Source: Cellulomonas soli (GTDB lineage Bacteria > Actinomycetota > Actinomycetes > Actinomycetales > Cellulomonadaceae). Taken from it: a stretch of 64,000 nt of DNA. This document shows, in pieces, positions 1-64,000 of the stretch. The position numbers and the translations under genes were made by a program. How positions within the stretch are numbered: the first letter of the stretch is position 1; each line of letters opens with the position of its first letter. The notes below the pieces were generated by a model. That model saw only the letters and a program-made list of their open reading frames with translations, ran no database searches and was not told the DNA's origin. The stretch is from NCBI RefSeq assembly GCF_013409305.1, contig NZ_JACBZJ010000001.1, forward strand, positions 2,170,001-2,234,000, in the 5' to 3' direction.

Positions 1-491
1 GATCCCATCAGGTCGGACAGGGCGAGGGCGCCCTGGCGGTCGTGGTCCGCATGCGCGTCGACGCAGCGACTTCCGAACGTGCCGTCGAAGTAGCCAGCGG
101 CATCAAGCTCACCGAGGAGGGCCCCGAGCACGTCGACGAACTCGTCCCAGGTCAACTTTGCCGACTCGCGAACCGGGACCCCTGCCTTCCGATCGCGATA
201 CAAGACGGGTGGCGCATAGGTACCGATGCGGTCTGGATCGGTGAGGATCGATCCGAGCAGATCTCCGGCCGTTCCCTCGTCCCTCGCCTGTTGTAGCCAC
301 TCAGCGCCCGACTTGGCGTGAAACGCCTCCTCGAAGAGCAGGCCGGTCTTGTCCTCGTCGAAGTCCATCGCGGCTGGCTCGGAGAACCCCCAAGGGTCGG
401 GAGTCGAGACGGCAACCTGGGTACCCCTCAGTTCTATCAAGAACAACTTCCGAGGCCACACCAGCTGCAGGTCTTCGAGTCGTACGGCCAT
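1..491 (-). CDS. Hypothetical protein, cut by the window edge (N-terminal 163 residues)
   Basis: The reading frame runs without a stop from an ATG at 491 to the left edge, so only the N-terminal part is visible. An in-frame TAG lies four codons upstream of this ATG, which fixes the earliest possible start. The visible part is acidic and looks like a soluble globular protein: it begins MAVRLEDLQLVWPRK, has an acidic stretch FDEDKTGLLFEEAF, and later AKLTWDEFVDVLGALLGEL followed by a Cys/His-containing stretch CVDAHADHDRQGA. I do not recognise the family. It lies next to another unknown gene and to IS relics, in a segment that is less GC-rich than the rest of the window, so recent transfer is plausible. 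The frame is judged real because the composition is balanced and the competing frames are Arg/Pro-rich. Confidence 0.6.
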   Translation of the reverse strand, partial: MAVRLEDLQLVWPRKLFLIELRGTQVAVSTPDPWGFSEPAAMDFDEDKTGLLFEEAFHAKSGAEWLQQARDEGTAGDLLGSILTDPDRIGTYAPPVLYRDRKAGVPVRESAKLTWDEFVDVLGALLGELDAAGYFDGTFGSRCVDAHADHDRQGALALSDLMG

Positions 492-847
492 CCATGAACC
501 CTAGAACGACCGAGGGCGCCGGCGAGTAGCCGCGCTGCTGACCCCCTCGAAGCGGGGCGACCCTTTGCCCTACGTCGCCCCACCCACGGGTCTGTTCCTC
601 GATGTCCACCACCGTCCAGGCATCGACTGAGACGGAACCGTCTGGTCAGGAGGGGCACAGCCAGCTCATCCACCCGCTGGTCGCACGGGCGACTGGCTAG
701 GACATCCCCGAGCTCCGCGCATTGACCTGATGGGCGGGGAACTCGGCCAGGTTTCGGGTCATCTCTTGCAGGCACCACCAGTCGGACCGTCATCCCGCCT
801 ACCCGTCTCTCCGTCCCACTGGATCGGCGAAGAGCCACTATCGAGCG
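492..847. other. Intergenic stretch without a recognisable gene
   Basis: The 356 bases between the two unknown minus-strand genes show no convincing coding frame. The longest open frames are Arg/Pro-rich, as expected of shadow frames in GC-rich DNA. I see no strong hairpin or clear promoter. It may hold the promoter of the truncated gene to its left. Confidence 0.45.
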
Positions 848-1483
848 CTACTCGGGCCAATCCTCGGCGCGCAGGTCGGCAACGATGGACAGGCCGAAGT
901 CTGTGATGCCGTCCTGACGCGATGGCTCCGCCAGCGCGATGTACGTGCCGACGCTTGACTTTGCCGTACCTGTCCTAACGAGAGCAGCCCGGATCGCTTC
1001 GGGTGTGGCGGCGAAGACATTGCTCGCTCCCCACCTGACCGCATCCGACATGTCGGACCGTGTGACTTCCCACTCATCAGCCATTCTGGCGAGCGCGAGA
1101 AGGTGCGGCACATCAAGTTGGGAGAGAGCGTCGGCCACCAAGAGCGACTCGTCGACCCGCGCATCGTCGAGCACCGCGGCACTCACCGCCTTCACCAGGC
1201 GCCGTCGCTTAGCCTCGACGCTTGACCTCAGCGCGGCGTCGATGGCGGTGACGAATACGGCCTCGACCTCCGGCGAATCGCGCAGCCGCTTGAGAAGGCG
1301 ATCCTCTCCGGTCGCGGTGATGAGTTGGGACACGAGTTCGTCCGCGCGCGCGGCGCGACGAGCGCGCACGTCTGAGTAGACGATCTCTAGCGCGCCGCCG
1401 ACGTAGGGGATCGCGGCCAGCGTGGCCCGAACAGTCGTTTGGCTCCACGTTGGTATCTCATCCATAGCCCCATCATTCGCCAA
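848..1483 (-). CDS. Hypothetical helical protein of about 211 residues
   Basis: The frame starts with TTG at 1483, preceded by the Shine-Dalgarno-like GTGAGG at suitable spacing; an in-frame ATG six codons later (1465) is the alternative start. The N-terminus has a short hydrophobic, glycine-containing segment (ATLAAIPYVGGALEIVYSD) followed by a basic, charged helix (VRARRAARADELV). The remainder is predicted largely helical, with many Ala, Glu and Arg residues and a C-terminal section that looks like a compact domain (VGTYIALAEPSRQDGITDFG). Proteins with this N-terminal glycine-containing helix followed by a charged helix often occur in variable genomic islands, but I cannot name a family or function. 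Its neighbours are unknown genes and an IS graveyard, which fits an accessory locus. Confidence 0.6.
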   Translation of the reverse strand: MANDGAMDEIPTWSQTTVRATLAAIPYVGGALEIVYSDVRARRAARADELVSQLITATGEDRLLKRLRDSPEVEAVFVTAIDAALRSSVEAKRRRLVKAVSAAVLDDARVDESLLVADALSQLDVPHLLALARMADEWEVTRSDMSDAVRWGASNVFAATPEAIRAALVRTGTAKSSVGTYIALAEPSRQDGITDFGLSIVADLRAEDWPE

Positions 1484-1618
1484 ATGCGCCTCACGGGTAG
1501 CACGCCGGTGCCGGATGCCCAGGACCCGGGCGACCTGACCGCTCCCCGGTCGACATGAATCTGGCTGCGCGCACTGAGTTCGAGTTGTGAGGTGTGAGGG
1601 TGACCGAGTCGGGGTGAG

Positions 1619-3232
1619 CTAGGGGCGCTCCAGCGGGGCTGCCTCCCGTGGTGCCCTGTCCAATATCACCTGCATCCGCCGGTCAAGGCCCGCCCAGGTG
1701 CGCCATGCAGCAGGGTGGCCGACCATGCCAGGTCCAGGGAACCTTCGTTGGCGCCAAGTTGCCAGACCCATGCGAAGGCGCAGTGCGGCGAGTAGGACGC
1801 TGCCCAACAGGGCGCCGGCGGCACCGAAGCCTGTCACGGCCATCGCTTGGCGCAGGGCGGCTTGCCCCATGGCGCTGTCTGAGTCGGCTTTCCATACTTG
1901 GGCGGGGCTGGTGAGTTCTGCCAGGTCCCGCGCGCCCCCGGGGCCGGTCTCGTCGTCATTGAAGAACAACTGGATGCTGATGCTGCCATCAGCCTGGACC
2001 TGAGCTGGCTCACGCAGCGCGTCGAGGCGTCGGGTGAGCTCATCGCTGGTGTCAGTCGTCGTGCGAGTCACCCAGGTCGGGCTGTTGGGGTGGAGTGTGG
2101 GCGTCCGGCTGTAGGACTCCACATAGTCATCGGACCAGCGGAGCCCGTTCTGGACGACTGTGCACGCCGCTGGGACGGCCCAACCATCGACCAGGGTGTC
2201 ATCCGCAGAGCCGCGCGTGAGCGTGACCGCCCAGGGGAGGTTCAGCATGCAGCCCACTGGCGGGTAGAGGAAGGTTCGATGGCCAGCGTCGTCGAACGCG
2301 TACGGCCGATCAAGAGTGAGAGTCAGATCCTGGGCGCCGGATCCCTCTCGCTGTGTGAGCTCCCCATCGCTGAGCCACGGGATGAGGTACCGGGAACGGT
2401 CCACCACGAGGCTGCGTTCTTTACCGAACACATCGATGGTCAGCGGGCGCCTTGCGGCCTCGTCCTCCCCAGACCACTCTCCGGCCCATCGCCCGGTCGC
2501 CAGCAGCAGCCAGGGACCGTCTGTCTCCACCCGGATCCTGAGGCGATTCCGATCGAGGTCACCGCCGAAGAGCTCCTGGTCCGGTGTCACGTGGAGCTGC
2601 ACCTCCTGGTCAGGATCTGCTGTGAAGATCGCCAACCCCCCGTCCACCTCAAGGTCCTGCTCCTGAGGCACCGTGCCGCGAAAGGCCGTCCAGGACATGA
2701 GCGCAACGGCGACTGCGAGGACCGTGGTCATCACCACGACAGTGCCTTCGTGTGTGGTGTGCATACGGGTCCGGCGCCACAGTGCACGCGCGAGGTACGC
2801 CGCAGCAGTGAACACAACCAAGATCGGCACCGTGAGGTCGATGCGGTCAGCGATGCTGCCCCGCCTGACGAGGACGAGAAACAGCCCGGCCACTGCCAGC
2901 AACCCCTGATTAGTTCGCAGCGGACTTCCCGCGATGATGGAGCACCACACCCGCCAGGCGTGCCACATCGCCAGTGCCGCCAACGCCCCGCAGAAGCCTG
3001 CTGCTACGCCGGCCCAACGGACGTAACCTAGGATCTCGGGGACCTGAGTGGCGAAGAAGTAGGCCGCGAGCGCGCTGTCCAGGCCCGGGTGCTTCGCGCA
3101 CCAGATCGCCAGCGACTGCCACGACCATTGGTCGTACAGAGCGTTCTGAATCTCGAAACTGCCCGCCGGCTCTCGACGTGAGGACTTGGTCGCGAGTCGA
3201 CGGAAGGCACGCCGCGAGGTCGCCGCGGTCAC
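1619..3232 (-). CDS. Multi-pass membrane protein with a large extracytoplasmic domain
   Basis: The chosen GTG at 3232 overlaps the stop codon of the upstream 99-residue gene (GTGA overlap), giving 537 residues. Upstream of this point the frame is displaced by the coding frame of that small gene, so a longer start is unlikely. Four hydrophobic segments near residues 72-96, 108-122, 131-151 and 163-184 are followed by about 280 soluble residues and a fifth membrane segment near residues 464-486, then a basic C-terminal tail. The soluble part contains stretches such as QDLEVDGGLAIFTADPDQE and LTIDVFGKERSLVVDRS and looks beta-rich. With four helices before it, it probably faces outward if the N-terminus is inside. 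I do not recognise the family. The tight coupling suggests that both proteins form one membrane complex. Confidence 0.72.
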   Translation of the reverse strand: MTAATSRRAFRRLATKSSRREPAGSFEIQNALYDQWSWQSLAIWCAKHPGLDSALAAYFFATQVPEILGYVRWAGVAAGFCGALAALAMWHAWRVWCSIIAGSPLRTNQGLLAVAGLFLVLVRRGSIADRIDLTVPILVVFTAAAYLARALWRRTRMHTTHEGTVVVMTTVLAVAVALMSWTAFRGTVPQEQDLEVDGGLAIFTADPDQEVQLHVTPDQELFGGDLDRNRLRIRVETDGPWLLLATGRWAGEWSGEDEAARRPLTIDVFGKERSLVVDRSRYLIPWLSDGELTQREGSGAQDLTLTLDRPYAFDDAGHRTFLYPPVGCMLNLPWAVTLTRGSADDTLVDGWAVPAACTVVQNGLRWSDDYVESYSRTPTLHPNSPTWVTRTTTDTSDELTRRLDALREPAQVQADGSISIQLFFNDDETGPGGARDLAELTSPAQVWKADSDSAMGQAALRQAMAVTGFGAAGALLGSVLLAALRLRMGLATWRQRRFPGPGMVGHPAAWRTWAGLDRRMQVILDRAPREAAPLERP

Positions 3233-3528
3233 GGTGTCTGTTCGGTCTCGACGGTTGAGACTGTGCCAGCGCCGTATTCCACGCGAATTGTCGTCGCGAC
3301 TTCGCCGAGCAGCGGCAGCGTCAGCGAAAAGACGAACCAGAGGTTCAGCATGGAACCGATGATCAGCCCGGCAACGGACCACCCCAGTGCTCGGCCCGAA
3401 GGGTGCGGTGTCCGGTCCCAGCTCGACCAGCCACGACGGGGGTAGATGCGTGTGGTGGTCGACCATCGCGGTGAAGGCCGCCAGCCGTCTGGCGGCGGTG
3501 GCCAACTCGGATTGACTCGGTATTGCAT
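3229..3528 (-). CDS. Small single-pass membrane protein, translationally coupled to the next gene
   Basis: The protein has 99 residues. It starts at an ATG preceded by GAGAGG about ten bases upstream. The first 45 residues are Pro/Trp/Arg-rich (MQYRVNPSWPPPPDGWRP), a layout common in actinobacterial membrane proteins with a disordered cytoplasmic N-terminus. One hydrophobic helix follows near residues 49-70 (AGLIIGSMLNLWFVFSLTL), then a short polar tail. Its TGA overlaps the GTG of the downstream five-helix membrane protein by four bases, so the two are almost certainly co-translated. No family recognised. Two IS3 relics lie just upstream and may have displaced its original promoter. Confidence 0.68.
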   Translation of the reverse strand: MQYRVNPSWPPPPDGWRPSPRWSTTTRIYPRRGWSSWDRTPHPSGRALGWSVAGLIIGSMLNLWFVFSLTLPLLGEVATTIRVEYGAGTVSTVETEQTP

Positions 3529-3559
3529 GGACCCAACCTCTCGCTGAAAGAGCGATGCT

Positions 3560-3783
3560 GCCCGCGGACGATGGTGGCATCACAAGACCGTGCGCGCGCG
3601 TCGGCCGAACGTGACCGCGTCTGAGTGGGCCGAGCTGCACGAGGCTCGCAGGCGGATCCGCCTTCTCAATCAGGAGAACGAAGCGCTGCTTCGCGCGGCG
3701 GCGTACCTGTCGCAGGCGCAGCTGCCGGGAAAGGCTCTACCCCGCTCGTGAGTGAGCTTGATGTGAACCCCGTGGTGGTTAAC
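3560..3783 (+). pseudogene. Relic of an IS3-family transposase (end of OrfA, beginning of OrfB)
   Basis: In the frame containing 3611, the translation matches the C-terminal leucine-zipper-like end of IS3-family OrfA: ARRRIRLLNQENEALLRAAA, then YLSQAQLPGK, ending at a TGA at 3749-3751. A second frame from about 3742 begins PLVSELDVNPVVV, which resembles the start of the partner OrfB (commonly YPLVxELAxDGxPVxV) and soon loses similarity. So the start of OrfA and nearly all of OrfB are missing. This is a decayed fragment and not a functional gene. Confidence 0.65.
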
Positions 3784-3865
3784 GGGTCAGGTCGCTGGGG
3801 ACTGCCCCGGGTTCGGTTGACTCCTGGCCTGCGAGGACGTGGTCCTCGCTGGAAGGATCAGCATC

Positions 3866-4163
3866 GTGCCTGTCGCATACCCGTCGGAGTTCCGGCGTGA
3901 CGTGATCGCAGTCGCTCGCCGCGGTGAGCAGTCCCGGGCGCAGGTCGCCCGCAGTTTCGGGATCTCCGAGTCCTGCCTGGCGAGGTGGTTGGCGATCGCC
4001 GACCGCGAGGACGCCCGGGCCTCGGGCCGCCGCGAGCCACACCCGGTGCCCGGCGATCAGGACGAGGTCCGTGAGCTGCATCGGGTCAGGTAGGTCGAGC
4101 AGGAGAACGAGATCCTGCGCCGTGCGACGGCCTACTTCGCCCGGCCGAACAGAGATGAGGCTT
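3866..4163 (+). pseudogene. Second IS3-family OrfA relic with an in-frame stop
   Basis: The fragment starts at a GTG with GGAAGGA upstream. It encodes a typical OrfA N-terminus with a helix-turn-helix (YPSEFRRDVIAVARRG, then RAQVARSFGISESCLARWL). A TAG at 4091-4093 interrupts the frame, and the expected continuation resumes directly after it in the same frame (VEQENEILRRATAYFARPN). OrfB is absent; the sequence changes character near 4170. Its sequence differs from the relic just upstream, so two separate IS3-type elements have contributed to this junction. It marks the boundary between the accessory segment to the left and the ordinary chromosome to the right. Confidence 0.7.
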
Positions 4164-4243
4164 GTTTTCGGTGCTCCGCCCTCTCGATGTCACCGCCCGC
4201 AGGCGCGCACCTCATCCACGCTGTCGATGATCAGGGCGCGCCC

Positions 4244-4699
4244 TCACCCCAGGTCGATCTCCGCCAGCCGCGCCAGCGCCATCGTCGCCGCGAGCGCCGC
4301 GCCCCGGTCGGCGTCGGGCAGCTCGTCGAGGAACTGCCCGAGCACCGCGGTCCATGCCCCGTCGATCCGCCGCCGGTCGTCCTGGGCCTTGGTGGTGGGG
4401 CGCAGGAGGGTGCGGCGGCCGTCGCGGGGGTCGGGGAGGCGTTCCATGAGCCCCTTGGTGACCAGGTGCTGCACGGTGGTGCTGACGTTGGAGCTCTGCA
4501 GGCCGAGCGCGCGAGCGACGGTGGTGACGGTGGCGTCGGGGTGGTCGATGACGTGGGCGAGGACCTCGAGCTCGGAGGTGGGCAGGAGCTCGAGGCCGAG
4601 GCGGCGTTCGCCGAGGCGGCGCAGGCGGAGGACGACGGCGTGCACGGCGGCGGCGAAGTCGGCGACGTCGTCGTCGGGTCCGGGGGCGTCGGTGCGCAT
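4244..4699 (-). CDS. MarR-family transcriptional regulator
   Basis: The 151-residue protein has the usual MarR length and a winged helix-turn-helix: a helix region ending LPTSELEVLAHVIDHPD, a recognition region TVARALGLQSSNVSTTVQHL, and the wing with the family-typical DPRDGRRTLLRPT. The start is the ATG at 4699; a TAGGAT hexamer six bases upstream suggests a leaderless transcript. It is divergent from a Bcr/CflA-type efflux gene, with a 16-bp imperfect palindrome in between, which fits a repressor that controls itself and the transporter in response to a small aromatic or drug-like ligand. The ligand cannot be deduced. Confidence in the family is high. Confidence 0.9.
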   Translation of the reverse strand: MRTDAPGPDDDVADFAAAVHAVVLRLRRLGERRLGLELLPTSELEVLAHVIDHPDATVTTVARALGLQSSNVSTTVQHLVTKGLMERLPDPRDGRRTLLRPTTKAQDDRRRIDGAWTAVLGQFLDELPDADRGAALAATMALARLAEIDLG

Positions 4700-4705
4700 G
4701 GCGGG

Positions 4706-4711
4706 ATCCTA
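4706..4711 (-). promoter_or_regulatory. Predicted -10 hexamer (TAGGAT), leaderless marR
   Basis: TAGGAT on the minus strand ends six bases before the marR ATG, so transcription would start at or next to the start codon. No strong -35 box is visible. Confidence 0.5.
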
Positions 4712-4725
4712 TCCACGCGTAGATA
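4710..4725. promoter_or_regulatory. Imperfect palindrome, candidate MarR operator
   Basis: The sequence TATCCACGCGTAGATA is a 16-bp dyad with one mismatched pair. It overlaps the predicted -10 of marR and lies in the short divergent gap before the efflux gene. Its size and placement fit an autoregulatory MarR site. Confidence 0.5.
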
Positions 4726-4792
4726 GATATAAAGTAAGATCCATTCCGTCGCTCGCCCCTGCCCTCCTCACCCTCGTCCCGAAGGGACACCC

Positions 4793-6130
4793 GTGCCCAG
4801 CTCCACCGCGCCTGCAGCGCCCACAGCGCCCACCGTGCCCACAGTGCCCACAGTGCCCACCAGCGCGCCCCTGACCTCCGCGACCCCCGTCGTCGCACCC
4901 GCCGTCGTCACGCCTGTCCGCACCGGGGGCAGCGCCGCGCTCATCGGCACGCTCGCGCTGCTCACCGCGATCGCCCCGCTCGCCACCGACCTCGCACTGC
5001 CGGCGTTCCCGGCGACCGCGACCGACCTGAGCGTCTCGGCCTCCGCGGTCCAGCTGACGCTGACCGCGTTCATGATCGGGCTCGCGCTCGGCCAGCTGGT
5101 CATCGGGCCGCTGTCCGACCAGTGGGGGCGTCGCCGCCCGCTGCTCGTCGGGGCGACGGTCTGCGTGCTGGCCAGCGCGGCGTGCGCGGTCGCGCCGAGC
5201 GTCGGGCTGCTCGTCGGGGCCCGGTTCGTGCAGGGCTTCGCGGGGGCGGCCGGCGTCGTGCTCGCCCGGGCCGTCGTCACCGACGTGGCCGCGGGGGAGC
5301 GGGCCGCCAAGGTCTTCAACGGGCTCATGATCATCCAGGGCGTCATGCCCGTCGTCGCACCCCTGCTCGGCGGGGCGCTCGCCCCGCAGATCGGCTGGCG
5401 CGGCATCTACTGGGTCGTCACCGGTGTCAGCGCCCTGATGGCCGCGGCCGCCGTGCTCATCGTGCGCGAGAGCCTGCCCGTCGAGGAGCGGCACCGCGGC
5501 GGGCTCGCCGGGCTCGGGCGCGACATGGCCTCGATCGTCCGCGACCGCGCCTACCTGGGGAACACGATCGCGGTCGTCTTCTGCTTCGGCGCGATGTTCG
5601 CCTACATCTCCGCCTCGCCGTTCGTGCTGCAGACCCTGCTCGGGCTCTCGACGGGCACCTACTCGATCGTCTTCGCGGTCAACTCGATCGGCATCATGGC
5701 CGCCAGCATCGCCAGCACGAAGCTCGTCGACACCGTCGGGCCGCGCCGGCTCACCCAGGTCGGGGCGATCACCATGACCTCGGCCAGCGCCCTGCTCGTG
5801 GTCGACACCGTCCTGCTCGGCACGCCTCTGTGGCCCACGCTCGTGCTGCTGTTCGTGGCCGTCGCCTCGCTCGGGCTGGTCGCGGGGAACGCGACCATGC
5901 TCGCGCTCGCGCAGGTGCCGCACGCCGCAGGCTCCGGGTCGGCGCTGCTGGGGGCCTCCCAGTTCGCGATCGCCGCGCTCGCCGCACCGCTGGTCGGGGT
6001 CGCGGGGGAGCGCAGCGCCGTGCCGATGGCCGTCGTGATGCTCACCAGCACGCTCGTGATGCTCGGTGGCCTGACGCTGGCCCGCCGCGCCGCCGCGACC
6101 GGCCCCGTCTCGGAGGTCGGCCTACCCTGA
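4793..6130 (+). CDS. MFS multidrug efflux transporter, Bcr/CflA type
   Basis: The protein has 445 residues with about twelve hydrophobic segments. Features of the major facilitator family are visible: the first helix region (LALLTAIAPLATDLALPAFP), the motif A region GPLSDQWGRRRPLL between helices 2 and 3, and RFVQGFAGAAGVVLARAVV in helices 4-5, which is typical of the drug:proton antiporter subgroup that includes Bcr and CflA. The start is GTG at 4793 with GAAGGGA upstream. The first 45 residues are a low-complexity Pro/Thr/Val/Ala run built on a repeated CCCACAGTG unit, so an in-frame downstream start is possible, but none has a better ribosome site. It is divergent from marR and probably controlled by it. 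The substrate is unknown. Confidence 0.88.
   Translation: MPSSTAPAAPTAPTVPTVPTVPTSAPLTSATPVVAPAVVTPVRTGGSAALIGTLALLTAIAPLATDLALPAFPATATDLSVSASAVQLTLTAFMIGLALGQLVIGPLSDQWGRRRPLLVGATVCVLASAACAVAPSVGLLVGARFVQGFAGAAGVVLARAVVTDVAAGERAAKVFNGLMIIQGVMPVVAPLLGGALAPQIGWRGIYWVVTGVSALMAAAAVLIVRESLPVEERHRGGLAGLGRDMASIVRDRAYLGNTIAVVFCFGAMFAYISASPFVLQTLLGLSTGTYSIVFAVNSIGIMAASIASTKLVDTVGPRRLTQVGAITMTSASALLVVDTVLLGTPLWPTLVLLFVAVASLGLVAGNATMLALAQVPHAAGSGSALLGASQFAIAALAAPLVGVAGERSAVPMAVVMLTSTLVMLGGLTLARRAAATGPVSEVGLP
6123..6128 (+). promoter_or_regulatory. Predicted -10 hexamer (TACCCT) of the thioesterase gene
   Basis: TACCCT lies seven bases before the GTG at 6136 and overlaps the end of the transporter gene. 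It would give a leaderless thioesterase transcript in addition to read-through from the transporter. Confidence 0.4.
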
Positions 6131-6135
6131 CCAGG

Positions 6136-6585
6136 GTGAGCACCTCCGATCCCCGCCGCGGGCGGGTCGTCATGCCGGTCCGCTGGTCCGACGTCGACCT
6201 GTTCGGTCACGTGAACAACGCCGCGTTCCTGCGGTACCTCGACGACGCCCGGTTCACGCTCTTCCCCCGCATGGGGGTCGACGAGGACGGGGCGATGACG
6301 GCCTCGCTGCTCGTCGTCGTCAAGCACGAGATCGACTACGTGACGCCACTGACGTTCCGGCCCGTGCCGTTCGCCGTCGAGGTGTGGGTGCCGCGCACGG
6401 GCCGCTCGTCGGTGGACTTCGCCTACGAGATCCTGGACGAGGGCGGCACGACGACCTACCTGCGCGCCCGGTCCCGGATGGTCCAGCTCGACCGCGCGAC
6501 GCACGCCCCGCGGCACTTCACCGAGGACGAGCGCGCAGCCTTCGAGCGGTTCACCGGCCCGGAGCCCGAGCTGCACGGGTGGTGA
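6136..6585 (+). CDS. Acyl-CoA thioesterase, hot-dog fold (4-hydroxybenzoyl-CoA thioesterase type)
   Basis: The 149-residue protein matches the hot-dog thioesterase family. The N-terminal active-site motif is MPVRWSDVDLFGHVNNAAFL, with the Asp and the HVNN stretch that mark the 4-hydroxybenzoyl-CoA/YbgC group; next come the first long helix (FLRYLDDARF) and beta strands such as VEVWVPRTGRSSVDFAYEIL. The likely reaction is hydrolysis of an acyl-CoA to free acid and CoA in the cytoplasm. The GTG start lies five bases after the transporter stop. The natural substrate is not evident. Confidence 0.85.
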   Translation: MSTSDPRRGRVVMPVRWSDVDLFGHVNNAAFLRYLDDARFTLFPRMGVDEDGAMTASLLVVVKHEIDYVTPLTFRPVPFAVEVWVPRTGRSSVDFAYEILDEGGTTTYLRARSRMVQLDRATHAPRHFTEDERAAFERFTGPEPELHGW

Positions 6586-6649
6586 CCTGCGCCCCGGCGG
6601 TCGCACAGCGTTCACTCACCGATCCCACGACGGCCGCACAGCGGACCGA

Positions 6650-6655
6650 TAGGGT
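6650..6655 (+). promoter_or_regulatory. Predicted -10 hexamer (TAGGGT) of the first lipoprotein gene
   Basis: TAGGGT sits in a block (roughly 6638-6667) that recurs upstream of the second lipoprotein gene (7609-7640), including the shared stretch GATAGGGTCGTCGCGCCGC. Conservation of this block between the two paralogues supports a promoter role. A six-base-pair hairpin (GGGCGC/GCGCCC, 6692-6709) lies in the leader. Confidence 0.5.
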
Positions 6656-6745
6656 CGTCGCGCCGCGCACGGGACCCACCCGGACCTGCACGGGCGCTGG
6701 CAGGCGCCCCGCGCGGCTCCGGAACCGACGAGGGAGACCTGACAC

Positions 6746-7537
6746 ATGCGCGCACGACGGGCGATCACCGCACTGACCATCCCGGTGGTGGCCCTCCTGG
6801 GGCTCAGCGCCTGCCAGTCGGACGACGCGGCCGCGCCCGCGTCCTCCGCCTCGGAAGGTGCGACCGCGGCCGCGACCGAGGACTCCGGGTCGGCGGTGCT
6901 GTCCGCCGAGGACTTCGTGGCCCGCACGACCGCCGCGATCACCGCCGCCGGCTCGGTGCAGATGGCCGTCACCACCACGGACGCCACCCAGTCGATGCAG
7001 GTCAACGCCGACCTCGTCTTCGGCGGTGACGCCCAGAAGCTGCGGATGACCATGGACGTCGAGGGCGTCGCCACCGAGATCCGCATCGTCGACGGCATCC
7101 AGTACGTCAGCCTGGGCGAGATGACCGGCGGCAAGTTCGTCGCCGTCGACCCGGCCTCCGGCACCGACCCGTTCGGCGGCGCCTTCGACGCGCTCATCGG
7201 CGAGATGGACCCGACCGGCGGCATCGCCGACCTCGAGGGCGCGATCCGTTCCATCGCACCCGAGGGCGACCCGGTCGAGCTCGACGGCGTGCAGGCCCAG
7301 CCCTACCGGCTCGAGCTGGACACCGCCGCGCTGCAGGCCGCGATGGCTGCCGACGGCTCGACCGCGGAGACGATGCCCGCGGAGATGTCCGTCGTCTACT
7401 GGATCGGCGTCGACGACGACCTGATCCGCAAGATGTCCATCGACCAGGACGGCTCCGTCGTCGAGATGCTCTACTCCGGATGGGGCTCGGACCTGACGGT
7501 CGTCGCGCCGACGGCCGAGGAGATCACCACCCTGTAG
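6746..7537 (+). CDS. Secreted lipoprotein, copy 1 of a tandem pair
   Basis: The 263-residue protein starts MRARRAITALTIPVVALLGL and has a lipobox LSAC, so the mature form is lipid-anchored at Cys22 on the outer face of the membrane. A Ser/Ala/Thr-rich linker follows. The mature domain is beta-rich, with repeated patterns such as IRIVDGIQYVSLGEMTGGKF, resembling the LppX/LprG or DUF6612-like lipoproteins that carry a hydrophobic ligand. This is a resemblance in pattern only. GAGGGAGA lies before the ATG. The next gene downstream is a clear paralogue with the same signal peptide and the same C-terminal GWGSD motif, so the pair arose by tandem duplication. The function is unknown. Confidence 0.8.
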   Translation: MRARRAITALTIPVVALLGLSACQSDDAAAPASSASEGATAAATEDSGSAVLSAEDFVARTTAAITAAGSVQMAVTTTDATQSMQVNADLVFGGDAQKLRMTMDVEGVATEIRIVDGIQYVSLGEMTGGKFVAVDPASGTDPFGGAFDALIGEMDPTGGIADLEGAIRSIAPEGDPVELDGVQAQPYRLELDTAALQAAMAADGSTAETMPAEMSVVYWIGVDDDLIRKMSIDQDGSVVEMLYSGWGSDLTVVAPTAEEITTL

Positions 7538-7621
7538 CGGAACGGGTGGTGGCGGTCCGGACCGTCCGGGTGGCGTACAGCGGACGCACCGAAAGCCCCT
7601 CGCCACGGCACAGCGGGTCGA

Positions 7622-7627
7622 TAGGGT
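7622..7627 (+). promoter_or_regulatory. Predicted -10 hexamer (TAGGGT) of the second lipoprotein gene
   Basis: This is the second copy of the promoter-like block found before the first lipoprotein. Here it is followed by a perfect 17-bp dyad GTGGTCCTCAGGACCAC at 7643-7659, which the first copy lacks and which could be an operator in the leader. Confidence 0.45.
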
Positions 7628-7642
7628 CGTCGCGCCGCACCC

Positions 7643-7659
7643 GTGGTCCTCAGGACCAC
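7643..7659. promoter_or_regulatory. Perfect 17-bp dyad in the leader of lipoprotein copy 2
   Basis: GTGGTCCT-C-AGGACCAC is a perfect inverted repeat with a single central base. It lies about 16 bases after the predicted -10 hexamer and 64 bases before the ATG. With no loop it is more likely a protein-binding site than an RNA hairpin. Confidence 0.4.
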
Positions 7660-7722
7660 GTCGGAGCCCGACTCCCGCGGCGGGGCGGGCCGGTACGGCG
7701 CCGACGAAGGGGGACCCACGCC

Positions 7723-8532
7723 ATGCGTGCACGACGCGCGATCACCGCTCTGACCATCCCGCTCATGGCCCTGGCCGGACTCACCGCCTGTCAGTCGGGC
7801 GAGGCCACGTCGTCGACCGACACATCGGCACCGGCCGCGGCGGAGGTCGTCCCCGCCGCCGAGCTGGTGACCGCGCACGACCTGGACGCGCGGATGCGGG
7901 CTGCGAGCCAGACGGCGGGTTCCGCACGGCTGGCGATGACCATGAGCGGCGAGGGCCTGGAGATGACGTCGCAGAGCGAGTTCGTCCTCGACGGGCAGAC
8001 GATCGCGATGCACCAGGCCATCGACATGGCGGGCGAGACGATCGAGATCGTCATCGTCGACGGGCTCGTCTACATGAACATGGGCGAGGCGAGCGGTGGC
8101 CTGTTCGTGGTCCTGGACCCCGCGACCGACGGCGATCTCCTCGGCGGTTCGCTCGACGCGTTGACGGGCCAGGTGGACCCGGGTGCCATGTTCGCCGGTT
8201 CGGAGGACGTCCTCGTGTCGTTCGAGCCCGACGGAGACCCGATCGAGCTGGACGGCGTGCAGGCCCAGCCGTACGTGGCCGTGATCGACACGGCCAAGGC
8301 GCTCGAGACCTCGTCTGCCCTGCTGCCCGCGGGCGTGGACTCGGCCGAGGTGGCGGCAGCCATGCCTGCCGAGCTCACCTACCACCTGTGGCTCGGCGTC
8401 GACGACGACCTGCTCCGCAAGCTCACGTTCGACGCGATGGGGATCTCGACGGAGGCGCTGTACACCGGCTGGGGCAGCGACATCCAGATCACCGCCCCGC
8501 CCGCCGACCAGGTCACCCAGCTCGGGCTGTGA
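7723..8532 (+). CDS. Secreted lipoprotein, copy 2 of a tandem pair
   Basis: The 269-residue protein begins MRARRAITALTIPLMALAGL with lipobox LTAC and is clearly homologous to the preceding lipoprotein along its whole length, for example ELDGVQAQPY and GWGSD near the C-terminus. The ATG at 7723 matches the start of the paralogue; the frame stays open further upstream but is not supported there. The mature domain has beta-strand patterns like copy 1 and ends in a short hydrophilic tail. The gene overlaps the convergent LacI-type regulator by 20 bases at their 3' ends. The function is unknown; divergence between the copies suggests different ligands or expression. Confidence 0.82.
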   Translation: MRARRAITALTIPLMALAGLTACQSGEATSSTDTSAPAAAEVVPAAELVTAHDLDARMRAASQTAGSARLAMTMSGEGLEMTSQSEFVLDGQTIAMHQAIDMAGETIEIVIVDGLVYMNMGEASGGLFVVLDPATDGDLLGGSLDALTGQVDPGAMFAGSEDVLVSFEPDGDPIELDGVQAQPYVAVIDTAKALETSSALLPAGVDSAEVAAAMPAELTYHLWLGVDDDLLRKLTFDAMGISTEALYTGWGSDIQITAPPADQVTQLGL

Positions 8533-9589
8533 CCCTCGGTGCCGCCGTGCTGCGGCGCACGACGAGCTCGGTCGGCAGGACCGTCTCGAGCGGTTCGGCG
8601 AGCGGCGTGCCCGTACGGGCCGCCTCGATCGCGCGGGTGAGTGCGACCGCGGCCGCCCGGCCCTTGGCCGCCAGGTCCTGCCGGACGGTCGTCAGCGCGG
8701 GCCGGATGCGCGCGGCGAGGGCCGAGTCGTCGAACCCGACGACGCTGACGTCCTCGGGCACCCGCAGCCCCAGGTCCTGCGCGGCGTGCACGACGCCCCA
8801 CGCCATGAGGTCGGAGAAGCACAGGATCGCTGTCGGGCGGTCCGGGCCGTCGAGCAGCAGGCGGGCGCCCTCGTAGCCGTGGCGCTCGGAGTTGTCCGGC
8901 ACCTGCGCGGCGCTCACCCTGGCGCCGCCCGCGCGCAGGGTCTCGGTCCAGCCGCGCACACGCGCGCGGTCGACGTAGCTGCCGGAGGCGCGGGCGACGT
9001 CCGCCACGAGCCCGTGCTCGCCGTGCGGGGCCATCGTCAGGATGGCGACGTCCCGGTGCCCGAGGTCGAGGACGTGCTGCGCCCCTGCCGCTGCGCCGCC
9101 CACGTCGTCCAGGACGACGCTCGCGTACCCGGGCAGCGGGGGCTGCTCGACGAAGACGAGCGGGAGCCGGCGTCGGACGAGCCAGTCGAGCGCGGGGGTG
9201 TCGCCCGCGCACGCGTAGACCAGGGCGCCGTCCATCGCGATGTCCCGGGCGGGGATCGTCTCGCCGCTGCCGCGCGTCGGCAGCAGGGCCAGGGCCAGGC
9301 CGGTGGGGGCGAGCTCCTCGGCGAGCGCACCGAAGAAGCCGGAGGCGATCTCGTCGCGGAACGCCATGCCGAGCGAGTCGGTGAGCAGGACGCCGACGGC
9401 CCCGGTGGTGCCGCGGGCGAGGGCGCGTCCGGCAGGGTCGGGGCCGACGTAGCCGAGCTCCTCGGCGGCGGCCAGGATCCGGAGGCGCAGGTCGGACGAG
9501 AGCTGGTCGGGCCGGGAGAACGCGTTGGACACCGTCATCCGGCTGACGCCGACCTTGTCGGCGACGGTCTGCAGCGTCACCCGCGCCAC
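8513..9589 (-). CDS. LacI-family transcriptional regulator
   Basis: The 358-residue protein has an N-terminal LacI helix-turn-helix (VTLQTVADKVGVSRMTVSNA, then FSRPDQLSSDLRLRILAAA with LGY) and a periplasmic-binding-protein-like sensor domain ending in the common segment EDVSVVGFDDSALAARIRPALTTV. The start is GTG at 9589, the usual point two residues before the first helix; the frame is open further upstream, but that part is Pro-rich and unsupported. The effector is probably a sugar. The GH127 arabinofuranosidase lies just beyond a small gene on the same strand, and a LacI-type operator stands before it, so this protein is a good candidate regulator of that enzyme. Its 3' end overlaps the lipoprotein gene by 20 bases. 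Confidence 0.9.
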   Translation of the reverse strand: MARVTLQTVADKVGVSRMTVSNAFSRPDQLSSDLRLRILAAAEELGYVGPDPAGRALARGTTGAVGVLLTDSLGMAFRDEIASGFFGALAEELAPTGLALALLPTRGSGETIPARDIAMDGALVYACAGDTPALDWLVRRRLPLVFVEQPPLPGYASVVLDDVGGAAAGAQHVLDLGHRDVAILTMAPHGEHGLVADVARASGSYVDRARVRGWTETLRAGGARVSAAQVPDNSERHGYEGARLLLDGPDRPTAILCFSDLMAWGVVHAAQDLGLRVPEDVSVVGFDDSALAARIRPALTTVRQDLAAKGRAAAVALTRAIEAARTGTPLAEPLETVLPTELVVRRSTAAPRVTARAG

Positions 9590-9744
9590 GACGCCGCCCG
9601 TCCCGCCCGGTCCGCCTTCATGGAGGTCAGCGTAGGCGGCGGGCGGGGTCGGCCGGGTCGGCGGTGGCGGGCCCGGGGCGAGCGGCGCGTCCGCCGACCC
9701 GGGTTCGGTGCGCAGGGGCACGGTCGTCTCCGAGTGCGGCGGGG

Positions 9745-9990
9745 TCAGTGCGCCGGGGTGGCGGTGCGCCCGGGCACGCAGCCGGGCAGCGGTCGTGGTG
9801 CGACGGCGTCGGCGATGCGGTGCAGCGACGTGGCCAGCGCGCCGCGGGTGCGACGCGTCACGGCGGGTCGACGTCCGGCGGGTCGGTCCCCGCGTCGGTC
9901 GTCGGTCACCGGTGCGTCGGGCCGGGCGCTGCCGACCTCGCGCAGCACGGCCGCGCGGGACAGCAGAAGTGCGAGCTGGGGGCTCTCCAT
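9745..9990 (-). CDS. Small basic protein of 81 residues, unknown function
   Basis: The start ATG at 9990 has an excellent ribosome site (GAGGAG, seven bases upstream) and a textbook promoter 41 bases further up, so the gene is real even though it is short. The N-terminus MESPQLALLLSRAAVLREVG could form an amphipathic helix; the rest is Arg/Pro-rich (RRGDRPAGRRPAVTRRTRGAL) with a second possible helix, LATSLHRIADAVA. There is no signal peptide or clear membrane segment. Small proteins of this layout occur in related actinobacteria, but I know no function. It lies between the LacI-type regulator and the GH127 gene, all on one strand, though it has its own promoter. Confidence 0.65.
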   Translation of the reverse strand: MESPQLALLLSRAAVLREVGSARPDAPVTDDRRGDRPAGRRPAVTRRTRGALATSLHRIADAVAPRPLPGCVPGRTATPAH

Positions 9991-10020
9991 GGCGGGTCTC
10001 CTCGTCGGTGCAGCAGGTGT

Positions 10021-10054
10021 CTGTACCGATAAAGTAACTCCGGAATCTGTACCG
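10021..10054. repeat. Direct repeat CTGTACCG flanking the promoter core
   Basis: The octamer CTGTACCG occurs at 10021-10028 and 10047-10054, 26 bases apart, one copy next to the start point and one next to the -35 box. The same octamer is part of a perfect palindrome upstream of the GH51 gene (30011-30023). The layout fits a repressor that binds on both sides of the promoter core. Confidence 0.5.
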
Positions 10055-10059
10055 GTCAA
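10031..10059 (-). promoter_or_regulatory. Strong sigma70-like promoter of the 81-residue gene
   Basis: On the minus strand, TTGACC (10054-10059) and TACTTT (10031-10036) are separated by exactly 17 bases. This is the closest match to the -35/-10 consensus that I noticed in the window. Transcription would start near 10024, giving a leader of about 34 bases before the ATG at 9990. Confidence 0.75.
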
Positions 10060-10129
10060 GAGGAATCGTGCATGATCCTGGGCGCCGCCGCCGACAGCCC
10101 CGAGACCGGGCCGGCGGGCGGTCGACCCG

Positions 10130-12472
10130 TCAGGCGGTGAGCAGGCTGACCGAGACCACGTCGGGCGTGCACCCGCCCGCGACCGCGGTCACCGTGACCC
10201 GGTGCGGCCCGGGCCGCCACCCGCCGGGCATCGCGGCACCGAGCGGCACGTCGACCGTCCGCGCAGCCGGACCGCCGTCGGCCCCCGGCTCGGCCAGCAC
10301 GTCGAGGTGCGCCAGAAGGACGCCGTCGACGTCGACCCGGGCGGCCGCGACCGTGCCCGTGCCCACCCGGTAGGTGACCCGCAGCACCGCCGCCGTCGCC
10401 TGCGGGTCACGCAGCTCGTACGAGAACGAACCGTGCGCGGTGCGCCAGTGCACGCCGTCCGCCGTGCCGGTCCAGGAGTCGTCGCCGACCAGGTCGTGCT
10501 CGACCTCGGGCTGCTGCTGGCCGCAACCGACATGGTCGACCGTGCGCGTAGCGAGCACCAGGGCCGCGTCGTCCGCGGCGTGCAGCGCGACACGGCGACG
10601 GGCCACCGCGGACGGGTCGGCGGCGGACGTCGGGAAGTAGAGCGTGTAGCGCGCGTCGTGCAGCGCGTGGAACGGCTCGAGCGTCACGGGCCGGTCGGCC
10701 ACGCCGTCGAGCGTGAACCGCATCGGCTCGCCCGCTACCGGGGTCAGTGCGGCGGCCAGGTCCTCGTTGCTGTCCGCGGCCAGCACGGGTGCGTCCGCGA
10801 GCGGGTGCAGCGGCCCGGAGGCGATGTGCCCCATACGCGAGTCGTCGGCGTGCAGGCCGTCGAGGCCGTCCGCCCCACCACGCGTCGCGAGCACCACCGG
10901 GCCGAACCGCAGGGCCGCCCAGTCCGAGCCGTCGGGCAATCGGTCGACGAACGCCCGCGCCGACAGCCGGTAGGTGAGCTGGTCACCGTCCGACCAGGTG
11001 CGCGTCACCGCGACCGCGTGCGCCCCGACCGCGTGCGCCCCGACCGCGGCGTCGGTCACCGGCACGCCGCCCACCCGCAGGTCCAGGTCGGCGTCGGGTG
11101 CGAGCCAGCCCGGTCGACGCACGTGCACGGTGAACGTCTGCGGCGTCGCCAGGCGCACCGTCAGGGTGACGCCCGCGGGACCGGACACGTCCGGGTAGTC
11201 CGAGGTCAGCTCGACGACCGCGTCCCGCTGCGCCCACGCGACCCTGACCGGCACGGGCAGCTGCACGTGCAGGTCGCCGCCGTCGTGCGTGAGGGCCAGC
11301 TCGCCGAGCCGGGCGTAGTTCTCCAGGCCGGTGCCCACGCAGCACCAGAACCCCTGCTCGACCTGCGAGTACACCCGGTAGTGGCCCGGGCGCGCGGAGG
11401 TGAAGTAGACGAAGCCGCCGTCGGGGTGCTGCGCGGACAGCACGTGGTTGACCGTCGCGCGCTCGTAGTAGTCGATCAGCTCGGGGCGCGGGTCGGCCAG
11501 GAACAGGTGCCGCGTCAGCTCGAGCATGTTCGAGGTGTTGCAGCTCTCGGGCCCCTCACGGTGGGTCACCGCCCCCGAGAAGTCGTCGCGCGGATGGAAG
11601 TGCTCGGACACCGAGTCCCCGCCGAACGACAGGCTCCGGTGCTCGACGACCGCGTCCCAGAACGTGCGCGCGGCCGAGGCCCACGCCCGGTCGCCCGCGA
11701 GCTCGGCGACCCGCTGGTAGCCGACCACCTTCGCGATCTGCGTGTTGGCGTGCATACCTGTGAGCTCGTCGCGCCCGTCGAGTAGCGGGTCGAGCACGGC
11801 CCGGTCGGCGAACCGGCGGGCCATCACCAGGTGCTCCTCGCGGCCGGTCAGCGCGGCAAGGTCGGCGAACGCCTCGCACATGCCGCCGAACTCGGTGCGC
11901 AGCATCGCCTCGAACGCGACGTCGTCGAGCGGCGCGGACGTGGCCAGCCACCAGTCGGCGAGCCGGACGACCGACTCGAGCGCGGTCGCGGCCAGCGGGG
12001 CCGGGCAGCACCGGGCGGCGTCGATCAGCCCGGCGAACGTCTTGTGCAGGTTGTACCAGGGCACCCACGCGCCGTTGAGCCCGAACGAGTCGCCGCTGAC
12101 CTGGCCCGCACCGATGCGCGCCCACAGCTCGACGCCGTGCGGGACACCGCCGACGTACCCGGTGCCGAGCGCGTCCTGGCAGGTGCGCAGGCCCTCGACC
12201 ATCGCGGTCGCGAACGTCAGCGCACGCTCGTCGCCGGTCGCCGCCCACATCAGCGCGGCGGCCGACAGCGCGTGCCCGGCCGTGTGCCCGTCGAGCCCCT
12301 GGGACTCCCAGTTCGGGTACGACTCCGCGACGGCGGGCAGCCCTGCCTCGCGCCGGTACGGCGCCAGCAACCGGTCCGGCTCGAGCGCCAGCAGGTAGGC
12401 CAGGTCGGTGCGCTGGGCGTCGAGGAACGGACCGGCGAGCAGCCGGACGGCGGAGAGCGGGAACTGCTGCAT
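10130..12472 (-). CDS. GH127 beta-L-arabinofuranosidase
   Basis: The 780-residue protein matches family GH127 (formerly DUF1680), zinc-dependent enzymes that release beta-linked L-arabinofuranose from plant arabino-oligosaccharides. Family hallmarks are present: NGAWVPWYNLHKTFAGLIDA, a Glu-Ser-Cys motif (E309, C311, in ESCNTSNM) and a Cys-Cys pair (C377, C378, in FWCCVGTGLENY). These four residues correspond in order and spacing to the zinc ligands of the bifidobacterial enzyme HypBA1, where one Cys of the pair is the nucleophile; a likely acid/base Glu is E290 (SEHFHP). There is no signal peptide, so it probably acts in the cytoplasm on imported oligosaccharides. A C-terminal beta-sandwich extends from about residue 400. 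A LacI-type operator stands about 30 bases upstream of the ATG. Confidence 0.9.
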   Translation of the reverse strand: MQQFPLSAVRLLAGPFLDAQRTDLAYLLALEPDRLLAPYRREAGLPAVAESYPNWESQGLDGHTAGHALSAAALMWAATGDERALTFATAMVEGLRTCQDALGTGYVGGVPHGVELWARIGAGQVSGDSFGLNGAWVPWYNLHKTFAGLIDAARCCPAPLAATALESVVRLADWWLATSAPLDDVAFEAMLRTEFGGMCEAFADLAALTGREEHLVMARRFADRAVLDPLLDGRDELTGMHANTQIAKVVGYQRVAELAGDRAWASAARTFWDAVVEHRSLSFGGDSVSEHFHPRDDFSGAVTHREGPESCNTSNMLELTRHLFLADPRPELIDYYERATVNHVLSAQHPDGGFVYFTSARPGHYRVYSQVEQGFWCCVGTGLENYARLGELALTHDGGDLHVQLPVPVRVAWAQRDAVVELTSDYPDVSGPAGVTLTVRLATPQTFTVHVRRPGWLAPDADLDLRVGGVPVTDAAVGAHAVGAHAVAVTRTWSDGDQLTYRLSARAFVDRLPDGSDWAALRFGPVVLATRGGADGLDGLHADDSRMGHIASGPLHPLADAPVLAADSNEDLAAALTPVAGEPMRFTLDGVADRPVTLEPFHALHDARYTLYFPTSAADPSAVARRRVALHAADDAALVLATRTVDHVGCGQQQPEVEHDLVGDDSWTGTADGVHWRTAHGSFSYELRDPQATAAVLRVTYRVGTGTVAAARVDVDGVLLAHLDVLAEPGADGGPAARTVDVPLGAAMPGGWRPGPHRVTVTAVAGGCTPDVVSVSLLTA

Positions 12473-12503
12473 CAGGGGCCTCAGGGGGTCGCGCGACGGT
12501 GCG

Positions 12504-12517
12504 TGTGAGCGTTCACA
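12504..12517. promoter_or_regulatory. LacI-type operator upstream of GH127
   Basis: TGTGAGCGTTCACA is a 14-bp palindrome of the TGTGAnCGnTCACA type with the central CG typical of LacI-family operators. It lies 31 bases before the GH127 start codon. The LacI-type regulator encoded at 8513-9589 is the nearest candidate to bind it. Confidence 0.7.
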
Positions 12518-12610
12518 TGGAGCAGGTCACCATCAAACCATGCACCGCTGCGAGGCCGGGAGGGCGCCCGGTGGCCCCGCCGCGGCCGGCGAACGGGGGA
12601 GCCCGCGTCA

Positions 12611-12623
12611 CGCCTGCGGCGAA
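12611..12623 (+). promoter_or_regulatory. Possible ClgR-like box upstream of clpC
   Basis: CGCCTGCGGCGAA resembles the CGC-N5-GCG core of ClgR sites, which control clp genes in several actinobacteria; one central base deviates from the consensus I recall. It lies about 110 bases before the clpC start. A TAGCAT hexamer at 12653-12658 could be the associated -10 box. Confidence 0.3.
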
Positions 12624-12733
12624 CACGGGCAGTTGAGCGCACCCCCCGCAGTTAGCATCGAACAACGCCGCCTCGTCTGTGCACCCGGGACGTCCCCGGA
12701 GGCCGACGAGCACGCCGCTCGTGAGGAGTGCAC

Positions 12734-15313
<2,580 letters not shown>

Positions 15314-15349
15314 CGCACCCCGGCACGACCGACGACGCCCCCGGCCCCT

Positions 15350-15352
15350 CGT
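15350..15352. repeat. Target-site duplication CGT, left copy
   Basis: CGT directly precedes the left inverted repeat. The same triplet follows the right inverted repeat at 16825-16827. Duplications of 2-3 bp are usual for IS30-family elements. Confidence 0.75.
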
Positions 15353-15380
15353 GGCGGATTCTCGGGGTCCTCGCAACACC
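15353..15380 (+). repeat. IS30 left inverted repeat
   Basis: The sequence runs from GGCGGATTCT to CGCAACACC and matches the reverse complement of 16797-16824 at 23 of 28 positions. The inner nine bases CGCAACACC are identical. Confidence 0.85.
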
Positions 15381-15387
15381 TGGTGGC

Positions 15388-16770
15388 CTACGTGGTCGTC
15401 AGTAGATCACGCAGGCGCTCGGCTGGGGTGCCCCAGTCGAGCGTCTTGCGTGGTCGGGCGTTGAGCTGTTGAGCGACGTGCTCGAGGTCGGCCGGTGAGT
15501 GGACGGACAGGTCGGTGCCCTTGGGGAAGTACTGGCGCAGCAGACCGTTGGTGTTCTCGTTCGACCCGCGCTGCCAGGGCGAGTGCGGGTCGCAGAAGTA
15601 GACCGGGACCCCGGTCGCGATGCTGAACTGCTGGTGGGCGGCCATCTCACAGCCCTGGTCCCAGGTCAGCGACCCGCGCAGGTGCGCCGGCAGAGACCCG
15701 ATCAGCGGGACCAGCACATCGCGGACCTCTTCGGCGGTGTGCCCGCCGGGCAGGTGCCCGAGCATCACGTAACGGGTCGAGCGCTCGACCAGGGTCACGA
15801 TCGCCGAGCGCGACCCCGTCCCGACGATCAGGTCGCCCTCCCAGTGCCCGGGCACCGCCCGGTCGGCGACCTCGGCCGGCCGCTCGGAGATCATCACCAT
15901 CTCATCGACGAACCGAGGCGTGCGCTGCTCGGGCGCCCGGTGGGGCTTGCGGCGGGTGCGCCCGGTGCGCAGCGCGTCGGCGACCTCCCGGCGCAAACCG
16001 CCGCGGGCCTGGACGTAGATCGCCTGGTAGATCGTCTCCACGCTCACCCGCATGCTCTCGTCGTCCGGGAACTCCCGGACCAGAGCGTGACAGATCTGCT
16101 CGGGAGACCACTGCTCGGCAAGCCTGCCCGCGACGTAGTCACGCAGGCGACCGTGCCGGGCGAGCTTGGCCTGCCGGGGCCGCGACCTGCCCGAGGCCCA
16201 CGACCGGTGCGCGCGGTGCGGAAGGTAGATGCCGTCGACGGACCTGGCGCTGATCTCACGCATGATCGTGGACGCGGGCCGACCCAGTGCCCGCCCGATC
16301 GCGCGAAACGACTCACCTCGACGGCGCAGATCGGCGATCTGCTCACGCTCGACCAGGGTCAGGAACCGAGGGTGCAGCACGGCCTCCACGACGGCCATCG
16401 ACGGCCCGATCGGCGGGGTGACCGCCGTGGTCTCACCGGTGCGGTAGTCCACCTTCCGGCCGTCGGGATAGATCCGGGTATGACCTCGCGAGAGCACGCC
16501 CCGATCCCAGTCCCGAGCAGTGCGCACGTGCACGCTGACACGCCGAGCGGCCTGCCGTCGGCTGACTCCCTGAGCGCGCAACCGTTCGTACTCCGCCCGA
16601 CCAGGATGCCCACCCCGGCCGCCAGTGCCTGTCCCGCGGAGACCGGCCTTGCGCACCCACCCGAACGCCGTGTTCAGATTCACCCCGACCTCACGCGCAG
16701 CGGCCGAGACGTTCCCCTCCTCCACCGCGAGGGCCGCGAAGAACAACCCCTTCAACTCCAACGACGACAC
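15388..16770 (-). CDS. IS30-family transposase
   Basis: The 460-residue protein has an N-terminal helix-turn-helix (GNVSAAAREVGVNLNTAFGW), a second IS30-type HTH region (LVEREQIADLRRRGESFRAI, then GRALGRPASTIMREI) and the DDE catalytic core: D313 in WEGDLIVG, D371 in LTWDQGCEM and E405 in SNENTNGLLRQYFPKG. The 33-residue gap between the last two is typical of the family. The start is GTG at 16770, directly after a strong hairpin, so read-through messages would have a structured leader. The frame is intact. Transcription from clpC would run antisense to it. Confidence 0.93.
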   Translation of the reverse strand: MSSLELKGLFFAALAVEEGNVSAAAREVGVNLNTAFGWVRKAGLRGTGTGGRGGHPGRAEYERLRAQGVSRRQAARRVSVHVRTARDWDRGVLSRGHTRIYPDGRKVDYRTGETTAVTPPIGPSMAVVEAVLHPRFLTLVEREQIADLRRRGESFRAIGRALGRPASTIMREISARSVDGIYLPHRAHRSWASGRSRPRQAKLARHGRLRDYVAGRLAEQWSPEQICHALVREFPDDESMRVSVETIYQAIYVQARGGLRREVADALRTGRTRRKPHRAPEQRTPRFVDEMVMISERPAEVADRAVPGHWEGDLIVGTGSRSAIVTLVERSTRYVMLGHLPGGHTAEEVRDVLVPLIGSLPAHLRGSLTWDQGCEMAAHQQFSIATGVPVYFCDPHSPWQRGSNENTNGLLRQYFPKGTDLSVHSPADLEHVAQQLNARPRKTLDWGTPAERLRDLLTTT

Positions 16771-16811
16771 GATCCCCGCAACTCCCTGAAACTCAGGGTG
16801 TTGCGGGGATC
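16771..16811. repeat. Hairpin abutting the transposase start codon
   Basis: GATCCCCGCAA (16771-16781) pairs perfectly with TTGCGGGGATC (16801-16811), and an inner stem CCCTGA/TCAGGG with an AAC loop closes the centre. The transposase GTG follows directly on the minus strand. Such hairpins in IS leaders usually limit translation from transcripts that enter the element from outside. Confidence 0.7.
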
Positions 16812-16824
16812 GCTAGAACCCGCC
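16797..16824 (-). repeat. IS30 right inverted repeat
   Basis: This is the partner of the left repeat. It partly overlaps the right arm of the internal hairpin at 16771-16811. Confidence 0.85.
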
Positions 16825-16827
16825 CGT
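16825..16827. repeat. Target-site duplication CGT, right copy
   Basis: CGT directly follows the right inverted repeat and matches the left copy at 15350-15352. Confidence 0.75.
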
Positions 16828-16881
16828 AAGAGGGACCGGGGGCGTCGTCGTGTGGGGCTCGTGAAGATCGAGGTCGGCCCC

Positions 16882-16909
16882 GTGACCCGCGCGTGACCGC
16901 TGTTACCCT
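16882..16909 (+). promoter_or_regulatory. Possible promoter of the GH64 gene
   Basis: GTGACC (16882-16887) and TACCCT (16904-16909) are 16 bases apart, about 135 bases before the GH64 start. The match to consensus is moderate. The site lies 58 bases beyond the insertion element. Confidence 0.35.
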
Positions 16910-17044
16910 TTCGAGACATTTCGGACATGCCGCCTCGTGCGGCCGGCCCTGATGTACGCGTGCGCCCGGCGCCTCACAGCCGGCGGACGTGGCACGGCCG
17001 CGGGCTCGCCCGTGGCTTCGCTCGGGGGGGCGAGAGGAACGATC

Positions 17045-18745
17045 ATGCGCAGAATCATCCGAGGAGCGGCCCTGGCCGCGGGGGCGCTCGCCCTGCTCGC
17101 GGGGCCGGGGGTCGTCGCACCGGCGCAGGCCACCGGACCCGACGTGCTGCCGATCACGGTGGCCAACCAGACCGGTCTCGGCGACCAGGTCCACCTGTAC
17201 GTGCTCGGCACCGACCTCGCCACCGGCAAGCTCGGCTGGGTCGATGCGGTCGGCGCGTTCCACGCCTGGCCCGCGGGCAGCAACCCGCCGTCACCCGCAC
17301 CCGACGTCTCGATCAACGGCACCGCGACCGGCGGCAGCACCACCGTGAAGGTGCCGCGCGGGTTCTCCGGGCGCATCTACTTCTCGTTCGGGGAGACGCT
17401 GCCGTTCTCGCTCACGCCCGACGGGCTCGTGCAGCCCGCGCCGTGGGCGTCCGGCGACCCGACCTCCGACATCCTGTTCGACTGGAGCGAGCTCACCTAC
17501 AACGACGCCGGGCTGTGGATCAACAGCTCGCAGGTCGACATGTTCGCCGTGCCGCACGCCGTGACGGTGACCGGCTCGGACGGGACGACGTCGACGACCG
17601 GGCAGATGGTCGCGGGCGGTCGTGAGCAGGTCGTGCAGACGCTGCAGGCCGACCCGGCGTGGGCGAAGACCGTCGTCACGCGGGACGACGGCACCGTGCT
17701 GCGCGTCCTCGCACCGGGCAAGGCGGCCAGCGCCGGCCTGCTCGACGCCGGCTACCTCGACCCGGCGATCGCCTCGGCGTGGTCCGCCTACTCCACGCGG
17801 TCGCTGACCGTCGCACCGTTCAGCAACCAGCCGTCCGTGACGTTCACCGGCCGCACGTCGGGCGGCGTGCTGCGGTTCACCGACACCTCGGGCGCCCAGG
17901 TCGCGACCTTCTCCCAGCCGTCCTCGGCGGATGTGTGGGGCTGCGACGGTGCGCTCGCGGCGCCGAACGACCAGGTCGTCGGTCCGATCGCACGGACGCT
18001 GTGCGCCGCCCTCAACCGCGGCACGCTCGGCACCAGCACCCTCGAGCCCGTGACCGACGGCACGCAGTTCTACCGGACCACCCCGGTCAACCTGTACGCC
18101 AAGGCCGTCCACGCCTCGATGGCCGACGGTCGTGCCTACGCGTTCGCGTTCGACGACGTCGGCGCGTTCGAGTCGCTCGTGCACGCCGGCGACCCGACCA
18201 GCGCGCGCATCGACCTCTCTCCGCTGACCGGCGCGACGAGCGGCGACGACACCGGAACGGGTGACGGCACCGGCTCGGGCACCGGCTCTGGCTCTGGCTC
18301 GGACTCGGGCTCGGACTCTGGCTCTGGCTCGGGGTCGGGCGACAGCTCGGGGGACACGTCCGGCACGGTCGCGATCGTCAGCGCGTGGAACGGCAAGTGC
18401 CTCGACGTGCCCGCGTGGAACTTCGGTGACGGCGTGCGCGTCCAGCTGTGGGACTGCGCCGGCAGCACCAACCAGCAGTGGCAGCTCGTCGACGGCACGG
18501 TCCGCACGCAGAACGGTCAGTGCCTCGACGTCGCGTGGGGAGCGGTCGGCGACGGTGCTCCCGTGCAGATCGCGACCTGCTCGGGCAGCCCGGCGCAGCA
18601 GTGGGTGCTCTCCGACGCCGGTGACCTGGTGAACCCCCAGGCCGGCCGGTGCCTCGACGTGACGGACTGGAACGCCGCCAACGGTGCACGGCTGCAGATC
18701 TGGACCTGCGCCGGCACGGCCAACCAGAAGTGGTCCGCCGCCTGA
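17045..18745 (+). CDS. Secreted GH64 beta-1,3-glucanase with a ricin-type lectin domain
   Basis: The 566-residue protein has a Sec signal peptide ([20 protein letters not shown], cleavage near AQA). A GH64 catalytic domain spans about residues 33-400, with family stretches such as [24 protein letters not shown] and [11 protein letters not shown]64 enzymes cleave beta-1,3-glucan, often to laminaripentaose. A Gly/Ser/Asp/Thr-rich linker follows, then a C-terminal beta-trefoil with three QxW-type repeats ([29 protein letters not shown], each followed by QQW or QKW). The enzyme should be exported and bind fungal or plant glucan. The start is the ATG at 17045 with GAGAGGA upstream. A good terminator follows at 18771-18803. 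Confidence 0.92.
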
Positions 18746-18770
18746 CGTCCGACATCGCCGCCACACCTCG

Positions 18771-18803
18771 CGAGCCCGTCCTGCACCTCGCAGGGCGGGC
18801 TCG
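18771..18803. terminator. Hairpin terminator between GH64 and the peptidase-MIR gene
   Basis: CGAGCCCG-T-CCTGC pairs with GCAGG-G-CGGGCTCG around a five-base ACCTC loop, with one internal mismatch. It lies between two convergent genes and could serve both. Confidence 0.8.
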
Positions 18804-18844
18804 TGCGTGCGCGGGGACGCCGCTGCACCGGGTCCGGCTGGCGG

Positions 18845-20065
18845 TCAGTCCGCCTCGAGCACCGTCCACCAGCCGTCGGGGTCGGTCAGCGAGGACGCGC
18901 TGACCTCCTGCTCCCCGCCGCTGTCATGGTCGTCGGGTCGGCGGTGGCTCTGCAGGGCGGCCCCCGTCGGCACGTGCTCGAACCGGACGCGGGAGCCCGC
19001 CAGCCACGGACCGCCGCCGTCCACCACGACCCGCCAGTCGTCGTTGCGGTCCCGCTCGGCGAACGTGCTGACCTCCTGCTGGTGGGTCAGCGGCGAGGCG
19101 ACGTTGCGGTGGCTGTGCAGGTGCCGGTCGGTCCCGCGCAGGCGGAGCCGGACGACGTCGCCGCTGGTCAGCGGGCCGGGCTCCTCGCTGCGGCCGCGGC
19201 GGTCGTGCCGGGGACGCAGGTCCCAGCGGGTGCCGTCGACCGCGTCGTCGGCGACGACCCGGTGCTGGCCCGAGGACCCGTGGTGGTCGTACCGGTCGTC
19301 GCAGCCGTGCAGCACCCGTCCCGTCCAGGCGTGCACGAGCACGACCGTGTCGGCCAACCGGATCGGCCGGTCGGGGTCGGCGGGGGAGCGGGTCAGCGCG
19401 GGCGGCTCACGGCGGACGTAGTCGTGCACGAAGAACCCGCGCCAGACGCGTCCGTTCGACGCGACCCAGCCGCGCGTGTCGTCGTGCCCGATGAGGGTGA
19501 CCTCGCGTCTGGGCGTGTTGGGGTCGTGCACGAGGATCGTCGTGCGGCCGGCGACGGCGTCGTACTCGTAGCCGTAGGCGACCACCTGGTGGTTCTCGGC
19601 GACGGCGCGCAGGTCGCGGGCCACGATCAGGCCCAGGACGACGGGCACGCCGGAGCGCAGCAGGTTCGCCAGGCGGGGGAGCTCCTCCTGCTCGGTGCGG
19701 CGTGCGACGCCGGGCAGCACCCAGGTGGGGTCGTCGCCCTGCAGCGACCAGGTGAGGAACTTCAGGGCCGAGCCGACCAGGAACGAGCGGATCTGCCGTT
19801 CCTGGATCGCCTCGGCGAGCCAGTGCCCGTCGGGCGGGACGAGCGAGGGTGCCCACAGGGACGGGCCCCACGTCGGCGCGGGGATGCCCGCGTGGAAGTG
19901 GTCGAGAGCGAGGGCGGCCATGCCGCCGCACCGGCCGGCGGTCGTGAGCGCGCTGCCGCCGGGCAGCGTGACGACCGTGTTGACGAACGCGTTCGGGAAG
20001 GCGAAGCCGTGCACCGCGGGTTCGAACGCGACCCGGTGCCGTCCGGGTGCCAGCTGCAGGGGCAT
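18845..20065 (-). CDS. C39-like peptidase domain fused to a MIR/beta-trefoil domain
   Basis: The 406-residue protein begins at the ATG at 20065 with GAGGAGGGA upstream. Residues 1-200 have the layout of a papain-like or C39-like domain: Cys46 in GRCGGMAALALDHF, His159 in ENHQVVAYGYEYD and Asp181 in ILVHDPNTP. From about residue 235 the sequence changes to a lectin-like part resembling MIR domains (VVLVHAWTGRVLHGCDDRYD, SGQHRVVADD, then RHLHSHRNVASPLTHQQEVS). No signal peptide is evident, so the protein may be cytoplasmic or leave by another route. It could be a protease, a transglutaminase-like enzyme or an inactive binding protein. I am confident of the two-part architecture and not of the function. 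Confidence 0.7.
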   Translation of the reverse strand: MPLQLAPGRHRVAFEPAVHGFAFPNAFVNTVVTLPGGSALTTAGRCGGMAALALDHFHAGIPAPTWGPSLWAPSLVPPDGHWLAEAIQERQIRSFLVGSALKFLTWSLQGDDPTWVLPGVARRTEQEELPRLANLLRSGVPVVLGLIVARDLRAVAENHQVVAYGYEYDAVAGRTTILVHDPNTPRREVTLIGHDDTRGWVASNGRVWRGFFVHDYVRREPPALTRSPADPDRPIRLADTVVLVHAWTGRVLHGCDDRYDHHGSSGQHRVVADDAVDGTRWDLRPRHDRRGRSEEPGPLTSGDVVRLRLRGTDRHLHSHRNVASPLTHQQEVSTFAERDRNDDWRVVVDGGGPWLAGSRVRFEHVPTGAALQSHRRPDDHDSGGEQEVSASSLTDPDGWWTVLEAD

Positions 20066-20121
20066 CGCGGTGTCCCTCCTCGGCCGTTCCTCAGCCATCC
20101 GTCGGACCGTCGCGAGCGCAT

Positions 20122-20191
20122 CGGCCCGGCCGGTCGTCGGTGGGTGACGGCGTCCCCCACCGAGGTGTTCGTACACCCGCCGGCCGGGCCG
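20122..20191. other. Three-way-junction-like structured region
   Basis: CGGCCCGGCCGG (20122-20133) pairs perfectly with CCGGCCGGGCCG (20180-20191). Enclosed are two further hairpins: TCGGTGGG/CCCACCGA (20137-20144 with 20156-20163) and GGTGT/ACACC with a TCGT loop (20164-20168 with 20173-20177). The region lies downstream of the amidohydrolase stop and 57 bases upstream of the peptidase-MIR start, both on the minus strand. It may be an elaborate terminator or a leader element. Confidence 0.5.
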
Positions 20192-20268
20192 GGCCACCGC
20201 AGAGCGGGCGAAACGGGAGGAGTCGGACGGGGCGACCGCGCGCGCCCCGGGGGCCGTGCAGAGCTCGG

Positions 20269-21147
20269 TCAGAGGGCCGAGGTCGCCCGGACCAGGCCGT
20301 ACACGCGGTCGGCCGTGCCGCCGAGCACCGCCGCGCGGCCGTCGGAGCCGACCTCGTCGAGCGTGCCGACGAGGGCAGACCAGGCCGTCGCGTAGGAGTC
20401 CGCACCGAGCAGCGACGTCGGCCAGTCCGAGCCGAGCATGAGCCGGGACGGGCCGAACGCGGTCAGCGCCCGCTCGACCGCCGGGCGCAGGTGGGCGGCG
20501 TCCCACCCGGGCCCGGCGGCCTGCGGGAGGCCGGTCAGTTTCGCGACCACGTGCGGGGCTGCGGCGACGTCACCGATCAGCGAAGACCACCGTTCCCAGT
20601 CGCGGTGCTCGCCGGCACGCAGCGTGGCCAGCGGCGGCATCCCGAGGTGCCCCACGACGATCGTGAGGTCGGGGTGCCGGTCGGCCAGCTCGACGACCTG
20701 ACGCAGCAGCTGCGGGGTGTGCGCGGGCACGTCGAACGTCAGCCCGCGCTCCGCGAGCAGCCGGAGCCCGTCGTGCACGTCGGGGCGCAGCAGCCACTGC
20801 GGGTCGGCCTCGTCCTGGACGCGGTGCGTCACACCGACGACGGGTTCGCGGCGCCAGGCGTCGAGCAGGGCGGCCGCGTCGGGCGTGGAGGTGAGCGGCA
20901 CCCAGGCGACGACCCCGGCGACGCGTGGCGACGACAACGCCTGGAGCAGCAGCAGCTCGCAGTCGGCCCGGTTGTCCGCCGACTGCACGAGCACCACCCG
21001 GTGCACGCCCTGCTGGTCGAGGTCCGGGGTGACGTCCGGCAGGAGGAATGGGCGGGCGAGCGGCGTGTGCTGGCCGGCCAGCCACGGGTAGTGGACGGCG
21101 TCGGGCTTCCACACGTGCAGGTGGGCGTCCACGACGGTGTCGGACAT
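20269..21147 (-). CDS. Amidohydrolase family 2 protein (L-fuconolactonase-like)
   Basis: The 292-residue protein starts at the ATG at 21147, six bases after a TACCGT hexamer. It has the TIM-barrel metal-hydrolase features: VDAHLHVWKPD at the N-terminus (HxH metal ligands), an internal VVGHLGMPP, and LMLGSDWPTS near the C-terminus (conserved Asp). This combination is typical of the L-fucono-1,5-lactonase and 2-pyrone-4,6-dicarboxylate lactonase group. The likely reaction is hydrolysis of a sugar lactone or cyclic ester in the cytoplasm. There is no sugar dehydrogenase next to it to fix the substrate. Confidence 0.8.
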   Translation of the reverse strand: MSDTVVDAHLHVWKPDAVHYPWLAGQHTPLARPFLLPDVTPDLDQQGVHRVVLVQSADNRADCELLLLQALSSPRVAGVVAWVPLTSTPDAAALLDAWRREPVVGVTHRVQDEADPQWLLRPDVHDGLRLLAERGLTFDVPAHTPQLLRQVVELADRHPDLTIVVGHLGMPPLATLRAGEHRDWERWSSLIGDVAAAPHVVAKLTGLPQAAGPGWDAAHLRPAVERALTAFGPSRLMLGSDWPTSLLGADSYATAWSALVGTLDEVGSDGRAAVLGGTADRVYGLVRATSAL

Positions 21148-21153
21148 GGCGTG

Positions 21154-21159
21154 ACGGTA
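21154..21159 (-). promoter_or_regulatory. Predicted -10 hexamer (TACCGT), leaderless amidohydrolase
   Basis: TACCGT on the minus strand ends six bases before the ATG at 21147, so no room for an untranslated leader remains. Confidence 0.5.
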
Positions 21160-21223
21160 TGCAGCACCGACCGCGCCGCACAACGGGCACTGAGGTGATC
21201 CTCATCGAACCCTCATCCGGCAC

Positions 21224-22336
21224 TCAGGCGAGCGCGGCGACCGCCTCCGACGTGCCGTCCCCGGGGTGCTGCTCGGCCGGCACGTCGTCCGGCTCGGGCG
21301 GGGTGCGCAGCGCGCTGAACACGGCCCACGTCACGCCGATCACGGGCACCGCGACGATCGCGCCGAGGATCCCCGCGACGACCGTCCCCGCGCTGACCCC
21401 GACGCCCACGACGATCGGGTGCAGCGAGACGTGCTTGCCGAGGATCAGCGGCTGCAGCACGTGCCCCTCGACCTGCCCGACCAGCGCGATCGCCACCCCG
21501 ACGGCCACCGCGTTCCAGAACCCGTTCGCCGCCAGCGCGACGAGCATCGCGACGACCATCGCGCCCGGTGCACCGATGAGCGGCACGAACGCGCCGATGA
21601 AGACGAGCACGCCGAGCGGTGCGGCCAACGGCACCCCGAGCAGCACGAGGACCGCGAACCCCAGCCCGCCGACGGCCACCGCGGCGAGGACCGAGCCGCG
21701 CGTGTACCCGCCGAACGTCGACCAGGCGATCTCACCGGCCGTCCGCCAGGCCGGGCGAGAACCACGCGGCAGCTGGCCGACGAACCATGCCCACATGCGC
21801 TCGCCGCCGGTGAGGAAGCACACGGCGCAGAACACCCCGAGCGCGACCACCATGCCCGCCGTGACCGCGGTGCCCACGACGCCGAGAGCGTGCCCGGCGA
21901 TGGTCGGCCCGTGCGTGCCGACCAGGTCGAGCACGGTCGAGCTGAGCGCTTCGACGTCGTGCTCGTCGACGTCGACCGGCAGGCCGAGCCCGGCGCCGAT
22001 CGCGGAGAGGCGCACGATCCCCGTCTCGAGCCGTTCGAGCAGGAGGTACCAGGACCCCGCCAGGCCGACCGTGGTGATCACCACGAGCACGCCCACCGCG
22101 GCGACGAGCGAGAGCAGCGAGAGCACCGTGGCCGCGGCGGCCGGCACGTGGCGGCGGTAGAAGGTCGCGAGCGGGCGCAGCACGGCGGTCAGCACGAGAC
22201 CGAGGAAGAGCGCGACGAGCACGAGCTGGACCTGCACGCCGATCCACACGGCGACGGCGAGCGCGCCCGCACCCAGCAGGAGGCGTGCGGACCAGGCGCC
22301 GAGGGCCACGGCCCAACGAGGGAGCTGCGGGTTCAC
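21224..22336 (-). CDS. AI-2E family membrane transporter/permease
   Basis: The 370-residue protein has eight or so hydrophobic segments and the conserved C-terminal region of the AI-2E (PerM/YdiK) family: FGGYTRGSVLAAVAVGGLGF, GVPLAAPLGVLVFIGAFVPL, IGAPGAM and VEGHVLQPLILGKHV followed by SLHPIVV. The family includes exporters of varied small molecules and sodium/proton antiporters; the substrate here is unknown. The GTG at 22336 was chosen as the first start before the first membrane segment; the frame stays open upstream but is charged and unlike the family. The C-terminus is acidic and Pro-rich. Confidence 0.85.
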   Translation of the reverse strand: MNPQLPRWAVALGAWSARLLLGAGALAVAVWIGVQVQLVLVALFLGLVLTAVLRPLATFYRRHVPAAAATVLSLLSLVAAVGVLVVITTVGLAGSWYLLLERLETGIVRLSAIGAGLGLPVDVDEHDVEALSSTVLDLVGTHGPTIAGHALGVVGTAVTAGMVVALGVFCAVCFLTGGERMWAWFVGQLPRGSRPAWRTAGEIAWSTFGGYTRGSVLAAVAVGGLGFAVLVLLGVPLAAPLGVLVFIGAFVPLIGAPGAMVVAMLVALAANGFWNAVAVGVAIALVGQVEGHVLQPLILGKHVSLHPIVVGVGVSAGTVVAGILGAIVAVPVIGVTWAVFSALRTPPEPDDVPAEQHPGDGTSEAVAALA

Positions 22337-22467
22337 GACCGCAGGATGGCACCCCTCGACCTCGTCCGCGCGCGCAGGACGGCACCCCTGGATAGTCTGC
22401 CCGCGTAGGTGAAACCCCACGTCAGACCGTCGTCCCGGAGGGGCGGCGCTCCCCGGAAGAGGCGAGC

Positions 22468-24099
22468 ATGACGGCAGAGGCAGTGGAGCGTCCCTCACGG
22501 ATCGATCGCATGCTCGGCGGGATCGAACGCGCGGGCAACAAGGTCCCGCACCCGGTGATGATCTTCCTGGCCCTGATCGCCCTCATCCTCGTGCTCTCGC
22601 ACGTGTTCTACCTGGCCGGTTCCGAGGTCAGCTACGAGCAGGCGGTCGTGACGACCGACGTCGGGAGCGAGGCCTCGCTCGGGGAGGACATCGTCGAGGG
22701 CGACGAGCCGGTCACCGAGACCGTGACCGTCGCTGCGAAGTCCCTGCTCACGGCGGACGGGCTGCGGTTCATCTTCACCTCGCCCGTGGCCAACTTCAAC
22801 AACTTCGGCGTCGTCGGCGTGATCGTCGTGGCGATGATCGGTGTCGGCTTCGCGGAGGCCACCGGCCTGATCGGTGCGTTCATCAAACGGCTCGTGAAGG
22901 TGACCCCGCGCCGGTTCATCACGTTCAGCGTGGTGCTCCTCGGCGTGCTGTCGTCGATCGCCACCGACGCCGGGTACCTGGTGCTGATCCCGCTGGCCGC
23001 GGCGGTGTTCTACTCGCTCGGGCGGCACCCGCTGGCCGGTCTGGCCGCGGCGTTCGCGGGCGTGGGCGGCGGGTTCGGCGTGAACCTGCTCATCACGCCG
23101 GCCGACGGCATGCTCACGGAGATCACCAACGAGTCGATCCCGAACCCGGCGGACCACGTCGCCATCACGGGCAACATCTACTTCGGCATCGTCTCGACGA
23201 TCCTCATCGCGGTGCTGGCCACGTGGGTCACGGAGAAGATCGTCGAGCCGCGGCTGGGTCGCTACGACGCGCAGGCCGAGGCGCCCGACCCGAGCGTGCT
23301 CGGCGACGGCAGCGCCAGCGAGCACGAGCTGACGGCACCGGAGAAGCGCGGGCTGCGGTTCGCCGGCTGGGGGCTGCTCGGGGTGACGGCCGTCGTCCTG
23401 GCGCTGTCCCTGCCCCCGAACGCGGTCCTGCGCAACCCCGAGACGGGCTCGCTGCTCGAGGGGTCGCCGCTGATGAGCAGCATCATCTTCCTCATCCTCG
23501 TGTACTTCTTCGTGATGGGGCTCTGCTACGGCAAGGGCGCCGGCACGGTGAAGGGCTCGATGGACGTCATCGACCCGATGACCAAGACCATCGCCGGGCT
23601 GGCCGGGCTGATCTTCCTGCTGCTCGTGATCAGCCAGTTCATCGCCTACTTCAACTACTCGAACCTCGGCACGATCGCCGCGGTCAACATGGCCGACGTG
23701 CTCGAGGCGGCCGGGCTGCACCCGGTGTGGCTGCTGCTCGGCTTCGTGCTCATGACGGCGGTGATCGACATCTTCATCGGCGGCGTCGTGCCGAAGTGGG
23801 CGATCTTCGCGCCGATCTTCGTGCCGCTGTTCATCCAGCTGGGCCTGGCGCCCGAGCTGGCGCTCGCGGCCTACCGCGTGGGCGACTCGCCGATCAACAT
23901 CGTGACGCCGCTCATGCCGTACTTCGCGCTCATCGTGATCTTCGCGGAGAAATACCACCGCAAGACGGGTGTGGGCTCGATCATCTCGCTGATGCTCCCG
24001 TACACGGTCGTGCTGATGGTCGCGTGGACCGCGCTGCTGATCGTCTGGTACCTGATCGGTCTGCCGCTCGGCCCGGGGGCGCCGGTCACGCTCGGTTGA
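22468..24099 (+). CDS. AbgT-family transporter
   Basis: The 543-residue protein has about eleven to thirteen membrane segments and matches AbgT/MtrF transporters. Visible family features are NKVPHPVMIFLALIALILV near the N-terminus, VANFNNFGVVGVIVVAMIG, GVNLLITPADGMLTEITNES, and VKGSMDVIDPMTKT followed by SPINIVTPLMPYFALIV near the C-terminus. Relatives move p-aminobenzoyl-glutamate inward or export sulfonamides. The ATG at 22468 has a GGAAGAGG stretch upstream. A TetR-type regulator follows 87 bases downstream on the same strand and may control it. Confidence 0.9.
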   Translation: MTAEAVERPSRIDRMLGGIERAGNKVPHPVMIFLALIALILVLSHVFYLAGSEVSYEQAVVTTDVGSEASLGEDIVEGDEPVTETVTVAAKSLLTADGLRFIFTSPVANFNNFGVVGVIVVAMIGVGFAEATGLIGAFIKRLVKVTPRRFITFSVVLLGVLSSIATDAGYLVLIPLAAAVFYSLGRHPLAGLAAAFAGVGGGFGVNLLITPADGMLTEITNESIPNPADHVAITGNIYFGIVSTILIAVLATWVTEKIVEPRLGRYDAQAEAPDPSVLGDGSASEHELTAPEKRGLRFAGWGLLGVTAVVLALSLPPNAVLRNPETGSLLEGSPLMSSIIFLILVYFFVMGLCYGKGAGTVKGSMDVIDPMTKTIAGLAGLIFLLLVISQFIAYFNYSNLGTIAAVNMADVLEAAGLHPVWLLLGFVLMTAVIDIFIGGVVPKWAIFAPIFVPLFIQLGLAPELALAAYRVGDSPINIVTPLMPYFALIVIFAEKYHRKTGVGSIISLMLPYTVVLMVAWTALLIVWYLIGLPLGPGAPVTLG

Positions 24100-24186
24100 C
24101 CGGTCGAGGTGGGACCTGCGACTGCGTGAGGCCCGTCGGTGACGGCCTAAGGTCGAGGTTCCCGCTCATACGACCGCTGAGGATCC

Positions 24187-24774
24187 ATGCCCAAGATCGT
24201 CGACCACGCGGCGCGTCGCCGGGAGATCACGCAGGCGGCCGCGGACCTCATCGCCGAGGGCGGGCCGTCGGCGTTCACGATGCGGGCCCTCTCGGCGCGC
24301 TGCGGCGTGGCCAACGGGGCGCTCGAGCGGTACTTCCCGACCAAGGGCGACATCCTCGTCTCCTGCTACGACCTGGCGTACAGCCGTCTGCGCGCCCATA
24401 CGTATGAGCAGATGATCGGGGTCGAACCCGGCCTGGCGTCGCTGCGCGTGCTGGTGCGTGCGCTGCTCCCGGTCTCGACGGAGATCGGCGACGTCGCCCG
24501 GGTCATGCTGGCGTTCTGGAGCGAGCTGTCGTCCGTCCCCGAGGTCGCCGCGCGCGTGTTCGCCGACTCGGCCTCGATGCGCGACCGGTTCGTCGCCGAG
24601 CTGCGGGTCGCGGTCGAACGCGGCGAGATCGACTGCTCGGACCGGCTCGATGCCGTCGGGTACGCGCTGCACGTGTTCGTCGTCGGCTCGTACCACGTGG
24701 CCCAGGGGCCCGAGGGCGCCGAGGACCCCGGCCTGCAGCTCGCCGCGCTCGACCTCGTCCTCGGCGCCACCTGA
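24187..24774 (+). CDS. TetR-family transcriptional regulator
   Basis: The 195-residue protein has the N-terminal TetR helix-turn-helix: ITQAAADLIAEGGPSAFTMR, then ALSARCGVANGALERYFPTK. The C-terminal part is an all-helical ligand and dimer domain (VMLAFWSELSSVPEVAARVF) that resembles the BetI-like subgroup. It probably represses a transporter or catabolic gene; the AbgT gene directly upstream on the same strand is the most likely partner. The hairpin that terminates it overlaps its stop codon. The ligand is unknown. Confidence 0.88.
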   Translation: MPKIVDHAARRREITQAAADLIAEGGPSAFTMRALSARCGVANGALERYFPTKGDILVSCYDLAYSRLRAHTYEQMIGVEPGLASLRVLVRALLPVSTEIGDVARVMLAFWSELSSVPEVAARVFADSASMRDRFVAELRVAVERGEIDCSDRLDAVGYALHVFVVGSYHVAQGPEGAEDPGLQLAALDLVLGAT

Positions 24775-24828
24775 CCGTTCGCGCCCCTGGCGCCCCTGGC
24801 GTCGCTCGCGCCCCCGCGGGCGGTCAGG
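24770..24828. terminator. Bidirectional hairpin containing both stop codons (tetR/pepA)
   Basis: CCTGACCGTTCGCG (from 24770) pairs with CGCGGGCGGTCAGG (to 24828), 14 pairs including two G-T wobbles. The stem contains the TGA of tetR on one side and the stop of pepA on the other. The loop holds a repeated GCGCCCCTG unit. Confidence 0.6.
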
Positions 24829-26338
24829 CCGGTGCGCCCTCCGGCGACCAGGTCCGGGCGACCTCCGCGAGGAGCCGGGCTCCGAAGCCCGTCGCACCCT
24901 TCGTGCGCCACGCGTCGTCCGTGTCCGACTTCATCGGGCCGGCGATGTCCAGGTGGGCCCACGGCGTCGCGCCCACCCACTCCGCCAGGAACAGCGCCGC
25001 GGTGATCGCCCCGGCGAACTCCCCGCCCAGGTTCTTGATGTCGGCGACGTCCGAGTCGAGCTGCGAGCGGTAGCGACGGTCCAACGGCAGGCGCCACACG
25101 GTCTCGTCGGTCAGCTCGGCGGCCTCCTCGACGAGCGAGGCGAGCGCGTCGTCGTTGCCGATCAGCCCGGCGTTGCGCGTGCCGAGCGCCGCGAGGCACG
25201 CTCCGGTCAGCGTCGCGATGTCGACGATCGCGTCGACGCCGTCCTCGAGGGCCAGGGCGATCGCGTCGACCATCACCAGGCGCCCCTCGGCGTCGGTGTT
25301 CATCACCTCGATCGTGCGGCCCGCACGGCTGGTCAGCACGTCACCGAGCTTCGTCGCCGAGCCCGACGGCATGTTGTCGGTGCAGGCCAGGTACGCCGAG
25401 ACGCTCACCGGCACGTCCAGCTCGGCCAGCACCGTCATCGCGGCGAGCACCGAACCGGCGCCGGCCATGTCCATCTTCATCGCCGCGTGCATCGCGTTCG
25501 ACGGCTTGAGGGAGATGCCGCCCGAGTCGTACGTGATGCCCTTGCCGACCAGCCCCAGGTGCCCGGCCGGCGTGCCCGCGGGCGTGTAGGTGAGGCGCAC
25601 CATGCGCGGCTCGACGACCGAGCCCGCGTTGACGCCGAGCAGGCCGCCGCAGCCCAGCGCGACCAGCGCCGCCTTGTCGTGCACCTGCACCTCGAGGCCC
25701 GCGGCCTCACCGAGGCGCACCGCGACGTCGGCGAACGCCGGCGCCGTCAGGTACCCGGGCGGGGTGTTCGCCAGATCGCGCGAGACGGCCGTCGCCCGCG
25801 CCAGCACCTGCCCCGTGCGTGCCCCCGCACGCGCCTGCTCGAGCCGGGCCTCGTCCGCGCCGTCGAGCACGAGGACCAGCTCCTCGACCGGGACGGTCGT
25901 CGCCGCGGTGCGCAGCTCGTCGAAGCGGTAACGACCCAGCAGGACGCCCTCGACGACGGCCTGCGCCGCCTGCGCCACGTCCACGCCCGAGGCGTCGGCG
26001 AGCGTGGTGACCACGACGTCGTCCCGGGCGACGGACCTGGCGAACGCCGCCGCCGCATCGCGCAGCACGGCCGGCGTCACGTCCGCAGCAGGCCCCGTGC
26101 CCACCGCGACCACCGGCCGCGCACCGGGCACGGCGAACGTCTGGCCCGCCTTGCCGGCGAAGCCCCAGCGCTCCAGCTCCCCGCGGTTCAGCCCGACCGA
26201 GACGGGCACGTCACCGTCCGGGGCGACCCCGACGCCGACCGTCGCGCCGTCGGGTGCTGCGGCGACCACCGTGATCTGCACGGCGCGGATCGCGGTGTCG
26301 GAGGGGACGAGGTCGAGCTCGGCGGGATCGGTGGACAT
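24824..26338 (-). CDS. pepA: Leucyl aminopeptidase, M17 family
   Basis: The 504-residue protein shows the M17 catalytic core: GKGITYDSGGISLKPSNAMH, MKMDMAGAGSVLAAM, the signature NTDAEGRLVMVDAIALA, and DIATLTGACLAALG. These contain the Lys, Asp and Glu residues that bind two metal ions. M17 enzymes are hexameric cytoplasmic exopeptidases that remove N-terminal residues during protein turnover. The ATG at 26338 was chosen because the N-terminal domain (AVQITVVAAAPDGATVGVGV) begins there. The SLC13-type permease gene is upstream on the same strand, 59 bases away. The 3' end is shared with a terminator hairpin. Confidence 0.95.
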   Translation of the reverse strand: MSTDPAELDLVPSDTAIRAVQITVVAAAPDGATVGVGVAPDGDVPVSVGLNRGELERWGFAGKAGQTFAVPGARPVVAVGTGPAADVTPAVLRDAAAAFARSVARDDVVVTTLADASGVDVAQAAQAVVEGVLLGRYRFDELRTAATTVPVEELVLVLDGADEARLEQARAGARTGQVLARATAVSRDLANTPPGYLTAPAFADVAVRLGEAAGLEVQVHDKAALVALGCGGLLGVNAGSVVEPRMVRLTYTPAGTPAGHLGLVGKGITYDSGGISLKPSNAMHAAMKMDMAGAGSVLAAMTVLAELDVPVSVSAYLACTDNMPSGSATKLGDVLTSRAGRTIEVMNTDAEGRLVMVDAIALALEDGVDAIVDIATLTGACLAALGTRNAGLIGNDDALASLVEEAAELTDETVWRLPLDRRYRSQLDSDVADIKNLGGEFAGAITAALFLAEWVGATPWAHLDIAGPMKSDTDDAWRTKGATGFGARLLAEVARTWSPEGAPA

Positions 26339-26397
26339 CGGTGCTCCTGGGTCTGTCGGCGGGTCTGTGGGCGGGACGTGCTTCTCGGATCGTGCGC

Positions 26398-28206
26398 TCA
26401 GTCGAACGGCCACACCAGCGGGACGACGAGGAGGGCGACCGCGAGCCAGGCGACCATCGTGGCCAGGCCGAGCTTCCAGTAGTCGCCGAACCGGTACCCG
26501 CCGGGGCCCATCACGAGCATGTTCGCCGGGGTGGCGATCGGGGTGAGGAACGAGGCGGCACCCGCCACCGCGACGAGCATGAGCACCGGCGCGAGCGCGA
26601 CGCCCGTCTCGGCCGCCGCCGCCACCGCGATCGGCGTGACGATGAGGACGGTCGCGGTGTTGCTCACCACCTGACCGAGCGTGGCCGTGAGCACGAACAA
26701 CGCGGCGAGCAACGCGTACCCGCCGCCGTCGCCGACGAGCCGGATCATGGCGTCGGCGACCACCTCCGCGGCGCCGCTCGTCTGGATCGCCACCGACAGC
26801 GGGATGAGTCCGCCGACGAGCACGACGGTCTGCCAGGACACCGCCCGGTACGCCTCCTGCGGGTTCACGACGCCCGTGAGCACCATGAGGACCGCACCCA
26901 CCAGACCCGCCACGGCCGGGGTCGTCAGGCCACCCGCCAGCAGCACGATCGTCACGACCAGCACCGCGAGCGCCCGCGGCGCCTTCGGGCCGAGCGCCAC
27001 GGTCTGCCGGCGCACCAGCGCGGGGGAGTCGACCAGCAGGACCTCCTGGTCGTGCGCGAGCGCCTCCACGGCCGGCCACGTGCCGTGCACGAGCAGCATG
27101 TCGCCCTCGGCGAGGGTCGTCGGCCGGGCACCACGGTCCTTGCCGAGACGGTTGATGCCGAGCACCGTGACGTCGTCGCGCACGATGCCGGGGAAGAACG
27201 TGCGGCCGATCGCCTCCGAGCGCGGCGGGACGACGAGCTCGGCGACGCCGACCTCCTTGTTCAGCAGCTCCGTGCGGGTCGCGCGGGTCAGCGGGGTGCG
27301 CACCACCGTCATGCCGTGATCGGCGGCCGCGGCGCTCACCGACTCGACGGCACCCGTCACCACCAGGACGTCGCCGGCCGCCAGCGGTTGCTCGAGCGGT
27401 GCGGGCTCGCCGTCCGCTCGCTGCAGACCGATCGCATGCACGTCGTCCGGGCCAGCGAGCGCCGACCAGCGCCGCCCGACGGCCTTGCCCGCGGCGTCGA
27501 CGCGCAACCGGAAGAACCCGTGGTCGAGCTGGTAGTGGTCGACGAGCGCGTCGACGTGCCCGCTGAAGTCCGACGGCAACGACGACGGGGTCCGGCGCGG
27601 CAGCAGGAACCGCCCGCCACCGACCGCGACCAGGACCGTCACCGCGACGAGCGGGACCCCGACGATCGCGAACTCGAAGAACCCGAAGGGCTCGCCCGTC
27701 GAGGCCTTGAGCGTGTCCGACACGATCACGTTGACCGTGGAGCCGGACAGGGCGAGCAGGGCGCCACCGCTCGCGGCGAAGGCCAGCGGCATGAGCATCT
27801 GCGACGTGCTCTCCTTCGCCTGCCGCGCGGCGAGGACCGCGACGGGCAGGAGTGCGGCGGCCGCACCGTTCGGTGTGACGACCGCGGCCATCACGGCGCC
27901 GAGCGCCATGAGCGCCACCAGCAGCCGGGTGCGGGCCGTCCCGGCCTTCGCGGTGAGAACCTGCCCGGCCCAGGCCGTGATGCCCGACTGCTCCAGGCCC
28001 TCGCTCACGACGAACAGCGTCGCGATGAAGATGACGATCGGGTCGCCGAACCCCGACAGTGCGGTGTCCAGGTCGACCGCACCGGTCAGCCACAGGGCCA
28101 GCGCGGTGAGGATCGCGACGACGCCCACGGGCAGGCGGTTCCAGGCGAACAGCACGATGGCCCCGCCCAGCACGACGAAGCTCGCGACCATCGGGTCCAC
28201 GCCCAC
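26398..28206 (-). CDS. SLC13/DASS-type permease with two TrkA-C (RCK-C) domains
   Basis: The protein has up to 602 residues. The first half has about five membrane helices with anion-transporter motifs (VVTPNGAAAALLPVAVLAA and GSTVNVIVSDTLK). Two soluble RCK-C-like domains follow (GDVLVVTGAVESV, EGDMLLVHGTWPAVEAL). The second half has five or six helices with SNTATVLIVTPIAVAAA and ATPANMLVMGPGGYRFG. This is the layout of SLC13-related carriers for sulfate, dicarboxylates or other anions. A GTG at 28206 opens the frame; a second GTG at 28200 has a better GGAGG spacing and may be the true start. The transported ion is not evident. Confidence 0.87.
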   Translation of the reverse strand: MGVDPMVASFVVLGGAIVLFAWNRLPVGVVAILTALALWLTGAVDLDTALSGFGDPIVIFIATLFVVSEGLEQSGITAWAGQVLTAKAGTARTRLLVALMALGAVMAAVVTPNGAAAALLPVAVLAARQAKESTSQMLMPLAFAASGGALLALSGSTVNVIVSDTLKASTGEPFGFFEFAIVGVPLVAVTVLVAVGGGRFLLPRRTPSSLPSDFSGHVDALVDHYQLDHGFFRLRVDAAGKAVGRRWSALAGPDDVHAIGLQRADGEPAPLEQPLAAGDVLVVTGAVESVSAAAADHGMTVVRTPLTRATRTELLNKEVGVAELVVPPRSEAIGRTFFPGIVRDDVTVLGINRLGKDRGARPTTLAEGDMLLVHGTWPAVEALAHDQEVLLVDSPALVRRQTVALGPKAPRALAVLVVTIVLLAGGLTTPAVAGLVGAVLMVLTGVVNPQEAYRAVSWQTVVLVGGLIPLSVAIQTSGAAEVVADAMIRLVGDGGGYALLAALFVLTATLGQVVSNTATVLIVTPIAVAAAAETGVALAPVLMLVAVAGAASFLTPIATPANMLVMGPGGYRFGDYWKLGLATMVAWLAVALLVVPLVWPFD

Positions 28207-28359
28207 CTCCGTCTGTCGACGCGCGTCGACGAAGCCGTGTCGGGCCTACCCTCGCACCTCGTCGCGTTCGGCGCGCCCCGACGCCTGCGCCTCCTGGCGT
28301 GGCGCCCGGCCGGGCGTCGGTGCAGGTCCGGCGCGTGCCGATCCGGTGGGGTTGGTACG

Positions 28360-28399
28360 CCGAAGGCCGACGCCCGAGGGGAGGGGCGTCGGCCTTCGG
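28360..28399 (-). terminator. Hairpin terminator of the GH51 gene
   Basis: CCGAAGGCCGACGCCC (28360-28375) pairs perfectly with GGGCGTCGGCCTTCGG (28384-28399), a 16-bp stem with an eight-base loop. It lies 17 bases after the GH51 stop. Confidence 0.85.
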
Positions 28400-28415
28400 T
28401 GGTGCGGGGCGTCGG

Positions 28416-29948
28416 TCAGGCGCGCGCGGCGGTGCCCTCGAACGCGGTCCACGACTCGGGCGCCAGGGTGACGACCGTGCTGCCGTCCGCCTCGACCCGC
28501 ACCGCGGGGGCGTCGATCACGCGGACGTGCTTCTCGGCGATCTTCGCCGCGTGCTCCGGTCCGGCGACGGCCGGCTCGTTGTCGGCGGTCACCTCGAGGC
28601 CGGCGGTGAGCACGATGCTGGCTCCGAGGTGCGAGATCGTCACGTCGACCGGCTCGGCCGTGCGGTTGGTGAGGAACAGGGCCAGCGACCCGTCGGTCTC
28701 GTCCCACGTGGCGGCGGCGGTGACGGTCGGCACGTCGCCGTGACGCTTGGTCGTGAAGACCGGGGCGTCGACGCGCAGGTCGAGCGCGGTGCCGCGCGCG
28801 GTGCGGGCGGCCTGGGCGAACGGGAAGAACGTCGGCTGCTTCCAGGCCTCGCCGCCCGGCTCGGTCATGATCGGCGCGATCACGTTGACGAGCTGCGCGA
28901 GGCACGCGACCGGCACGCGGTCGGCGTGGTTGAGCAGCGTGTTCATCAGGTCGCCGACGACGACCGCGTCGAGGCCCGAGTAGACGTCCTCGATGATGCG
29001 CGGGGCGTCCTTCTGCAGCGGCAGGTTCGCCTCGCCCGGGAACCGCGACTCCAGGTACCAGACGTTCCACTCGTCGAACGAGATGGTGATCGCCTTGTCC
29101 GAGCGCTTGCGTGCCCCGACCGCGTCGGCCGAGGAGACGACGCGGCGGATGAACCGGTCCATCGCCGTCGCGGAACCGAGGAACGAGGCGCGGTCGCCGT
29201 TGAGCTCCTCGTAGTACGCGTGCATGGAGATGTGGTCGACGATGTCGTAGGTGTACGACAGGACCGTCTGCTCCCACTCGCCGAACGTGTCCATGTACAT
29301 CGACGAGGAGCCGCAGGCCACGAGCTCGATGCTCGGGTCGACCAGCTTCATGGCCTTCCCGGCCTCGGCGGCGAGCTTGCCGTACTCGTGGGCGTCCTTG
29401 TGGCCGATCTGCCACGGTCCGTCCATCTCGTTGCCCAGGCACCACAGCGTCACGCCGTAGGGCTTCTCGCGGCCGTTCGCGATGCGCAGGTCGGCCCACT
29501 TGCTGCCGGCCTCGCCGTTGACGTACTCGACGAGCGCGGCGGCCGCCGCGACACCGCGGGTGCCGAGGTTCACGGCCATCATCGGCTCGATGCCCTCGCG
29601 CTCGGCCCACTGCAGGAACTCGTCGGTGCCGATCGTGTTGGGCTCGATCGTGCGCCAGGCGAGGTCGATGAACGGCTTGCGGTCCTCGACGGGGCCGACG
29701 CCGTCCTCCCAGTTGTAGTTGGAGACGAAGTTGCCGCCCGGGTAGCGGACCATGCTCACGCCGAGCTCGTGCGTGAGGTCGGCGACGTCGCGACGGAAGC
29801 CGTGCTCGTCGGCCGTGGTGTGGTCCGGCTCGTAGATGCCGGTGTAGACCGCGCGGCCGAGGTGCTCGACGAACGAGCCGAACAGGCGGCGGTCGACAGC
29901 CCCGACACGGAAGTCGGGGTGGAGCAGGACGGTGGCGCGCTGAGTCAT
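28416..29948 (-). CDS. GH51 alpha-L-arabinofuranosidase
   Basis: The 510-residue protein matches GH51 along its length: GSFVEHLGRAVYTGIYEPDH at the start, RYPGGNFVSNYNWEDGVGP, the acid/base Glu174 in LWCLGNEMDGPWQ and the nucleophile Glu293 in ISFDEWNVWYLE. It has the usual TIM barrel plus C-terminal beta-sandwich and no signal peptide, so it acts inside the cell on arabino-oligosaccharides taken up from arabinan or arabinoxylan. The ATG at 29948 has AGGAG upstream. Two palindromes lie 50-75 bases upstream, one of them a LacI-type site. It complements the GH127 enzyme, which acts on beta-linked arabinofuranose. Confidence 0.95.
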   Translation of the reverse strand: MTQRATVLLHPDFRVGAVDRRLFGSFVEHLGRAVYTGIYEPDHTTADEHGFRRDVADLTHELGVSMVRYPGGNFVSNYNWEDGVGPVEDRKPFIDLAWRTIEPNTIGTDEFLQWAEREGIEPMMAVNLGTRGVAAAAALVEYVNGEAGSKWADLRIANGREKPYGVTLWCLGNEMDGPWQIGHKDAHEYGKLAAEAGKAMKLVDPSIELVACGSSSMYMDTFGEWEQTVLSYTYDIVDHISMHAYYEELNGDRASFLGSATAMDRFIRRVVSSADAVGARKRSDKAITISFDEWNVWYLESRFPGEANLPLQKDAPRIIEDVYSGLDAVVVGDLMNTLLNHADRVPVACLAQLVNVIAPIMTEPGGEAWKQPTFFPFAQAARTARGTALDLRVDAPVFTTKRHGDVPTVTAAATWDETDGSLALFLTNRTAEPVDVTISHLGASIVLTAGLEVTADNEPAVAGPEHAAKIAEKHVRVIDAPAVRVEADGSTVVTLAPESWTAFEGTAARA

Positions 29949-29997
29949 CGGGACACTCCTGGAGCGGGGCGGACATCGGTGTGCCGCCGCGGTTTGC

Positions 29998-30007
29998 ACA
30001 ACGTTGT
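29998..30007. promoter_or_regulatory. LacI-type operator upstream of GH51
   Basis: ACAACGTTGT is a perfect 10-bp palindrome with a central CG, as in LacI-family sites. It lies about 50 bases before the GH51 ATG and differs from the GH127 operator, so a different LacI-type protein is implied. Confidence 0.6.
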
Positions 30008-30010
30008 AGA

Positions 30011-30023
30011 CGGTACTGTACCG
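30011..30023. promoter_or_regulatory. Perfect palindrome CGGTACTGTACCG upstream of GH51
   Basis: CGGTAC-T-GTACCG lies just upstream of the LacI-type site. Its half CTGTACCG is identical to the octamer repeated twice around the promoter of the 81-residue gene. On the minus strand it contains TACAGT, which could itself be the -10 box. Confidence 0.5.
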
Positions 30024-30084
30024 CCGCCCCGAGGGGCATCCCCGAAGCCGCCTGCAGCGCGTCGGGCGCCCGACCGGCGGGCCC

Positions 30085-31959
30085 TCAGCGCCCGGCGGCA
30101 TACCCCTGACGGCCGCGCGGGTTGGCCGCCGCGACCAGCAGCCCGTCGTCGCGCACCCCGGCCGCGCTCAGGCGACCCAGCGCCCACGGCCCCGCGTCCT
30201 CCACCGCGTGCCCACGCTCGCGCAGACCCGCCAGCACCGCCTCGCCCAGCCGGGACTCCGCGACGAGACCGCGCGGGGTGTGCGTGCGCGGGTCGAACGA
30301 GCCCGGCACGTGCGCGCTGTGCCACGCCGGCGCGTCGATCGCCGCCTGCAGGTCCAGCCCGCCCAGCAGGTGCCGCAGCAGGAACGGGACCGTCCACTGG
30401 TCCTGCTGGTCACCGCCCGGCGTGCCGAACGCGAACCCGGCCCTCCCGGACGAGCCCGTGATCGGCCCGTCGACGCGCAGCGCCAGCGCCGGGCTCAGCG
30501 TCGTCCGCGGTCGCCGACCGGGGACCAACGAGCTCGGCAGGCCCGCCTCCAGCCAGAACATCTGCGCCCGTGTCGGCAGCGACAGCCCCAGCCCGGGCAC
30601 CACCGGGCTCGACTGCAGCCACCCACCCGACGGCGTCGCCGACACCCGGTTGCCCCACCGGTCGACCACGTCCACGTGGCACGTGTCGCCCGGCGACAGG
30701 CCCAGCCGGGACACCGTCGGCTCGCCCAGCCCGACCGACCCGCGGGCGGACGACGCCCCCGTACCCGCCCGTTCGGCTCGCTCCCGCGCCTCCAGCAGCG
30801 CCTGCGCGTACCGGGGGGTGCGTCCGTCGGGCGAACCCGGTCGCAGCCCGCCCGCGGCCGTCGGCCCGACGAGCGCCGCCCGCTGCGTCGCGTACGCGGG
30901 GGACAGGAGCGTGGTCAGCGGGACGTCGGGCACGTCGCCGTACCAGGCGTCCCGGTCGGCGAACGCCAGGTCGGCCACCTCGACCACCGTGTGCACCAGC
31001 TCGACCAGCGCGTCGACCGAGGGCCGCGACCCCGTCGGGGTGCGGACGGCCGCGCGGACGAGCTCGTCGACCCCCAGCGCGTCGAGCACCGTCAGCTGCT
31101 GCAGCAGCACCGGCCCCTGACCCCACGCGGCCGTCTTGTGGATCTCGTGCCCGGCGAACGGCGCGGCCACCGTCGGCTCCTCGGTCGCCCGCCACGCCGC
31201 CAGGTCCGCACCGCGCAGGAACCCGGTGTGCGGCGTGCCCGAGGAGTCCATCAGCGGCGTCGAGCCGACGAACGCGTCGACCGCCTCGGCCACGAATCCC
31301 TCGTAGAACGCATGCCCCGCCGCCTCGATGCCGGCCTCGCGCGCCGGGCCTGCCGCCTCCGCGGCCGCCAGCAGCCGGGCGAACGTGGTCGCCAGGTCCG
31401 CGTTCGTGAACCGGGCGCCGGCCTCGGGCACCTGCCCGTGCGGCAGGTAGACGGCGGCCGACGTCGGCCAGTGCTCCGTGAACAGCTCCTCGACCGCCGC
31501 GATCGTCCGGGTCGCGGCGCCCACCAGCGGGAACCCGTCCCGCGCGTACCCGATCGCCGGTCCCAGCACGTCGGCCAGCGGCAGCGTCCCGTACCGGGCC
31601 AGCAGGTCCAGCCACGCGCCGAACGCCCCGGGCACCACGGCCGCCAGGTGCCCCGTCCCCGGCACGACGGTCAGCCCCAGGTCCGTGTACCGCTCGATCG
31701 TCGCTTCCGCAGGCGCGACGCCCTGCCCGCAGACGACGAACGGCCGGTCCTGCGCGGCCTCGTACCCGAGGATCGGTGCGTCCCCGCCCAGGCCGTTCAG
31801 GTGCGGCTCGACGACCGTCAGCGTGAAGCCCGCTGCGACGGCCGCGTCGAACGCGTTCCCGCCCGCCTCCAGGACGCGCATCCCGGCCGCGCTGGCCAAC
31901 CAGTGCGTCGAGGCCACCATGCCGAACGTGCCGGACAGCTCCGGCCGGGTGACGACCAC
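30085..31959 (-). CDS. Gamma-glutamyltransferase family protein
   Basis: The 624-residue protein has the fold and order of gamma-glutamyltransferases: VASTHWLASAAGMRVLEAGG and NAFDAAVAAGFTLTVVEPHL near the N-terminus, the autoprocessing Thr (about residue 426) in LSPGDTCHVDVVDRWGN, and the small-subunit stretches RPRTTLSPALALR and FGTPGGDQQDQW. These enzymes hydrolyse or transfer gamma-glutamyl groups, for example from glutathione-like thiols; many relatives act on other amides. No signal peptide is visible, so it may be cytoplasmic. The GTG at 31959 lies two bases after the stop of the small membrane protein gene, so the two are co-transcribed. Confidence 0.88.
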   Translation of the reverse strand: MVVTRPELSGTFGMVASTHWLASAAGMRVLEAGGNAFDAAVAAGFTLTVVEPHLNGLGGDAPILGYEAAQDRPFVVCGQGVAPAEATIERYTDLGLTVVPGTGHLAAVVPGAFGAWLDLLARYGTLPLADVLGPAIGYARDGFPLVGAATRTIAAVEELFTEHWPTSAAVYLPHGQVPEAGARFTNADLATTFARLLAAAEAAGPAREAGIEAAGHAFYEGFVAEAVDAFVGSTPLMDSSGTPHTGFLRGADLAAWRATEEPTVAAPFAGHEIHKTAAWGQGPVLLQQLTVLDALGVDELVRAAVRTPTGSRPSVDALVELVHTVVEVADLAFADRDAWYGDVPDVPLTTLLSPAYATQRAALVGPTAAGGLRPGSPDGRTPRYAQALLEARERAERAGTGASSARGSVGLGEPTVSRLGLSPGDTCHVDVVDRWGNRVSATPSGGWLQSSPVVPGLGLSLPTRAQMFWLEAGLPSSLVPGRRPRTTLSPALALRVDGPITGSSGRAGFAFGTPGGDQQDQWTVPFLLRHLLGGLDLQAAIDAPAWHSAHVPGSFDPRTHTPRGLVAESRLGEAVLAGLRERGHAVEDAGPWALGRLSAAGVRDDGLLVAAANPRGRQGYAAGR

Positions 31960-31961
31960 GC

Positions 31962-32204
31962 TCAGTCGCCGGACGGGAGCCGGCCGGGTCCGTCCTCGCC
32001 GAGCCCGTCGAGTCCGTCGAGCCGGGGTGCGGCCGACGTGCGCGCGGTCGGCACGGCGGTCGGCGCGGCGGTGGGAACGGTGGTCGCGTCCGCGGCGTCG
32101 GCCAGCGCATGCCGCACCGCGAGCCGGATCACCCAGTACAGGACCAGCAGGGCGAACAGCGGGACGAGCAGGTAGGTGAACAGGACCAGGGCGGTGACGC
32201 TCAT
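31962..32204 (-). CDS. Small membrane protein upstream of the gamma-glutamyltransferase
   Basis: The 80-residue protein begins MSVTALVLFTYLLVPLFALL with a long hydrophobic helix (residues 3-30), then a short amphipathic part and a Pro/Thr/Ala-rich tail ending in an acidic stretch. It is very likely anchored by one helix with the tail in the cytoplasm. A TAGCGT hexamer eight bases before the ATG and a GAGG directly before it suggest a very short leader. The stop lies two bases before the gamma-glutamyltransferase GTG. No family recognised; it may localise the enzyme. Confidence 0.7.
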   Translation of the reverse strand: MSVTALVLFTYLLVPLFALLVLYWVIRLAVRHALADAADATTVPTAAPTAVPTARTSAAPRLDGLDGLGEDGPGRLPSGD

Positions 32205-32311
32205 ACCTCGCGACGCTAGCGGCGGGGTGCGCCCGCCGCACCGGTTTCGCCGATCGTCCCGTCAGCCTCGCCGTCAGCCTCGCCGGCAGACCCCGCCGTC
32301 AGACTCCGCCG

Positions 32312-32776
32312 TCAGACCCCGCCGACGAACCCCAGCTGGCGCCACGCCTCGTACGTCGCGACCGCCGCCGCGTTCGACAGGTTCATCGAGCGACGGCCCG
32401 GCAGCATCGGGATCCGCACCTGCCCCGTGACCCGCGGGTGGGCCAGCACCTCGTCCGGGAGCCCCGTCGGCTCCGGGCCGAACAGCAGCACGTCGCCGTC
32501 CACCCAGTCGACCCCGGTGTGCCAGGCGTCCGCCTGCGTCGTGAAGGCCCACACCCGGGCATCGGGGACGGTCGCGAGGAACGCGTCGAACGACGCGTGC
32601 CTGCTCACGTGCGCGAGGTCGTGGTAGTCGAGGCCCGCCCGCCGCAGCTTCGCCTCGGACATGTCGAACCCGAGCGGCTCCACCAGGTGCAGCGTCGCTC
32701 CCGTGCCCGAGACCATGCGGATCGCGTTGCCGGTGTTGCCCGGGATCCGGGGCTCGAAGAAGACGACGTGCAGCAC
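32312..32776 (-). CDS. trmL: tRNA (cytidine/uridine-2'-O-)-methyltransferase TrmL
   Basis: The 154-residue protein is a single-domain SPOUT methyltransferase. It starts VLHVVFFEPRIPGNTGNAIR, has VEPLGFDMSEAKLRRAGLDY, DVLLFGPEPTGLP for the AdoMet-binding knot, and IPMLPGRRSMNLSNAAAVAT near the C-terminus. TrmL methylates the 2'-OH of the wobble base 34 of certain leucine tRNAs. The GTG at 32776 was chosen because the fold begins directly after it; the frame is open upstream but gives an unrelated Arg/Cys-rich extension. The gene stands alone, divergent from the 2H phosphoesterase gene. Confidence 0.92.
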   Translation of the reverse strand: MLHVVFFEPRIPGNTGNAIRMVSGTGATLHLVEPLGFDMSEAKLRRAGLDYHDLAHVSRHASFDAFLATVPDARVWAFTTQADAWHTGVDWVDGDVLLFGPEPTGLPDEVLAHPRVTGQVRIPMLPGRRSMNLSNAAAVATYEAWRQLGFVGGV

Positions 32777-32922
32777 ACCTGATGATCGCACCCGCGGGTC
32801 GGGGCACCTGCTCACGGACCGGCCGTGCGTGCGGTCGGCCGTGCATGCGGCCGGACGGGCGGTCACGGGTCGCCCGGGCGGGGCGCCGCGCGGTCGGCGG
32901 GTCGGGGCGCGACACTGGGCGC

Positions 32923-33450
32923 GTGGGTCACACCGTCCTCCAGCTGCCCGTCCGGGCGCTCGAACCGCTGGTGCGTCGGCACCTGCTCGACGAGACGCCG
33001 TCGCTCACCGCGCCCGACCCCGCCACCGTCTGCGCCCACATCACCCTGCTCGGACCGTTCGTGCACCATCGTGACGTCGACGCCGAGCTGCTCGCCGCCC
33101 TGAGCCGGCTGCTGGCCTCGGCGGCCTCCTTCGAGTTCGAGCTGACCGGGATCCGCTCGTTCCCCTCCGGTCCGGTCTACCTCGCGCCCGACCCGGCCGA
33201 ACCGCTGCGGCACCTGACCGAACGGCTCACCGAGGCGTTCCCGGCCTGGCTCCCGTACGGCGGCGCGTTCGACGAGGTCGTCCCGCACCTGTCGATCGGC
33301 CACGACCTCACCCCGGGCGAACGCGCCGAGCTCGAGCTGCGGCTGCCCATCCCGGTCCGCGCGGAGGTCGTCGACCTCACCTGGTGGTCCCCGACCTCGG
33401 TGCGGACCCTCGTCCGGTTCCCGCTCGGCCCCGAGCTGCTCGCCGGCTGA
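32923..33450 (+). CDS. 2'-5' RNA ligase-like 2H phosphoesterase
   Basis: The 175-residue protein carries the two H-x-T/S motifs that define 2H phosphoesterases: AHITLLGPFV near residue 38 and VPHLSIGHDL near residue 123. The family includes the cyclic phosphodiesterase ThpR and related RNA-processing enzymes, which open 2',3'-cyclic phosphates. The GTG at 32923 was chosen because the domain starts directly after it (HTVLQLPVRALEPLV). The gene is divergent from trmL and convergent with a secreted-protein gene. The substrate is not evident. Confidence 0.8.
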   Translation: MGHTVLQLPVRALEPLVRRHLLDETPSLTAPDPATVCAHITLLGPFVHHRDVDAELLAALSRLLASAASFEFELTGIRSFPSGPVYLAPDPAEPLRHLTERLTEAFPAWLPYGGAFDEVVPHLSIGHDLTPGERAELELRLPIPVRAEVVDLTWWSPTSVRTLVRFPLGPELLAG

Positions 33451-33508
33451 CCCCTGACCCCGGAGCCAGGGCCGCGCTGCGGCCGGTTCGCCCGGGTGCA
33501 CTCAGCCG
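33444..33508. terminator. Convergent terminator region with two possible hairpins
   Basis: CGGCTGA (33444-33450) pairs with TCAGCCG (33502-33508) and includes both stop codons. Inside lies a compact hairpin GGCCGC/GCGGCC with a GCT loop (33470-33484). Confidence 0.5.
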
Positions 33509-34401
33509 CAGCCGGGTGCGGTGGGGTCGGCGTCGCAGTCGTCGGCGACGAGGTCGGCCTGTCGTTCGACGACGTCGAAGGTGCGGCTGCTGGCCGTGGT
33601 CGTGGCGGTGCCCAGCACGTCCTGCCAGTCGGTGTCGCCCTGGACGCGGTAACGGCCGGCCCAGGTGGTGGTGAGGGTCATCGCGTGGGTGCCGGGCTGG
33701 GTGTAGGTGTGGGTGAGGTACCCGTCCAGGTCGTCGCCGCTGCTGGTGCGGTAGGCGGTGCCGGGGTCGGTCGTGCTCAGGGTGGGGGTCCCGTCGTCGA
33801 AGTCCCAGGTGAACGTGGTGGCGGTGACGGTGACGTCGAAGGTGAATCCGAGCAGGGTGGTGGTGAAGGCCTGGTCGGTCGCGTCGGTGTAGACGATGTT
33901 GGGGTGGTTGACCAGCAGGGCGCCGTCGCCGGGCTGCAGGCCGGCGGTGCCGGAGACGATGAGCAGGTTGCGCAGGTCCTGGGCGGTGAAGGCGGGGACG
34001 GTGACCTCGGGGCAGGTCCAGTCGCCGATGCGTTCCCAGGTGCTGTCGTCGGTGGATCCGGTGGGGCGTCGGTAGAGGGGTGCGTAGGGGGTGGCGTCGT
34101 TCTCGCACGCGATCGGTGTGCCCATGCAGGTGGTCAGCGTCTGGTCGTCGGGGACGATCCAGGTCTCCATCCCGCAGTGGGCGATGCGGGCGTACTCCCA
34201 GGGCGACGCGGCCGGGTTCGCTGCCGCCGCCAGCTCGTCGCGGCGCACCTGACCGTTCTGCATGGTGACGACGTCGTCATGCGCGTATCCGCGTGCGGAG
34301 TACGCGCCGCTGTCGTCGGATGCGAACCCGGTGGTCGCGTCGAGCATCAGCAACACCGCGCCGAGCAGGATGGCGAAGACGAGGCGCATGGGGTCACGCA
34401 T
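33502..34401 (-). CDS. Secreted or anchored protein with a PKD-like domain
   Basis: The protein has about 299 residues. An N-terminal hydrophobic segment (LVFAILLGAVLLMLDATTG) looks like a signal peptide or anchor. Residues 30-140 contain six Cys residues, for example HCGMETWIVPDDQTLTTCMG. The second half resembles a PKD domain, with TFTWDFDDGTPTLSTTD and YLTHTYTQPGTHAMTLTTTW. It ends in a Cys/Asp-rich tail (DDCDADPTAPGCG). It overlaps the upstream lipoprotein gene by eight bases if the ATG at 34401 is used; the ATG at 34389 is the alternative. Together the pair forms a cell-surface unit of unknown role. PKD domains usually mediate protein or carbohydrate contacts. Confidence 0.72.
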   Translation of the reverse strand: MRDPMRLVFAILLGAVLLMLDATTGFASDDSGAYSARGYAHDDVVTMQNGQVRRDELAAAANPAASPWEYARIAHCGMETWIVPDDQTLTTCMGTPIACENDATPYAPLYRRPTGSTDDSTWERIGDWTCPEVTVPAFTAQDLRNLLIVSGTAGLQPGDGALLVNHPNIVYTDATDQAFTTTLLGFTFDVTVTATTFTWDFDDGTPTLSTTDPGTAYRTSSGDDLDGYLTHTYTQPGTHAMTLTTTWAGRYRVQGDTDWQDVLGTATTTASSRTFDVVERQADLVADDCDADPTAPGCG

Positions 34402-34969
34402 CGGTGTCGTCGGCGGGAACGACATCGACACCACGAACGAGCCAACGGTCGTCTTCGCGGATGACGATCATCGTCACTGCGTCGACCTCGCCCGTCGGGT
34501 CTGACTCGGAGACGAAGCGCATCGTGTAGGTCAGCGAGTAGGAGCTGCCCGGCTGCAGCTCGACGCCGTCAAGTGGTTCGATCTCGACGCTCGCATCGTC
34601 GAAACCCCCCTCGGGCGGGTGCTCGGCGTCGTCTGCCACGTCGGCGCAGAAGAGGCAGTCCGGATGGCTCAGCGTGCGCCACGTCGTCGTATCCCCGGTC
34701 GAGTGCACGTACGGGAAGAGCTCGAGGAAGTACTGCCCGACCGCGAGTGCCCCGTCGAGGCTGACCTGGTCCATCGCGTCGGTCCACCGGGGTGCCTCGG
34801 CGACGACGGTCGGTGTGGGGCTTGCGGACGGGGAAGACCCGGCCGTGCTGGTGACCTCGGTCGTCGGGTCGGGTGCGGATGACCCGCCGGTGCACCCGCC
34901 CAGCAGCCCGGCCGTCACCGCTGCGACCGTCAGGAGGGCGGGCAGGCGCGACCGGGTGGGTGCCGTCAT
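34394..34969 (-). CDS. DUF6318-type lipoprotein
   Basis: The 191-residue protein has a signal peptide with lipobox GGCT (LLGGC) and a Ser/Thr/Pro-rich linker. A conserved domain follows, recognisable by AVGQYFLELFPYVHSTGDTT and SHPDCLFCADVADDAE, a pattern seen in actinobacterial proteins classed as DUF6318. The C-terminal part has MIVIREDDRWLVRGVDV, a strand pattern typical of NTF2-like or SnoaL-like folds. A TAGGTT hexamer seven bases before the ATG implies a leaderless transcript. The gene overlaps the next, secreted PKD-type gene, so the two are co-expressed. The function is unknown. Confidence 0.78.
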   Translation of the reverse strand: MTAPTRSRLPALLTVAAVTAGLLGGCTGGSSAPDPTTEVTSTAGSSPSASPTPTVVAEAPRWTDAMDQVSLDGALAVGQYFLELFPYVHSTGDTTTWRTLSHPDCLFCADVADDAEHPPEGGFDDASVEIEPLDGVELQPGSSYSLTYTMRFVSESDPTGEVDAVTMIVIREDDRWLVRGVDVVPADDTDA

Positions 34970-34976
34970 GCCGGCG

Positions 34977-34982
34977 AACCTA
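34977..34982 (-). promoter_or_regulatory. Predicted -10 hexamer (TAGGTT), leaderless lipoprotein gene
   Basis: TAGGTT on the minus strand ends seven bases before the ATG at 34969. Confidence 0.5.
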
Positions 34983-35116
34983 CCGAAACCGCCCACCAGG
35001 CGGCACGGATCGGACCGATCTGTGGACGGCGGATCGGGCGGGTCTTCCGTGTGCGGGCCGCGGTCCGGCGACCGACTAGCGTTGTCGTGCACTGCAGCCA
35101 CGAGAGGACGCCACTG

Positions 35117-36154
35117 ATGCCGACCGAGCCGCTGTACCGCGCCGACGACGCGCGCTACGACACGATGACCTACCGCCGCACGGGGCGCAGCGGGCTGGAC
35201 CTGCCGGCGTTGTCGCTGGGGCTCTGGCACAACTTCGGGGACACGACCCCGTTCGACCGGCAGCGGTCGGTGCTGCGCCGGGCGTTCGACCTGGGCATCA
35301 CGCACATGGACCTGGCGAACAACTACGGCCCGCCGTACGGGTCGGCGGAGGAGAACTTCGGCCGGCACCTGGCCAAGGACTTCCGCCCGTACCGCGACGA
35401 GCTCGTCATCTCCTCGAAGGCCGGCTACGACATGTGGTCGGGTCCGTACGGGGACGGCGGGTCGCGCAAGTACCTGCTGGCCTCGCTCGACCAGTCGCTG
35501 GCGCGCACGGGGCTGGAGTACTTCGACATCTTCTACTCGCACCGACCGGACCCGTCGGTGCCGATCGAGGAGACGATGGGTGCGCTGCACACCGCCGTGA
35601 CCAGCGGCAAGGCGCTGTACGCGGGCATCTCGAACTACACCCCGGAGCAGACGCGGCGCGCGCACCAGGTGCTGGCTGACCTGGGCACGCCGTTGCTGAT
35701 CCACCAGCCGTCGTACTCGATGTTCAACCGGCACGTGGAGAACGTCGCCAAGGGCCAGACCGAGCGCCTGATCGACGTGGTCGGCGACCTGGGCATCGGC
35801 ACGATCGTGTTCTCCCCGCTGGCCCAGGGCCTGCTGACCGGCCGCTACCTGTCGGGCGAGGTCCCGGCGGGTTCGCGCGCGTCGGTGGGGCACTTCCTCA
35901 AGCCGGCCGCGTTGTCCGAGACGTACCTGGAGCGGGCGCGCGGGCTGAACGCGATCGCCGAGGGGCGCGGGCAGACGCTCGCGCAGCTGGCGTTGTCGTG
36001 GGTGCTGCGTGACGAGCGCATCACGTCGGCGCTCATCGGCGCCAGCTCGGTCGCGCAGCTCGAGGACAACGTCGCGGCGTTGTCGGCGCCGCCGCTGACC
36101 GACGAGGAGATCGCGGCGATCGAGCCGTTCGCCGTCGACGGCACGGGTCGCTGA
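35117..36154 (+). CDS. Aldo-keto reductase, L-glyceraldehyde 3-phosphate reductase type
   Basis: The 345-residue protein is a TIM-barrel aldo-keto reductase of the YghZ/Gpr group. It has YRRTGRSGLDLPALSLGLWH at the N-terminus, the catalytic Asp/Tyr segment GITHMDLANNYGPPYGSAEE, the Lys in VISSKAGYDMW, the His in YFDIFYSHRPDPSVP, and a cofactor segment ALIGASSVAQLEDNV typical for NADP(H) binding. The group reduces L-glyceraldehyde 3-phosphate or related aldehydes, a detoxification role. The ATG at 35117 has GAGAGGA upstream, and a TAGCGT hexamer lies about 35 bases before it. The alpha/beta hydrolase gene follows after four bases. Confidence 0.9.
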   Translation: MPTEPLYRADDARYDTMTYRRTGRSGLDLPALSLGLWHNFGDTTPFDRQRSVLRRAFDLGITHMDLANNYGPPYGSAEENFGRHLAKDFRPYRDELVISSKAGYDMWSGPYGDGGSRKYLLASLDQSLARTGLEYFDIFYSHRPDPSVPIEETMGALHTAVTSGKALYAGISNYTPEQTRRAHQVLADLGTPLLIHQPSYSMFNRHVENVAKGQTERLIDVVGDLGIGTIVFSPLAQGLLTGRYLSGEVPAGSRASVGHFLKPAALSETYLERARGLNAIAEGRGQTLAQLALSWVLRDERITSALIGASSVAQLEDNVAALSAPPLTDEEIAAIEPFAVDGTGR

Positions 36155-36158
36155 CGCC

Positions 36159-36977
36159 GTGACGGAGTTGTCGACCTCCCGGCCCGTGCCCGTCGTCCTG
36201 CTGCACGGCATCACCGACGACGGGCACTGCTGGCCCGGCGTCGTCGCGCACCTGCGCGCCGCGGGCGACGGGCGTCAGGTGCTGACGCCGTCCGCGCTCT
36301 GGCACGGCGGGCGCACGGGCGAGGGACGCACGAGTCTGACGATCAGCGCGCTCGCCACCGATGCCGCAGCCACGATCGCCGCCTCGCTCGACCGTCCCGC
36401 GGTCGTCGTCGGGCACTCGATGGGCGGGGTGACCGCCGAGGAGCTCGCCCTGCTCGCACCCGAGCTGGTGGCCGCGCTCGTGCTCGTCGACCCGGCGTGG
36501 GTGGGCGACGACCCCGCCGACGGAGGCGCCGCCCCCGCCTGGCTGCGCGAGTTCGCCGGATCGTTCGAGCGGGCACCGCAGGCCGGTCTCGAGCAGTGGT
36601 CGCGGTCGCAGAACCCGGGCTGGCCCGACGACGAGCACGAGCCGTGGGCCGCCTCGAAGAAGGCTCTCGACCTGGAGATCACGCGCGTCCCGCACCACTG
36701 GGGCGAGCGCGAGTGGCCGAAGGCGCTCGCCGGGCTGGTCGACGCCCGGATCCCGGTCACGCTCGTCACGGGGGACACGGCGGCCGGTGCGATCGTCGAC
36801 GAGGCGATGGCCGCCGCCGCAGGGGCGGCGCTCGGTCGCAGCGGCGAGGACGAGGGCGGGCTGCTCACGCACGTGGCGCTCGCGGCGACGGGGCACAACA
36901 TCCACCGCGACGACCGGCCCGGGTTCCTCCGGGTGCTCGACGACGCGATCGCCCGGGCGGACGCCGCCGCGCTCTGA
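36159..36977 (+). CDS. Alpha/beta hydrolase
   Basis: The 272-residue protein has the alpha/beta-hydrolase fold: oxyanion region VVLLHGITDDGHCW, nucleophile elbow VVVGHSMGGVTAEELAL (Ser in GHSMGG), and a late His in AATGHNIHRDDRPGFLRVLD. The acid residue is probably the Asp in VTLVTGDTAAG. No lid domain allows a guess at the substrate. It starts at a GTG four bases after the aldo-keto reductase stop, so the two are one operon. A hairpin terminator follows. Confidence 0.85.
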   Translation: MTELSTSRPVPVVLLHGITDDGHCWPGVVAHLRAAGDGRQVLTPSALWHGGRTGEGRTSLTISALATDAAATIAASLDRPAVVVGHSMGGVTAEELALLAPELVAALVLVDPAWVGDDPADGGAAPAWLREFAGSFERAPQAGLEQWSRSQNPGWPDDEHEPWAASKKALDLEITRVPHHWGEREWPKALAGLVDARIPVTLVTGDTAAGAIVDEAMAAAAGAALGRSGEDEGGLLTHVALAATGHNIHRDDRPGFLRVLDDAIARADAAAL

Positions 36978-36994
36978 CGTCCGTGCTGGTCGGC

Positions 36995-37022
36995 GCGCGG
37001 GGCCTCGCAACGGGCCCCGCGC
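36995..37022. terminator. Hairpin terminator between the hydrolase gene and recQ
   Basis: GCGCGGGGCC (36995-37004) pairs perfectly with GGCCCCGCGC (37013-37022) around an eight-base loop. The two genes are convergent. Confidence 0.8.
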
Positions 37023-37046
37023 GGCCGCCGCCGCGGGCGTCCGGCG

Positions 37047-39101
37047 TCAGGCGGGTTCGACGACCTCGTCGAGCAGCGGCTCGGCGTCCGTGCCCTCCAG
37101 CGCGGCGAGCAGGCCTGCGCCGTAACGCTCGAGCTTGGTCGCCCCGACGCCGCTGATCGATCCGAGGTCGGCCAGGCTCGACGGCCGGCTCTCGACGACG
37201 GCACGCAACGTCGCGTCGTGGAACACGACATACGCGGGAACCCCCTGCTCGCGCGCGGTCGCGGCACGCCAGGCGCGCAGCCGCTCGAACAGCTCGGCGT
37301 CCGGGCCGGACAGGTCGGCGGCCGCCGCGGACCGTGACCCCGAGCGGCTGCCCCGCTCGGCCTTGGCCTTCCCGCTCGCGCTCGCAGTCTCCCGGCGCAG
37401 CGGGACGGACCGTTCGCCTCGCAGCACCTCGCCCGAGCCGGGGCTCAGCCGCAGCGTGCCGTAGCCGTCGGTGTCGACGGCCAGCAGCTCCTGCGCGAGC
37501 AGCTGACGGACCACGCCGCGCCACTCGCCGTCCGACAGGTCCGCGCCGACACCGAACGTCGACAGCTCGCCGTGCCCGAGCTGGGTGACCCGCGGGGTGG
37601 TCTTGCCGCGCAGGATGTCGACCAGGTGCCCGACGCCGTAGCGCTGCCCGCGCTGGTCGAGCCGCACGACCGTCGAGAGCAGCTTCTGCGCCGGGACCGT
37701 GCCGTCCCAGGTCTGCGGCGGGTTCAGGCACGTGTCGCAGTTGCCGCACGCCTCGCTGCCCGCCTGGCCGAAGTAGGTGAGCAGCTGCACCCGGCGGCAC
37801 GAGACCGTCTCGCACAGCGCGAGCATCGCGTCCAGGTGCGCGGTGAGCCGGCGCCGGTGCGCGACGTCGCCCTCGGAGGTGTCGATCATCCGCCGCTGCT
37901 GCACCACGTCCGCGAGCCCGTAGGCGAGCCAGGCGGTCGACGGCAGGCCGTCACGTCCGGCGCGACCGGTCTCCTGGTAGTACCCCTCGACGGACTTGGG
38001 CAGGTCGAGGTGGGCGACGAACCGCACGTCGGGCTTGTCGATGCCCATGCCGAACGCGATGGTCGCGACCATGACGATCCCGTCCTCGCGCAGGAACCGG
38101 GACTGGTTCGCCGCGCGCACCCGCCGGTCGAGGCCTGCGTGGTACGGCAGCGCGGGGATGCCCTGGTCGACCAGGTACTGCGCGGTCTGCTCGACGGAGG
38201 CGCGCGAGAGGCAGTAGACGATGCCGGCGTCGCCGTCGTGCTCGGTGCGCAGCAGGTGCAGCAGCTGCGCGCGCGGGTTGTCCTTCGGCACGATCCGGTA
38301 CCGGATGTTCGGCCGGTCGAAGCTCGCGACGAAGTGCCGTGCCTCGCCGAGCTGCAGGCGGGTGGCGATCTCGGCGTGGGTGACCTCGGTCGCGGTCGCG
38401 GTCAGGGCGATCCGCGGCACGTCCGGCCAGCGCTCGTGCAGCAGCGAGAGGGCGAGGTAGTCGGGGCGGAAGTCGTGCCCCCACTGGGACACGCAGTGGG
38501 CCTCGTCGATCGCGAACAGCGCGACCGTGCCGCGGTCCAGCAGCTCGAGGGTCTCCGGGACGCGCAGCCGCTCGGGCGCCAGGTACAGCAGATCGAGCTC
38601 GCCGGCGAGGAACGCCTGCTCGACGCGGTTCCGGTCGGCACGCTCCTGCGTGGAGTTGAGGAACCCGGCGCGCACGCCGAGAGCCGAGAGCGCGTCGACC
38701 TGGTCCTGCATGAGGGCGATGAGCGGGGAGACGACCACGCCCGTGCCGGGCCGGACCAGCGAGGGCACCTGGTAGCACAGCGACTTGCCGCCACCGGTCG
38801 GCATCAGGACGAGGGCGTCGCCGCCCGCGACGACCGTGTCGATGATCTCGGCCTGCTCGCCGCGGAACGCGTCGTAGCCCCAGACCTCCTGCAGCACGTC
38901 GAGCGTCGTGCGCCCGGCGTAGGCCTCCGATGCGGCCCGCGGTCCGGACGGTGCGGGTCGCGTCGCCGTCCGTGCGCGGACGTCCGTCGAGGTCGTCGCG
39001 ACCCAGGCCAGATCGGCCGCGTCAGGGGGTGCGGCGTCGTACTCGGGGTCGAACGGAGGTTCGTCGTCCAGAGGCCAGCCGTCGTCCCACCCGTCGCTCA
39101 C
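37047..39101 (-). CDS. recQ: RecQ DNA helicase
   Basis: The 684-residue protein carries the RecQ core: [18 protein letters not shown] (Walker A), [20 protein letters not shown] (DEAH box), and motif VI in [16 protein letters not shown] four-Cys zinc site ([20 protein letters not shown] then CDTC), a winged-helix RQC domain and a C-terminal HRDC domain ([20 protein letters not shown]) follow. RecQ unwinds DNA with 3'-5' polarity in recombination repair. The first 50 residues are acidic and disordered. The GTG at 39101 is preferred because TAGGGT lies six bases upstream; a GTG two codons earlier is the alternative. Confidence 0.94.
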
Positions 39102-39107
39102 GCGCAC

Positions 39108-39113
39108 ACCCTA
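39108..39113 (-). promoter_or_regulatory. Predicted -10 hexamer (TAGGGT), leaderless recQ
   Basis: TAGGGT on the minus strand ends six bases before the GTG at 39101, which supports that GTG as the start. Confidence 0.45.
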
Positions 39114-39250
39114 CGTGCCGTCGCCGACGCGGCGGCGCTCGTGCACAGCCTCACCCGTCCGGGCCCGGGAACGCCCCCGATGTCACCCGTCCGGCCCAGG
39201 GTGTGGACCCCGGTCGGCGCGGTCGTCTACCGTGCGCTCACGACCCTGGA

Positions 39251-39268
39251 AACGGACACAACGGACAC
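39251..39268 (+). repeat. Tandem AACGGACAC repeat upstream of the SDR gene
   Basis: Two adjacent copies of the nonamer AACGGACAC lie about 60 bases before the SDR start and 20 bases after a TACCGT hexamer. This could be a binding site for a regulator of the SDR gene; its strand is not fixed. Confidence 0.35.
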
Positions 39269-39328
39269 CTCTGTCCCGGGGCATGTCACGGACCGCGTGC
39301 GCGCGGCTCGACGAGGAGGTTTGGTGCG

Positions 39329-40081
39329 GTGGACGGGGCTCTGACGGGGCGGTCCGTGCTCGTGACCGGAGGTGCGACGGGGATCGGTCGGTCGGTCGTG
39401 CTCGCGCTCGCGGACGCCGGCGCGGACGTGGCCTTCACGTACCTGGAGCACGACCCCGAGCCGGTCATCCAGGAGGTCGACGCCCGGGGTCGGCACGCGA
39501 TCGCCGTGCGCATCGACGCGCGTCTGTCGTGGGAGCTCGAGAAGGCCGCACGCGGTACGGCCGAGGTCTTCGGCGGCGTGGACGTCCTGGTGAACAACGT
39601 CGGCGGCATCGTCGCGCGCAAGGCGGTGCAGGACTGCGACGACGCGCACTGGCACGACGTCATCGACGTCAACCTGTCGTCGGCCTTCTACGCGACCCGC
39701 GCGGTGCTCCCGTTCATGCCGGACGGTGGCCGGATCATCAGCATCGGTGCGCACGCCGCCGCGAACGGCGGGGGCACGGGCATGGTGGCGTACACCGCGG
39801 CAAAGGCAGGGCTCGAGGGGTTCGGCCGGGCCCTGGCCCGCGAGCTGGCACCCCGGCGCATCACGGTCAACACGGTGGCGCCGGGGTTCGTCGGCGGTAC
39901 GGGGTTCCACGCCCGGCACACGCCGGAGCCCTCGCAGCGGGCCGCGGTGGACGCGACGCCGCTGGCCCGCGCCGGCGCGGGGGCGGACGTGGCTGCGGCC
40001 GTGGTGTTCCTGGCGTCCGAGGCCGCGTCCTTCGTGACGGGCACGGTGCTCGACGTGAACGGCGGTGCGGGCTTCCGCTGA
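39329..40081 (+). CDS. Short-chain dehydrogenase/reductase
   Basis: The 250-residue protein is a classical SDR: Rossmann motif [25 protein letters not shown] for the NNAG motif, the catalytic Ser in [15 protein letters not shown], Tyr and Lys in [20 protein letters not shown], and the C-terminal [14 protein letters not shown]. The variant NNVGG and a Tyr-x-x-x-Lys close to the Ser are normal for the family. It is an NAD(P)-dependent oxidoreductase, perhaps of the 3-oxoacyl-ACP or sugar dehydrogenase type. GAGGAGG lies ten bases before the GTG at 39329. It is divergent from recQ and convergent with arsM. Confidence 0.88.
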
Positions 40082-40134
40082 CGCACCGCCGTCGCGCTGC
40101 CGTCCGGCCGTCGCGCAGGTCTGCGGGTCAGCGG
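40075..40134. terminator. Bidirectional hairpin containing both stop codons (SDR/arsM)
   Basis: CCGCTGAC (40075-40082) pairs perfectly with GTCAGCGG (40127-40134). The TGA of the SDR gene and the stop of arsM both lie within the stem. Confidence 0.5.
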
Positions 40135-40940
40135 GTCTTGTGCGCCCGCACGATCGCGCCGTGCAGGCCGTCGGCGACCTCGTGCGTGAACTCCACCTCG
40201 GCGTCGGCGAACCCGGCGGCCGTGAGCAGCTCGAGGTACTCGGTGCGGCTGAGCGCCCCGGCGATGCATCCCACGTGGTCGCCGCGGGCGGCGCGGTCGG
40301 CAGGGCTGAGCCGGTCCTCGGCGACGATGTCGCTGATCCCGAGCCGTCCGCCGGGGGCCAGCACGCGGAACGCCTCGCCGAGCACGGCGGGCTTGTCGGG
40401 GGAGAGGTTGACGACGCAGTTGGAGATGACGACGTCGACGCTCGCGTCCTCGACCGGCAGGTCCTCGATGGTGCCGGCGCGGAACTCGACGTTCTCCAGG
40501 CCTGCCCGTGCGGCGTTGGCGCGGGCGAGCTCGAGCATCTCCGGGGTCATGTCGACGCCGATGGCGTGCCCGGTGGGGCCGACCCGGCGGGCGGACAGCA
40601 GCACGTCGATGCCGCCGCCGGACCCCAGGTCGAGCACGCGTTCGCCCGGGTGGAGCGCGGCGACGGCGGTCGGGTTGCCGCAGCCGAGCGAGGCGAGCAC
40701 GGCCTCGCGGGGCAGAATGCCGGTGGCGTCGGCCTCGTAGAGCGCGGCGCCGAAGCGGGTGTCGTAGACGGCGGTCGTGTCCGGGCCGCAGCAGGCGTCG
40801 TCGGCGGTGGCCTGCGCGGTCGCGTCGGTGGGCGCGCAGCAGGTGGCGGTGGCGCTCGTGCTCAGCACCTCCCGGGCGGCGGCGCCGTAGTGCTCGCGGA
40901 CGGCGGTGCGCACGGCGTCGGGCTGGTCCAGCGTGCTCAT
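40128..40940 (-). CDS. arsM: Arsenite S-adenosylmethionine methyltransferase ArsM
   Basis: The 270-residue protein has the class I methyltransferase motif [18 protein letters not shown] and the ArsM Cys set: C87 in SLGCGNP, C175 in [12 protein letters not shown] and C225 in [12 protein letters not shown]. The last two match in position the As(III)-binding cysteines of characterised ArsM enzymes. Two extra Cys pairs stand near the N-terminus (C34-C35 in TCCAPT, C50-C51 in ACCGPD). ArsM methylates arsenite to volatile or less reactive methyl arsenicals in the cytoplasm. The ATG at 40940 has AGGAGG upstream. It is divergent from arsR, and the shared gap holds candidate operators. Confidence 0.93.
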
Positions 40941-40972
40941 GGGGTCCTCCTGGTCGCATCTCGTATCGACAG

Positions 40973-40982
40973 GCATCGATGC
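40973..40982. promoter_or_regulatory. Palindrome GCATCGATGC in the arsM-arsR gap
   Basis: A perfect 10-bp palindrome about 33 bases before arsM. It overlaps a looser inverted repeat ATCGA-N6-TCGAT (40965-40980). It is a candidate ArsR site for arsM control. Confidence 0.45.
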
Positions 40983-41009
40983 ATGCCATCGTGGCCTTCG
41001 GATCGACGA

Positions 41010-41025
41010 GTGTCAATATCGACAC
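41010..41025. promoter_or_regulatory. Imperfect palindrome GTGTCAATATCGACAC, candidate ArsR operator
   Basis: The 16-bp dyad has seven of eight matching pairs. It lies 18-33 bases before the -10 hexamer of arsR, in the place of a -35 box, as expected for an autorepressing ArsR site. Confidence 0.55.
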
Positions 41026-41042
41026 GGATCTATCTCCGGGGT

Positions 41043-41048
41043 TAGCGT
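41043..41048 (+). promoter_or_regulatory. Predicted -10 hexamer (TAGCGT), leaderless arsR
   Basis: TAGCGT lies six bases before the arsR ATG at 41055. Confidence 0.5.
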
Positions 41049-41054
41049 GTCCCC

Positions 41055-41459
41055 ATGAGTCCGACCACCCTGGCCGTGTCCCCGGCCGTCGCGCTGCCGC
41101 TGACAGACGTCTCCGCCGCCACGCAGGACGCCCCCGACGGGCTGTGCTGCGCGCCGCTCGCCCGCGCCGCCCTCGAGCACGACGACGCCGTCGTCCTGGC
41201 CCGCGTGCTCAAGGCCGTCGCCGAGCCGACCCGGCTCCGGCTCATCTCGCTCATGTGCGCCGAGGAGGGCGGGGAGGCCTGCGTCTGCGACCTCGTCGAC
41301 GCCGTCGAGCTCAGCCAGCCGACCGTCTCGCACCACCTCAAGGTGCTCATGGAGGCCGGGCTCGTCACCCGCGAGAAGCGCGGCGTCTGGGCTTACTACA
41401 CGGTCGTCCCCCGCTGCATGGACGCCCTCGCGGACGTGTTCCGGATGGGACGGGCATGA
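41055..41459 (+). CDS. arsR: ArsR-family arsenic-responsive repressor
   Basis: The 134-residue protein has the ArsR winged helix (VLKAVAEPTRLRLISLMCAE, VELSQPTVSHHLKVLMEAGL, VTREKRGVWAYYTV) and the metal-binding ACVCDLV motif (C76, C78) in the first recognition-helix region, as in classical ArsR. A Cys pair near the N-terminus (C31-C32, GLCCAP) may add ligands. Binding of As(III) should release it from the operator sites in the gap to arsM. The stop overlaps the ATG of the acetyltransferase gene (ATGA), so the two are co-translated. Confidence 0.92.
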   Translation: MSPTTLAVSPAVALPLTDVSAATQDAPDGLCCAPLARAALEHDDAVVLARVLKAVAEPTRLRLISLMCAEEGGEACVCDLVDAVELSQPTVSHHLKVLMEAGLVTREKRGVWAYYTVVPRCMDALADVFRMGRA

Positions 41460-41995
41460 GCGCACCCACCGGCGCGCCGGCCACGATCGTCGTGCGCCCG
41501 ATGCTCGCCGAGCACGGCGAGCAGGTCCGGGCCGTGCAGGCCGAGGGCATCGCCACCGGCGACGCCACGTTCGAGCAGGCGCCCGCGCCGTGGGCGGACT
41601 GGGACGCCGGCCACCTCGCCGAGCACCGGTTCGTCGCCCTGGACGACGGGGCCGGGACGGTCCTCGGCTGGGTCGCCGCGAGTCCCGTCTCCGGGCGCTG
41701 CGTCTACGCCGGGGTCGTCGAGGTGTCGGTCTACGTCGCCGCGGCCGCGCGCGGTCGCGGGGTCGGCCGGGCGCTGCTCGACGCCTTCGTCGCCTCGACG
41801 GAAGCCGGCGGTGTCTGGACGATCCAGGCGGGCATCTTCACCGAGAACGCGGCCAGCCTCGCGCTGCACCGCTCGGTCGGGTTCGCCGAGGTCGGTGTGC
41901 GGCGCGGCCTGGGGCTCATGGGCCACGGTCCGCGTACCGGGCAGTGGCGCGACGTCGTCCTGCTGGAGCGCCGCAGCACGGTCGTCGGCGTCTGA
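41456..41995 (+). CDS. GNAT acetyltransferase, phosphinothricin/ArsN1-like
   Basis: The 179-residue protein belongs to the PAT/ArsN1 group of GNAT enzymes: VRPMLAEHGEQVRAVQAEGI, ATGDATFEQAPAPWADWD (compare the TATFE motif of phosphinothricin acetyltransferases), acetyl-CoA loop VAAAARGRGVGRALL, and VWTIQAGIFTENAASLALHR followed by GFAEVGVRRGLG. ArsN1 enzymes acetylate the arsenic-containing antibiotic arsinothricin. Its ATG overlaps the arsR stop by four bases, which ties it to arsenic control and favours an ArsN role over a generic herbicide acetyltransferase. A perfect 21-bp terminator hairpin follows. Confidence 0.82.
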   Translation: MSAPTGAPATIVVRPMLAEHGEQVRAVQAEGIATGDATFEQAPAPWADWDAGHLAEHRFVALDDGAGTVLGWVAASPVSGRCVYAGVVEVSVYVAAAARGRGVGRALLDAFVASTEAGGVWTIQAGIFTENAASLALHRSVGFAEVGVRRGLGLMGHGPRTGQWRDVVLLERRSTVVGV

Positions 41996-42006
41996 CCGGT
42001 CCCAGG

Positions 42007-42053
42007 GACGGCGAAGGCCTCGGGGAGACGCCCTCCCCGAGGCCTTCGCCGTC
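42007..42053. terminator. Strong bidirectional terminator between the acetyltransferase gene and glpK
   Basis: The arms 42007-42027 and 42033-42053 are perfectly complementary over 21 pairs, with loop ACGCC. No T-run follows, as is common in GC-rich actinobacteria. Confidence 0.92.
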
Positions 42054-42089
42054 AGTGCTGCAAGCCGTGCTGCAGGTCCTGCTGCGTGG

Positions 42090-43613
42090 TCAGTGCACGT
42101 CCTCGTCGACCCAGTCGAACGTGCGCGTCACGGCCTTCTTCCACAACCGGTACTGGCGGTCGCGCTCGGAGTCGTCGATGTCCGGCTCCCAGCGCTTGTC
42201 CTCGGCCCAGTTGTCGATGACGTCCTGCTCGCCCGACCAGAAGCCGACCGCGATGCCCGCCGCGTAGGCCGCGCCCAGCGCGGTCGTCTCGGCGACCTTC
42301 GGGCGGATGACCGGCACGCCGAGGATGTCGGCCTGGAACTGCATGAGCAGCTCGTCCTGCACCATGCCGCCGTCGACCTTGAGCTCGGTCAGGTCCACGC
42401 CCGAGTCGGCGTTCATCGCGTCGAGCACCTCGCGCGTCTGGAAGGCCGTGGCCTCCAGGGCCGCCCGGGCGATGTGCGCCTTGGTGACGTATCGGGTGAG
42501 CCCGACGAGCGCACCGCGTGCGTCCGAGCGCCAGTACGGGGCGAACAGACCCGAGAACGCCGGCACGAAGTACGCGCCGCCGTTGTCGTCGACCGTCTTG
42601 GCGAGCGCCTCGATCTCCGGCGCCGACGAGATGAGACCGAGGTTGTCGCGCAGCCACTGCACGAGCGACCCGGTCACCGCGATCGACCCCTCGAGCGCGT
42701 ACACGGCCGGCTGGCTGCCGATCTTGTAGCAGACCGTGGTCAGCAGGCCGTTCTTCGACGGCACCGGCGACGTGCCGGTGTTGAGCAGCATGAAGTTGCC
42801 CGTGCCGTACGTGTTCTTGGCCGTGCCGACCTCGAAGCACGCCTGGCCGAACGTCGCCGCCTGCTGGTCGCCGAGGATGCCCGCGATCGGCACGCCCGGC
42901 AGCAGACCGCCCGTGCGGCCCTCGCCGTAGACCTCGGACGACGAGCGGATCTCCGGGAGCATCGACAGCGGGATGCCCATCTCGGCCGCGATCTCCTCGT
43001 TCCAGGAGAGCGTGTCGAGGTTCATGAGCATCGTGCGCGAGGCGTTGGTGACGTCGGTGACGTGCACGCCGCCGTTGACGCCTCCGGTCATGTTCCACAG
43101 CACCCAGGCGTCGGTGTTGCCGAACGCCAGGTCACCGCGCTCCGCCTTCTCGCGCGCACCCTCGACGTTGTCGAGGATCCAGCGGATCTTCGGGCCGGAG
43201 AAGTACGTGGCCAGCGGCAGCCCGACCCGCGCCTTGTAGCGGTCGGCCCCGCCGCCGAGCGCCCCGAGGTCCTCGGCGATCTTCTGCGTGCGGGTGTCCT
43301 GCCAGACGATCGCGTTGTAGACCGGCACACCGGTCGTGCGGTCCCACACGACGGCCGTCTCGCGCTGGTTCGTGATGCCGACCGCCGCGATGTCCCGGTG
43401 CGTGATGTTCGCGTTCGCGAGCGCCAGGGCCACGACGGCACGGGTGTTGTCCCAGATCTCCGTCGCGTTGTGCTCGACCCACCCGGGCCTGGGGAAGATC
43501 TGCTCGTGCTCCTTCTGGCCGACGGAGACGATCTGGCCGCCGTGGTCGAAGATGATCGCGCGCGAACTCGTGGTGCCCTGGTCGATCGCCAGGACGTACT
43601 GGGTGTCAGGCAT
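42090..43613 (-). CDS. glpK: Glycerol kinase
   Basis: The 507-residue protein is a full-length FGGY-type glycerol kinase: [20 protein letters not shown] at the start, [20 protein letters not shown], a segment [17 protein letters not shown], and [20 protein letters not shown] in the ATP-binding half. It phosphorylates glycerol to glycerol 3-phosphate in the cytoplasm. It is the last gene of glpD-glpF-glpK, 53 bases after glpF. There are no signs of decay. Confidence 0.97.
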
Positions 43614-43666
43614 GTGCTCTCACTCGTTCCTCATGAGGTGTGGGGGTGTGGCGCCGCTGCCACCGG

Positions 43667-44428
43667 TCAGACGTACGCGGCACCCGCGAGGCCGGCGAGG
43701 ACGCCGCCGACGATCGGGCCGAGGACCGGGATCCAGGAGTACGCCCAGTCGCTGGAGCCCTTGCCGCGGATCGGCAGGAGGGCGTGCGCGAGGCGCGGGC
43801 CGAGGTCACGTGCGGGGTTGATGGCGTACCCGGTCGGGCCACCGAGGCTCGCACCGATGCCGACCACGAGCAGCGCGACCGCGAGCGGGCCGAGGCCCGA
43901 CGGCGTCTTGCCGAAGACGAGGATGACGAAGACCAGCACGAACGTGCCGATGACCTCAGTGATGAAGTTCCACGCGTAGCTGCGGATCGCCGGGCCGGTC
44001 GAGAAGACGGCCAGCTTGGTGGCGCCGTCGGCGTCCTCGTCGAAGTGCTTCTTGTAGGCCAGGAAGCAGAGAACGGCGCCGAGGAACGCGCCGATGAGCT
44101 GGGCGAGGATGTACCAGAAGGCGTTGCTGACCGTCGGTTCGATCGTCGCGGTGACCACGCCCTCCGGACCGGTGAGGGTGGCGAACGGCGAGTCGGCCGC
44201 GAGGAGTCCGAGCGTCACCGCGGGGTTCAGGTGCGCGCCGGACCTGAAGGCCACGTACACGCCGGAGAAGACGGCGATGCCCCATCCGAAGTTGATGAGG
44301 AGCCACCCGCCGTCGAACCCCTTGTTCTTCGGCAGGATCACGTTCGCCACCACACCGGTACCGAGCAGGACGAGCATGCCGGTGCCGAGGATCTCGGAGA
44401 CGAACGCATGGGAGAGAATTGTGTCCAC
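43667..44428 (-). CDS. glpF: Glycerol uptake facilitator (aquaglyceroporin)
   Basis: The 253-residue protein has six membrane helices and the two NPA boxes of MIP channels (GAHLNPAVTLGLLA and GYAINPARDLGPRLAHAL). The Asp after the second NPA-Arg (NPARD) is the mark of glycerol facilitators as opposed to water-only channels. It passes glycerol across the cytoplasmic membrane for GlpK. It lies between glpD and glpK. The 136-base gap to glpD holds three hairpins that may set different expression levels. Confidence 0.95.
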   Translation of the reverse strand: MDTILSHAFVSEILGTGMLVLLGTGVVANVILPKNKGFDGGWLLINFGWGIAVFSGVYVAFRSGAHLNPAVTLGLLAADSPFATLTGPEGVVTATIEPTVSNAFWYILAQLIGAFLGAVLCFLAYKKHFDEDADGATKLAVFSTGPAIRSYAWNFITEVIGTFVLVFVILVFGKTPSGLGPLAVALLVVGIGASLGGPTGYAINPARDLGPRLAHALLPIRGKGSSDWAYSWIPVLGPIVGGVLAGLAGAAYV

Positions 44429-44468
44429 GACCTACCCCACTTCTTGACGGACGTCGTTGTCACGTGCG

Positions 44469-44555
44469 CCCGGTCCGGAGGACCGGGGGTCTGGGGTCGG
44501 GCTCTGCGCCCGACGGGTGGTGCCCGGCCGCGTCGCAGGGTGCACGACGCGGCCG
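44469..44555 (-). promoter_or_regulatory. Three consecutive hairpins between glpD and glpF
   Basis: CCCGGTCC/GGACCGGG (44469-44487), GTCGGGC/GCCCGAC (about 44496-44514) and CGGCCGCGTCG/CGACGCGGCCG (44525-44555) follow each other. In the glp message they lie between glpD and glpF and could reduce read-through, block exonucleases or mark a processing site. Confidence 0.55.
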
Positions 44556-44564
44556 CCGTACGCC

Positions 44565-46322
44565 TCAGACGCTCTCGCGCTTTGCCAGCGGCTGCAACGG
44601 GGCGAGGTCGACGGCACGCAGCCTGACCTGCTCGGCCGCCGCGTCGTCGGGCTCCAGCCCGGCTGCGTCCTCCGCCTCGGCGCGGGCGCGGTAGGCCTCG
44701 ATCTCCTTGCTGCGCGTGCGCTCGTCCCAGCCGAGGACGGGCGCGACGAGGTCGGCGATCTCCTCGAGCGCACCGACGCCACGGTCGGCCTGCTCGTAGT
44801 TGAGCCGGGTGCGGTGCATCAGCACGTCGTCCAGGTGCAGCGCACCCTCGTGGCTGGCCGCGTAGACGACCTCCGCGCCGATGTACGCGGGTGCGTGCTG
44901 CAGCGGCGCCGCCAGGGTGGGGTCGGCGTCGACCAGGTCGATGAGCTCGCCGAGCAGCGAGCCGTACCGGTGCAGCAGGTGGTCCATGCGCGGACGGTCC
45001 CAGCCGTACTTCGCGCCGATGGCCCGGGACTGACGCTGGAAGACCGTGAGCCCCTCGGCGCCGACCAGGGGCAGGTCGTGCGTGATCGAGGGCAGGCTCG
45101 TCGCCCGGGACCCGATCGCGAAGTCGACGGCGTCCTTGGCCATCACCCGGTACGTCGTCAGCTTGCCGCCGGCGATCACCGTCAGGCCCGGGGTGGGGGA
45201 GGCGACCGTGTGCTCGCGGGACACCTTCGCCGAGCTCGTGCCGGCCTTGACCTCGGGCTGCAGCAGCGGCCGCAGCCCGGCCCAGGACCCGATGACGTCC
45301 TCGCGGCTGATCGGCCGGGACAGCACCGAGTTCGCGTGGTCGATGACGTACTCGATGTCGGCGCTGGTCGCGACGGGGTGCGTGAGCTCCTGCTCCCACG
45401 GGGTGTCGGTGGTGCCGATGACCCAGTAGCGGGACCACGGGATGATGAACAGCACCGACTTCTCGGTCTGCAGGATCAGCCCGGTCTCTCCGGCGATGCG
45501 GCTGCGCGGCACGACGATGTGGATGCCCTTCGAGGCGAGCACGCGCAGCCCGCCGTCCGTGCCGGCCAGGGCCTCGGTCTGCTCGGTCCACACCCCGGTG
45601 GCGTTGATGACCGCGCGGGCGCGCACGTCGATGTGCTCGCCCGATTCGAGGTCGACGAGCTCGGCTCCGGTGACAGCGCCCCCGGACGTGGTCTGCAGGT
45701 CGACGACCTGCGTGCGCGAGGCGGCGTGCGCGCCGTACGAGACGGCCGTGCGCACGAGGGTCTCGACCAGGCGGGCGTCGTCGACGCTCGCGTCCCAGTA
45801 GCGCACCGCGCCGATCGCGGCGTCGTGCCGCAGGTCGGGGAAGAGCCGCTCCATGCCCTTGCGGGTCAGGTGCCGGTGCAACGGCATCGCGCGCCGCGTG
45901 CCGGAGACGGTGGCGAGCGTGTCGTACAGGGCGACGCCCGCGCCGACGTAGGCCCGCTCCCAGACGCGGTTCTCCAGCGGGTACAGGAACGAGACGGGCT
46001 TGACCAGGTGCGGGGCCAGCCGGGTGATCAGCAGGTCGCGCTCGGTGAGCGCCTCGCGGACCAGGGTGAAGTCGAGCATCTGCAGGTAGCGCAGGCCGCC
46101 GTGCACGAGCTTGCTCGACCGGCTCGACGTGCCCGAGGCCCAGTCCTGACCCTCGACGACGGCGGTCGACAGGCCGCGGGAGACGGCGTCGAGCGCGATG
46201 CCTGCTCCCGTCACCCCACCACCGATCACCAGGACGTCGAGCTCGTTGCCGCGGTTCGCGCTGGCCCGCAGTGCGTCGAGCGCCTCGCGGCGCGCCTGCA
46301 CCGTCAGTGGTGCGGTCCTCAT
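44565..46322 (-). CDS. glpD: Glycerol-3-phosphate dehydrogenase, FAD-dependent
   Basis: The 585-residue protein starts with a FAD-binding Rossmann motif (DVLVIGGGVTGAGIALDAVS), then SSRSSKLVHGGLRYLQMLDF, typical of GlpD/GlpA. Later come WVIGTTDTPWEQELTHPVAT and IAGGKLTTYRVMAKDAVDFA, and a C-terminal helical domain. It oxidises glycerol 3-phosphate to dihydroxyacetone phosphate at the membrane and passes electrons to the quinone pool. It is the first gene of the glp cluster and divergent from a SorC-type regulator. The ATG at 46322 follows a 285-base regulatory gap. Confidence 0.96.
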   Translation of the reverse strand: MRTAPLTVQARREALDALRASANRGNELDVLVIGGGVTGAGIALDAVSRGLSTAVVEGQDWASGTSSRSSKLVHGGLRYLQMLDFTLVREALTERDLLITRLAPHLVKPVSFLYPLENRVWERAYVGAGVALYDTLATVSGTRRAMPLHRHLTRKGMERLFPDLRHDAAIGAVRYWDASVDDARLVETLVRTAVSYGAHAASRTQVVDLQTTSGGAVTGAELVDLESGEHIDVRARAVINATGVWTEQTEALAGTDGGLRVLASKGIHIVVPRSRIAGETGLILQTEKSVLFIIPWSRYWVIGTTDTPWEQELTHPVATSADIEYVIDHANSVLSRPISREDVIGSWAGLRPLLQPEVKAGTSSAKVSREHTVASPTPGLTVIAGGKLTTYRVMAKDAVDFAIGSRATSLPSITHDLPLVGAEGLTVFQRQSRAIGAKYGWDRPRMDHLLHRYGSLLGELIDLVDADPTLAAPLQHAPAYIGAEVVYAASHEGALHLDDVLMHRTRLNYEQADRGVGALEEIADLVAPVLGWDERTRSKEIEAYRARAEAEDAAGLEPDDAAAEQVRLRAVDLAPLQPLAKRESV

Positions 46323-46607
46323 GTGGTCGTCCTCCCCGGTCGTCCGTGCTCAGAAGTGCTCACGCGTGCACCGGTTGGTCAGGTGTGCTCTCGCCCGCCC
46401 ACGCGTGGTGTCCGGTGGCCGTCGTCCGTGGTCGGACGGGCCATCGTGCGGTCCTCGTCGGATCGCAGGTGCACGGCATGCCCGTTATCGTCATCACGGG
46501 CCGAACGAACGCGCAACCCGGGTGCACATACGTGCACGAGGGAGGTGCCCCCGGACGGCCGGCGACGCGGGCCGGGGCGGTCCGGGACACAGGGGGGAGA
46601 GGCGGCC
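46323..46607. promoter_or_regulatory. Divergent regulatory region between glpD and the SorC-type regulator
   Basis: The GTGCAC hexamer occurs four times: near 46366, at 46469, and twice in GTGCACATACGTGCAC at 46522-46537, where the copies form an inverted pair. A short tandem CGAACGAAC lies at 46502-46510. This spacing fits a multimeric regulator such as a SorC tetramer. Confidence 0.5.
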
Positions 46608-47594
46608 ATGGCGGTCGAACGTGAGCAGGACGTGCTGCGAGCAGCGTCGATGTACTACCTGCAGGACCTCAAGATGGAGGTCATCGCCCGCCACCTCGGC
46701 ACGTCGCGCTCCACCGTGTCGCGGCTCATCAAGCGTGCACGGCAGACCGGGCTCGTCGAGATCACCCTGCGCCCGGGCAGCACCCGGGCCCCCGGCCTCG
46801 CCCGCACCATCTCCGCTGCGTACGGCATCGACGCGTACGTCGTCCCGGTGCCGGACTCCGCGAGCCACATCGACCGGCTCGACCAGGTCTCCATCACCGC
46901 GGCACGTCTGCTCAGCTCGTGGTTCGACTCCGACATGGTCCTCGGCGTCGCCTGGGGCACCACGCTCGCCGCGGTGTCCCGGTACCTGTCGCCCAAGCCC
47001 ACGCGAGGTTCGACCGTCGTCCAGCTCAACGGCGCCGCCAACATGCGCACCAGTGGGGTCGAGTACGCCAGCGACCTCATCTCCAGCTTCGGCTCCGCGT
47101 TCGGCGCCGCCGTGCACCACTTCTCCGTGCCCGCGTTCTTCGACTACCCGGAGACCAAGCGGGCCATGTGGCGCGAGCGGTCCGTGCAACGGGTGCTCGA
47201 CATGCAGCGCCGGGCCGACATCGCGGTCTTCTCCGTCGGCGCCGTCGCCGGCGCCGTCCCCAGCCACGTGTACTCCGCCGGCTACCTCGACGAGGACGAC
47301 GTGCGGCTGCTGCACGCCGAAGGGGTCGTCGGCGACGTCTGCACCGTGTTCATCCGGGCGGACGGCTCGTGGCAGGACGTGCACCTGAACGAACGCGCCA
47401 CCGGGCCCACGCCGGCCGAGCTCGCGCGGATCCCTCGCCGGCTGTGCGTCGTGGCCGGCGACAACAAGGTGGTGCCGCTGCTCGCCGCGCTGCGTGCCGG
47501 GGTCGTCACCGACCTCGTCGTCGACGAGGTCACCGCGACCGAGCTTCTCGACGCGGTCGAACCCACCCACCGGCGGCCCCGACCGCGCCGCTGA
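46608..47594 (+). CDS. SorC-family sugar-binding transcriptional regulator
   Basis: The 328-residue protein has an N-terminal helix-turn-helix (RAASMYYLQDLKMEVIARHL, then GTSRSTVSRLIKRARQTGLV) and the SorC sugar-phosphate-binding domain: LGVAWGTTLAAVSRYLS, FSVPAFFDYPETKRAMW, FSVGAVAGAVPSHVYSAGYL and GVVGDVCTVFIRADG. These proteins are tetramers that respond to phosphorylated sugars. It is divergent from glpD, so it is a good candidate for glycerol control with glycerol 3-phosphate or dihydroxyacetone phosphate as effector; that is inference. The ATG at 46608 has GGGAGAGG upstream. A 7-bp hairpin follows the gene. Confidence 0.88.
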   Translation: MAVEREQDVLRAASMYYLQDLKMEVIARHLGTSRSTVSRLIKRARQTGLVEITLRPGSTRAPGLARTISAAYGIDAYVVPVPDSASHIDRLDQVSITAARLLSSWFDSDMVLGVAWGTTLAAVSRYLSPKPTRGSTVVQLNGAANMRTSGVEYASDLISSFGSAFGAAVHHFSVPAFFDYPETKRAMWRERSVQRVLDMQRRADIAVFSVGAVAGAVPSHVYSAGYLDEDDVRLLHAEGVVGDVCTVFIRADGSWQDVHLNERATGPTPAELARIPRRLCVVAGDNKVVPLLAALRAGVVTDLVVDEVTATELLDAVEPTHRRPRPRR

Positions 47595-47606
47595 CCGGGC
47601 CTGGGG

Positions 47607-47624
47607 CGTACGGAAGGCCGTACG
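47607..47624 (+). terminator. Hairpin downstream of the SorC-type gene
   Basis: CGTACGG pairs with CCGTACG around an AAGG loop, 12 bases after the stop codon. The stem is short but perfect. Confidence 0.55.
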
Positions 47625-47656
47625 GAACGCCACACGGAACGCCTGGTCGGCGCCGG

Positions 47657-47662
47657 TACCGT
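47657..47662 (+). promoter_or_regulatory. Predicted -10 hexamer (TACCGT), leaderless acetyltransferase
   Basis: TACCGT lies six bases before the GTG at 47669. Confidence 0.5.
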
Positions 47663-47668
47663 GGTCGG

Positions 47669-48211
47669 GTGACCACCGCCTCATCCGTCCCGCCGCTGCG
47701 CATCCGGCCCGCGCTGCCGGCCGACGTCCGGGCCATCCACGACCTGGTCGAGCCCTACGCGACCGGACGCATCCTGCTCGCCAAGGAATGGGTCGCGTAC
47801 TACGAGGCCGTGCAGGAGTTCCTCGTCGCCGACGTGCCCGACCCCGACGCCCCGGACGGGCGCCGCGTCGTGGGCTGCGGCGCCCTGCACGTCATGTGGC
47901 AGGACCTCGCCGAGATCCGCACGCTCGCGGTCGACCCCGAGCACCGGCACCACCGGGTCGGGCACGCGCTGCTCGACGCCCTCATGGGACGGGCACGCGA
48001 GCTCGGGCTGCGGCGGCTCTTCTGCCTGACCTTCGAGGTCGACTTCTTCGTCCGGCACGGCTTCCACGCCATCGAGGGCACGCCCGTGACACCCGAGGTC
48101 TACGCCGAGCTGCTGCGCTCGCACGACGACGGCGTCGCGGAGTTCCTCGACCTGGCGCGCGTGAAGCCGAACACGCTGGGCAACACGCGGATGCTCATCG
48201 AGCTGGGCTGA
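47669..48211 (+). CDS. argA: N-acetylglutamate synthase (amino-acid N-acetyltransferase)
   Basis: The 180-residue GNAT protein matches the actinobacterial N-acetylglutamate synthases (Rv2747 type): IHDLVEPYATGRILLAKEWV, VVGCGALHVMWQDLAEIRTL and AVDPEHRHHRVGHALLDALM. Later segments are LFCLTFEVDFFVRHGFHAIE and DDGVAEFLDLARVKPNTLGN. It makes N-acetylglutamate from acetyl-CoA and glutamate, the first step of arginine synthesis. The GTG at 47669 is supported by the adjacent -10 hexamer. It stands apart from other arginine genes, as is usual for this type. Confidence 0.88.
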   Translation: MTTASSVPPLRIRPALPADVRAIHDLVEPYATGRILLAKEWVAYYEAVQEFLVADVPDPDAPDGRRVVGCGALHVMWQDLAEIRTLAVDPEHRHHRVGHALLDALMGRARELGLRRLFCLTFEVDFFVRHGFHAIEGTPVTPEVYAELLRSHDDGVAEFLDLARVKPNTLGNTRMLIELG

Positions 48212-48250
48212 GAGGCGCCCGCCGGCCGTGCCCGGCCCGCGCGCCCGCGC

Positions 48251-48607
48251 TCAGAGCTCGCGGTAGTGCTCGTCCAGGTCCAGGCTGCCGTTCGTCTCCA
48301 CGACCACCGCGGTCAGGTCCGTCGTCGCCCACGTCTGGTGCAGCTCGCCCGGCTCCCAGACGACGAGCATGCCGGGCCGCAGCGCACGCCGCGGACCGCC
48401 CGAGATCTGCGTCTCGCCCGCACCCGTCAGCACGCAGAACACCTGGCGCAGCGTCGCCGGATGCATGCCCAGGGTCCCGCCCCGGCGGATGTACGCGATC
48501 GACACCCGGGTCTCGTTGCCGTCCTGCGCACGCGGCAGGAAGTCCATGACGACACCGCTGGACCCGAAGGCGGTGATCTCCCCGCGGGGGAGCTCGTACA
48601 GGCGCAT
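48251..48607 (-). CDS. Cupin-domain protein
   Basis: The protein has 118 residues from the ATG at 48607 (a longer start to 48673 is possible). It contains a small cupin barrel: YIRRGGTLGMHPATLRQVFC with a single His, VLTGAGETQISGGPRRALRP and GMLVVWEPGELHQTWATTDL, the usual cupin motif 2 with PGELH. It may bind a metal ion, but motif 1 lacks the usual second His, so catalysis is uncertain. Similar proteins occur as stand-alone sensors or enzymes of unknown role. It is convergent with argA. Confidence 0.75.
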   Translation of the reverse strand: MRLYELPRGEITAFGSSGVVMDFLPRAQDGNETRVSIAYIRRGGTLGMHPATLRQVFCVLTGAGETQISGGPRRALRPGMLVVWEPGELHQTWATTDLTAVVVETNGSLDLDEHYREL

Positions 48608-48701
48608 GCGCGAATCTTCGCTCACGCGCGAGGCGACCGGGAGTCCTTTGCCGAAGAATGTGAGCGCGCGCACAGCCCGGTGCCGGGAACGCCCGTTCTC
48701 G

Positions 48702-48748
48702 ACCGGTTCTCGGGCAGTCCGCGACCGGTTCTCGGCCGGTTCTCAGCC
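48702..48748. repeat. Three copies of a CCGGTTCTC unit
   Basis: The nonamer CCGGTTCTC (followed by GG or A) occurs near 48702, 48725 and 48737, between mutY and the cupin gene, with a related CCCGTTCTC just before. The region has no gene. It may bind a regulator of the cupin gene, whose start lies about 100 bases downstream on the minus strand. Confidence 0.4.
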
Positions 48749-48763
48749 GCCCCGTGGTCGCGT

Positions 48764-49729
48764 TCAGTCCGGCAGGACGTACGACACGGGCTCGTCGGGA
48801 CCCGCGCCCGGCACCCGCACGAGCAGACCGTCGGCGATGAGCCCGTCGACGCACCGGGAGAGCTGCCCGGCCTGCGGCCACACCGCCTCGACGGCCTCGG
48901 ACGGCACCGGGCCGAGCGCCTCGCGCAGCAGGGCCATGACCCGTCCGCGCACCTGCCGGTCGGTACCCGCCCACGGCTGCGAGCGCCTGCGCGCGGCGTG
49001 GCGGTCGTCCGGCCGACCGGCCCGCTGCCACGCGCAGGCCTCGAGCACCGGGCACTCCTCGCACCGGGGCGACCGGGCCGTGCACACCAGCGCACCGAGC
49101 TCCATCGACGCCGCCGCCCACCGCGCGGCCGTCGCCGGATCCTGCGGGACGAGCGCCTCGGCGCGGGCGCGTTCCGCGACCGTCGGCGTCGGGGAGGGCA
49201 GGGCCTCACCGTCGACCGCCCTGGCGAGCACCCGGCGCACGTTCGTGTCCAGCACGACCGAGCGGCCGCCGAAGGCGAACGCCACCACCGCAGCCGCCGT
49301 GTACGCACCGACCCCCGGCAGCGCCAGCAGCTCGTCCTCGGTCCCGGGAACCCGGCCGCCGTGCCGGTCGACGACCGCCTGCGCGCACGCCTGCAGCCGC
49401 AGCGCCCGTCGCGGGTACCCCAGGCGGTCCCACGCCCGCAGGACGTCCGCCGTCGAGGCGTCCGCGAGGTCGACCGGCTCGGGCCACCGTGCCATCCACG
49501 CGTGCCACGCGGGCACCACCCGCACGACCGGCGTCTGCTGCAGCATGACCTCGCTGACCAGCACGCCCCACGGCGTCCGGTCGGGTGCCCGCCAGGGCAG
49601 GTCCCGCGCGTGCACGTCGAACCAGTCCAGCACCCGTCCGACGAGCGGCCCGGGCGGCGCACCCGCGGGCGCGCGGTCGGGGGCGCGGTCGGGCGCCGGG
49701 TGGGGGTCGTCGAGCAGCACGACGCCCAT
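48764..49729 (-). CDS. mutY: A/G-specific adenine DNA glycosylase MutY
   Basis: The 321-residue protein has the MutY core: VLVSEVMLQQTPVVRVVPAW with the catalytic Glu, the helix-hairpin-helix LLALPGVGAYTAAAVVAFAF with the following catalytic Asp (VLDTNVRRVLARAV), and the [4Fe-4S] loop C-x6-C-x2-C-x5-C (CTARSPRCEECPVLEAC). It removes adenine opposite 8-oxoguanine. Only about 75 residues follow the cluster, so the MutT-like C-terminal domain of the E. coli enzyme is absent or reduced, as in many actinobacteria. The ATG at 49729 has GAGAGG directly upstream; the first 30 residues are Pro/Asp-rich. Confidence 0.93.
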   Translation of the reverse strand: MGVVLLDDPHPAPDRAPDRAPAGAPPGPLVGRVLDWFDVHARDLPWRAPDRTPWGVLVSEVMLQQTPVVRVVPAWHAWMARWPEPVDLADASTADVLRAWDRLGYPRRALRLQACAQAVVDRHGGRVPGTEDELLALPGVGAYTAAAVVAFAFGGRSVVLDTNVRRVLARAVDGEALPSPTPTVAERARAEALVPQDPATAARWAAASMELGALVCTARSPRCEECPVLEACAWQRAGRPDDRHAARRRSQPWAGTDRQVRGRVMALLREALGPVPSEAVEAVWPQAGQLSRCVDGLIADGLLVRVPGAGPDEPVSYVLPD

Positions 49730-49846
49730 CCTCTCCCGACGCGGCGGACCGGCATCCACAGGCAGCCGCGCGTCGACGGCCGTGGGCGCGCCCGGGAACG
49801 TAGGGTGGCTGGGCGTCCGACGCTGGAGCAGACCGAAGGGGGCCGC

Positions 49847-50467
49847 ATGAACGTCGTGCGACCGAAGGGGCCGTTGCCGGCCCGCGTCTACTGGGTTCGA
49901 CGTGCCGTCGTCCTCGGCATCCCGCTGCTCGTCCTCGGGCTCGTCGTGTGGCTCGTGGCCGGTCGCGGCGGCGCAGACGACCAGGCGACACCCGCCGCGT
50001 CCACACCCGCCGCCTCGGACGCCGCGGCGGCGCAGGACGCCGGCGCGGACGCTGCCGGTGACGAGGGCTCGGGTGTCACGACCTGCCCGGCGGCCGGGCT
50101 CACCGTGACGATCGCCGCCACGGCACCGACGTTCGCCGAGGGCAGCGACCCCACCTTCGACCTCACCATCACCAACACCGGCACGGCGCCGTGCCTCGTC
50201 GACGCCGGGACGTCGCAGAGCGAGGTGCTGATCACCTCGGGCTCCGACCGGATCTGGTCGTCACGCGACTGCGCTGCCGCCGACGCCGCGACCAACGAGC
50301 TGCTGATCGACGCGGGCAAGAGCCACCAGCAGCAGCTCGGCTGGGACCGGACGCGCTCCGCCGAGGGCTGCCCCGCCGACCTGCCCGCACCGGGTGACGG
50401 CACCTACACCGCGACGCTCTCCGTGCAGGGTGCGACGTCGGAGGCCACGGTCTTCGGCCTCGGCTGA
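49847..50467 (+). CDS. Membrane-anchored or secreted protein with a beta-sandwich-like domain
   Basis: The 206-residue protein has a cytoplasmic start with basic residues, a membrane helix near residues 19-39 (AVVLGIPLLVLGLVVWLVAG), and an Ala/Asp-rich linker. An external domain follows with two Cys residues likely to form disulfides and an Ig-like strand pattern (DPTFDLTITNTGTAPCLVDA, then TYTATLSVQGATSEATVFGL). The domain resembles those often described as DUF4232-like, but I do not assign it firmly. The ATG at 49847 has GAAGGGGG upstream and a TAGGGT hexamer about 40 bases further up. It is divergent from mutY and convergent with disA. Confidence 0.72.
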   Translation: MNVVRPKGPLPARVYWVRRAVVLGIPLLVLGLVVWLVAGRGGADDQATPAASTPAASDAAAAQDAGADAAGDEGSGVTTCPAAGLTVTIAATAPTFAEGSDPTFDLTITNTGTAPCLVDAGTSQSEVLITSGSDRIWSSRDCAAADAATNELLIDAGKSHQQQLGWDRTRSAEGCPADLPAPGDGTYTATLSVQGATSEATVFGLG

Positions 50468-50496
50468 TCCGCCGGCCCGTTGCACGCAGCGAGGGT

Positions 50497-50511
50497 GCCG
50501 CGGGGCGCGGC
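50497..50511. terminator. Hairpin between the membrane protein gene and disA
   Basis: GCCGCG and CGCGGC with a GGG loop, between convergent genes. Confidence 0.45.
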
Positions 50512-50515
50512 AGGG

Positions 50516-51601
50516 TCAGACGTAGCGCTCGAGGATGCTCGACTCGGCGAGCCGTGAGAGTCCTTCGCGCACCGCCCGGGCCCGCTGCTCTCCGACCCCG
50601 TCGACCGCCATGAGGTCCTCGATGCCAGCCGCGAGCAGCTTCTGCAGGCCCCCGAAGTGCGCGACGAGCCGTTCGACGATCGCGCCGGGCAGGCGCGGCA
50701 CCTTCGACATCAGGCGGTAGCCGCGCGGCCCGACCGCCGCGTCGAGAGCGTCCCCGCCGCCGGGCAGGCCGAGCACCCGCGCGATGTGCGCCAGGTCCAG
50801 CAGCTCGGTCGCGTCGAGCTCCGCCAGCGCCTCGAGCACGGCGTCGGTGTCGCGTCGCACGGTGTCGAGGTAGTCGCGGATGACCAGCTCACGGTCGGAG
50901 CCGATCCCGCCGATGAGCTCGTCCAGCTGGAGCGTGAGCAGACGACCGTCGGTGCCCAGCTCGACGACGTAGCCCTGGATCTCCTCGGAGATCCGACGCA
51001 CCATCTCGAGCCGCTGCACGACCGCGGAGACGTCACGGACCGTCACCAGGTCCTCGATCTCGAGGGCCGACAGCGTGCCGCTGACCTCGTCGAGGCGCGA
51101 CTTGTAGCGCTCGAGGGTCGCCAGCGCCTGGTTCGCGCGCGACAGGATCGTGGTCGAGTCCTCGAGCACGTGCCGCTGACCGCCGACGTAGAGCGCGATG
51201 ATCCGCATCGAGGCGGACACCGAGATCACCGGGAAGCCCGTCTGCTTCGCGACCCGCTCCGCCGTGCGGTGCCGGGTGCCGGACTCGGCCGTCTCGATCG
51301 TGGCGTCGGGCAGCAGCTGCACGGCCGCGCGCACGATCCGGCTGACGTCCTGGTCGACGACCACGGCGCCGTCCATCTTGGCCAGCTCGCGCAGGCGGGT
51401 GGCGGAGAAGCCCACGTCGAGCACGAAGCCGCCCGAGCAGATCGACTCGACCGTCTTGTCGAAACCGAGCACGATGAGGGCGCCCGTGCGGCCCCGAAGG
51501 ATCCGCTCCAGGCCGTCGCGCAGCTCACCGCCGGGGGCGACAGCGGCGAGCGTGGACCTCAGCAGGTCGTCGGTGGCGTGCAGGTGCGGCACGCGCAGCA
51601 T
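50516..51601 (-). CDS. disA: Diadenylate cyclase DisA, DNA integrity scanning protein
   Basis: The 361-residue protein has the DAC domain with D77-G78-A79 (KMDGAVVVD) and R110-H111-R112 ([10 protein letters not shown]), the active-site motifs that condense two ATP into cyclic di-AMP. A helical linker and a C-terminal helix-hairpin-helix ([36 protein letters not shown]) bind branched DNA. DisA lowers c-di-AMP output when DNA is damaged. The ATG at 51601 is the conserved start; the GTG seven codons upstream is less likely. radA is directly upstream on the same strand, a known partnership. Confidence 0.96.
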
Positions 51602-51662
51602 CGTACGTGCCCTGCCCGGCAATGGTCGGACGACCCGCCCGGAGGCGTTGCGACCTGCACGT

Positions 51663-53060
51663 TCACCGACCGATGCCGACGGCGACCACGGCCTCCGCGA
51701 GGTCGTGCGCGAACAGCACCGTCAGGCCGGCGGGAGGCGTCGCGCCGTCGAGCGCGCCGGCCGGGACGATCGCGTGCGTGAAGCCGAGCCGCGCGGCCTC
51801 CGCCAGCCGCCGGCCCACGCCCGTGACCGTGCGGATCTCGCCGGCCAGCCCGACCTCACCGACGGCGACGAGGCCCGGCGGCATCGGGGCGTTCTCCCGC
51901 GAGCTGATCGCGGCCAGGGCCAGCGCGAGGTCCGCCGCGGGCTCGACGACCCGCGCGCCGCCGACCGTCGAGACGTACACGTCCTGGTCGGCGAGGCGGG
52001 CGCCGACCCGACGCTGCAGCACCGCCAGCACCATCGCGACCCGGCTGGAGTCGACGCCGCTCGTCGTGCGTCGCGGGTTCGGGACGGCACTGGGCGCCAC
52101 CAGCGCCTGCACCTCGGTGGCGAGCGGACGGCGGCCCTCGAGCGTGACGGTCACGCAGGTGCCCGGGACGTGGTGCTGGCTGCGCGAGACGAACAGGCCG
52201 CTCGGGTCGGCCAGGCCGACGATGCCCGACTCGGACAGGTCGAAGCAGCCGACCTCGTCGGTCGGGCCGTACCGGTTCTTCGTGGCGCGCAGCATCCGCA
52301 GGCGCGAGTGCCGGTCGCCCTCGAACTGGCAGACCACGTCGACGAGGTGCTCGAGCGTGCGCGGTCCGGCGACCGAGCCGTCCTTGGTGACGTGGCCGAC
52401 CAGCACGACGGGCAGGTCCCGCGACTTGGCGGCCTGGATGACGGCCGAGGTCACCTCACGGACCTGCGCGACACCGCCCGCGGTGCCCTCGACCGCGGAC
52501 GAGGCGATGGTCTGCACGGAGTCGAGCACCAGCAGGTCCGGGTCGACCTGCTCGATGTGCCCCAGGACGGTGGCCAGGTCCGTCTCGTCCGCCAGCATGA
52601 GCCGGTCGTCGAGGGCCGAGATCCGTTCGGCGCGCAGCCTGACCTGGGCCGCGGACTCCTCGCCCGTGATGTACAGGACGCGACGGCCCGTGCGAGCGGC
52701 ACGGGCGGCGACGTCCAGCAGCAGCGTCGACTTGCCGACACCCGGCTCGCCGGCGAGCAGGACCACGGCGCCGGGCACGATCCCGCCGCCGAGCACGCGG
52801 TCGAGCTCGTCGACGCCCGTCGGTCGGGCGCGTGCCGACTCGACGTCGATCTCGCTGATCGGACGGGCGGGCGCCCGCGTCGGTGCCACCGCCGTGGTGC
52901 GCGGGGCACCGCCCCCGGGGCCCGTGTCCTCGACGACCGAGCCCCACGACTGGCACTCGCCGCAGCGACCGACCCACTTGCCGGCGGTCCAGCCGCACTC
53001 CGTGCAGCGGAACGCCGGACGGCTGCTGCGGTCGCTGCGTCGCACGCTGGTGGTCGTCAC
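51663..53060 (-). CDS. radA: DNA repair protein RadA
   Basis: The 465-residue protein has a four-Cys zinc finger (C19, C22, C33, C36; [20 protein letters not shown]), a RecA-like ATPase with Walker [10 protein letters not shown] at residues 104-112, the KNRYG motif of the RadA family (usually KNRFG), and a C-terminal Lon-like domain ([26 protein letters not shown]). RadA drives branch migration and processes recombination intermediates. The GTG at 53060 is supported by TACCGT seven bases upstream. It is followed by disA after 61 bases; RadA is known to inhibit DisA activity in Bacillus. Confidence 0.96.
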
Positions 53061-53067
53061 GCCCCGC

Positions 53068-53073
53068 ACGGTA
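53068..53073 (-). promoter_or_regulatory. Predicted -10 hexamer (TACCGT), leaderless radA
   Basis: TACCGT on the minus strand ends seven bases before the GTG at 53060, which supports that start over the upstream GTG. Confidence 0.5.
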
Positions 53074-53226
53074 GCCGCGACCGCCGACAGCCGGCCTACG
53101 GGCTCCGCCGCGGGCGAGCGGCTCGTGAGGGCCGTCAGAACCCCGGTCCCGAGCCGACGGCGCTCGGCTGGGTAGGCTGCGGGGACCGGCGCAGCCGGTT
53201 CCGAGTGTCACGCAAGGGGAGCCCAC

Positions 53227-54774
53227 ATGACCGACGACCGGCGGCCGGAGCAGGCCGAACCGACCCCGCCGGCGGACGTCGCCGCGGCACCCGCGGTGCC
53301 GCTGTGGGCACCGACCGGGCAGAGCGCGCCGTCCGCTGCTCCGTCCACCGCGCAGCCCGCCGCACAGGCGGGTGCGCCTGCGGGCGGCGTGTGGAGCGCG
53401 CGCCCCGCGAAGCCGGCGCGTCAGCCCGCTGCACCGACGGCCCGCACGGCGGCACCCCCGGTGGCCCCCGTACAGGCACCGTCGGCGCCCGTCGTGGCGC
53501 CCGTGGCACCCGCAGCCCCGTTCGCGGGTCAGGTGGCGGACACCCGTCCGGAGGCATCCGCACCGGTCCCGCCGCTGCCGACCCGCTCGGCGCCCGCGGG
53601 GGCGCACGCCGCGGCCGCCCCTCCCGGCGCCGGGCCGGCCGGGCTCGCACCGCTGCCGAGCCGCGCCCCGGCGACCCCACCCGTGGTGGCCGGGCCGCCG
53701 CCTGCCGGTGTCGGAGGCGCCCCGGGGGGTTCGTTCGCGGACGCCTCCGCTCCGGCCCTGCGGCCGGTCGCGCAGGCCCCTGACCGGACGCCCCTGCCGG
53801 CGCGGGTCGCTGCCGGACCTGCGTTCGCACCCGTCGGCCCGCCGGCCCCTGCCACGCCGCCCGGCCCGCCGGCCTCCGCCACGCCCCCCGGGCCTGCGGC
53901 CGAGTCGACGCTCACGTCGGGGTGGGCGATCGTCGACCCGGCGACCGCGCCCGTCTCGTCCGCACCGACCCTGGGGGTCGCCGTCGTGCGTCCTTCGTCG
54001 GCACCCGAGACCCCGGTGTTCCCCGTGCGGGGGTCGGCCTTCGCCGCGGCGGCCGGGGAGGGCGCGGGCGCCGCGGAACCGGGCGATCCTGCCGACGGCC
54101 CTCCGGCCGCGGGCGGAGCCGCCTCGTCCGGCGGTCGACCCCGCTGGCTGGTTCCTGTGGCGGCCGGGGCCGGCGTGCTGCTGGTGGGAGCGGTGACCTT
54201 CGGGATCCTCTCCTCGCGCAACGGTGACGACACCCCGCCGCCGGCCGTGGCGTCCACAGTGGTGCTGCCGACCCCGACCGCGACGATCGCCGCCGCGGAG
54301 CGCGCCTCGACGACGCCGTTCGCGACCGTTCTGCCCGCCACGCTCCTGCAGTACGCGCTGACGACGTCGGCATCGAACGATGCCTGGGTCGGTGCCGGCG
54401 CGCTCGAGGCCTACACCGACACCTACGACGACGGTGCCGGAGTGCAGGTCACGGTGCAGGCCGGCCAGTGGGAGACCGTCGAGGAGTCGGCGGCGTTCGC
54501 CCAGCAGATGATCGAGACGCTCGGCGACGTCGCGGCCCAGCCCGCCGCGGAGCCGACGGACGGTCCCAGCGAGACACCCTCCGGGACGCCTGCGGGCACG
54601 GCCGGACCTCGTTCCGGCGACGTGCTCGTCGGCGGGGAGACGGTCGGCTCCTACCTGATCGTCGACCAGGGTGACGGCACGTCGGTGGCGGCCTGGTGGA
54701 ACGGCACGAGCGCGTTCCAGATCACCGGCCCGACCGCGGACATCGACAACCTGTACGCCGCATACCCGCTCTGA
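53227..54774 (+). CDS. Proline-rich single-pass membrane protein with an external domain
   Basis: The 515-residue protein has about 310 cytoplasmic residues of Pro/Ala-rich low-complexity sequence, one membrane helix near residues 317-338 (RWLVPVAAGAGVLLVGAVTF), and an external domain of about 170 residues (TLLQYALTTSASNDAWVGAG, YTDTYDDGAGVQVTVQAGQW, GSYLIVDQGDGTSVAAWWNG) with a Thr/Pro/Glu insert. The ATG at 53227 has AAGGGGA upstream. No enzyme motif is visible. The layout resembles actinobacterial envelope proteins with a long disordered cytoplasmic tail. It is divergent from radA and is followed by a perfect 20-bp terminator. Confidence 0.75.
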   Translation: MTDDRRPEQAEPTPPADVAAAPAVPLWAPTGQSAPSAAPSTAQPAAQAGAPAGGVWSARPAKPARQPAAPTARTAAPPVAPVQAPSAPVVAPVAPAAPFAGQVADTRPEASAPVPPLPTRSAPAGAHAAAAPPGAGPAGLAPLPSRAPATPPVVAGPPPAGVGGAPGGSFADASAPALRPVAQAPDRTPLPARVAAGPAFAPVGPPAPATPPGPPASATPPGPAAESTLTSGWAIVDPATAPVSSAPTLGVAVVRPSSAPETPVFPVRGSAFAAAAGEGAGAAEPGDPADGPPAAGGAASSGGRPRWLVPVAAGAGVLLVGAVTFGILSSRNGDDTPPPAVASTVVLPTPTATIAAAERASTTPFATVLPATLLQYALTTSASNDAWVGAGALEAYTDTYDDGAGVQVTVQAGQWETVEESAAFAQQMIETLGDVAAQPAAEPTDGPSETPSGTPAGTAGPRSGDVLVGGETVGSYLIVDQGDGTSVAAWWNGTSAFQITGPTADIDNLYAAYPL

Positions 54775-54779
54775 CTCCC

Positions 54780-54829
54780 GCGTCGACGACCCCGGACCGT
54801 GCGTCGTGCCGGTCCGGGGTCGTCGACGC
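54780..54829. terminator. Strong bidirectional terminator, 20-bp perfect stem
   Basis: The arms 54780-54799 and 54810-54829 are perfectly complementary, with a 10-base loop. It lies between the Pro-rich membrane protein gene and the convergent histidine kinase gene. Confidence 0.92.
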
Positions 54830-56461
54830 TCAGGCCTCGGGAGCGGCCGGCAGGGTGACGGTGAACGCCGTCGACCCCGGGCTGCTGTCGACCGCGATGG
54901 TGCCGCCGTGCGCCGTGACGACCGCGTGCGCGATCGCCAGTCCCAGACCCGTCGACCCGGCGGCCCGGTTGCGTGACGCGTCGCCACGGGTGAACCGCTG
55001 GAACAGCCGGTCGCGCAGCGCCGGTGGGATCCCGGGGCCGTCGTCGGCGACCTGCAGCACGACGTGGTCGCCCTCGCGGCGCGGCCGCACGGTGACGGTG
55101 GTGCCCGGCGGGGTGTGCACCCGGGCGTTCGAGAGCAGGTTGGCGAGCACCTGGCGCAGCCGGTGGTCGTCGCCGAGCACGACCACGTCCTCGGCCTGGT
55201 CCTCCTGACCGGAGACGACCAGGTCGGACAGCGCCCATTCCTCCGAGCCCTCACCGGCCTCGGTGTCGTCGTCCCAGGAGTCCTCGACGCCCGGCAGGTC
55301 GAGCCGCCACGTGTGGTCCGGCCCCGCGGCGTGCGCGTCGGCGACGGCGTCGATCGCCAGCCCGGTCAGGTCGACGGGCTCGGAGTCGAGCGGACGACCC
55401 GCGTCGAGCCGCGCGAGCAGGAGCATGTCCTCGACGAGCGCGGTCATCCGCAGCGACTCGGACTCGACCCGGCCGAGCGCCTGCAGGGCGCCGTCGGGCA
55501 GCTCCTCGGGCGAGCGTCGGACGAGCTCGGCGTACCCGCGGATGGAGGCGAGCGGGGTGCGCAGCTCGTGGCTCGCGTCCGCGACGAACTGGCGGACCTG
55601 GGTCTCCGACTCGTGCCGGGCCGCCAGGGCGTTCTCGATGTGCCCGAGCATCCGGTTGAGCGCGGAGCCGACCTGCCCGACCTCGGTGGCCGGGTCGGTG
55701 TCCCGCTCGGGGACGCGTTCGGCCAGGGTGACCTCGCCGCGGTCGAGCGGCAGCTCGGCGACGCGGGTGGCGGTCGCGGCGACGCGGGCGAGCGGACGCA
55801 GCTCGCGGCGCAGGAGGAGCAGGGCCAGCGCACCCGCGACGAGCAGGGCCACGACGGCCACGACGATCTCGACGCCGACGTAGTCGCTGACGGTGCCGCT
55901 CACCGTCGACATGGGGACGGCTGTGACCGTGGTGAAGCCCTCGCGGCTCGACGTGACCAGGGCGCGGTAGTCGCCCAGGCCGTCGATCGCGATGTCGTGC
56001 ACCCGCCCGTCGGCGGGCAGGGCCAGGAGGGCGTCGGTCGCCTCGGCGTCGAGCTCGACGAACGTGGCGACGCCGGTGCTGTCGTCGATGTAGCCGGCGG
56101 TGCTGGTGGTGCCGTCGGTGAAGGCGTTGATCGTGCCGGCCGCCTGCCCGTCCGGCAGCCGCCCGTCGGTCGAGGTCGGCAGGCCGGACGGGGTGTCGCT
56201 CGGGCCGGAGGACGTGCCGTCGGAGGTCCCGTCCGACGGCACGTCCGCGCCGCGGTCCGGGGCGTGCTGGGCGAGCCTCGCGCTGCGGGTCAGCTGCTCG
56301 TCGAGCTGTGCGACCAGGGAGCTGCGCAGCGCGAGCGCGGAGACGACGCCCATGAGCACGGCGACGACCGCGATCAGCCCGACGACGAGGACGAGCAGGC
56401 GTGCGCGCAGCGTCCACCGGGACGGGTGCGCGCGCGAGCGGGGTGCGACGACCGTGCTCAC
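54830..56461 (-). CDS. Sensor histidine kinase, OmpR-system type
   Basis: The 543-residue protein has a first membrane helix near residues 23-48 (LLVLVVGLIAVVAVLMGVVS), an external sensor part of about 150 residues rich in Asp/Ser/Thr, a second helix (VGVEIVVAVVALLVAGALAL), a HAMP linker, the HisKA domain with phospho-acceptor His298 (VADASHELRTPLASIRGYAE), and a HATPase with LSNARVHTP and DDGPGIPPALRDRLFQRFTR. It overlaps the response regulator gene by four bases (GTGA). The external domain gives no clear ligand. Confidence 0.94.
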   Translation of the reverse strand: MSTVVAPRSRAHPSRWTLRARLLVLVVGLIAVVAVLMGVVSALALRSSLVAQLDEQLTRSARLAQHAPDRGADVPSDGTSDGTSSGPSDTPSGLPTSTDGRLPDGQAAGTINAFTDGTTSTAGYIDDSTGVATFVELDAEATDALLALPADGRVHDIAIDGLGDYRALVTSSREGFTTVTAVPMSTVSGTVSDYVGVEIVVAVVALLVAGALALLLLRRELRPLARVAATATRVAELPLDRGEVTLAERVPERDTDPATEVGQVGSALNRMLGHIENALAARHESETQVRQFVADASHELRTPLASIRGYAELVRRSPEELPDGALQALGRVESESLRMTALVEDMLLLARLDAGRPLDSEPVDLTGLAIDAVADAHAAGPDHTWRLDLPGVEDSWDDDTEAGEGSEEWALSDLVVSGQEDQAEDVVVLGDDHRLRQVLANLLSNARVHTPPGTTVTVRPRREGDHVVLQVADDGPGIPPALRDRLFQRFTRGDASRNRAAGSTGLGLAIAHAVVTAHGGTIAVDSSPGSTAFTVTLPAAPEA

Positions 56462-57204
56462 GCCGGCTTGAGGACGTAGCCCACGCCGCGCAGGGTGTGC
56501 AGCATCGGCTCGCGGCCCTTGTCGATCTTGCGGCGCAGGTAGGAGACGTAGAGCTCGACGATGTTGGCCTGGCCGCCGAAGTCGTACTGCCAGACGCGGT
56601 CGAGGATCTGCGCCTTGGACAGCACGCGCTTGGGGTTGCGCATGAAGTAGCGCAGCAGCTCGAACTCGGTGGCGGTCAGGCGGATGTCGTCGCCTCCGCG
56701 GGAGACCTCGTGGGAGTCCTCGTCGAGACGCAGGTCGCCGACCGCGATCACGGAGTCCTCGCGTGCGGAGGTGGCGCCCGTGCGGCGCAGCAGGGCGCGC
56801 AGGCGGGCGACGACCTCCTCGAGGCTGAACGGCTTGGTGACGTAGTCGTCGCCGCCCGCGGTGAGGCCGGCGATGCGGTCCTCGACGGCGTCCTTGGCGG
56901 TGAGGAAGAGGACGGGCACGTGCGGGTCGGTCGCGCGGATGCGGCGCAGCACGTCGATGCCGGACAGGTCGGGGAGCATGACGTCGAGCACGATGACGTC
57001 GGGGTCGAGCGACTTGGCCTGCTTGACGGCGGCGTGGCCGGTCAGCGCGTGGTCGACCTGCCAGCCCTCGTACCGCAGTGCGGTCGAGAGCAGCTCGGCG
57101 AGGGTCGGCTCGTCGTCCACCACGAGGGCGCGGACGGGGGAGCCGTCGGGGCGGGTGAGCACGTCCGGTCGGCGTGCGGTCGTCGTCGTCATGTCCTCAA
57201 GCAT
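56458..57204 (-). CDS. Response regulator, OmpR/PhoB family
   Basis: The 248-residue protein has a receiver domain with phospho-acceptor Asp74 (DVIVLDVMLPDLSGID) and conserved Thr and Lys in LFLTAKDAVED and YVTKPFSLEEVV. A winged-helix output domain follows (RLTATEFELLRYFMRNPKRV, LSKAQILDRVWQYDF, VSYLRRKIDKG). It is the partner of the histidine kinase encoded directly downstream with a four-base overlap. The ATG at 57204 was chosen over that at 57192, whose GAGG lies too close. A CTGTGAA direct repeat with 30-base spacing lies just upstream, a likely autoregulatory site. Confidence 0.95.
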   Translation of the reverse strand: MLEDMTTTTARRPDVLTRPDGSPVRALVVDDEPTLAELLSTALRYEGWQVDHALTGHAAVKQAKSLDPDVIVLDVMLPDLSGIDVLRRIRATDPHVPVLFLTAKDAVEDRIAGLTAGGDDYVTKPFSLEEVVARLRALLRRTGATSAREDSVIAVGDLRLDEDSHEVSRGGDDIRLTATEFELLRYFMRNPKRVLSKAQILDRVWQYDFGGQANIVELYVSYLRRKIDKGREPMLHTLRGVGYVLKPA

Positions 57205-57207
57205 CGG

Positions 57208-57251
57208 CTGTGAACCTGTTGTGTCGCTGAAGTGTTCCTGTGAATCACCTG
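57208..57251. promoter_or_regulatory. Direct repeats upstream of the response regulator
   Basis: CTGTGAA occurs at 57208 and 57238, exactly 30 bases apart, in similar contexts (CTGTGAACCTG and CTGTGAATCACCTG). OmpR-type regulators bind such direct repeats on one face of the helix. Confidence 0.45.
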
Positions 57252-57389
57252 AGCCCGGGTGCGGGCGCCCTGGTGCGGCGATGCTCACAGGGACCGCGCC
57301 CCGCACGTCCAGGGCGGTCACAGGCGCCGCCGGTCGAGTGTCCTCTGAGCGCGGGCGACGTCGCTCGTGACCACGACCAGGAGGACACC

Positions 57390-57725
57390 ATGGACACGCA
57401 CCAGGACCCGACGTGGCTGACCGCGAACGTCCGTCCCGCCGGTTCGTTCGGACGGGCGGACGTCGGGCGGTTGCGCGCGCTGCTCGACGCGCTCGCCGCG
57501 TGCGCCTCGATCGTCGTGCTCGACCTGCAGGCGGCCAGGCTGCGCAGCGGCCACGCGGCCGAGGTCATCGACGAGGCGGCACGCGAGCTGGAGGAGCGCG
57601 GCGGCTGCCTGCTGTGCGTGAACGCCGACTCCGACGCCCGGGCCCGGCTGGGTGCCTGCACGCATGCGGTCGTCGTCGGGCCCGGGCAGCCGCTGCCGAT
57701 GGGCTACGGGCTGCGCGCCGTGTGA
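57390..57725 (+). CDS. STAS-domain-like protein
   Basis: The 111-residue protein has a fold pattern similar to STAS or anti-anti-sigma domains: VGRLRALLDALAACASIVVL followed by DLQAARLRSGHAAEVIDEAA, then ELEERGGCLLCVNADSDARA. The usual phosphorylatable Ser of SpoIIAA proteins is not obvious (the position reads LRSGHAAE), so it may bind a partner without phosphorylation control. AGGAGG lies seven bases before the ATG. It is divergent from the two-component system and 14 bases upstream of a PAP2 gene. Assignment by pattern only. Confidence 0.65.
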   Translation: MDTHQDPTWLTANVRPAGSFGRADVGRLRALLDALAACASIVVLDLQAARLRSGHAAEVIDEAARELEERGGCLLCVNADSDARARLGACTHAVVVGPGQPLPMGYGLRAV

Positions 57726-57727
57726 CC

Positions 57728-57733
57728 TACCGT
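57728..57733 (+). promoter_or_regulatory. Predicted -10 hexamer (TACCGT), leaderless PAP2 gene
   Basis: TACCGT lies six bases before the GTG at 57740 and directly after the stop of the STAS-like gene. Confidence 0.45.
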
Positions 57734-57739
57734 GGTGCG

Positions 57740-58690
57740 GTGCACCCCACCCCTGTCGCGTCCCCGCGCAAGGCCGCACCGGCGCACGTCCGCGTGAAGC
57801 CCGAGGTGGCCGTCACGGCGGTGGTCATCACCGCGGTCTCGGCCGTCGGTGTGTGGTTGCTGTGGCGGGTGTTCGTCGACACGTGGGCGGGGCAGCGGGT
57901 CGACCAGGCAGCGCTCGAGGGCGCGCGGTACGGCCAGGTCGAGCTGTGGCAGGTCGCGGAGCACGTCCTCGACGTCGTGTCGGTCGGCTTCATCGCGGCG
58001 GTGCTGCTCGCCGCGGTCGTGATCGCGCTGGTCCGGCGCCGCTGGTCGCTGGCCGTGCAGGTCGCGGTGCTGATGATCGGCGCCAACGTGACGACCCGGG
58101 TGCTCAAGCTGGTCGTCTTCGAGCGGCCCGACCTGGGTGTCGCGGGTGTCTGGGGCAACACGCTGCCCAGCGGGCACACGACCGCTGCGGCCTCGGTGGC
58201 CGTCGCGCTGCTGCTCGTGGTCCCGCCGCGGGTGCGCCCGTGGGCCGCGCTGCTCGGTGCCGCGTACACGACCGCGACCGGCGTCTCGACGCTCGTGGGC
58301 CAGTGGCACCGGCCGTCGGACGTGGTGGCCGCGGTGCTGGTGGTCCTGGCCTGGTCGGCGGGGGTCTGCGCGCTCGTGGCGCTCGACCAGCGCCCGACCT
58401 CGACGTCGACCGGGATGCTGCCGCGTGTGGGCAGGTCCGGCCGGCCGCAGATGCCGGCGGGGGTCCGTCGGGTCGCCGGGCTCCTGGTGGGCTGTGGCGT
58501 CGTGGTCAGCGCGTTCGCCGCGGGCGCGTTGTCGTCGACCTGGCAGCAACGGATGGACCTGGACACCCGGGGTGAGCTGCTCATGGCCTACGCGGGCGGC
58601 GTGTCGGCAGTGCTGGCATCGGCGTGCCTGGGCTTCGCGGTGCTCCTCGTGCTGCGGCACGTCGCGGGCACGGCGTCCGTGCGCGTTTGA
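57740..58690 (+). CDS. PAP2-family membrane phosphatase
   Basis: The 316-residue protein has about six or seven membrane helices and the three PAP2 catalytic motifs: KLVVFERPD (motif 1, K-x6-RP type), PSGHTTAAA (motif 2) and GQWHRPSDVVA (motif 3, with the His and Asp). It probably dephosphorylates a lipid phosphate such as phosphatidic acid or undecaprenyl pyrophosphate at the membrane. The GTG at 57740 is supported by the adjacent -10 hexamer. Membrane helices continue after motif 3, to the C-terminus. Confidence 0.88.
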   Translation: MHPTPVASPRKAAPAHVRVKPEVAVTAVVITAVSAVGVWLLWRVFVDTWAGQRVDQAALEGARYGQVELWQVAEHVLDVVSVGFIAAVLLAAVVIALVRRRWSLAVQVAVLMIGANVTTRVLKLVVFERPDLGVAGVWGNTLPSGHTTAAASVAVALLLVVPPRVRPWAALLGAAYTTATGVSTLVGQWHRPSDVVAAVLVVLAWSAGVCALVALDQRPTSTSTGMLPRVGRSGRPQMPAGVRRVAGLLVGCGVVVSAFAAGALSSTWQQRMDLDTRGELLMAYAGGVSAVLASACLGFAVLLVLRHVAGTASVRV

Positions 58691-58793
58691 CGGGAGGTCG
58701 TAGAGTCCCCACCCGTAGGCCGGGCCGACGAGTGATGGTCAGGGCAGACGACAGAACACGACAGAAGACGACAGCAGGGAAGAGACCGGACGC

Positions 58794-61529
58794 ATGGCTG
58801 GTGGACGCAAGCTCGTGATCGTGGAGTCGCCCGCGAAGGCGCGCACGATCGCCGGGTACCTCGGCGAGGGGTACGACGTGGAGGCGAGCGTCGGGCACAT
58901 CCGTGACCTCCCGCAGCCCTCCGAGCTGCCCGCGGACATGAAGAAGGGTCCGTTCGGCAAGTTCGCGGTCGACGTGGACAACGGCTTCGAGCCGTACTAC
59001 GTGGTCGACTCGGACAAGAAGAAGAAGGTCGCCGAGCTCAAGAAGCTGCTCAAGGAGTCCGACGAGCTCTTCCTGGCCACCGATGAGGACCGCGAGGGCG
59101 AGGCCATCGCGTGGCACCTGCTGGCCGAGCTCAAGCCCAAGGTGCCGGTCAAGCGCATGGTGTTCCACGAGATCACCCGTGAGGCCATCCAGCGGGCGCT
59201 GGAGAACACTCGCGAGCTGGACGACCGCCTGGTCGACGCGCAGGAGACGCGCCGCATCCTGGACCGCCTGTACGGGTACGAGGTCAGCCCGGTGCTGTGG
59301 CGCAAGGTCCGTCAGGGCCTGTCCGCCGGTCGCGTGCAGTCCGTCGCGACCCGGCTGGTCGTCGAGCGTGAGCGCGAGCGCATGGCGTTCCGCGCCGCCG
59401 ACTACTGGGACGTCACCGGCACGTTCGCCGTGGCCGACGCCGGCGAGCCGACGTTCGAGGCGCGGCTCACCGGGCTGGACGGCAGGCGGGTCGCCTCGGG
59501 CCGCGACTTCGACGACCGCGGCCAGCTGCGCGGCAAGGACGTCGTGCACCTGGACGAGTCGACCGCGACCGCGCTGGTCGCGGGCCTGTCCGCCTCGCCG
59601 TTCAGCGTGGCGAGCCTGGACACCAAGCCGTACACGCGGCGCCCCGCGGCGCCGTTCACCACCTCGACGTTGCAGCAGGAGGCCTCCCGCAAGCTGCGGA
59701 TGGCGTCCCGGCAGACGATGCGCACCGCGCAGGGCCTGTACGAGAACGGCTACATCACCTACATGCGGACCGACTCGCCCGTGCTGAGCACGCAGGCGAT
59801 CGACGCGGCCCGCCGTCAGGCCGCCGAGCTGTACGGCGCCGAGTACGTGCCGGCCAACCCGCGCGTCTACACCAGCAAGGCCAAGGGTGCGCAGGAGGCG
59901 CACGAGGCCATCCGCCCCGCCGGTGACCACTTCCGCACGCCCGCCCAGGTGGCGCGGGAGCTGTCCGGCGACCAGTTCCGGCTGTATGAGCTGATCTGGA
60001 AGCGCACGGTCGCCTCGCAGATGGCCGACGCGCGTGGGCAGACGGCCTCGGTGCGACTGTCCGCGACGGCCACCCCGGCCGGCGGTGCACCGGTCGAGAC
60101 GGTGTTCTCGGCGTCCGGCACGGTCATCACGTTCCGCGGGTTCCTCGCCGCGTACGAGGAGGGCAAGGACGTCGACCGCTACGGCGACGACGAGTCCGAG
60201 AAGGGCGCCGAGAAGGCCGAGGCCCGTCTGCCGCAGATGGCGCAGGGCGACCCGCTGACCGCCTCCGACCTGAGCGCCGACGGCCATCGCACGTCCCCGC
60301 CGCCGCGCTTCACCGAGGCGAGCCTGGTCAAGGCGCTCGAGGAGCGCGGCATCGGCCGACCCTCGACGTACGCCGCGACGATCTCGGTCATCCAGGACCG
60401 CGGCTACGTGACCAGCCGCGGCCAGGCGCTCGTGCCGAGCTGGCTGGCGTTCGCCGTGACCCGGCTGCTCGAGGAGAACTTCGACCGCCTGGTCGACTAC
60501 GACTTCACCGCCTCCATGGAGGAGGACCTCGACGAGATCGCCGCAGGCGACAAGCAGCGCTCGGAGTGGCTCGAGGCGTTCTACTTCGGGGATCGCTCCG
60601 GCACCCGCGGTTCGGGAGGCCTGCGCGGCCTGGTGGAGAACCTGGGCGAGATCGACGCGCGCGACGTCAACTCGATCGACATCGGCGACGGCCTGACCCT
60701 GCGCGTCGGCCGGTACGGTCCGTACCTGGAGGACGCGTCCGACCTCGGTGAGGACGGCAACCCGCGTCGTGCGTCCGTCCCGGAGGATCTCGCCCCCGAC
60801 GAGCTCACGGTCGAGAAGGCGCGCGAGCTCATGCAGACGCAGCCCGAGGGCGACCTGGTGCTCGGCCAGGACCCGACGACGGGTACGACGATCGTGGCGA
60901 AGAACGGCCGGTACGGCCCGTACGTCACCGAGCTGCTGCCCGAACCCGAGATCGACCCGGCGCTGTCGGCCGCCGCCAAGAAGAAGGCCCTGGCCGCGGC
61001 CCCGAAGCCGCGCACCGCCTCGCTGTTCAAGACGATGAGCCTGCAGACCGTCACGATCGACGACGCGCTCAAGCTGCTGTCGCTGCCCCGCGTGGTCGGT
61101 GCCGACCCCGAGTCGGGCACCGAGATCACCGCGCAGAACGGTCGCTACGGCCCGTACCTGAAGAAGGGCACGGACTCGCGCACGCTCGCCTCGGAGGACC
61201 TGCTGTTCACGGTCACGCTCGAGGAGGCGCTGGCGATCTACGCCCAGCCCAAGCGTGGGCGCGGTGCGACGGCGGCCCCGCCGCTGCGCGAGCTGGGCGA
61301 CGACCCGACCTCCGGCAAGCCGATCGTGGTCAAGGAGGGCCGGTTCGGCGCCTACGTCACCGACGGCGAGACCAACCGCACTCTCCCGCGCGACGTCACG
61401 CCCGAGACGATCACGCCCGAGCAGGCCGTCGAGCTGCTCGCCGAGAAGCGCGCGCAGGGCCCCGCCAAGAAGAAGGCGCCAGCCCGTCGGGCGACCACCA
61501 CCCGCAGCAAGGCGGCGACCAAGAAGTAG
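58794..61529 (+). CDS. topA: DNA topoisomerase I
   Basis: The 911-residue protein is a type IA topoisomerase: Toprim domain LVIVESPAKARTIAGYLGEG, TDEDREGEAIAWHLL, and the active-site Tyr323 in GYITYMRTDSPVLS. The C-terminal part holds four repeats with a GRYGPY or GRFGAY core (for example AKNGRYGPYVTELL, AQNGRYGPYLKKGT, VKEGRFGAYVTDG) in place of zinc fingers, and ends in a Lys/Arg/Ala-rich tail. This is the actinobacterial form. It relaxes negative supercoils. The ATG at 58794 is about 90 bases after a TAGAGT hexamer. Confidence 0.97.
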   Translation: MAGGRKLVIVESPAKARTIAGYLGEGYDVEASVGHIRDLPQPSELPADMKKGPFGKFAVDVDNGFEPYYVVDSDKKKKVAELKKLLKESDELFLATDEDREGEAIAWHLLAELKPKVPVKRMVFHEITREAIQRALENTRELDDRLVDAQETRRILDRLYGYEVSPVLWRKVRQGLSAGRVQSVATRLVVERERERMAFRAADYWDVTGTFAVADAGEPTFEARLTGLDGRRVASGRDFDDRGQLRGKDVVHLDESTATALVAGLSASPFSVASLDTKPYTRRPAAPFTTSTLQQEASRKLRMASRQTMRTAQGLYENGYITYMRTDSPVLSTQAIDAARRQAAELYGAEYVPANPRVYTSKAKGAQEAHEAIRPAGDHFRTPAQVARELSGDQFRLYELIWKRTVASQMADARGQTASVRLSATATPAGGAPVETVFSASGTVITFRGFLAAYEEGKDVDRYGDDESEKGAEKAEARLPQMAQGDPLTASDLSADGHRTSPPPRFTEASLVKALEERGIGRPSTYAATISVIQDRGYVTSRGQALVPSWLAFAVTRLLEENFDRLVDYDFTASMEEDLDEIAAGDKQRSEWLEAFYFGDRSGTRGSGGLRGLVENLGEIDARDVNSIDIGDGLTLRVGRYGPYLEDASDLGEDGNPRRASVPEDLAPDELTVEKARELMQTQPEGDLVLGQDPTTGTTIVAKNGRYGPYVTELLPEPEIDPALSAAAKKKALAAAPKPRTASLFKTMSLQTVTIDDALKLLSLPRVVGADPESGTEITAQNGRYGPYLKKGTDSRTLASEDLLFTVTLEEALAIYAQPKRGRGATAAPPLRELGDDPTSGKPIVVKEGRFGAYVTDGETNRTLPRDVTPETITPEQAVELLAEKRAQGPAKKKAPARRATTTRSKAATKK

Positions 61530-61620
61530 CGTCTCGCCCGCCTGACGGCCGGGGAATTCCGGCGAATCGGACGGATCGCTACAGTGGCGCGCGTCCGAGC
61601 AGCGAGAGAGGCGGTTCCCG

Positions 61621-62139
61621 GTGACCGAAGCAGGTGACGTGCAGGTCGGCCCCGGTGTCGTCCTGCAGGACGCCCCGGTGGTGTCCGTCGGTGCCGAGGC
61701 GGAGCCGCGACCCACGCGGCCGTCGAGGTTCGTCGCCGCTGCGCTCGGGCTCGGGCTGATCCTCATCGCCACGCTCGCGATCGGCGGGGGAGTCGCCCTG
61801 GCCTCGCACACCGGTCAGGACCTCGAGTTCGGGCTGCTCGCCGCCTACGCCGTCGTCATCGGGCTCATCGCCGTCGTCCCGGCCGCCTTCAACCTGGTGG
61901 CGCTGCGCGGCGGTGCCGTGCCCGTGCGCCCGGCGCTGGTGACCGTCGTCCTCGCCTCGGGTGCCACGGTCGTCAGCGCGCTGCTGCTCCTGGTGCCCGC
62001 GACCTCGCTCGGGGTGGTCCTCGCGGTCGAGGTCCTCGTGTTCGGCGGCACGGTCGCGATCATGGCCGCGGCGACCTGGGTCGCGGCCCGGCGGGCCGCG
62101 CTGCGGCGGGCTGCGGCGCGGCGGGCTGCCGCCCACTAG
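61621..62139 (+). CDS. Four-helix membrane protein, unknown function
   Basis: The 172-residue protein has an acidic N-terminal stretch of about 38 residues and then four hydrophobic helices (FVAAALGLGLILIATLAIGG, LAAYAVVIGLIAVVPAAFNL, ALVTVVLASGATVVSALLLL, VVLAVEVLVFGGTVAIMAAA). It ends in a repeated Ala/Arg helix (RRAALRRAAARRAAAH). The GTG at 61621 has GAGAGAGG upstream, and TACAGT about 37 bases further up may be its -10 box. No family recognised. It lies between topA and a Gfo/Idh gene on the same strand. Confidence 0.72.
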   Translation: MTEAGDVQVGPGVVLQDAPVVSVGAEAEPRPTRPSRFVAAALGLGLILIATLAIGGGVALASHTGQDLEFGLLAAYAVVIGLIAVVPAAFNLVALRGGAVPVRPALVTVVLASGATVVSALLLLVPATSLGVVLAVEVLVFGGTVAIMAAATWVAARRAALRRAAARRAAAH

Positions 62140-62142
62140 GTT
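62137..62142 (+). promoter_or_regulatory. Predicted -10 hexamer (TAGGTT), leaderless oxidoreductase gene
   Basis: TAGGTT lies seven bases before the ATG at 62150 and overlaps the stop codon of the preceding gene. Confidence 0.45.
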
Positions 62143-62149
62143 GGGTCGC

Positions 62150-63154
62150 ATGGCACGCACCGAGGACCCCCGCACCGCACCGTCGATCCGCTGGGGCATC
62201 CTCGGCGCCGGCAACATCGCGTCGAGCTTCGCCCAGGCGGTCAACGCGCACACCCGCGCCCAGCTCGTGGCCGTCGGCTCGCGCAACCGCGACCGGTCCG
62301 AGCGGTTCGCCACCGCGCACGGCATCCCGACCACCCACATCGGCTACCGCGACCTCGTCGAGGACCCGCACGTCGACGTCGTGTACGTCGCGACGCCGCA
62401 CTCCGAGCACCTCGAGCACGCCCTGCTGGCCATCAAGGCGGGCAAGCACGTGCTCGTCGAGAAGGCCTTCACGCGCAACGCCGGCGAGGCCGCGCAGGTG
62501 CTCGACGCCGCACGCGAGGCCGGGGTCTTCGCGATGGAGGCGATGTGGACGCGGTTCCTGCCGCACGTCGCCGCGCTGCACCAGGTCATCGACGCCGGCG
62601 AGATCGGCGACATCGTCAACATCTCCGCCGACCACGGCCAGTTCTTCCCGTTCAACCCGGCCAGCCGCCTGTACGACCCCGCGCTGGCCGGCGGCGCGCT
62701 GCTCGACCTGGGCGTGTACCCGGTGTCGTTCGCGCACGACTTCCTCGGGGTGCCCACGGCCGTGCAGGCCGCCGGTGCGCTGACCGAGACCGGGGTCGAC
62801 GGGCAGATCTCCATCGCCCTGAGCTACCCGGGCGGGGCGCAGGCCACGCTGTCGACGACCCTGTGGGCCAAGACGCCGACGACCGCGTCGATCTCGGGCA
62901 CCGAGGGGTGGATCGAGGTCGCGGGCAGCTTCTACGGGCCCACCTCCTTCCGGGTGGTGCGTCGTGACGGGCGCACGTGGACGTTCGACCAGCCGGGGGA
63001 GAAGGGTCTGCAGTACGAGGCCGCCGAGGTGGCCCGTCGGGTCGCCGCGGGCGAGCACGAGAGCCCGTTGATGTCCTGGGACGGCACGCTCGAGGTCATG
63101 CGCACGCTCGACGAGATCCGTGCGCAGGCCGGCGTGGTGTACCCGGGGGAGTGA
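62150..63154 (+). CDS. Gfo/Idh/MocA-family oxidoreductase
   Basis: The 334-residue protein has the N-terminal Rossmann motif RWGILGAGNIASSFAQAV, the EKP-like segment HVLVEKAFTRNAGEAA (EKA in place of the common EKP), and the C-terminal sheet region with GGALLDLGVYPVSFAHDFLG. Relatives oxidise sugars or polyols with NAD(P), for example trans-1,2-dihydrobenzene-1,2-diol or D-xylose dehydrogenase-like enzymes. Its stop overlaps the GTG of tmk (GTGA). Confidence 0.9.
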   Translation: MARTEDPRTAPSIRWGILGAGNIASSFAQAVNAHTRAQLVAVGSRNRDRSERFATAHGIPTTHIGYRDLVEDPHVDVVYVATPHSEHLEHALLAIKAGKHVLVEKAFTRNAGEAAQVLDAAREAGVFAMEAMWTRFLPHVAALHQVIDAGEIGDIVNISADHGQFFPFNPASRLYDPALAGGALLDLGVYPVSFAHDFLGVPTAVQAAGALTETGVDGQISIALSYPGGAQATLSTTLWAKTPTTASISGTEGWIEVAGSFYGPTSFRVVRRDGRTWTFDQPGEKGLQYEAAEVARRVAAGEHESPLMSWDGTLEVMRTLDEIRAQAGVVYPGE

Positions 63155-63867
63155 GCGTGCCGCACCCGCTCCACGCCGGGCCCGGCCTGTTCGTCTCGCT
63201 CGAGGGCGGTGACGGTGCCGGCAAGTCCACCCAGTCGCGCCTGCTCGGCGAGTGGCTGCGGTCCCTCGGTCACGAGGTCGTGCTGACCCGCGAACCCGGC
63301 GGGACGGCGCTCGGTCAGATGCTGCGGGACGCCGTGCTGCACGGGGACCACGTCGACGCGCGCACCGAGGCGCTGCTCTACGCGACCGACCGCGCGCACC
63401 ACGTGGCCTCGCTCGTGCGACCCGCGCTCGAGCGGGGAGCCGTCGTCGTCACCGACCGGTACCTGGACTCCTCCGTCGCCTACCAGGGCACGGGGCGCGA
63501 CCTCGGGGCCGACGAGGTCGAGCAGCTGTCGCTGTGGGCGGTGCGTGGGCTGCTGCCTGCGGTGACCGTGCTGCTGGACCTCGACCCGGTGCTCGGCCGT
63601 GCCCGGCTCACCGGCGACCCCGACCGGCTCGAGCGCGCAGGGGACGAGTTCCACCGGCGGACCCGGGAGGCGTTCCTCGGTCGCGCTGCCGCCGATCCGG
63701 CGCGGTGGCTCGTGCTCGACGCGACGAGGCCGGTCGACGAGCTGGCGGCGGCGATCCGCGAGCGGGTGACGGCTGCGCTCGCGGTCGCGGCGACGCTGCC
63801 GGCGGTAGGTGCGGGCGGCGCGGACGCCGACGGTGGCACGACGGGTCTGCCGGCACCGGTCGCCTGA
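63151..63867 (+). CDS. tmk: Thymidylate kinase
   Basis: The 238-residue protein has the P-loop LEGGDGAGKSTQSRLLGEW, the DR motif VVVTDRYLDSSVAYQGTGRD, the nucleotide-binding LTREPGGTALGQML, and a LID-like segment ERAGDEFHRRTREAFL. It phosphorylates dTMP to dTDP. The GTG at 63151 overlaps the stop of the oxidoreductase gene by four bases; a GTG at 63157 is the alternative. The C-terminus carries an extra Gly/Ala-rich tail of about 25 residues. The usual partner holB does not follow. Confidence 0.94.
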   Translation: MSVPHPLHAGPGLFVSLEGGDGAGKSTQSRLLGEWLRSLGHEVVLTREPGGTALGQMLRDAVLHGDHVDARTEALLYATDRAHHVASLVRPALERGAVVVTDRYLDSSVAYQGTGRDLGADEVEQLSLWAVRGLLPAVTVLLDLDPVLGRARLTGDPDRLERAGDEFHRRTREAFLGRAAADPARWLVLDATRPVDELAAAIRERVTAALAVAATLPAVGAGGADADGGTTGLPAPVA

Positions 63868-63886
63868 CCGGGAGGGGCGGCCCCGT

Positions 63887-63946
63887 CCTGACCCGTCACG
63901 CCCGACACGTCCGGGGGCGACCGCGCCCGGGTGAGGTCGGGTCAGG
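63887..63946. terminator. Possible bidirectional terminator after tmk
   Basis: CCTGACCC (63887-63894) pairs with GGGTCAGG (63939-63946) around an inner CCGGG/CCCGG hairpin (63911-63930). The right arm includes the stop of the convergent gene. Confidence 0.45.
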
Positions 63947-64000
63947 GCGCGTCGGGCAGGTGCACCGTGAAGCACGCGCCACCCTCGGGTGCGGCACCGG
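63942..64000 (-). CDS. C-terminal end of a probable histidine kinase, cut by the window edge
   Basis: Read on the minus strand from the right edge, the last 19 residues are AAPEGGACFTVHLPDAP preceded by one Gly, ending at a TGA at 63944-63942. The GGACFTVHLP pattern is the usual end of a histidine kinase ATPase domain (GGTxFxxxLP). Only the end is visible, so the family call is tentative. Confidence 0.5.
   Translation of the reverse strand, partial: GAAPEGGACFTVHLPDAP

Follow-up and report, generated by a model that had tools for sequence, protein, structure and literature searches.

IS1272 and TnSha1 (IS1182 family) target terminator hairpins and other secondary structures in both orientations, with no primary-sequence specificity; IS1272 inserts bluntly at the hairpin base, the stem-loop is deleted and no duplication is formed (PMC4923244). 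IS30 of E. coli uses a nearly palindromic hot spot, shows IR targeting and generates a 2-bp duplication (PMC9333248). ISPsy8, of the IS3 family, is located at the symmetry axis of predicted REP hairpins with a 3-bp repeat, and the same paper includes IS1655 in a table of REP-associated elements, with 2/13 and 2/6 (PMC1525189); IS1655 is an IS30-family element (PMC2516522). Among the recognition determinants of group IIC introns is a DNA hairpin, for example a terminator (PMC3898094). ISLxc3 of Leifsonia xyli, an IS30-family element of 1511 bp, showed no conserved target in aligned 20-bp flanks (PMC2516522). These accounts are taken from the available parts of the papers cited. A literature search restricted to open-licence papers found no IS30 element described as targeting terminators or hairpin loops.

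The element at clpC and its split hairpin

We analysed a stretch of 64,000 nucleotides from Cellulomonas soli (hereafter the window), in which an insertion element lies downstream of a clpC gene. An earlier note, made from the letters of the window, had described this element as a 1472-bp member of the IS30 family with a CGT duplication and 28-nt inverted repeats. Its coordinates agreed with that description (Table 1), the repeats being imperfect (82% complementary), and the transposase matched the IS30-family model NF033563 at 283.2 bits (cut-off 80). Residues D312, D370 and E404 (numbered from residue 2) were invariant in 26/26 aligned transposases; their spacing of 57 and 33 residues falls within the D-(54-61)-D-(33)-E pattern given for the IS30 family in the available part of PMC2516522. 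The element also has the inverted repeats and the short target duplication of that family, for which copy-out-paste-in transposition by way of a circle with joined ends is a further mark.

Table 1. Features of the element, its target and the neighbouring genes (window coordinates)
Feature	Position	Strand	Remarks
ClpC-type ATPase gene	12728..15313	+	Pfam Clp_N, AAA_2, UVR, ClpB_D2-small; its 3' hairpin is the target
Split hairpin, 5' arm	15330..15350	+	
CGT target duplication, left copy	15350..15352	+	its G and T form the first half of the GTAA loop
IS30-family element	15353..16824	.	1472 bp; genome with five identical copies
Left terminal inverted repeat	15353..15380	.	
Transposase gene	15388..16770	-	460 aa; HTH_38, rve; start as in ORF listing
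Left-end hairpin	15413..15446	+	in the last transposase codons; 61-94 nt inside the left end
Right-end hairpin	16769..16813	-	45 nt; spans AGGGAG and bases 1-2 of the listed start codon, GTG
Right terminal inverted repeat	16797..16824	.	
CGT target duplication, right copy	16825..16827	+	
AA, second half of the GTAA loop	16828..16829	+	
Split hairpin, 3' arm	16830..16850	+	
GH64 and ricin-type lectin gene	16937..18745	+	downstream; true start maybe further in

The note had placed the insertion at the centre of symmetry, in a GTAA loop closing a 21-bp stem with one mismatch, and the fold bore this out. Rejoined without the element, the clpC site folded as a single hairpin with a GTAA loop (-46.6 kcal/mol, z -8.08), its arms being 95% complementary (one mismatch in 21). 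A chance hairpin was ruled out, because 0/200 shuffles folded as well. The left junction, GT/AA, is the symmetry axis itself, and the loop centre and the midpoint of the duplicated CGT are 1.5 nt apart. In the strict loop test described below the window copy scored 17.9 (threshold 11), which counts as loop insertion in a strong stem.

The note had further named a terminator loop as the target. The hairpin loop stood; the terminator is read from place and structure. The hairpin lies about 38 nt past the clpC stop according to the gene calls, and it has no T-run. A classical terminator scan of 15200-17050 gave 0 hits, as did Rfam and classical promoter scans of the same region. Its position after clpC, and the fact that relatives have a hairpin there too, suggest that it is the clpC terminator.

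The genome contains five copies, identical over 1472 bp and with unrelated flanks, and four of them lie in hairpin loops: the window copy (L001) and L003 passed the strict gapless test, whereas L002 and L004 were assigned to bulged hairpins by fold. The fifth, L005, is inside a gene, without a hairpin. By eye, this gene resembles one for a HipA-type kinase.

Both checks proposed in the note, for copies of the element in other hairpin loops and for the empty site in related genomes, came out in favour of its reading. Seventy-seven genomes had a match, and in 29/29 relatives read a hairpin followed clpC at the empty site, often with a GTGA, GCGA or GCAA loop. At the empty sites of three other copies, a hairpin was found near the matching gene end in 12/14, 12/14 and 5/6 relatives read; about 150-170 nt were searched at these sites, and the hairpin found need not be the same one. 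A palindrome created by the element itself was ruled out, because identical copies have unrelated arms and the empty sites in relatives hold hairpins.

Insertion sites and phylogeny of the clade

Relatives were drawn from 221 genomes of the family, from the best 80 of more named loci and from 396 genomes of the order, and a weight matrix built from the inverted repeats was used to locate element ends. Both ends were scored, with 30 bp of flank, at 107 loci, and dropping the repeats L137 and L149 left 105. At least 56.5% identity was found for 74 of these; without L084 (which shares the site of L083) and without L099 and L180 (off-clade on the tree), 71 distinct clade sites remained.

A site passed the strict test when a strong stem without gaps was present and the insertion lay in its loop or at most 2.5 nt from it. 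This gapless test was used instead of a fold test, which is too lax in GC-rich DNA (638/4200 controls pass). An enclosing-pairs test (27% of controls pass) and a duplex-energy test (34% of controls, at -20 and near) were discarded for the same reason, and a 13-pair score overlooked off-centre and bulged sites.

The strict test was passed by 55/71 clade sites, compared with 8/3150 random flank positions of all 105 loci. In 47/55 passing sites the centre of the duplication was at most 2 nt from the loop centre. Eight of the 16 failing sites passed the lax fold test, with its high rate among controls; those that passed neither test were L005, L134, L145, L147, L177, L178, L179 and L221. The duplication was 3 bp long at 52 of the 71 sites, 4 bp at 5, 2 bp at 2 and absent at 12. 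Outside the clade, 3/33 sites passed the strict test (L099, L104 and L223).

A few loci deserve separate description. L210 and L213 (Nesterenkonia, nested in the clade) failed the loop test; by eye, their flanks seem to form stems with much larger loops. L147 (Nocardiopsis metallicus) lies among repeats that resemble a CRISPR array by eye. L083 and L084 are in one genome and share a palindrome as their site; the duplication there is TCGC. In another IS30 group (G121), L092-L095 are inserted in or beside short repeats of the type GGTAGAAC.

We inferred a tree of 76 transposases, for which eight rows were removed by hand, rows shorter than 340 aa were dropped and identical proteins were collapsed. 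With a strict or lax pass as the hairpin label, the tree required 10 label changes, compared with a shuffled mean of 23.7; 0/500 shuffles were as low. A 60-row branch (SH-aLRT 89), from many actinobacterial families, holds 44/46 of the hairpin-labelled rows. Nested within it is a 9-row group (SH-aLRT 100) whose members are not in hairpins. Inspected by eye, 10/11 loci of this sister group had at least one flank that codes for a segment of an IS3-type transposase at its first catalytic aspartate, with WLTDITEH/EGKLYLCAIKD as an example of the junction; the flanks of L189 encode no such segment. Pfam rve was found in 2/4 flank halves searched. Possibly, this nested IS30-type group homes into another transposon family, namely into IS3-type transposase genes. 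The group inserted there comprises L180, L196, L197, L202, L203, L205, L218, L220, L223 and L224. L223 has no duplication and lies between two inverted copies of its IS3-type target, an arrangement that points to an inversion mediated by the element.

Five IS30-type elements of 2.35 kb (L296-L300), from other genomes of the family, have a passenger region in common. The only passenger protein examined, that of L299, resembles the cadmium transporter CadD (PF03596, 142 bits; TIGR00779, 154.9 bits, which is under the cut-off). Of these five cadmium-type elements, three passed the strict loop test, L296 was placed in a hairpin loop by its fold alone, and L299 was in none.

Hairpins inside the element ends

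Elements of the main clade carry hairpins of their own inside both ends. Read outwards, the right end of the window element folds at -37.7 kcal/mol, and its hairpin re-uses the inner half of the terminal repeat. At least 13/14 outer pairs were present in 46/47 distinct clade right ends, compared with 1/21 elsewhere. In 31 sequences aligned in one register, 8/21 pairs had changed on both sides, and Watson-Crick pairing was 0.842, compared with 0.708 in shuffles that ignore kinship. At the left end, the 52 nt at 15411-15462, read from the clpC side and beginning at the element's 59th base, fold at -32.9 kcal/mol. The left-end hairpin exceeded synonymous recoding in 41/42 scorable clade transposases, compared with 2/11 others, and is maintained through synonymous codon choice. 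Both hairpins were found in 45/52 distinct clade elements, 0/10 of the IS3-targeting group and 0/16 others (cut-offs 11.5 and 11; in the background, 7/507 stretches reach a score of 12).

From its position over the putative ribosome site and the transposase start, the right-end hairpin would probably block translation from read-in transcripts. The left-end hairpin lies where the transcript of the broken gene would enter the element, and may take over from the lost terminator. These proposed roles are backed by few independent gains and losses.

For clpC itself, the earlier note had expected the insertion to weaken termination. This is doubtful in view of the conserved hairpins that elements of the main clade have at each end; clpC read-through into the element may be stopped early there. 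Antisense clpC transcripts through the transposase gene, and effects on the GH64 gene, are possible.

At even odds, in our judgement, the end hairpins have nothing to do with the target: they would bind the transposase, or guard against read-in expression, without ending transcription. The right-end hairpin is a re-used half of the terminal repeat placed over AGGGAG and the listed GTG, as this reading would have it. Moreover, L099 and L104 (among the 16 others) target hairpins without having either end hairpin, and the cadmium-type elements have the left-end hairpin in 5/5 (score at least 13) and the right-end hairpin in none; these elements count against any simple rule linking end hairpins to hairpin targeting. 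Against an unrelated function, both hairpins track the main hairpin-targeting clade (45/52, compared with 0/26 in the remaining two sets), few independent changes being involved.

A broader proposal is that these elements swap terminators, with structure-guided entry into gene-end hairpins and replacement hairpins of their own leaving little cost to the host, followed by a nested switch to IS3-type genes with loss of the hairpins. We hold it as a tentative idea, somewhat short of an even chance, and rate it lower because L099 and L104 lack both end hairpins and the cadmium-type elements have the left one only.

Recognition of the target and comparison with known systems

We consider it fairly probable, and the best explanation of the sites, that an actinobacterial IS30-family clade chooses stem-loop targets by structure, the main clade having end hairpins in addition. 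The target would be a strong GC-rich hairpin, in nature mostly one closely 3' of a gene; the transposase would make a staggered cut, mostly of 3 bp, and place the element inside the loop or at its edge. The sequence of the stem would be of little weight, and what is read is most likely the extruded hairpin, as a cruciform or in single-stranded DNA. Counted against this explanation are the 16/71 strict failures, a C-rich stretch in the arms, L099 and L104 with neither end hairpin, the five cadmium-type relatives with the left-end hairpin only, the lack of T-runs and the 12/71 sites without duplication.

An unlikely alternative is that the transposase reads a symmetric duplex sequence, as proposed for the hot spots of E. 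coli IS30, and that gene-end hairpins merely contain that sequence. The IS30 hot spots are nearly palindromic (PMC9333248, available part), and the C-rich stretch 7-9 bp from the loop fits such reading: it carried 0.82-0.97 bits in 33 perfect-stem targets and 0.24-0.62 bits in 31 native perfect-stem hairpins from 400 kb of three genomes, the latter set being too small for a firm motif comparison and a looser one (n=157) being contaminated with coding palindromes. Some sequence reading by the transposase is therefore possible. However, 5' arms of different sites were identical at 0.386 of positions, where composition predicts 0.372. The arms of one site paired at 0.936 (a value raised by choosing passing sites), compared with 0.389 for an arm and the partner of another site. 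Because arms of different sites are alike only at the level of composition, structure is the likelier cue. The loops also differed in size and sequence among sites, which rules out the GTAA (GNRA) loop as a targeting cue. A single repeated palindromic target, as in REP-type targeting, was not found, the palindrome common to L083 and L084 being the sole exception. Base reading of duplex DNA cannot sense the symmetry of an arbitrary sequence. For this reason, recognition of an extruded stem-loop would be the simplest account.

Given the same low probability is a coupling of insertion to termination, in which a paused RNA polymerase, an R-loop or a nascent RNA hairpin recruits the transposase. 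Based on simple codon-bias gene calls, 66/69 sites were intergenic, compared with 141/828 controls (two of the 71, with short flanks, were left out). A gene stop lay at most 150 bp away at 54/66 intergenic sites, at a median distance of 44 bp where a stop was found, and in 24 one-direction sites the T content of the 8 nt flanking the stem in gene direction was 27% after and 13% before it. Both observations would suit such coupling. The insertions themselves are at the loop centre, not downstream where the polymerase would pause, and both orientations are used: 24 sites were between convergent genes, 19 after a gene in the direction of the transposase gene, 11 in the opposite direction and 12 without a near stop. 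Since T is only mildly enriched, and no classical T-run terminator was found near the window site, the word terminator refers here to place and structure. Random insertion with survival of only the harmless copies, which the mostly intergenic sites might suggest, is very improbable, because harmless positions 15-60 nt away along the same intergenic stretches are unused (55/70 strict passes at the insertion, at most 2/70 at those distances) and relatives within the same genome group strike other targets.

If structure-guided choice is true, the clade would offer, in a natural and widespread setting, a DNA transposase whose sites are chosen by the shape of the DNA, and the nested sister group on a coding-sequence target would allow the target switch to be mapped to protein changes. 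Two ideas would become testable: that hairpin extrusion in GC-rich genomes of living cells is frequent enough to supply targets, and that mobile elements become less costly by supplying the very signal that their insertion destroys. An integrator that is guided by structure and spares genes might also be of use as a tool.

E. coli IS30 has a transposase of the same family, a nearly palindromic target and a short duplication, as does the element described here; unlike in our case, neither "hairpin" nor "terminator" (0 occurrences of either) figures in the available part of PMC9333248. ISPsy8 resembles our element in inserting at a hairpin axis with a 3-bp repeat, and differs from it, as far as the available account goes, in targeting one repeated sequence family with a transposase of another family. 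Group IIC introns likewise have a DNA hairpin as target determinant, although they are RNA-based retroelements. The ends of ISLxc3 are close to those of the hairpin-targeting clade, and target structure is absent from the account in the available part of PMC2516522; ISLxc3 is likely a candidate unrecognised member of the clade.

The closest precedent in the papers as available is IS1272 in terminator hairpins. Like IS1272, the element described here targets hairpins, mostly probable terminators, in both orientations and apparently without primary-sequence specificity. The stem-loop replacement of IS1182/IS1272 was not seen: unlike IS1272, this element enters the loop, both arms stay at the passing sites, and a duplication, mostly of 3 bp, was present at 59/71 sites.
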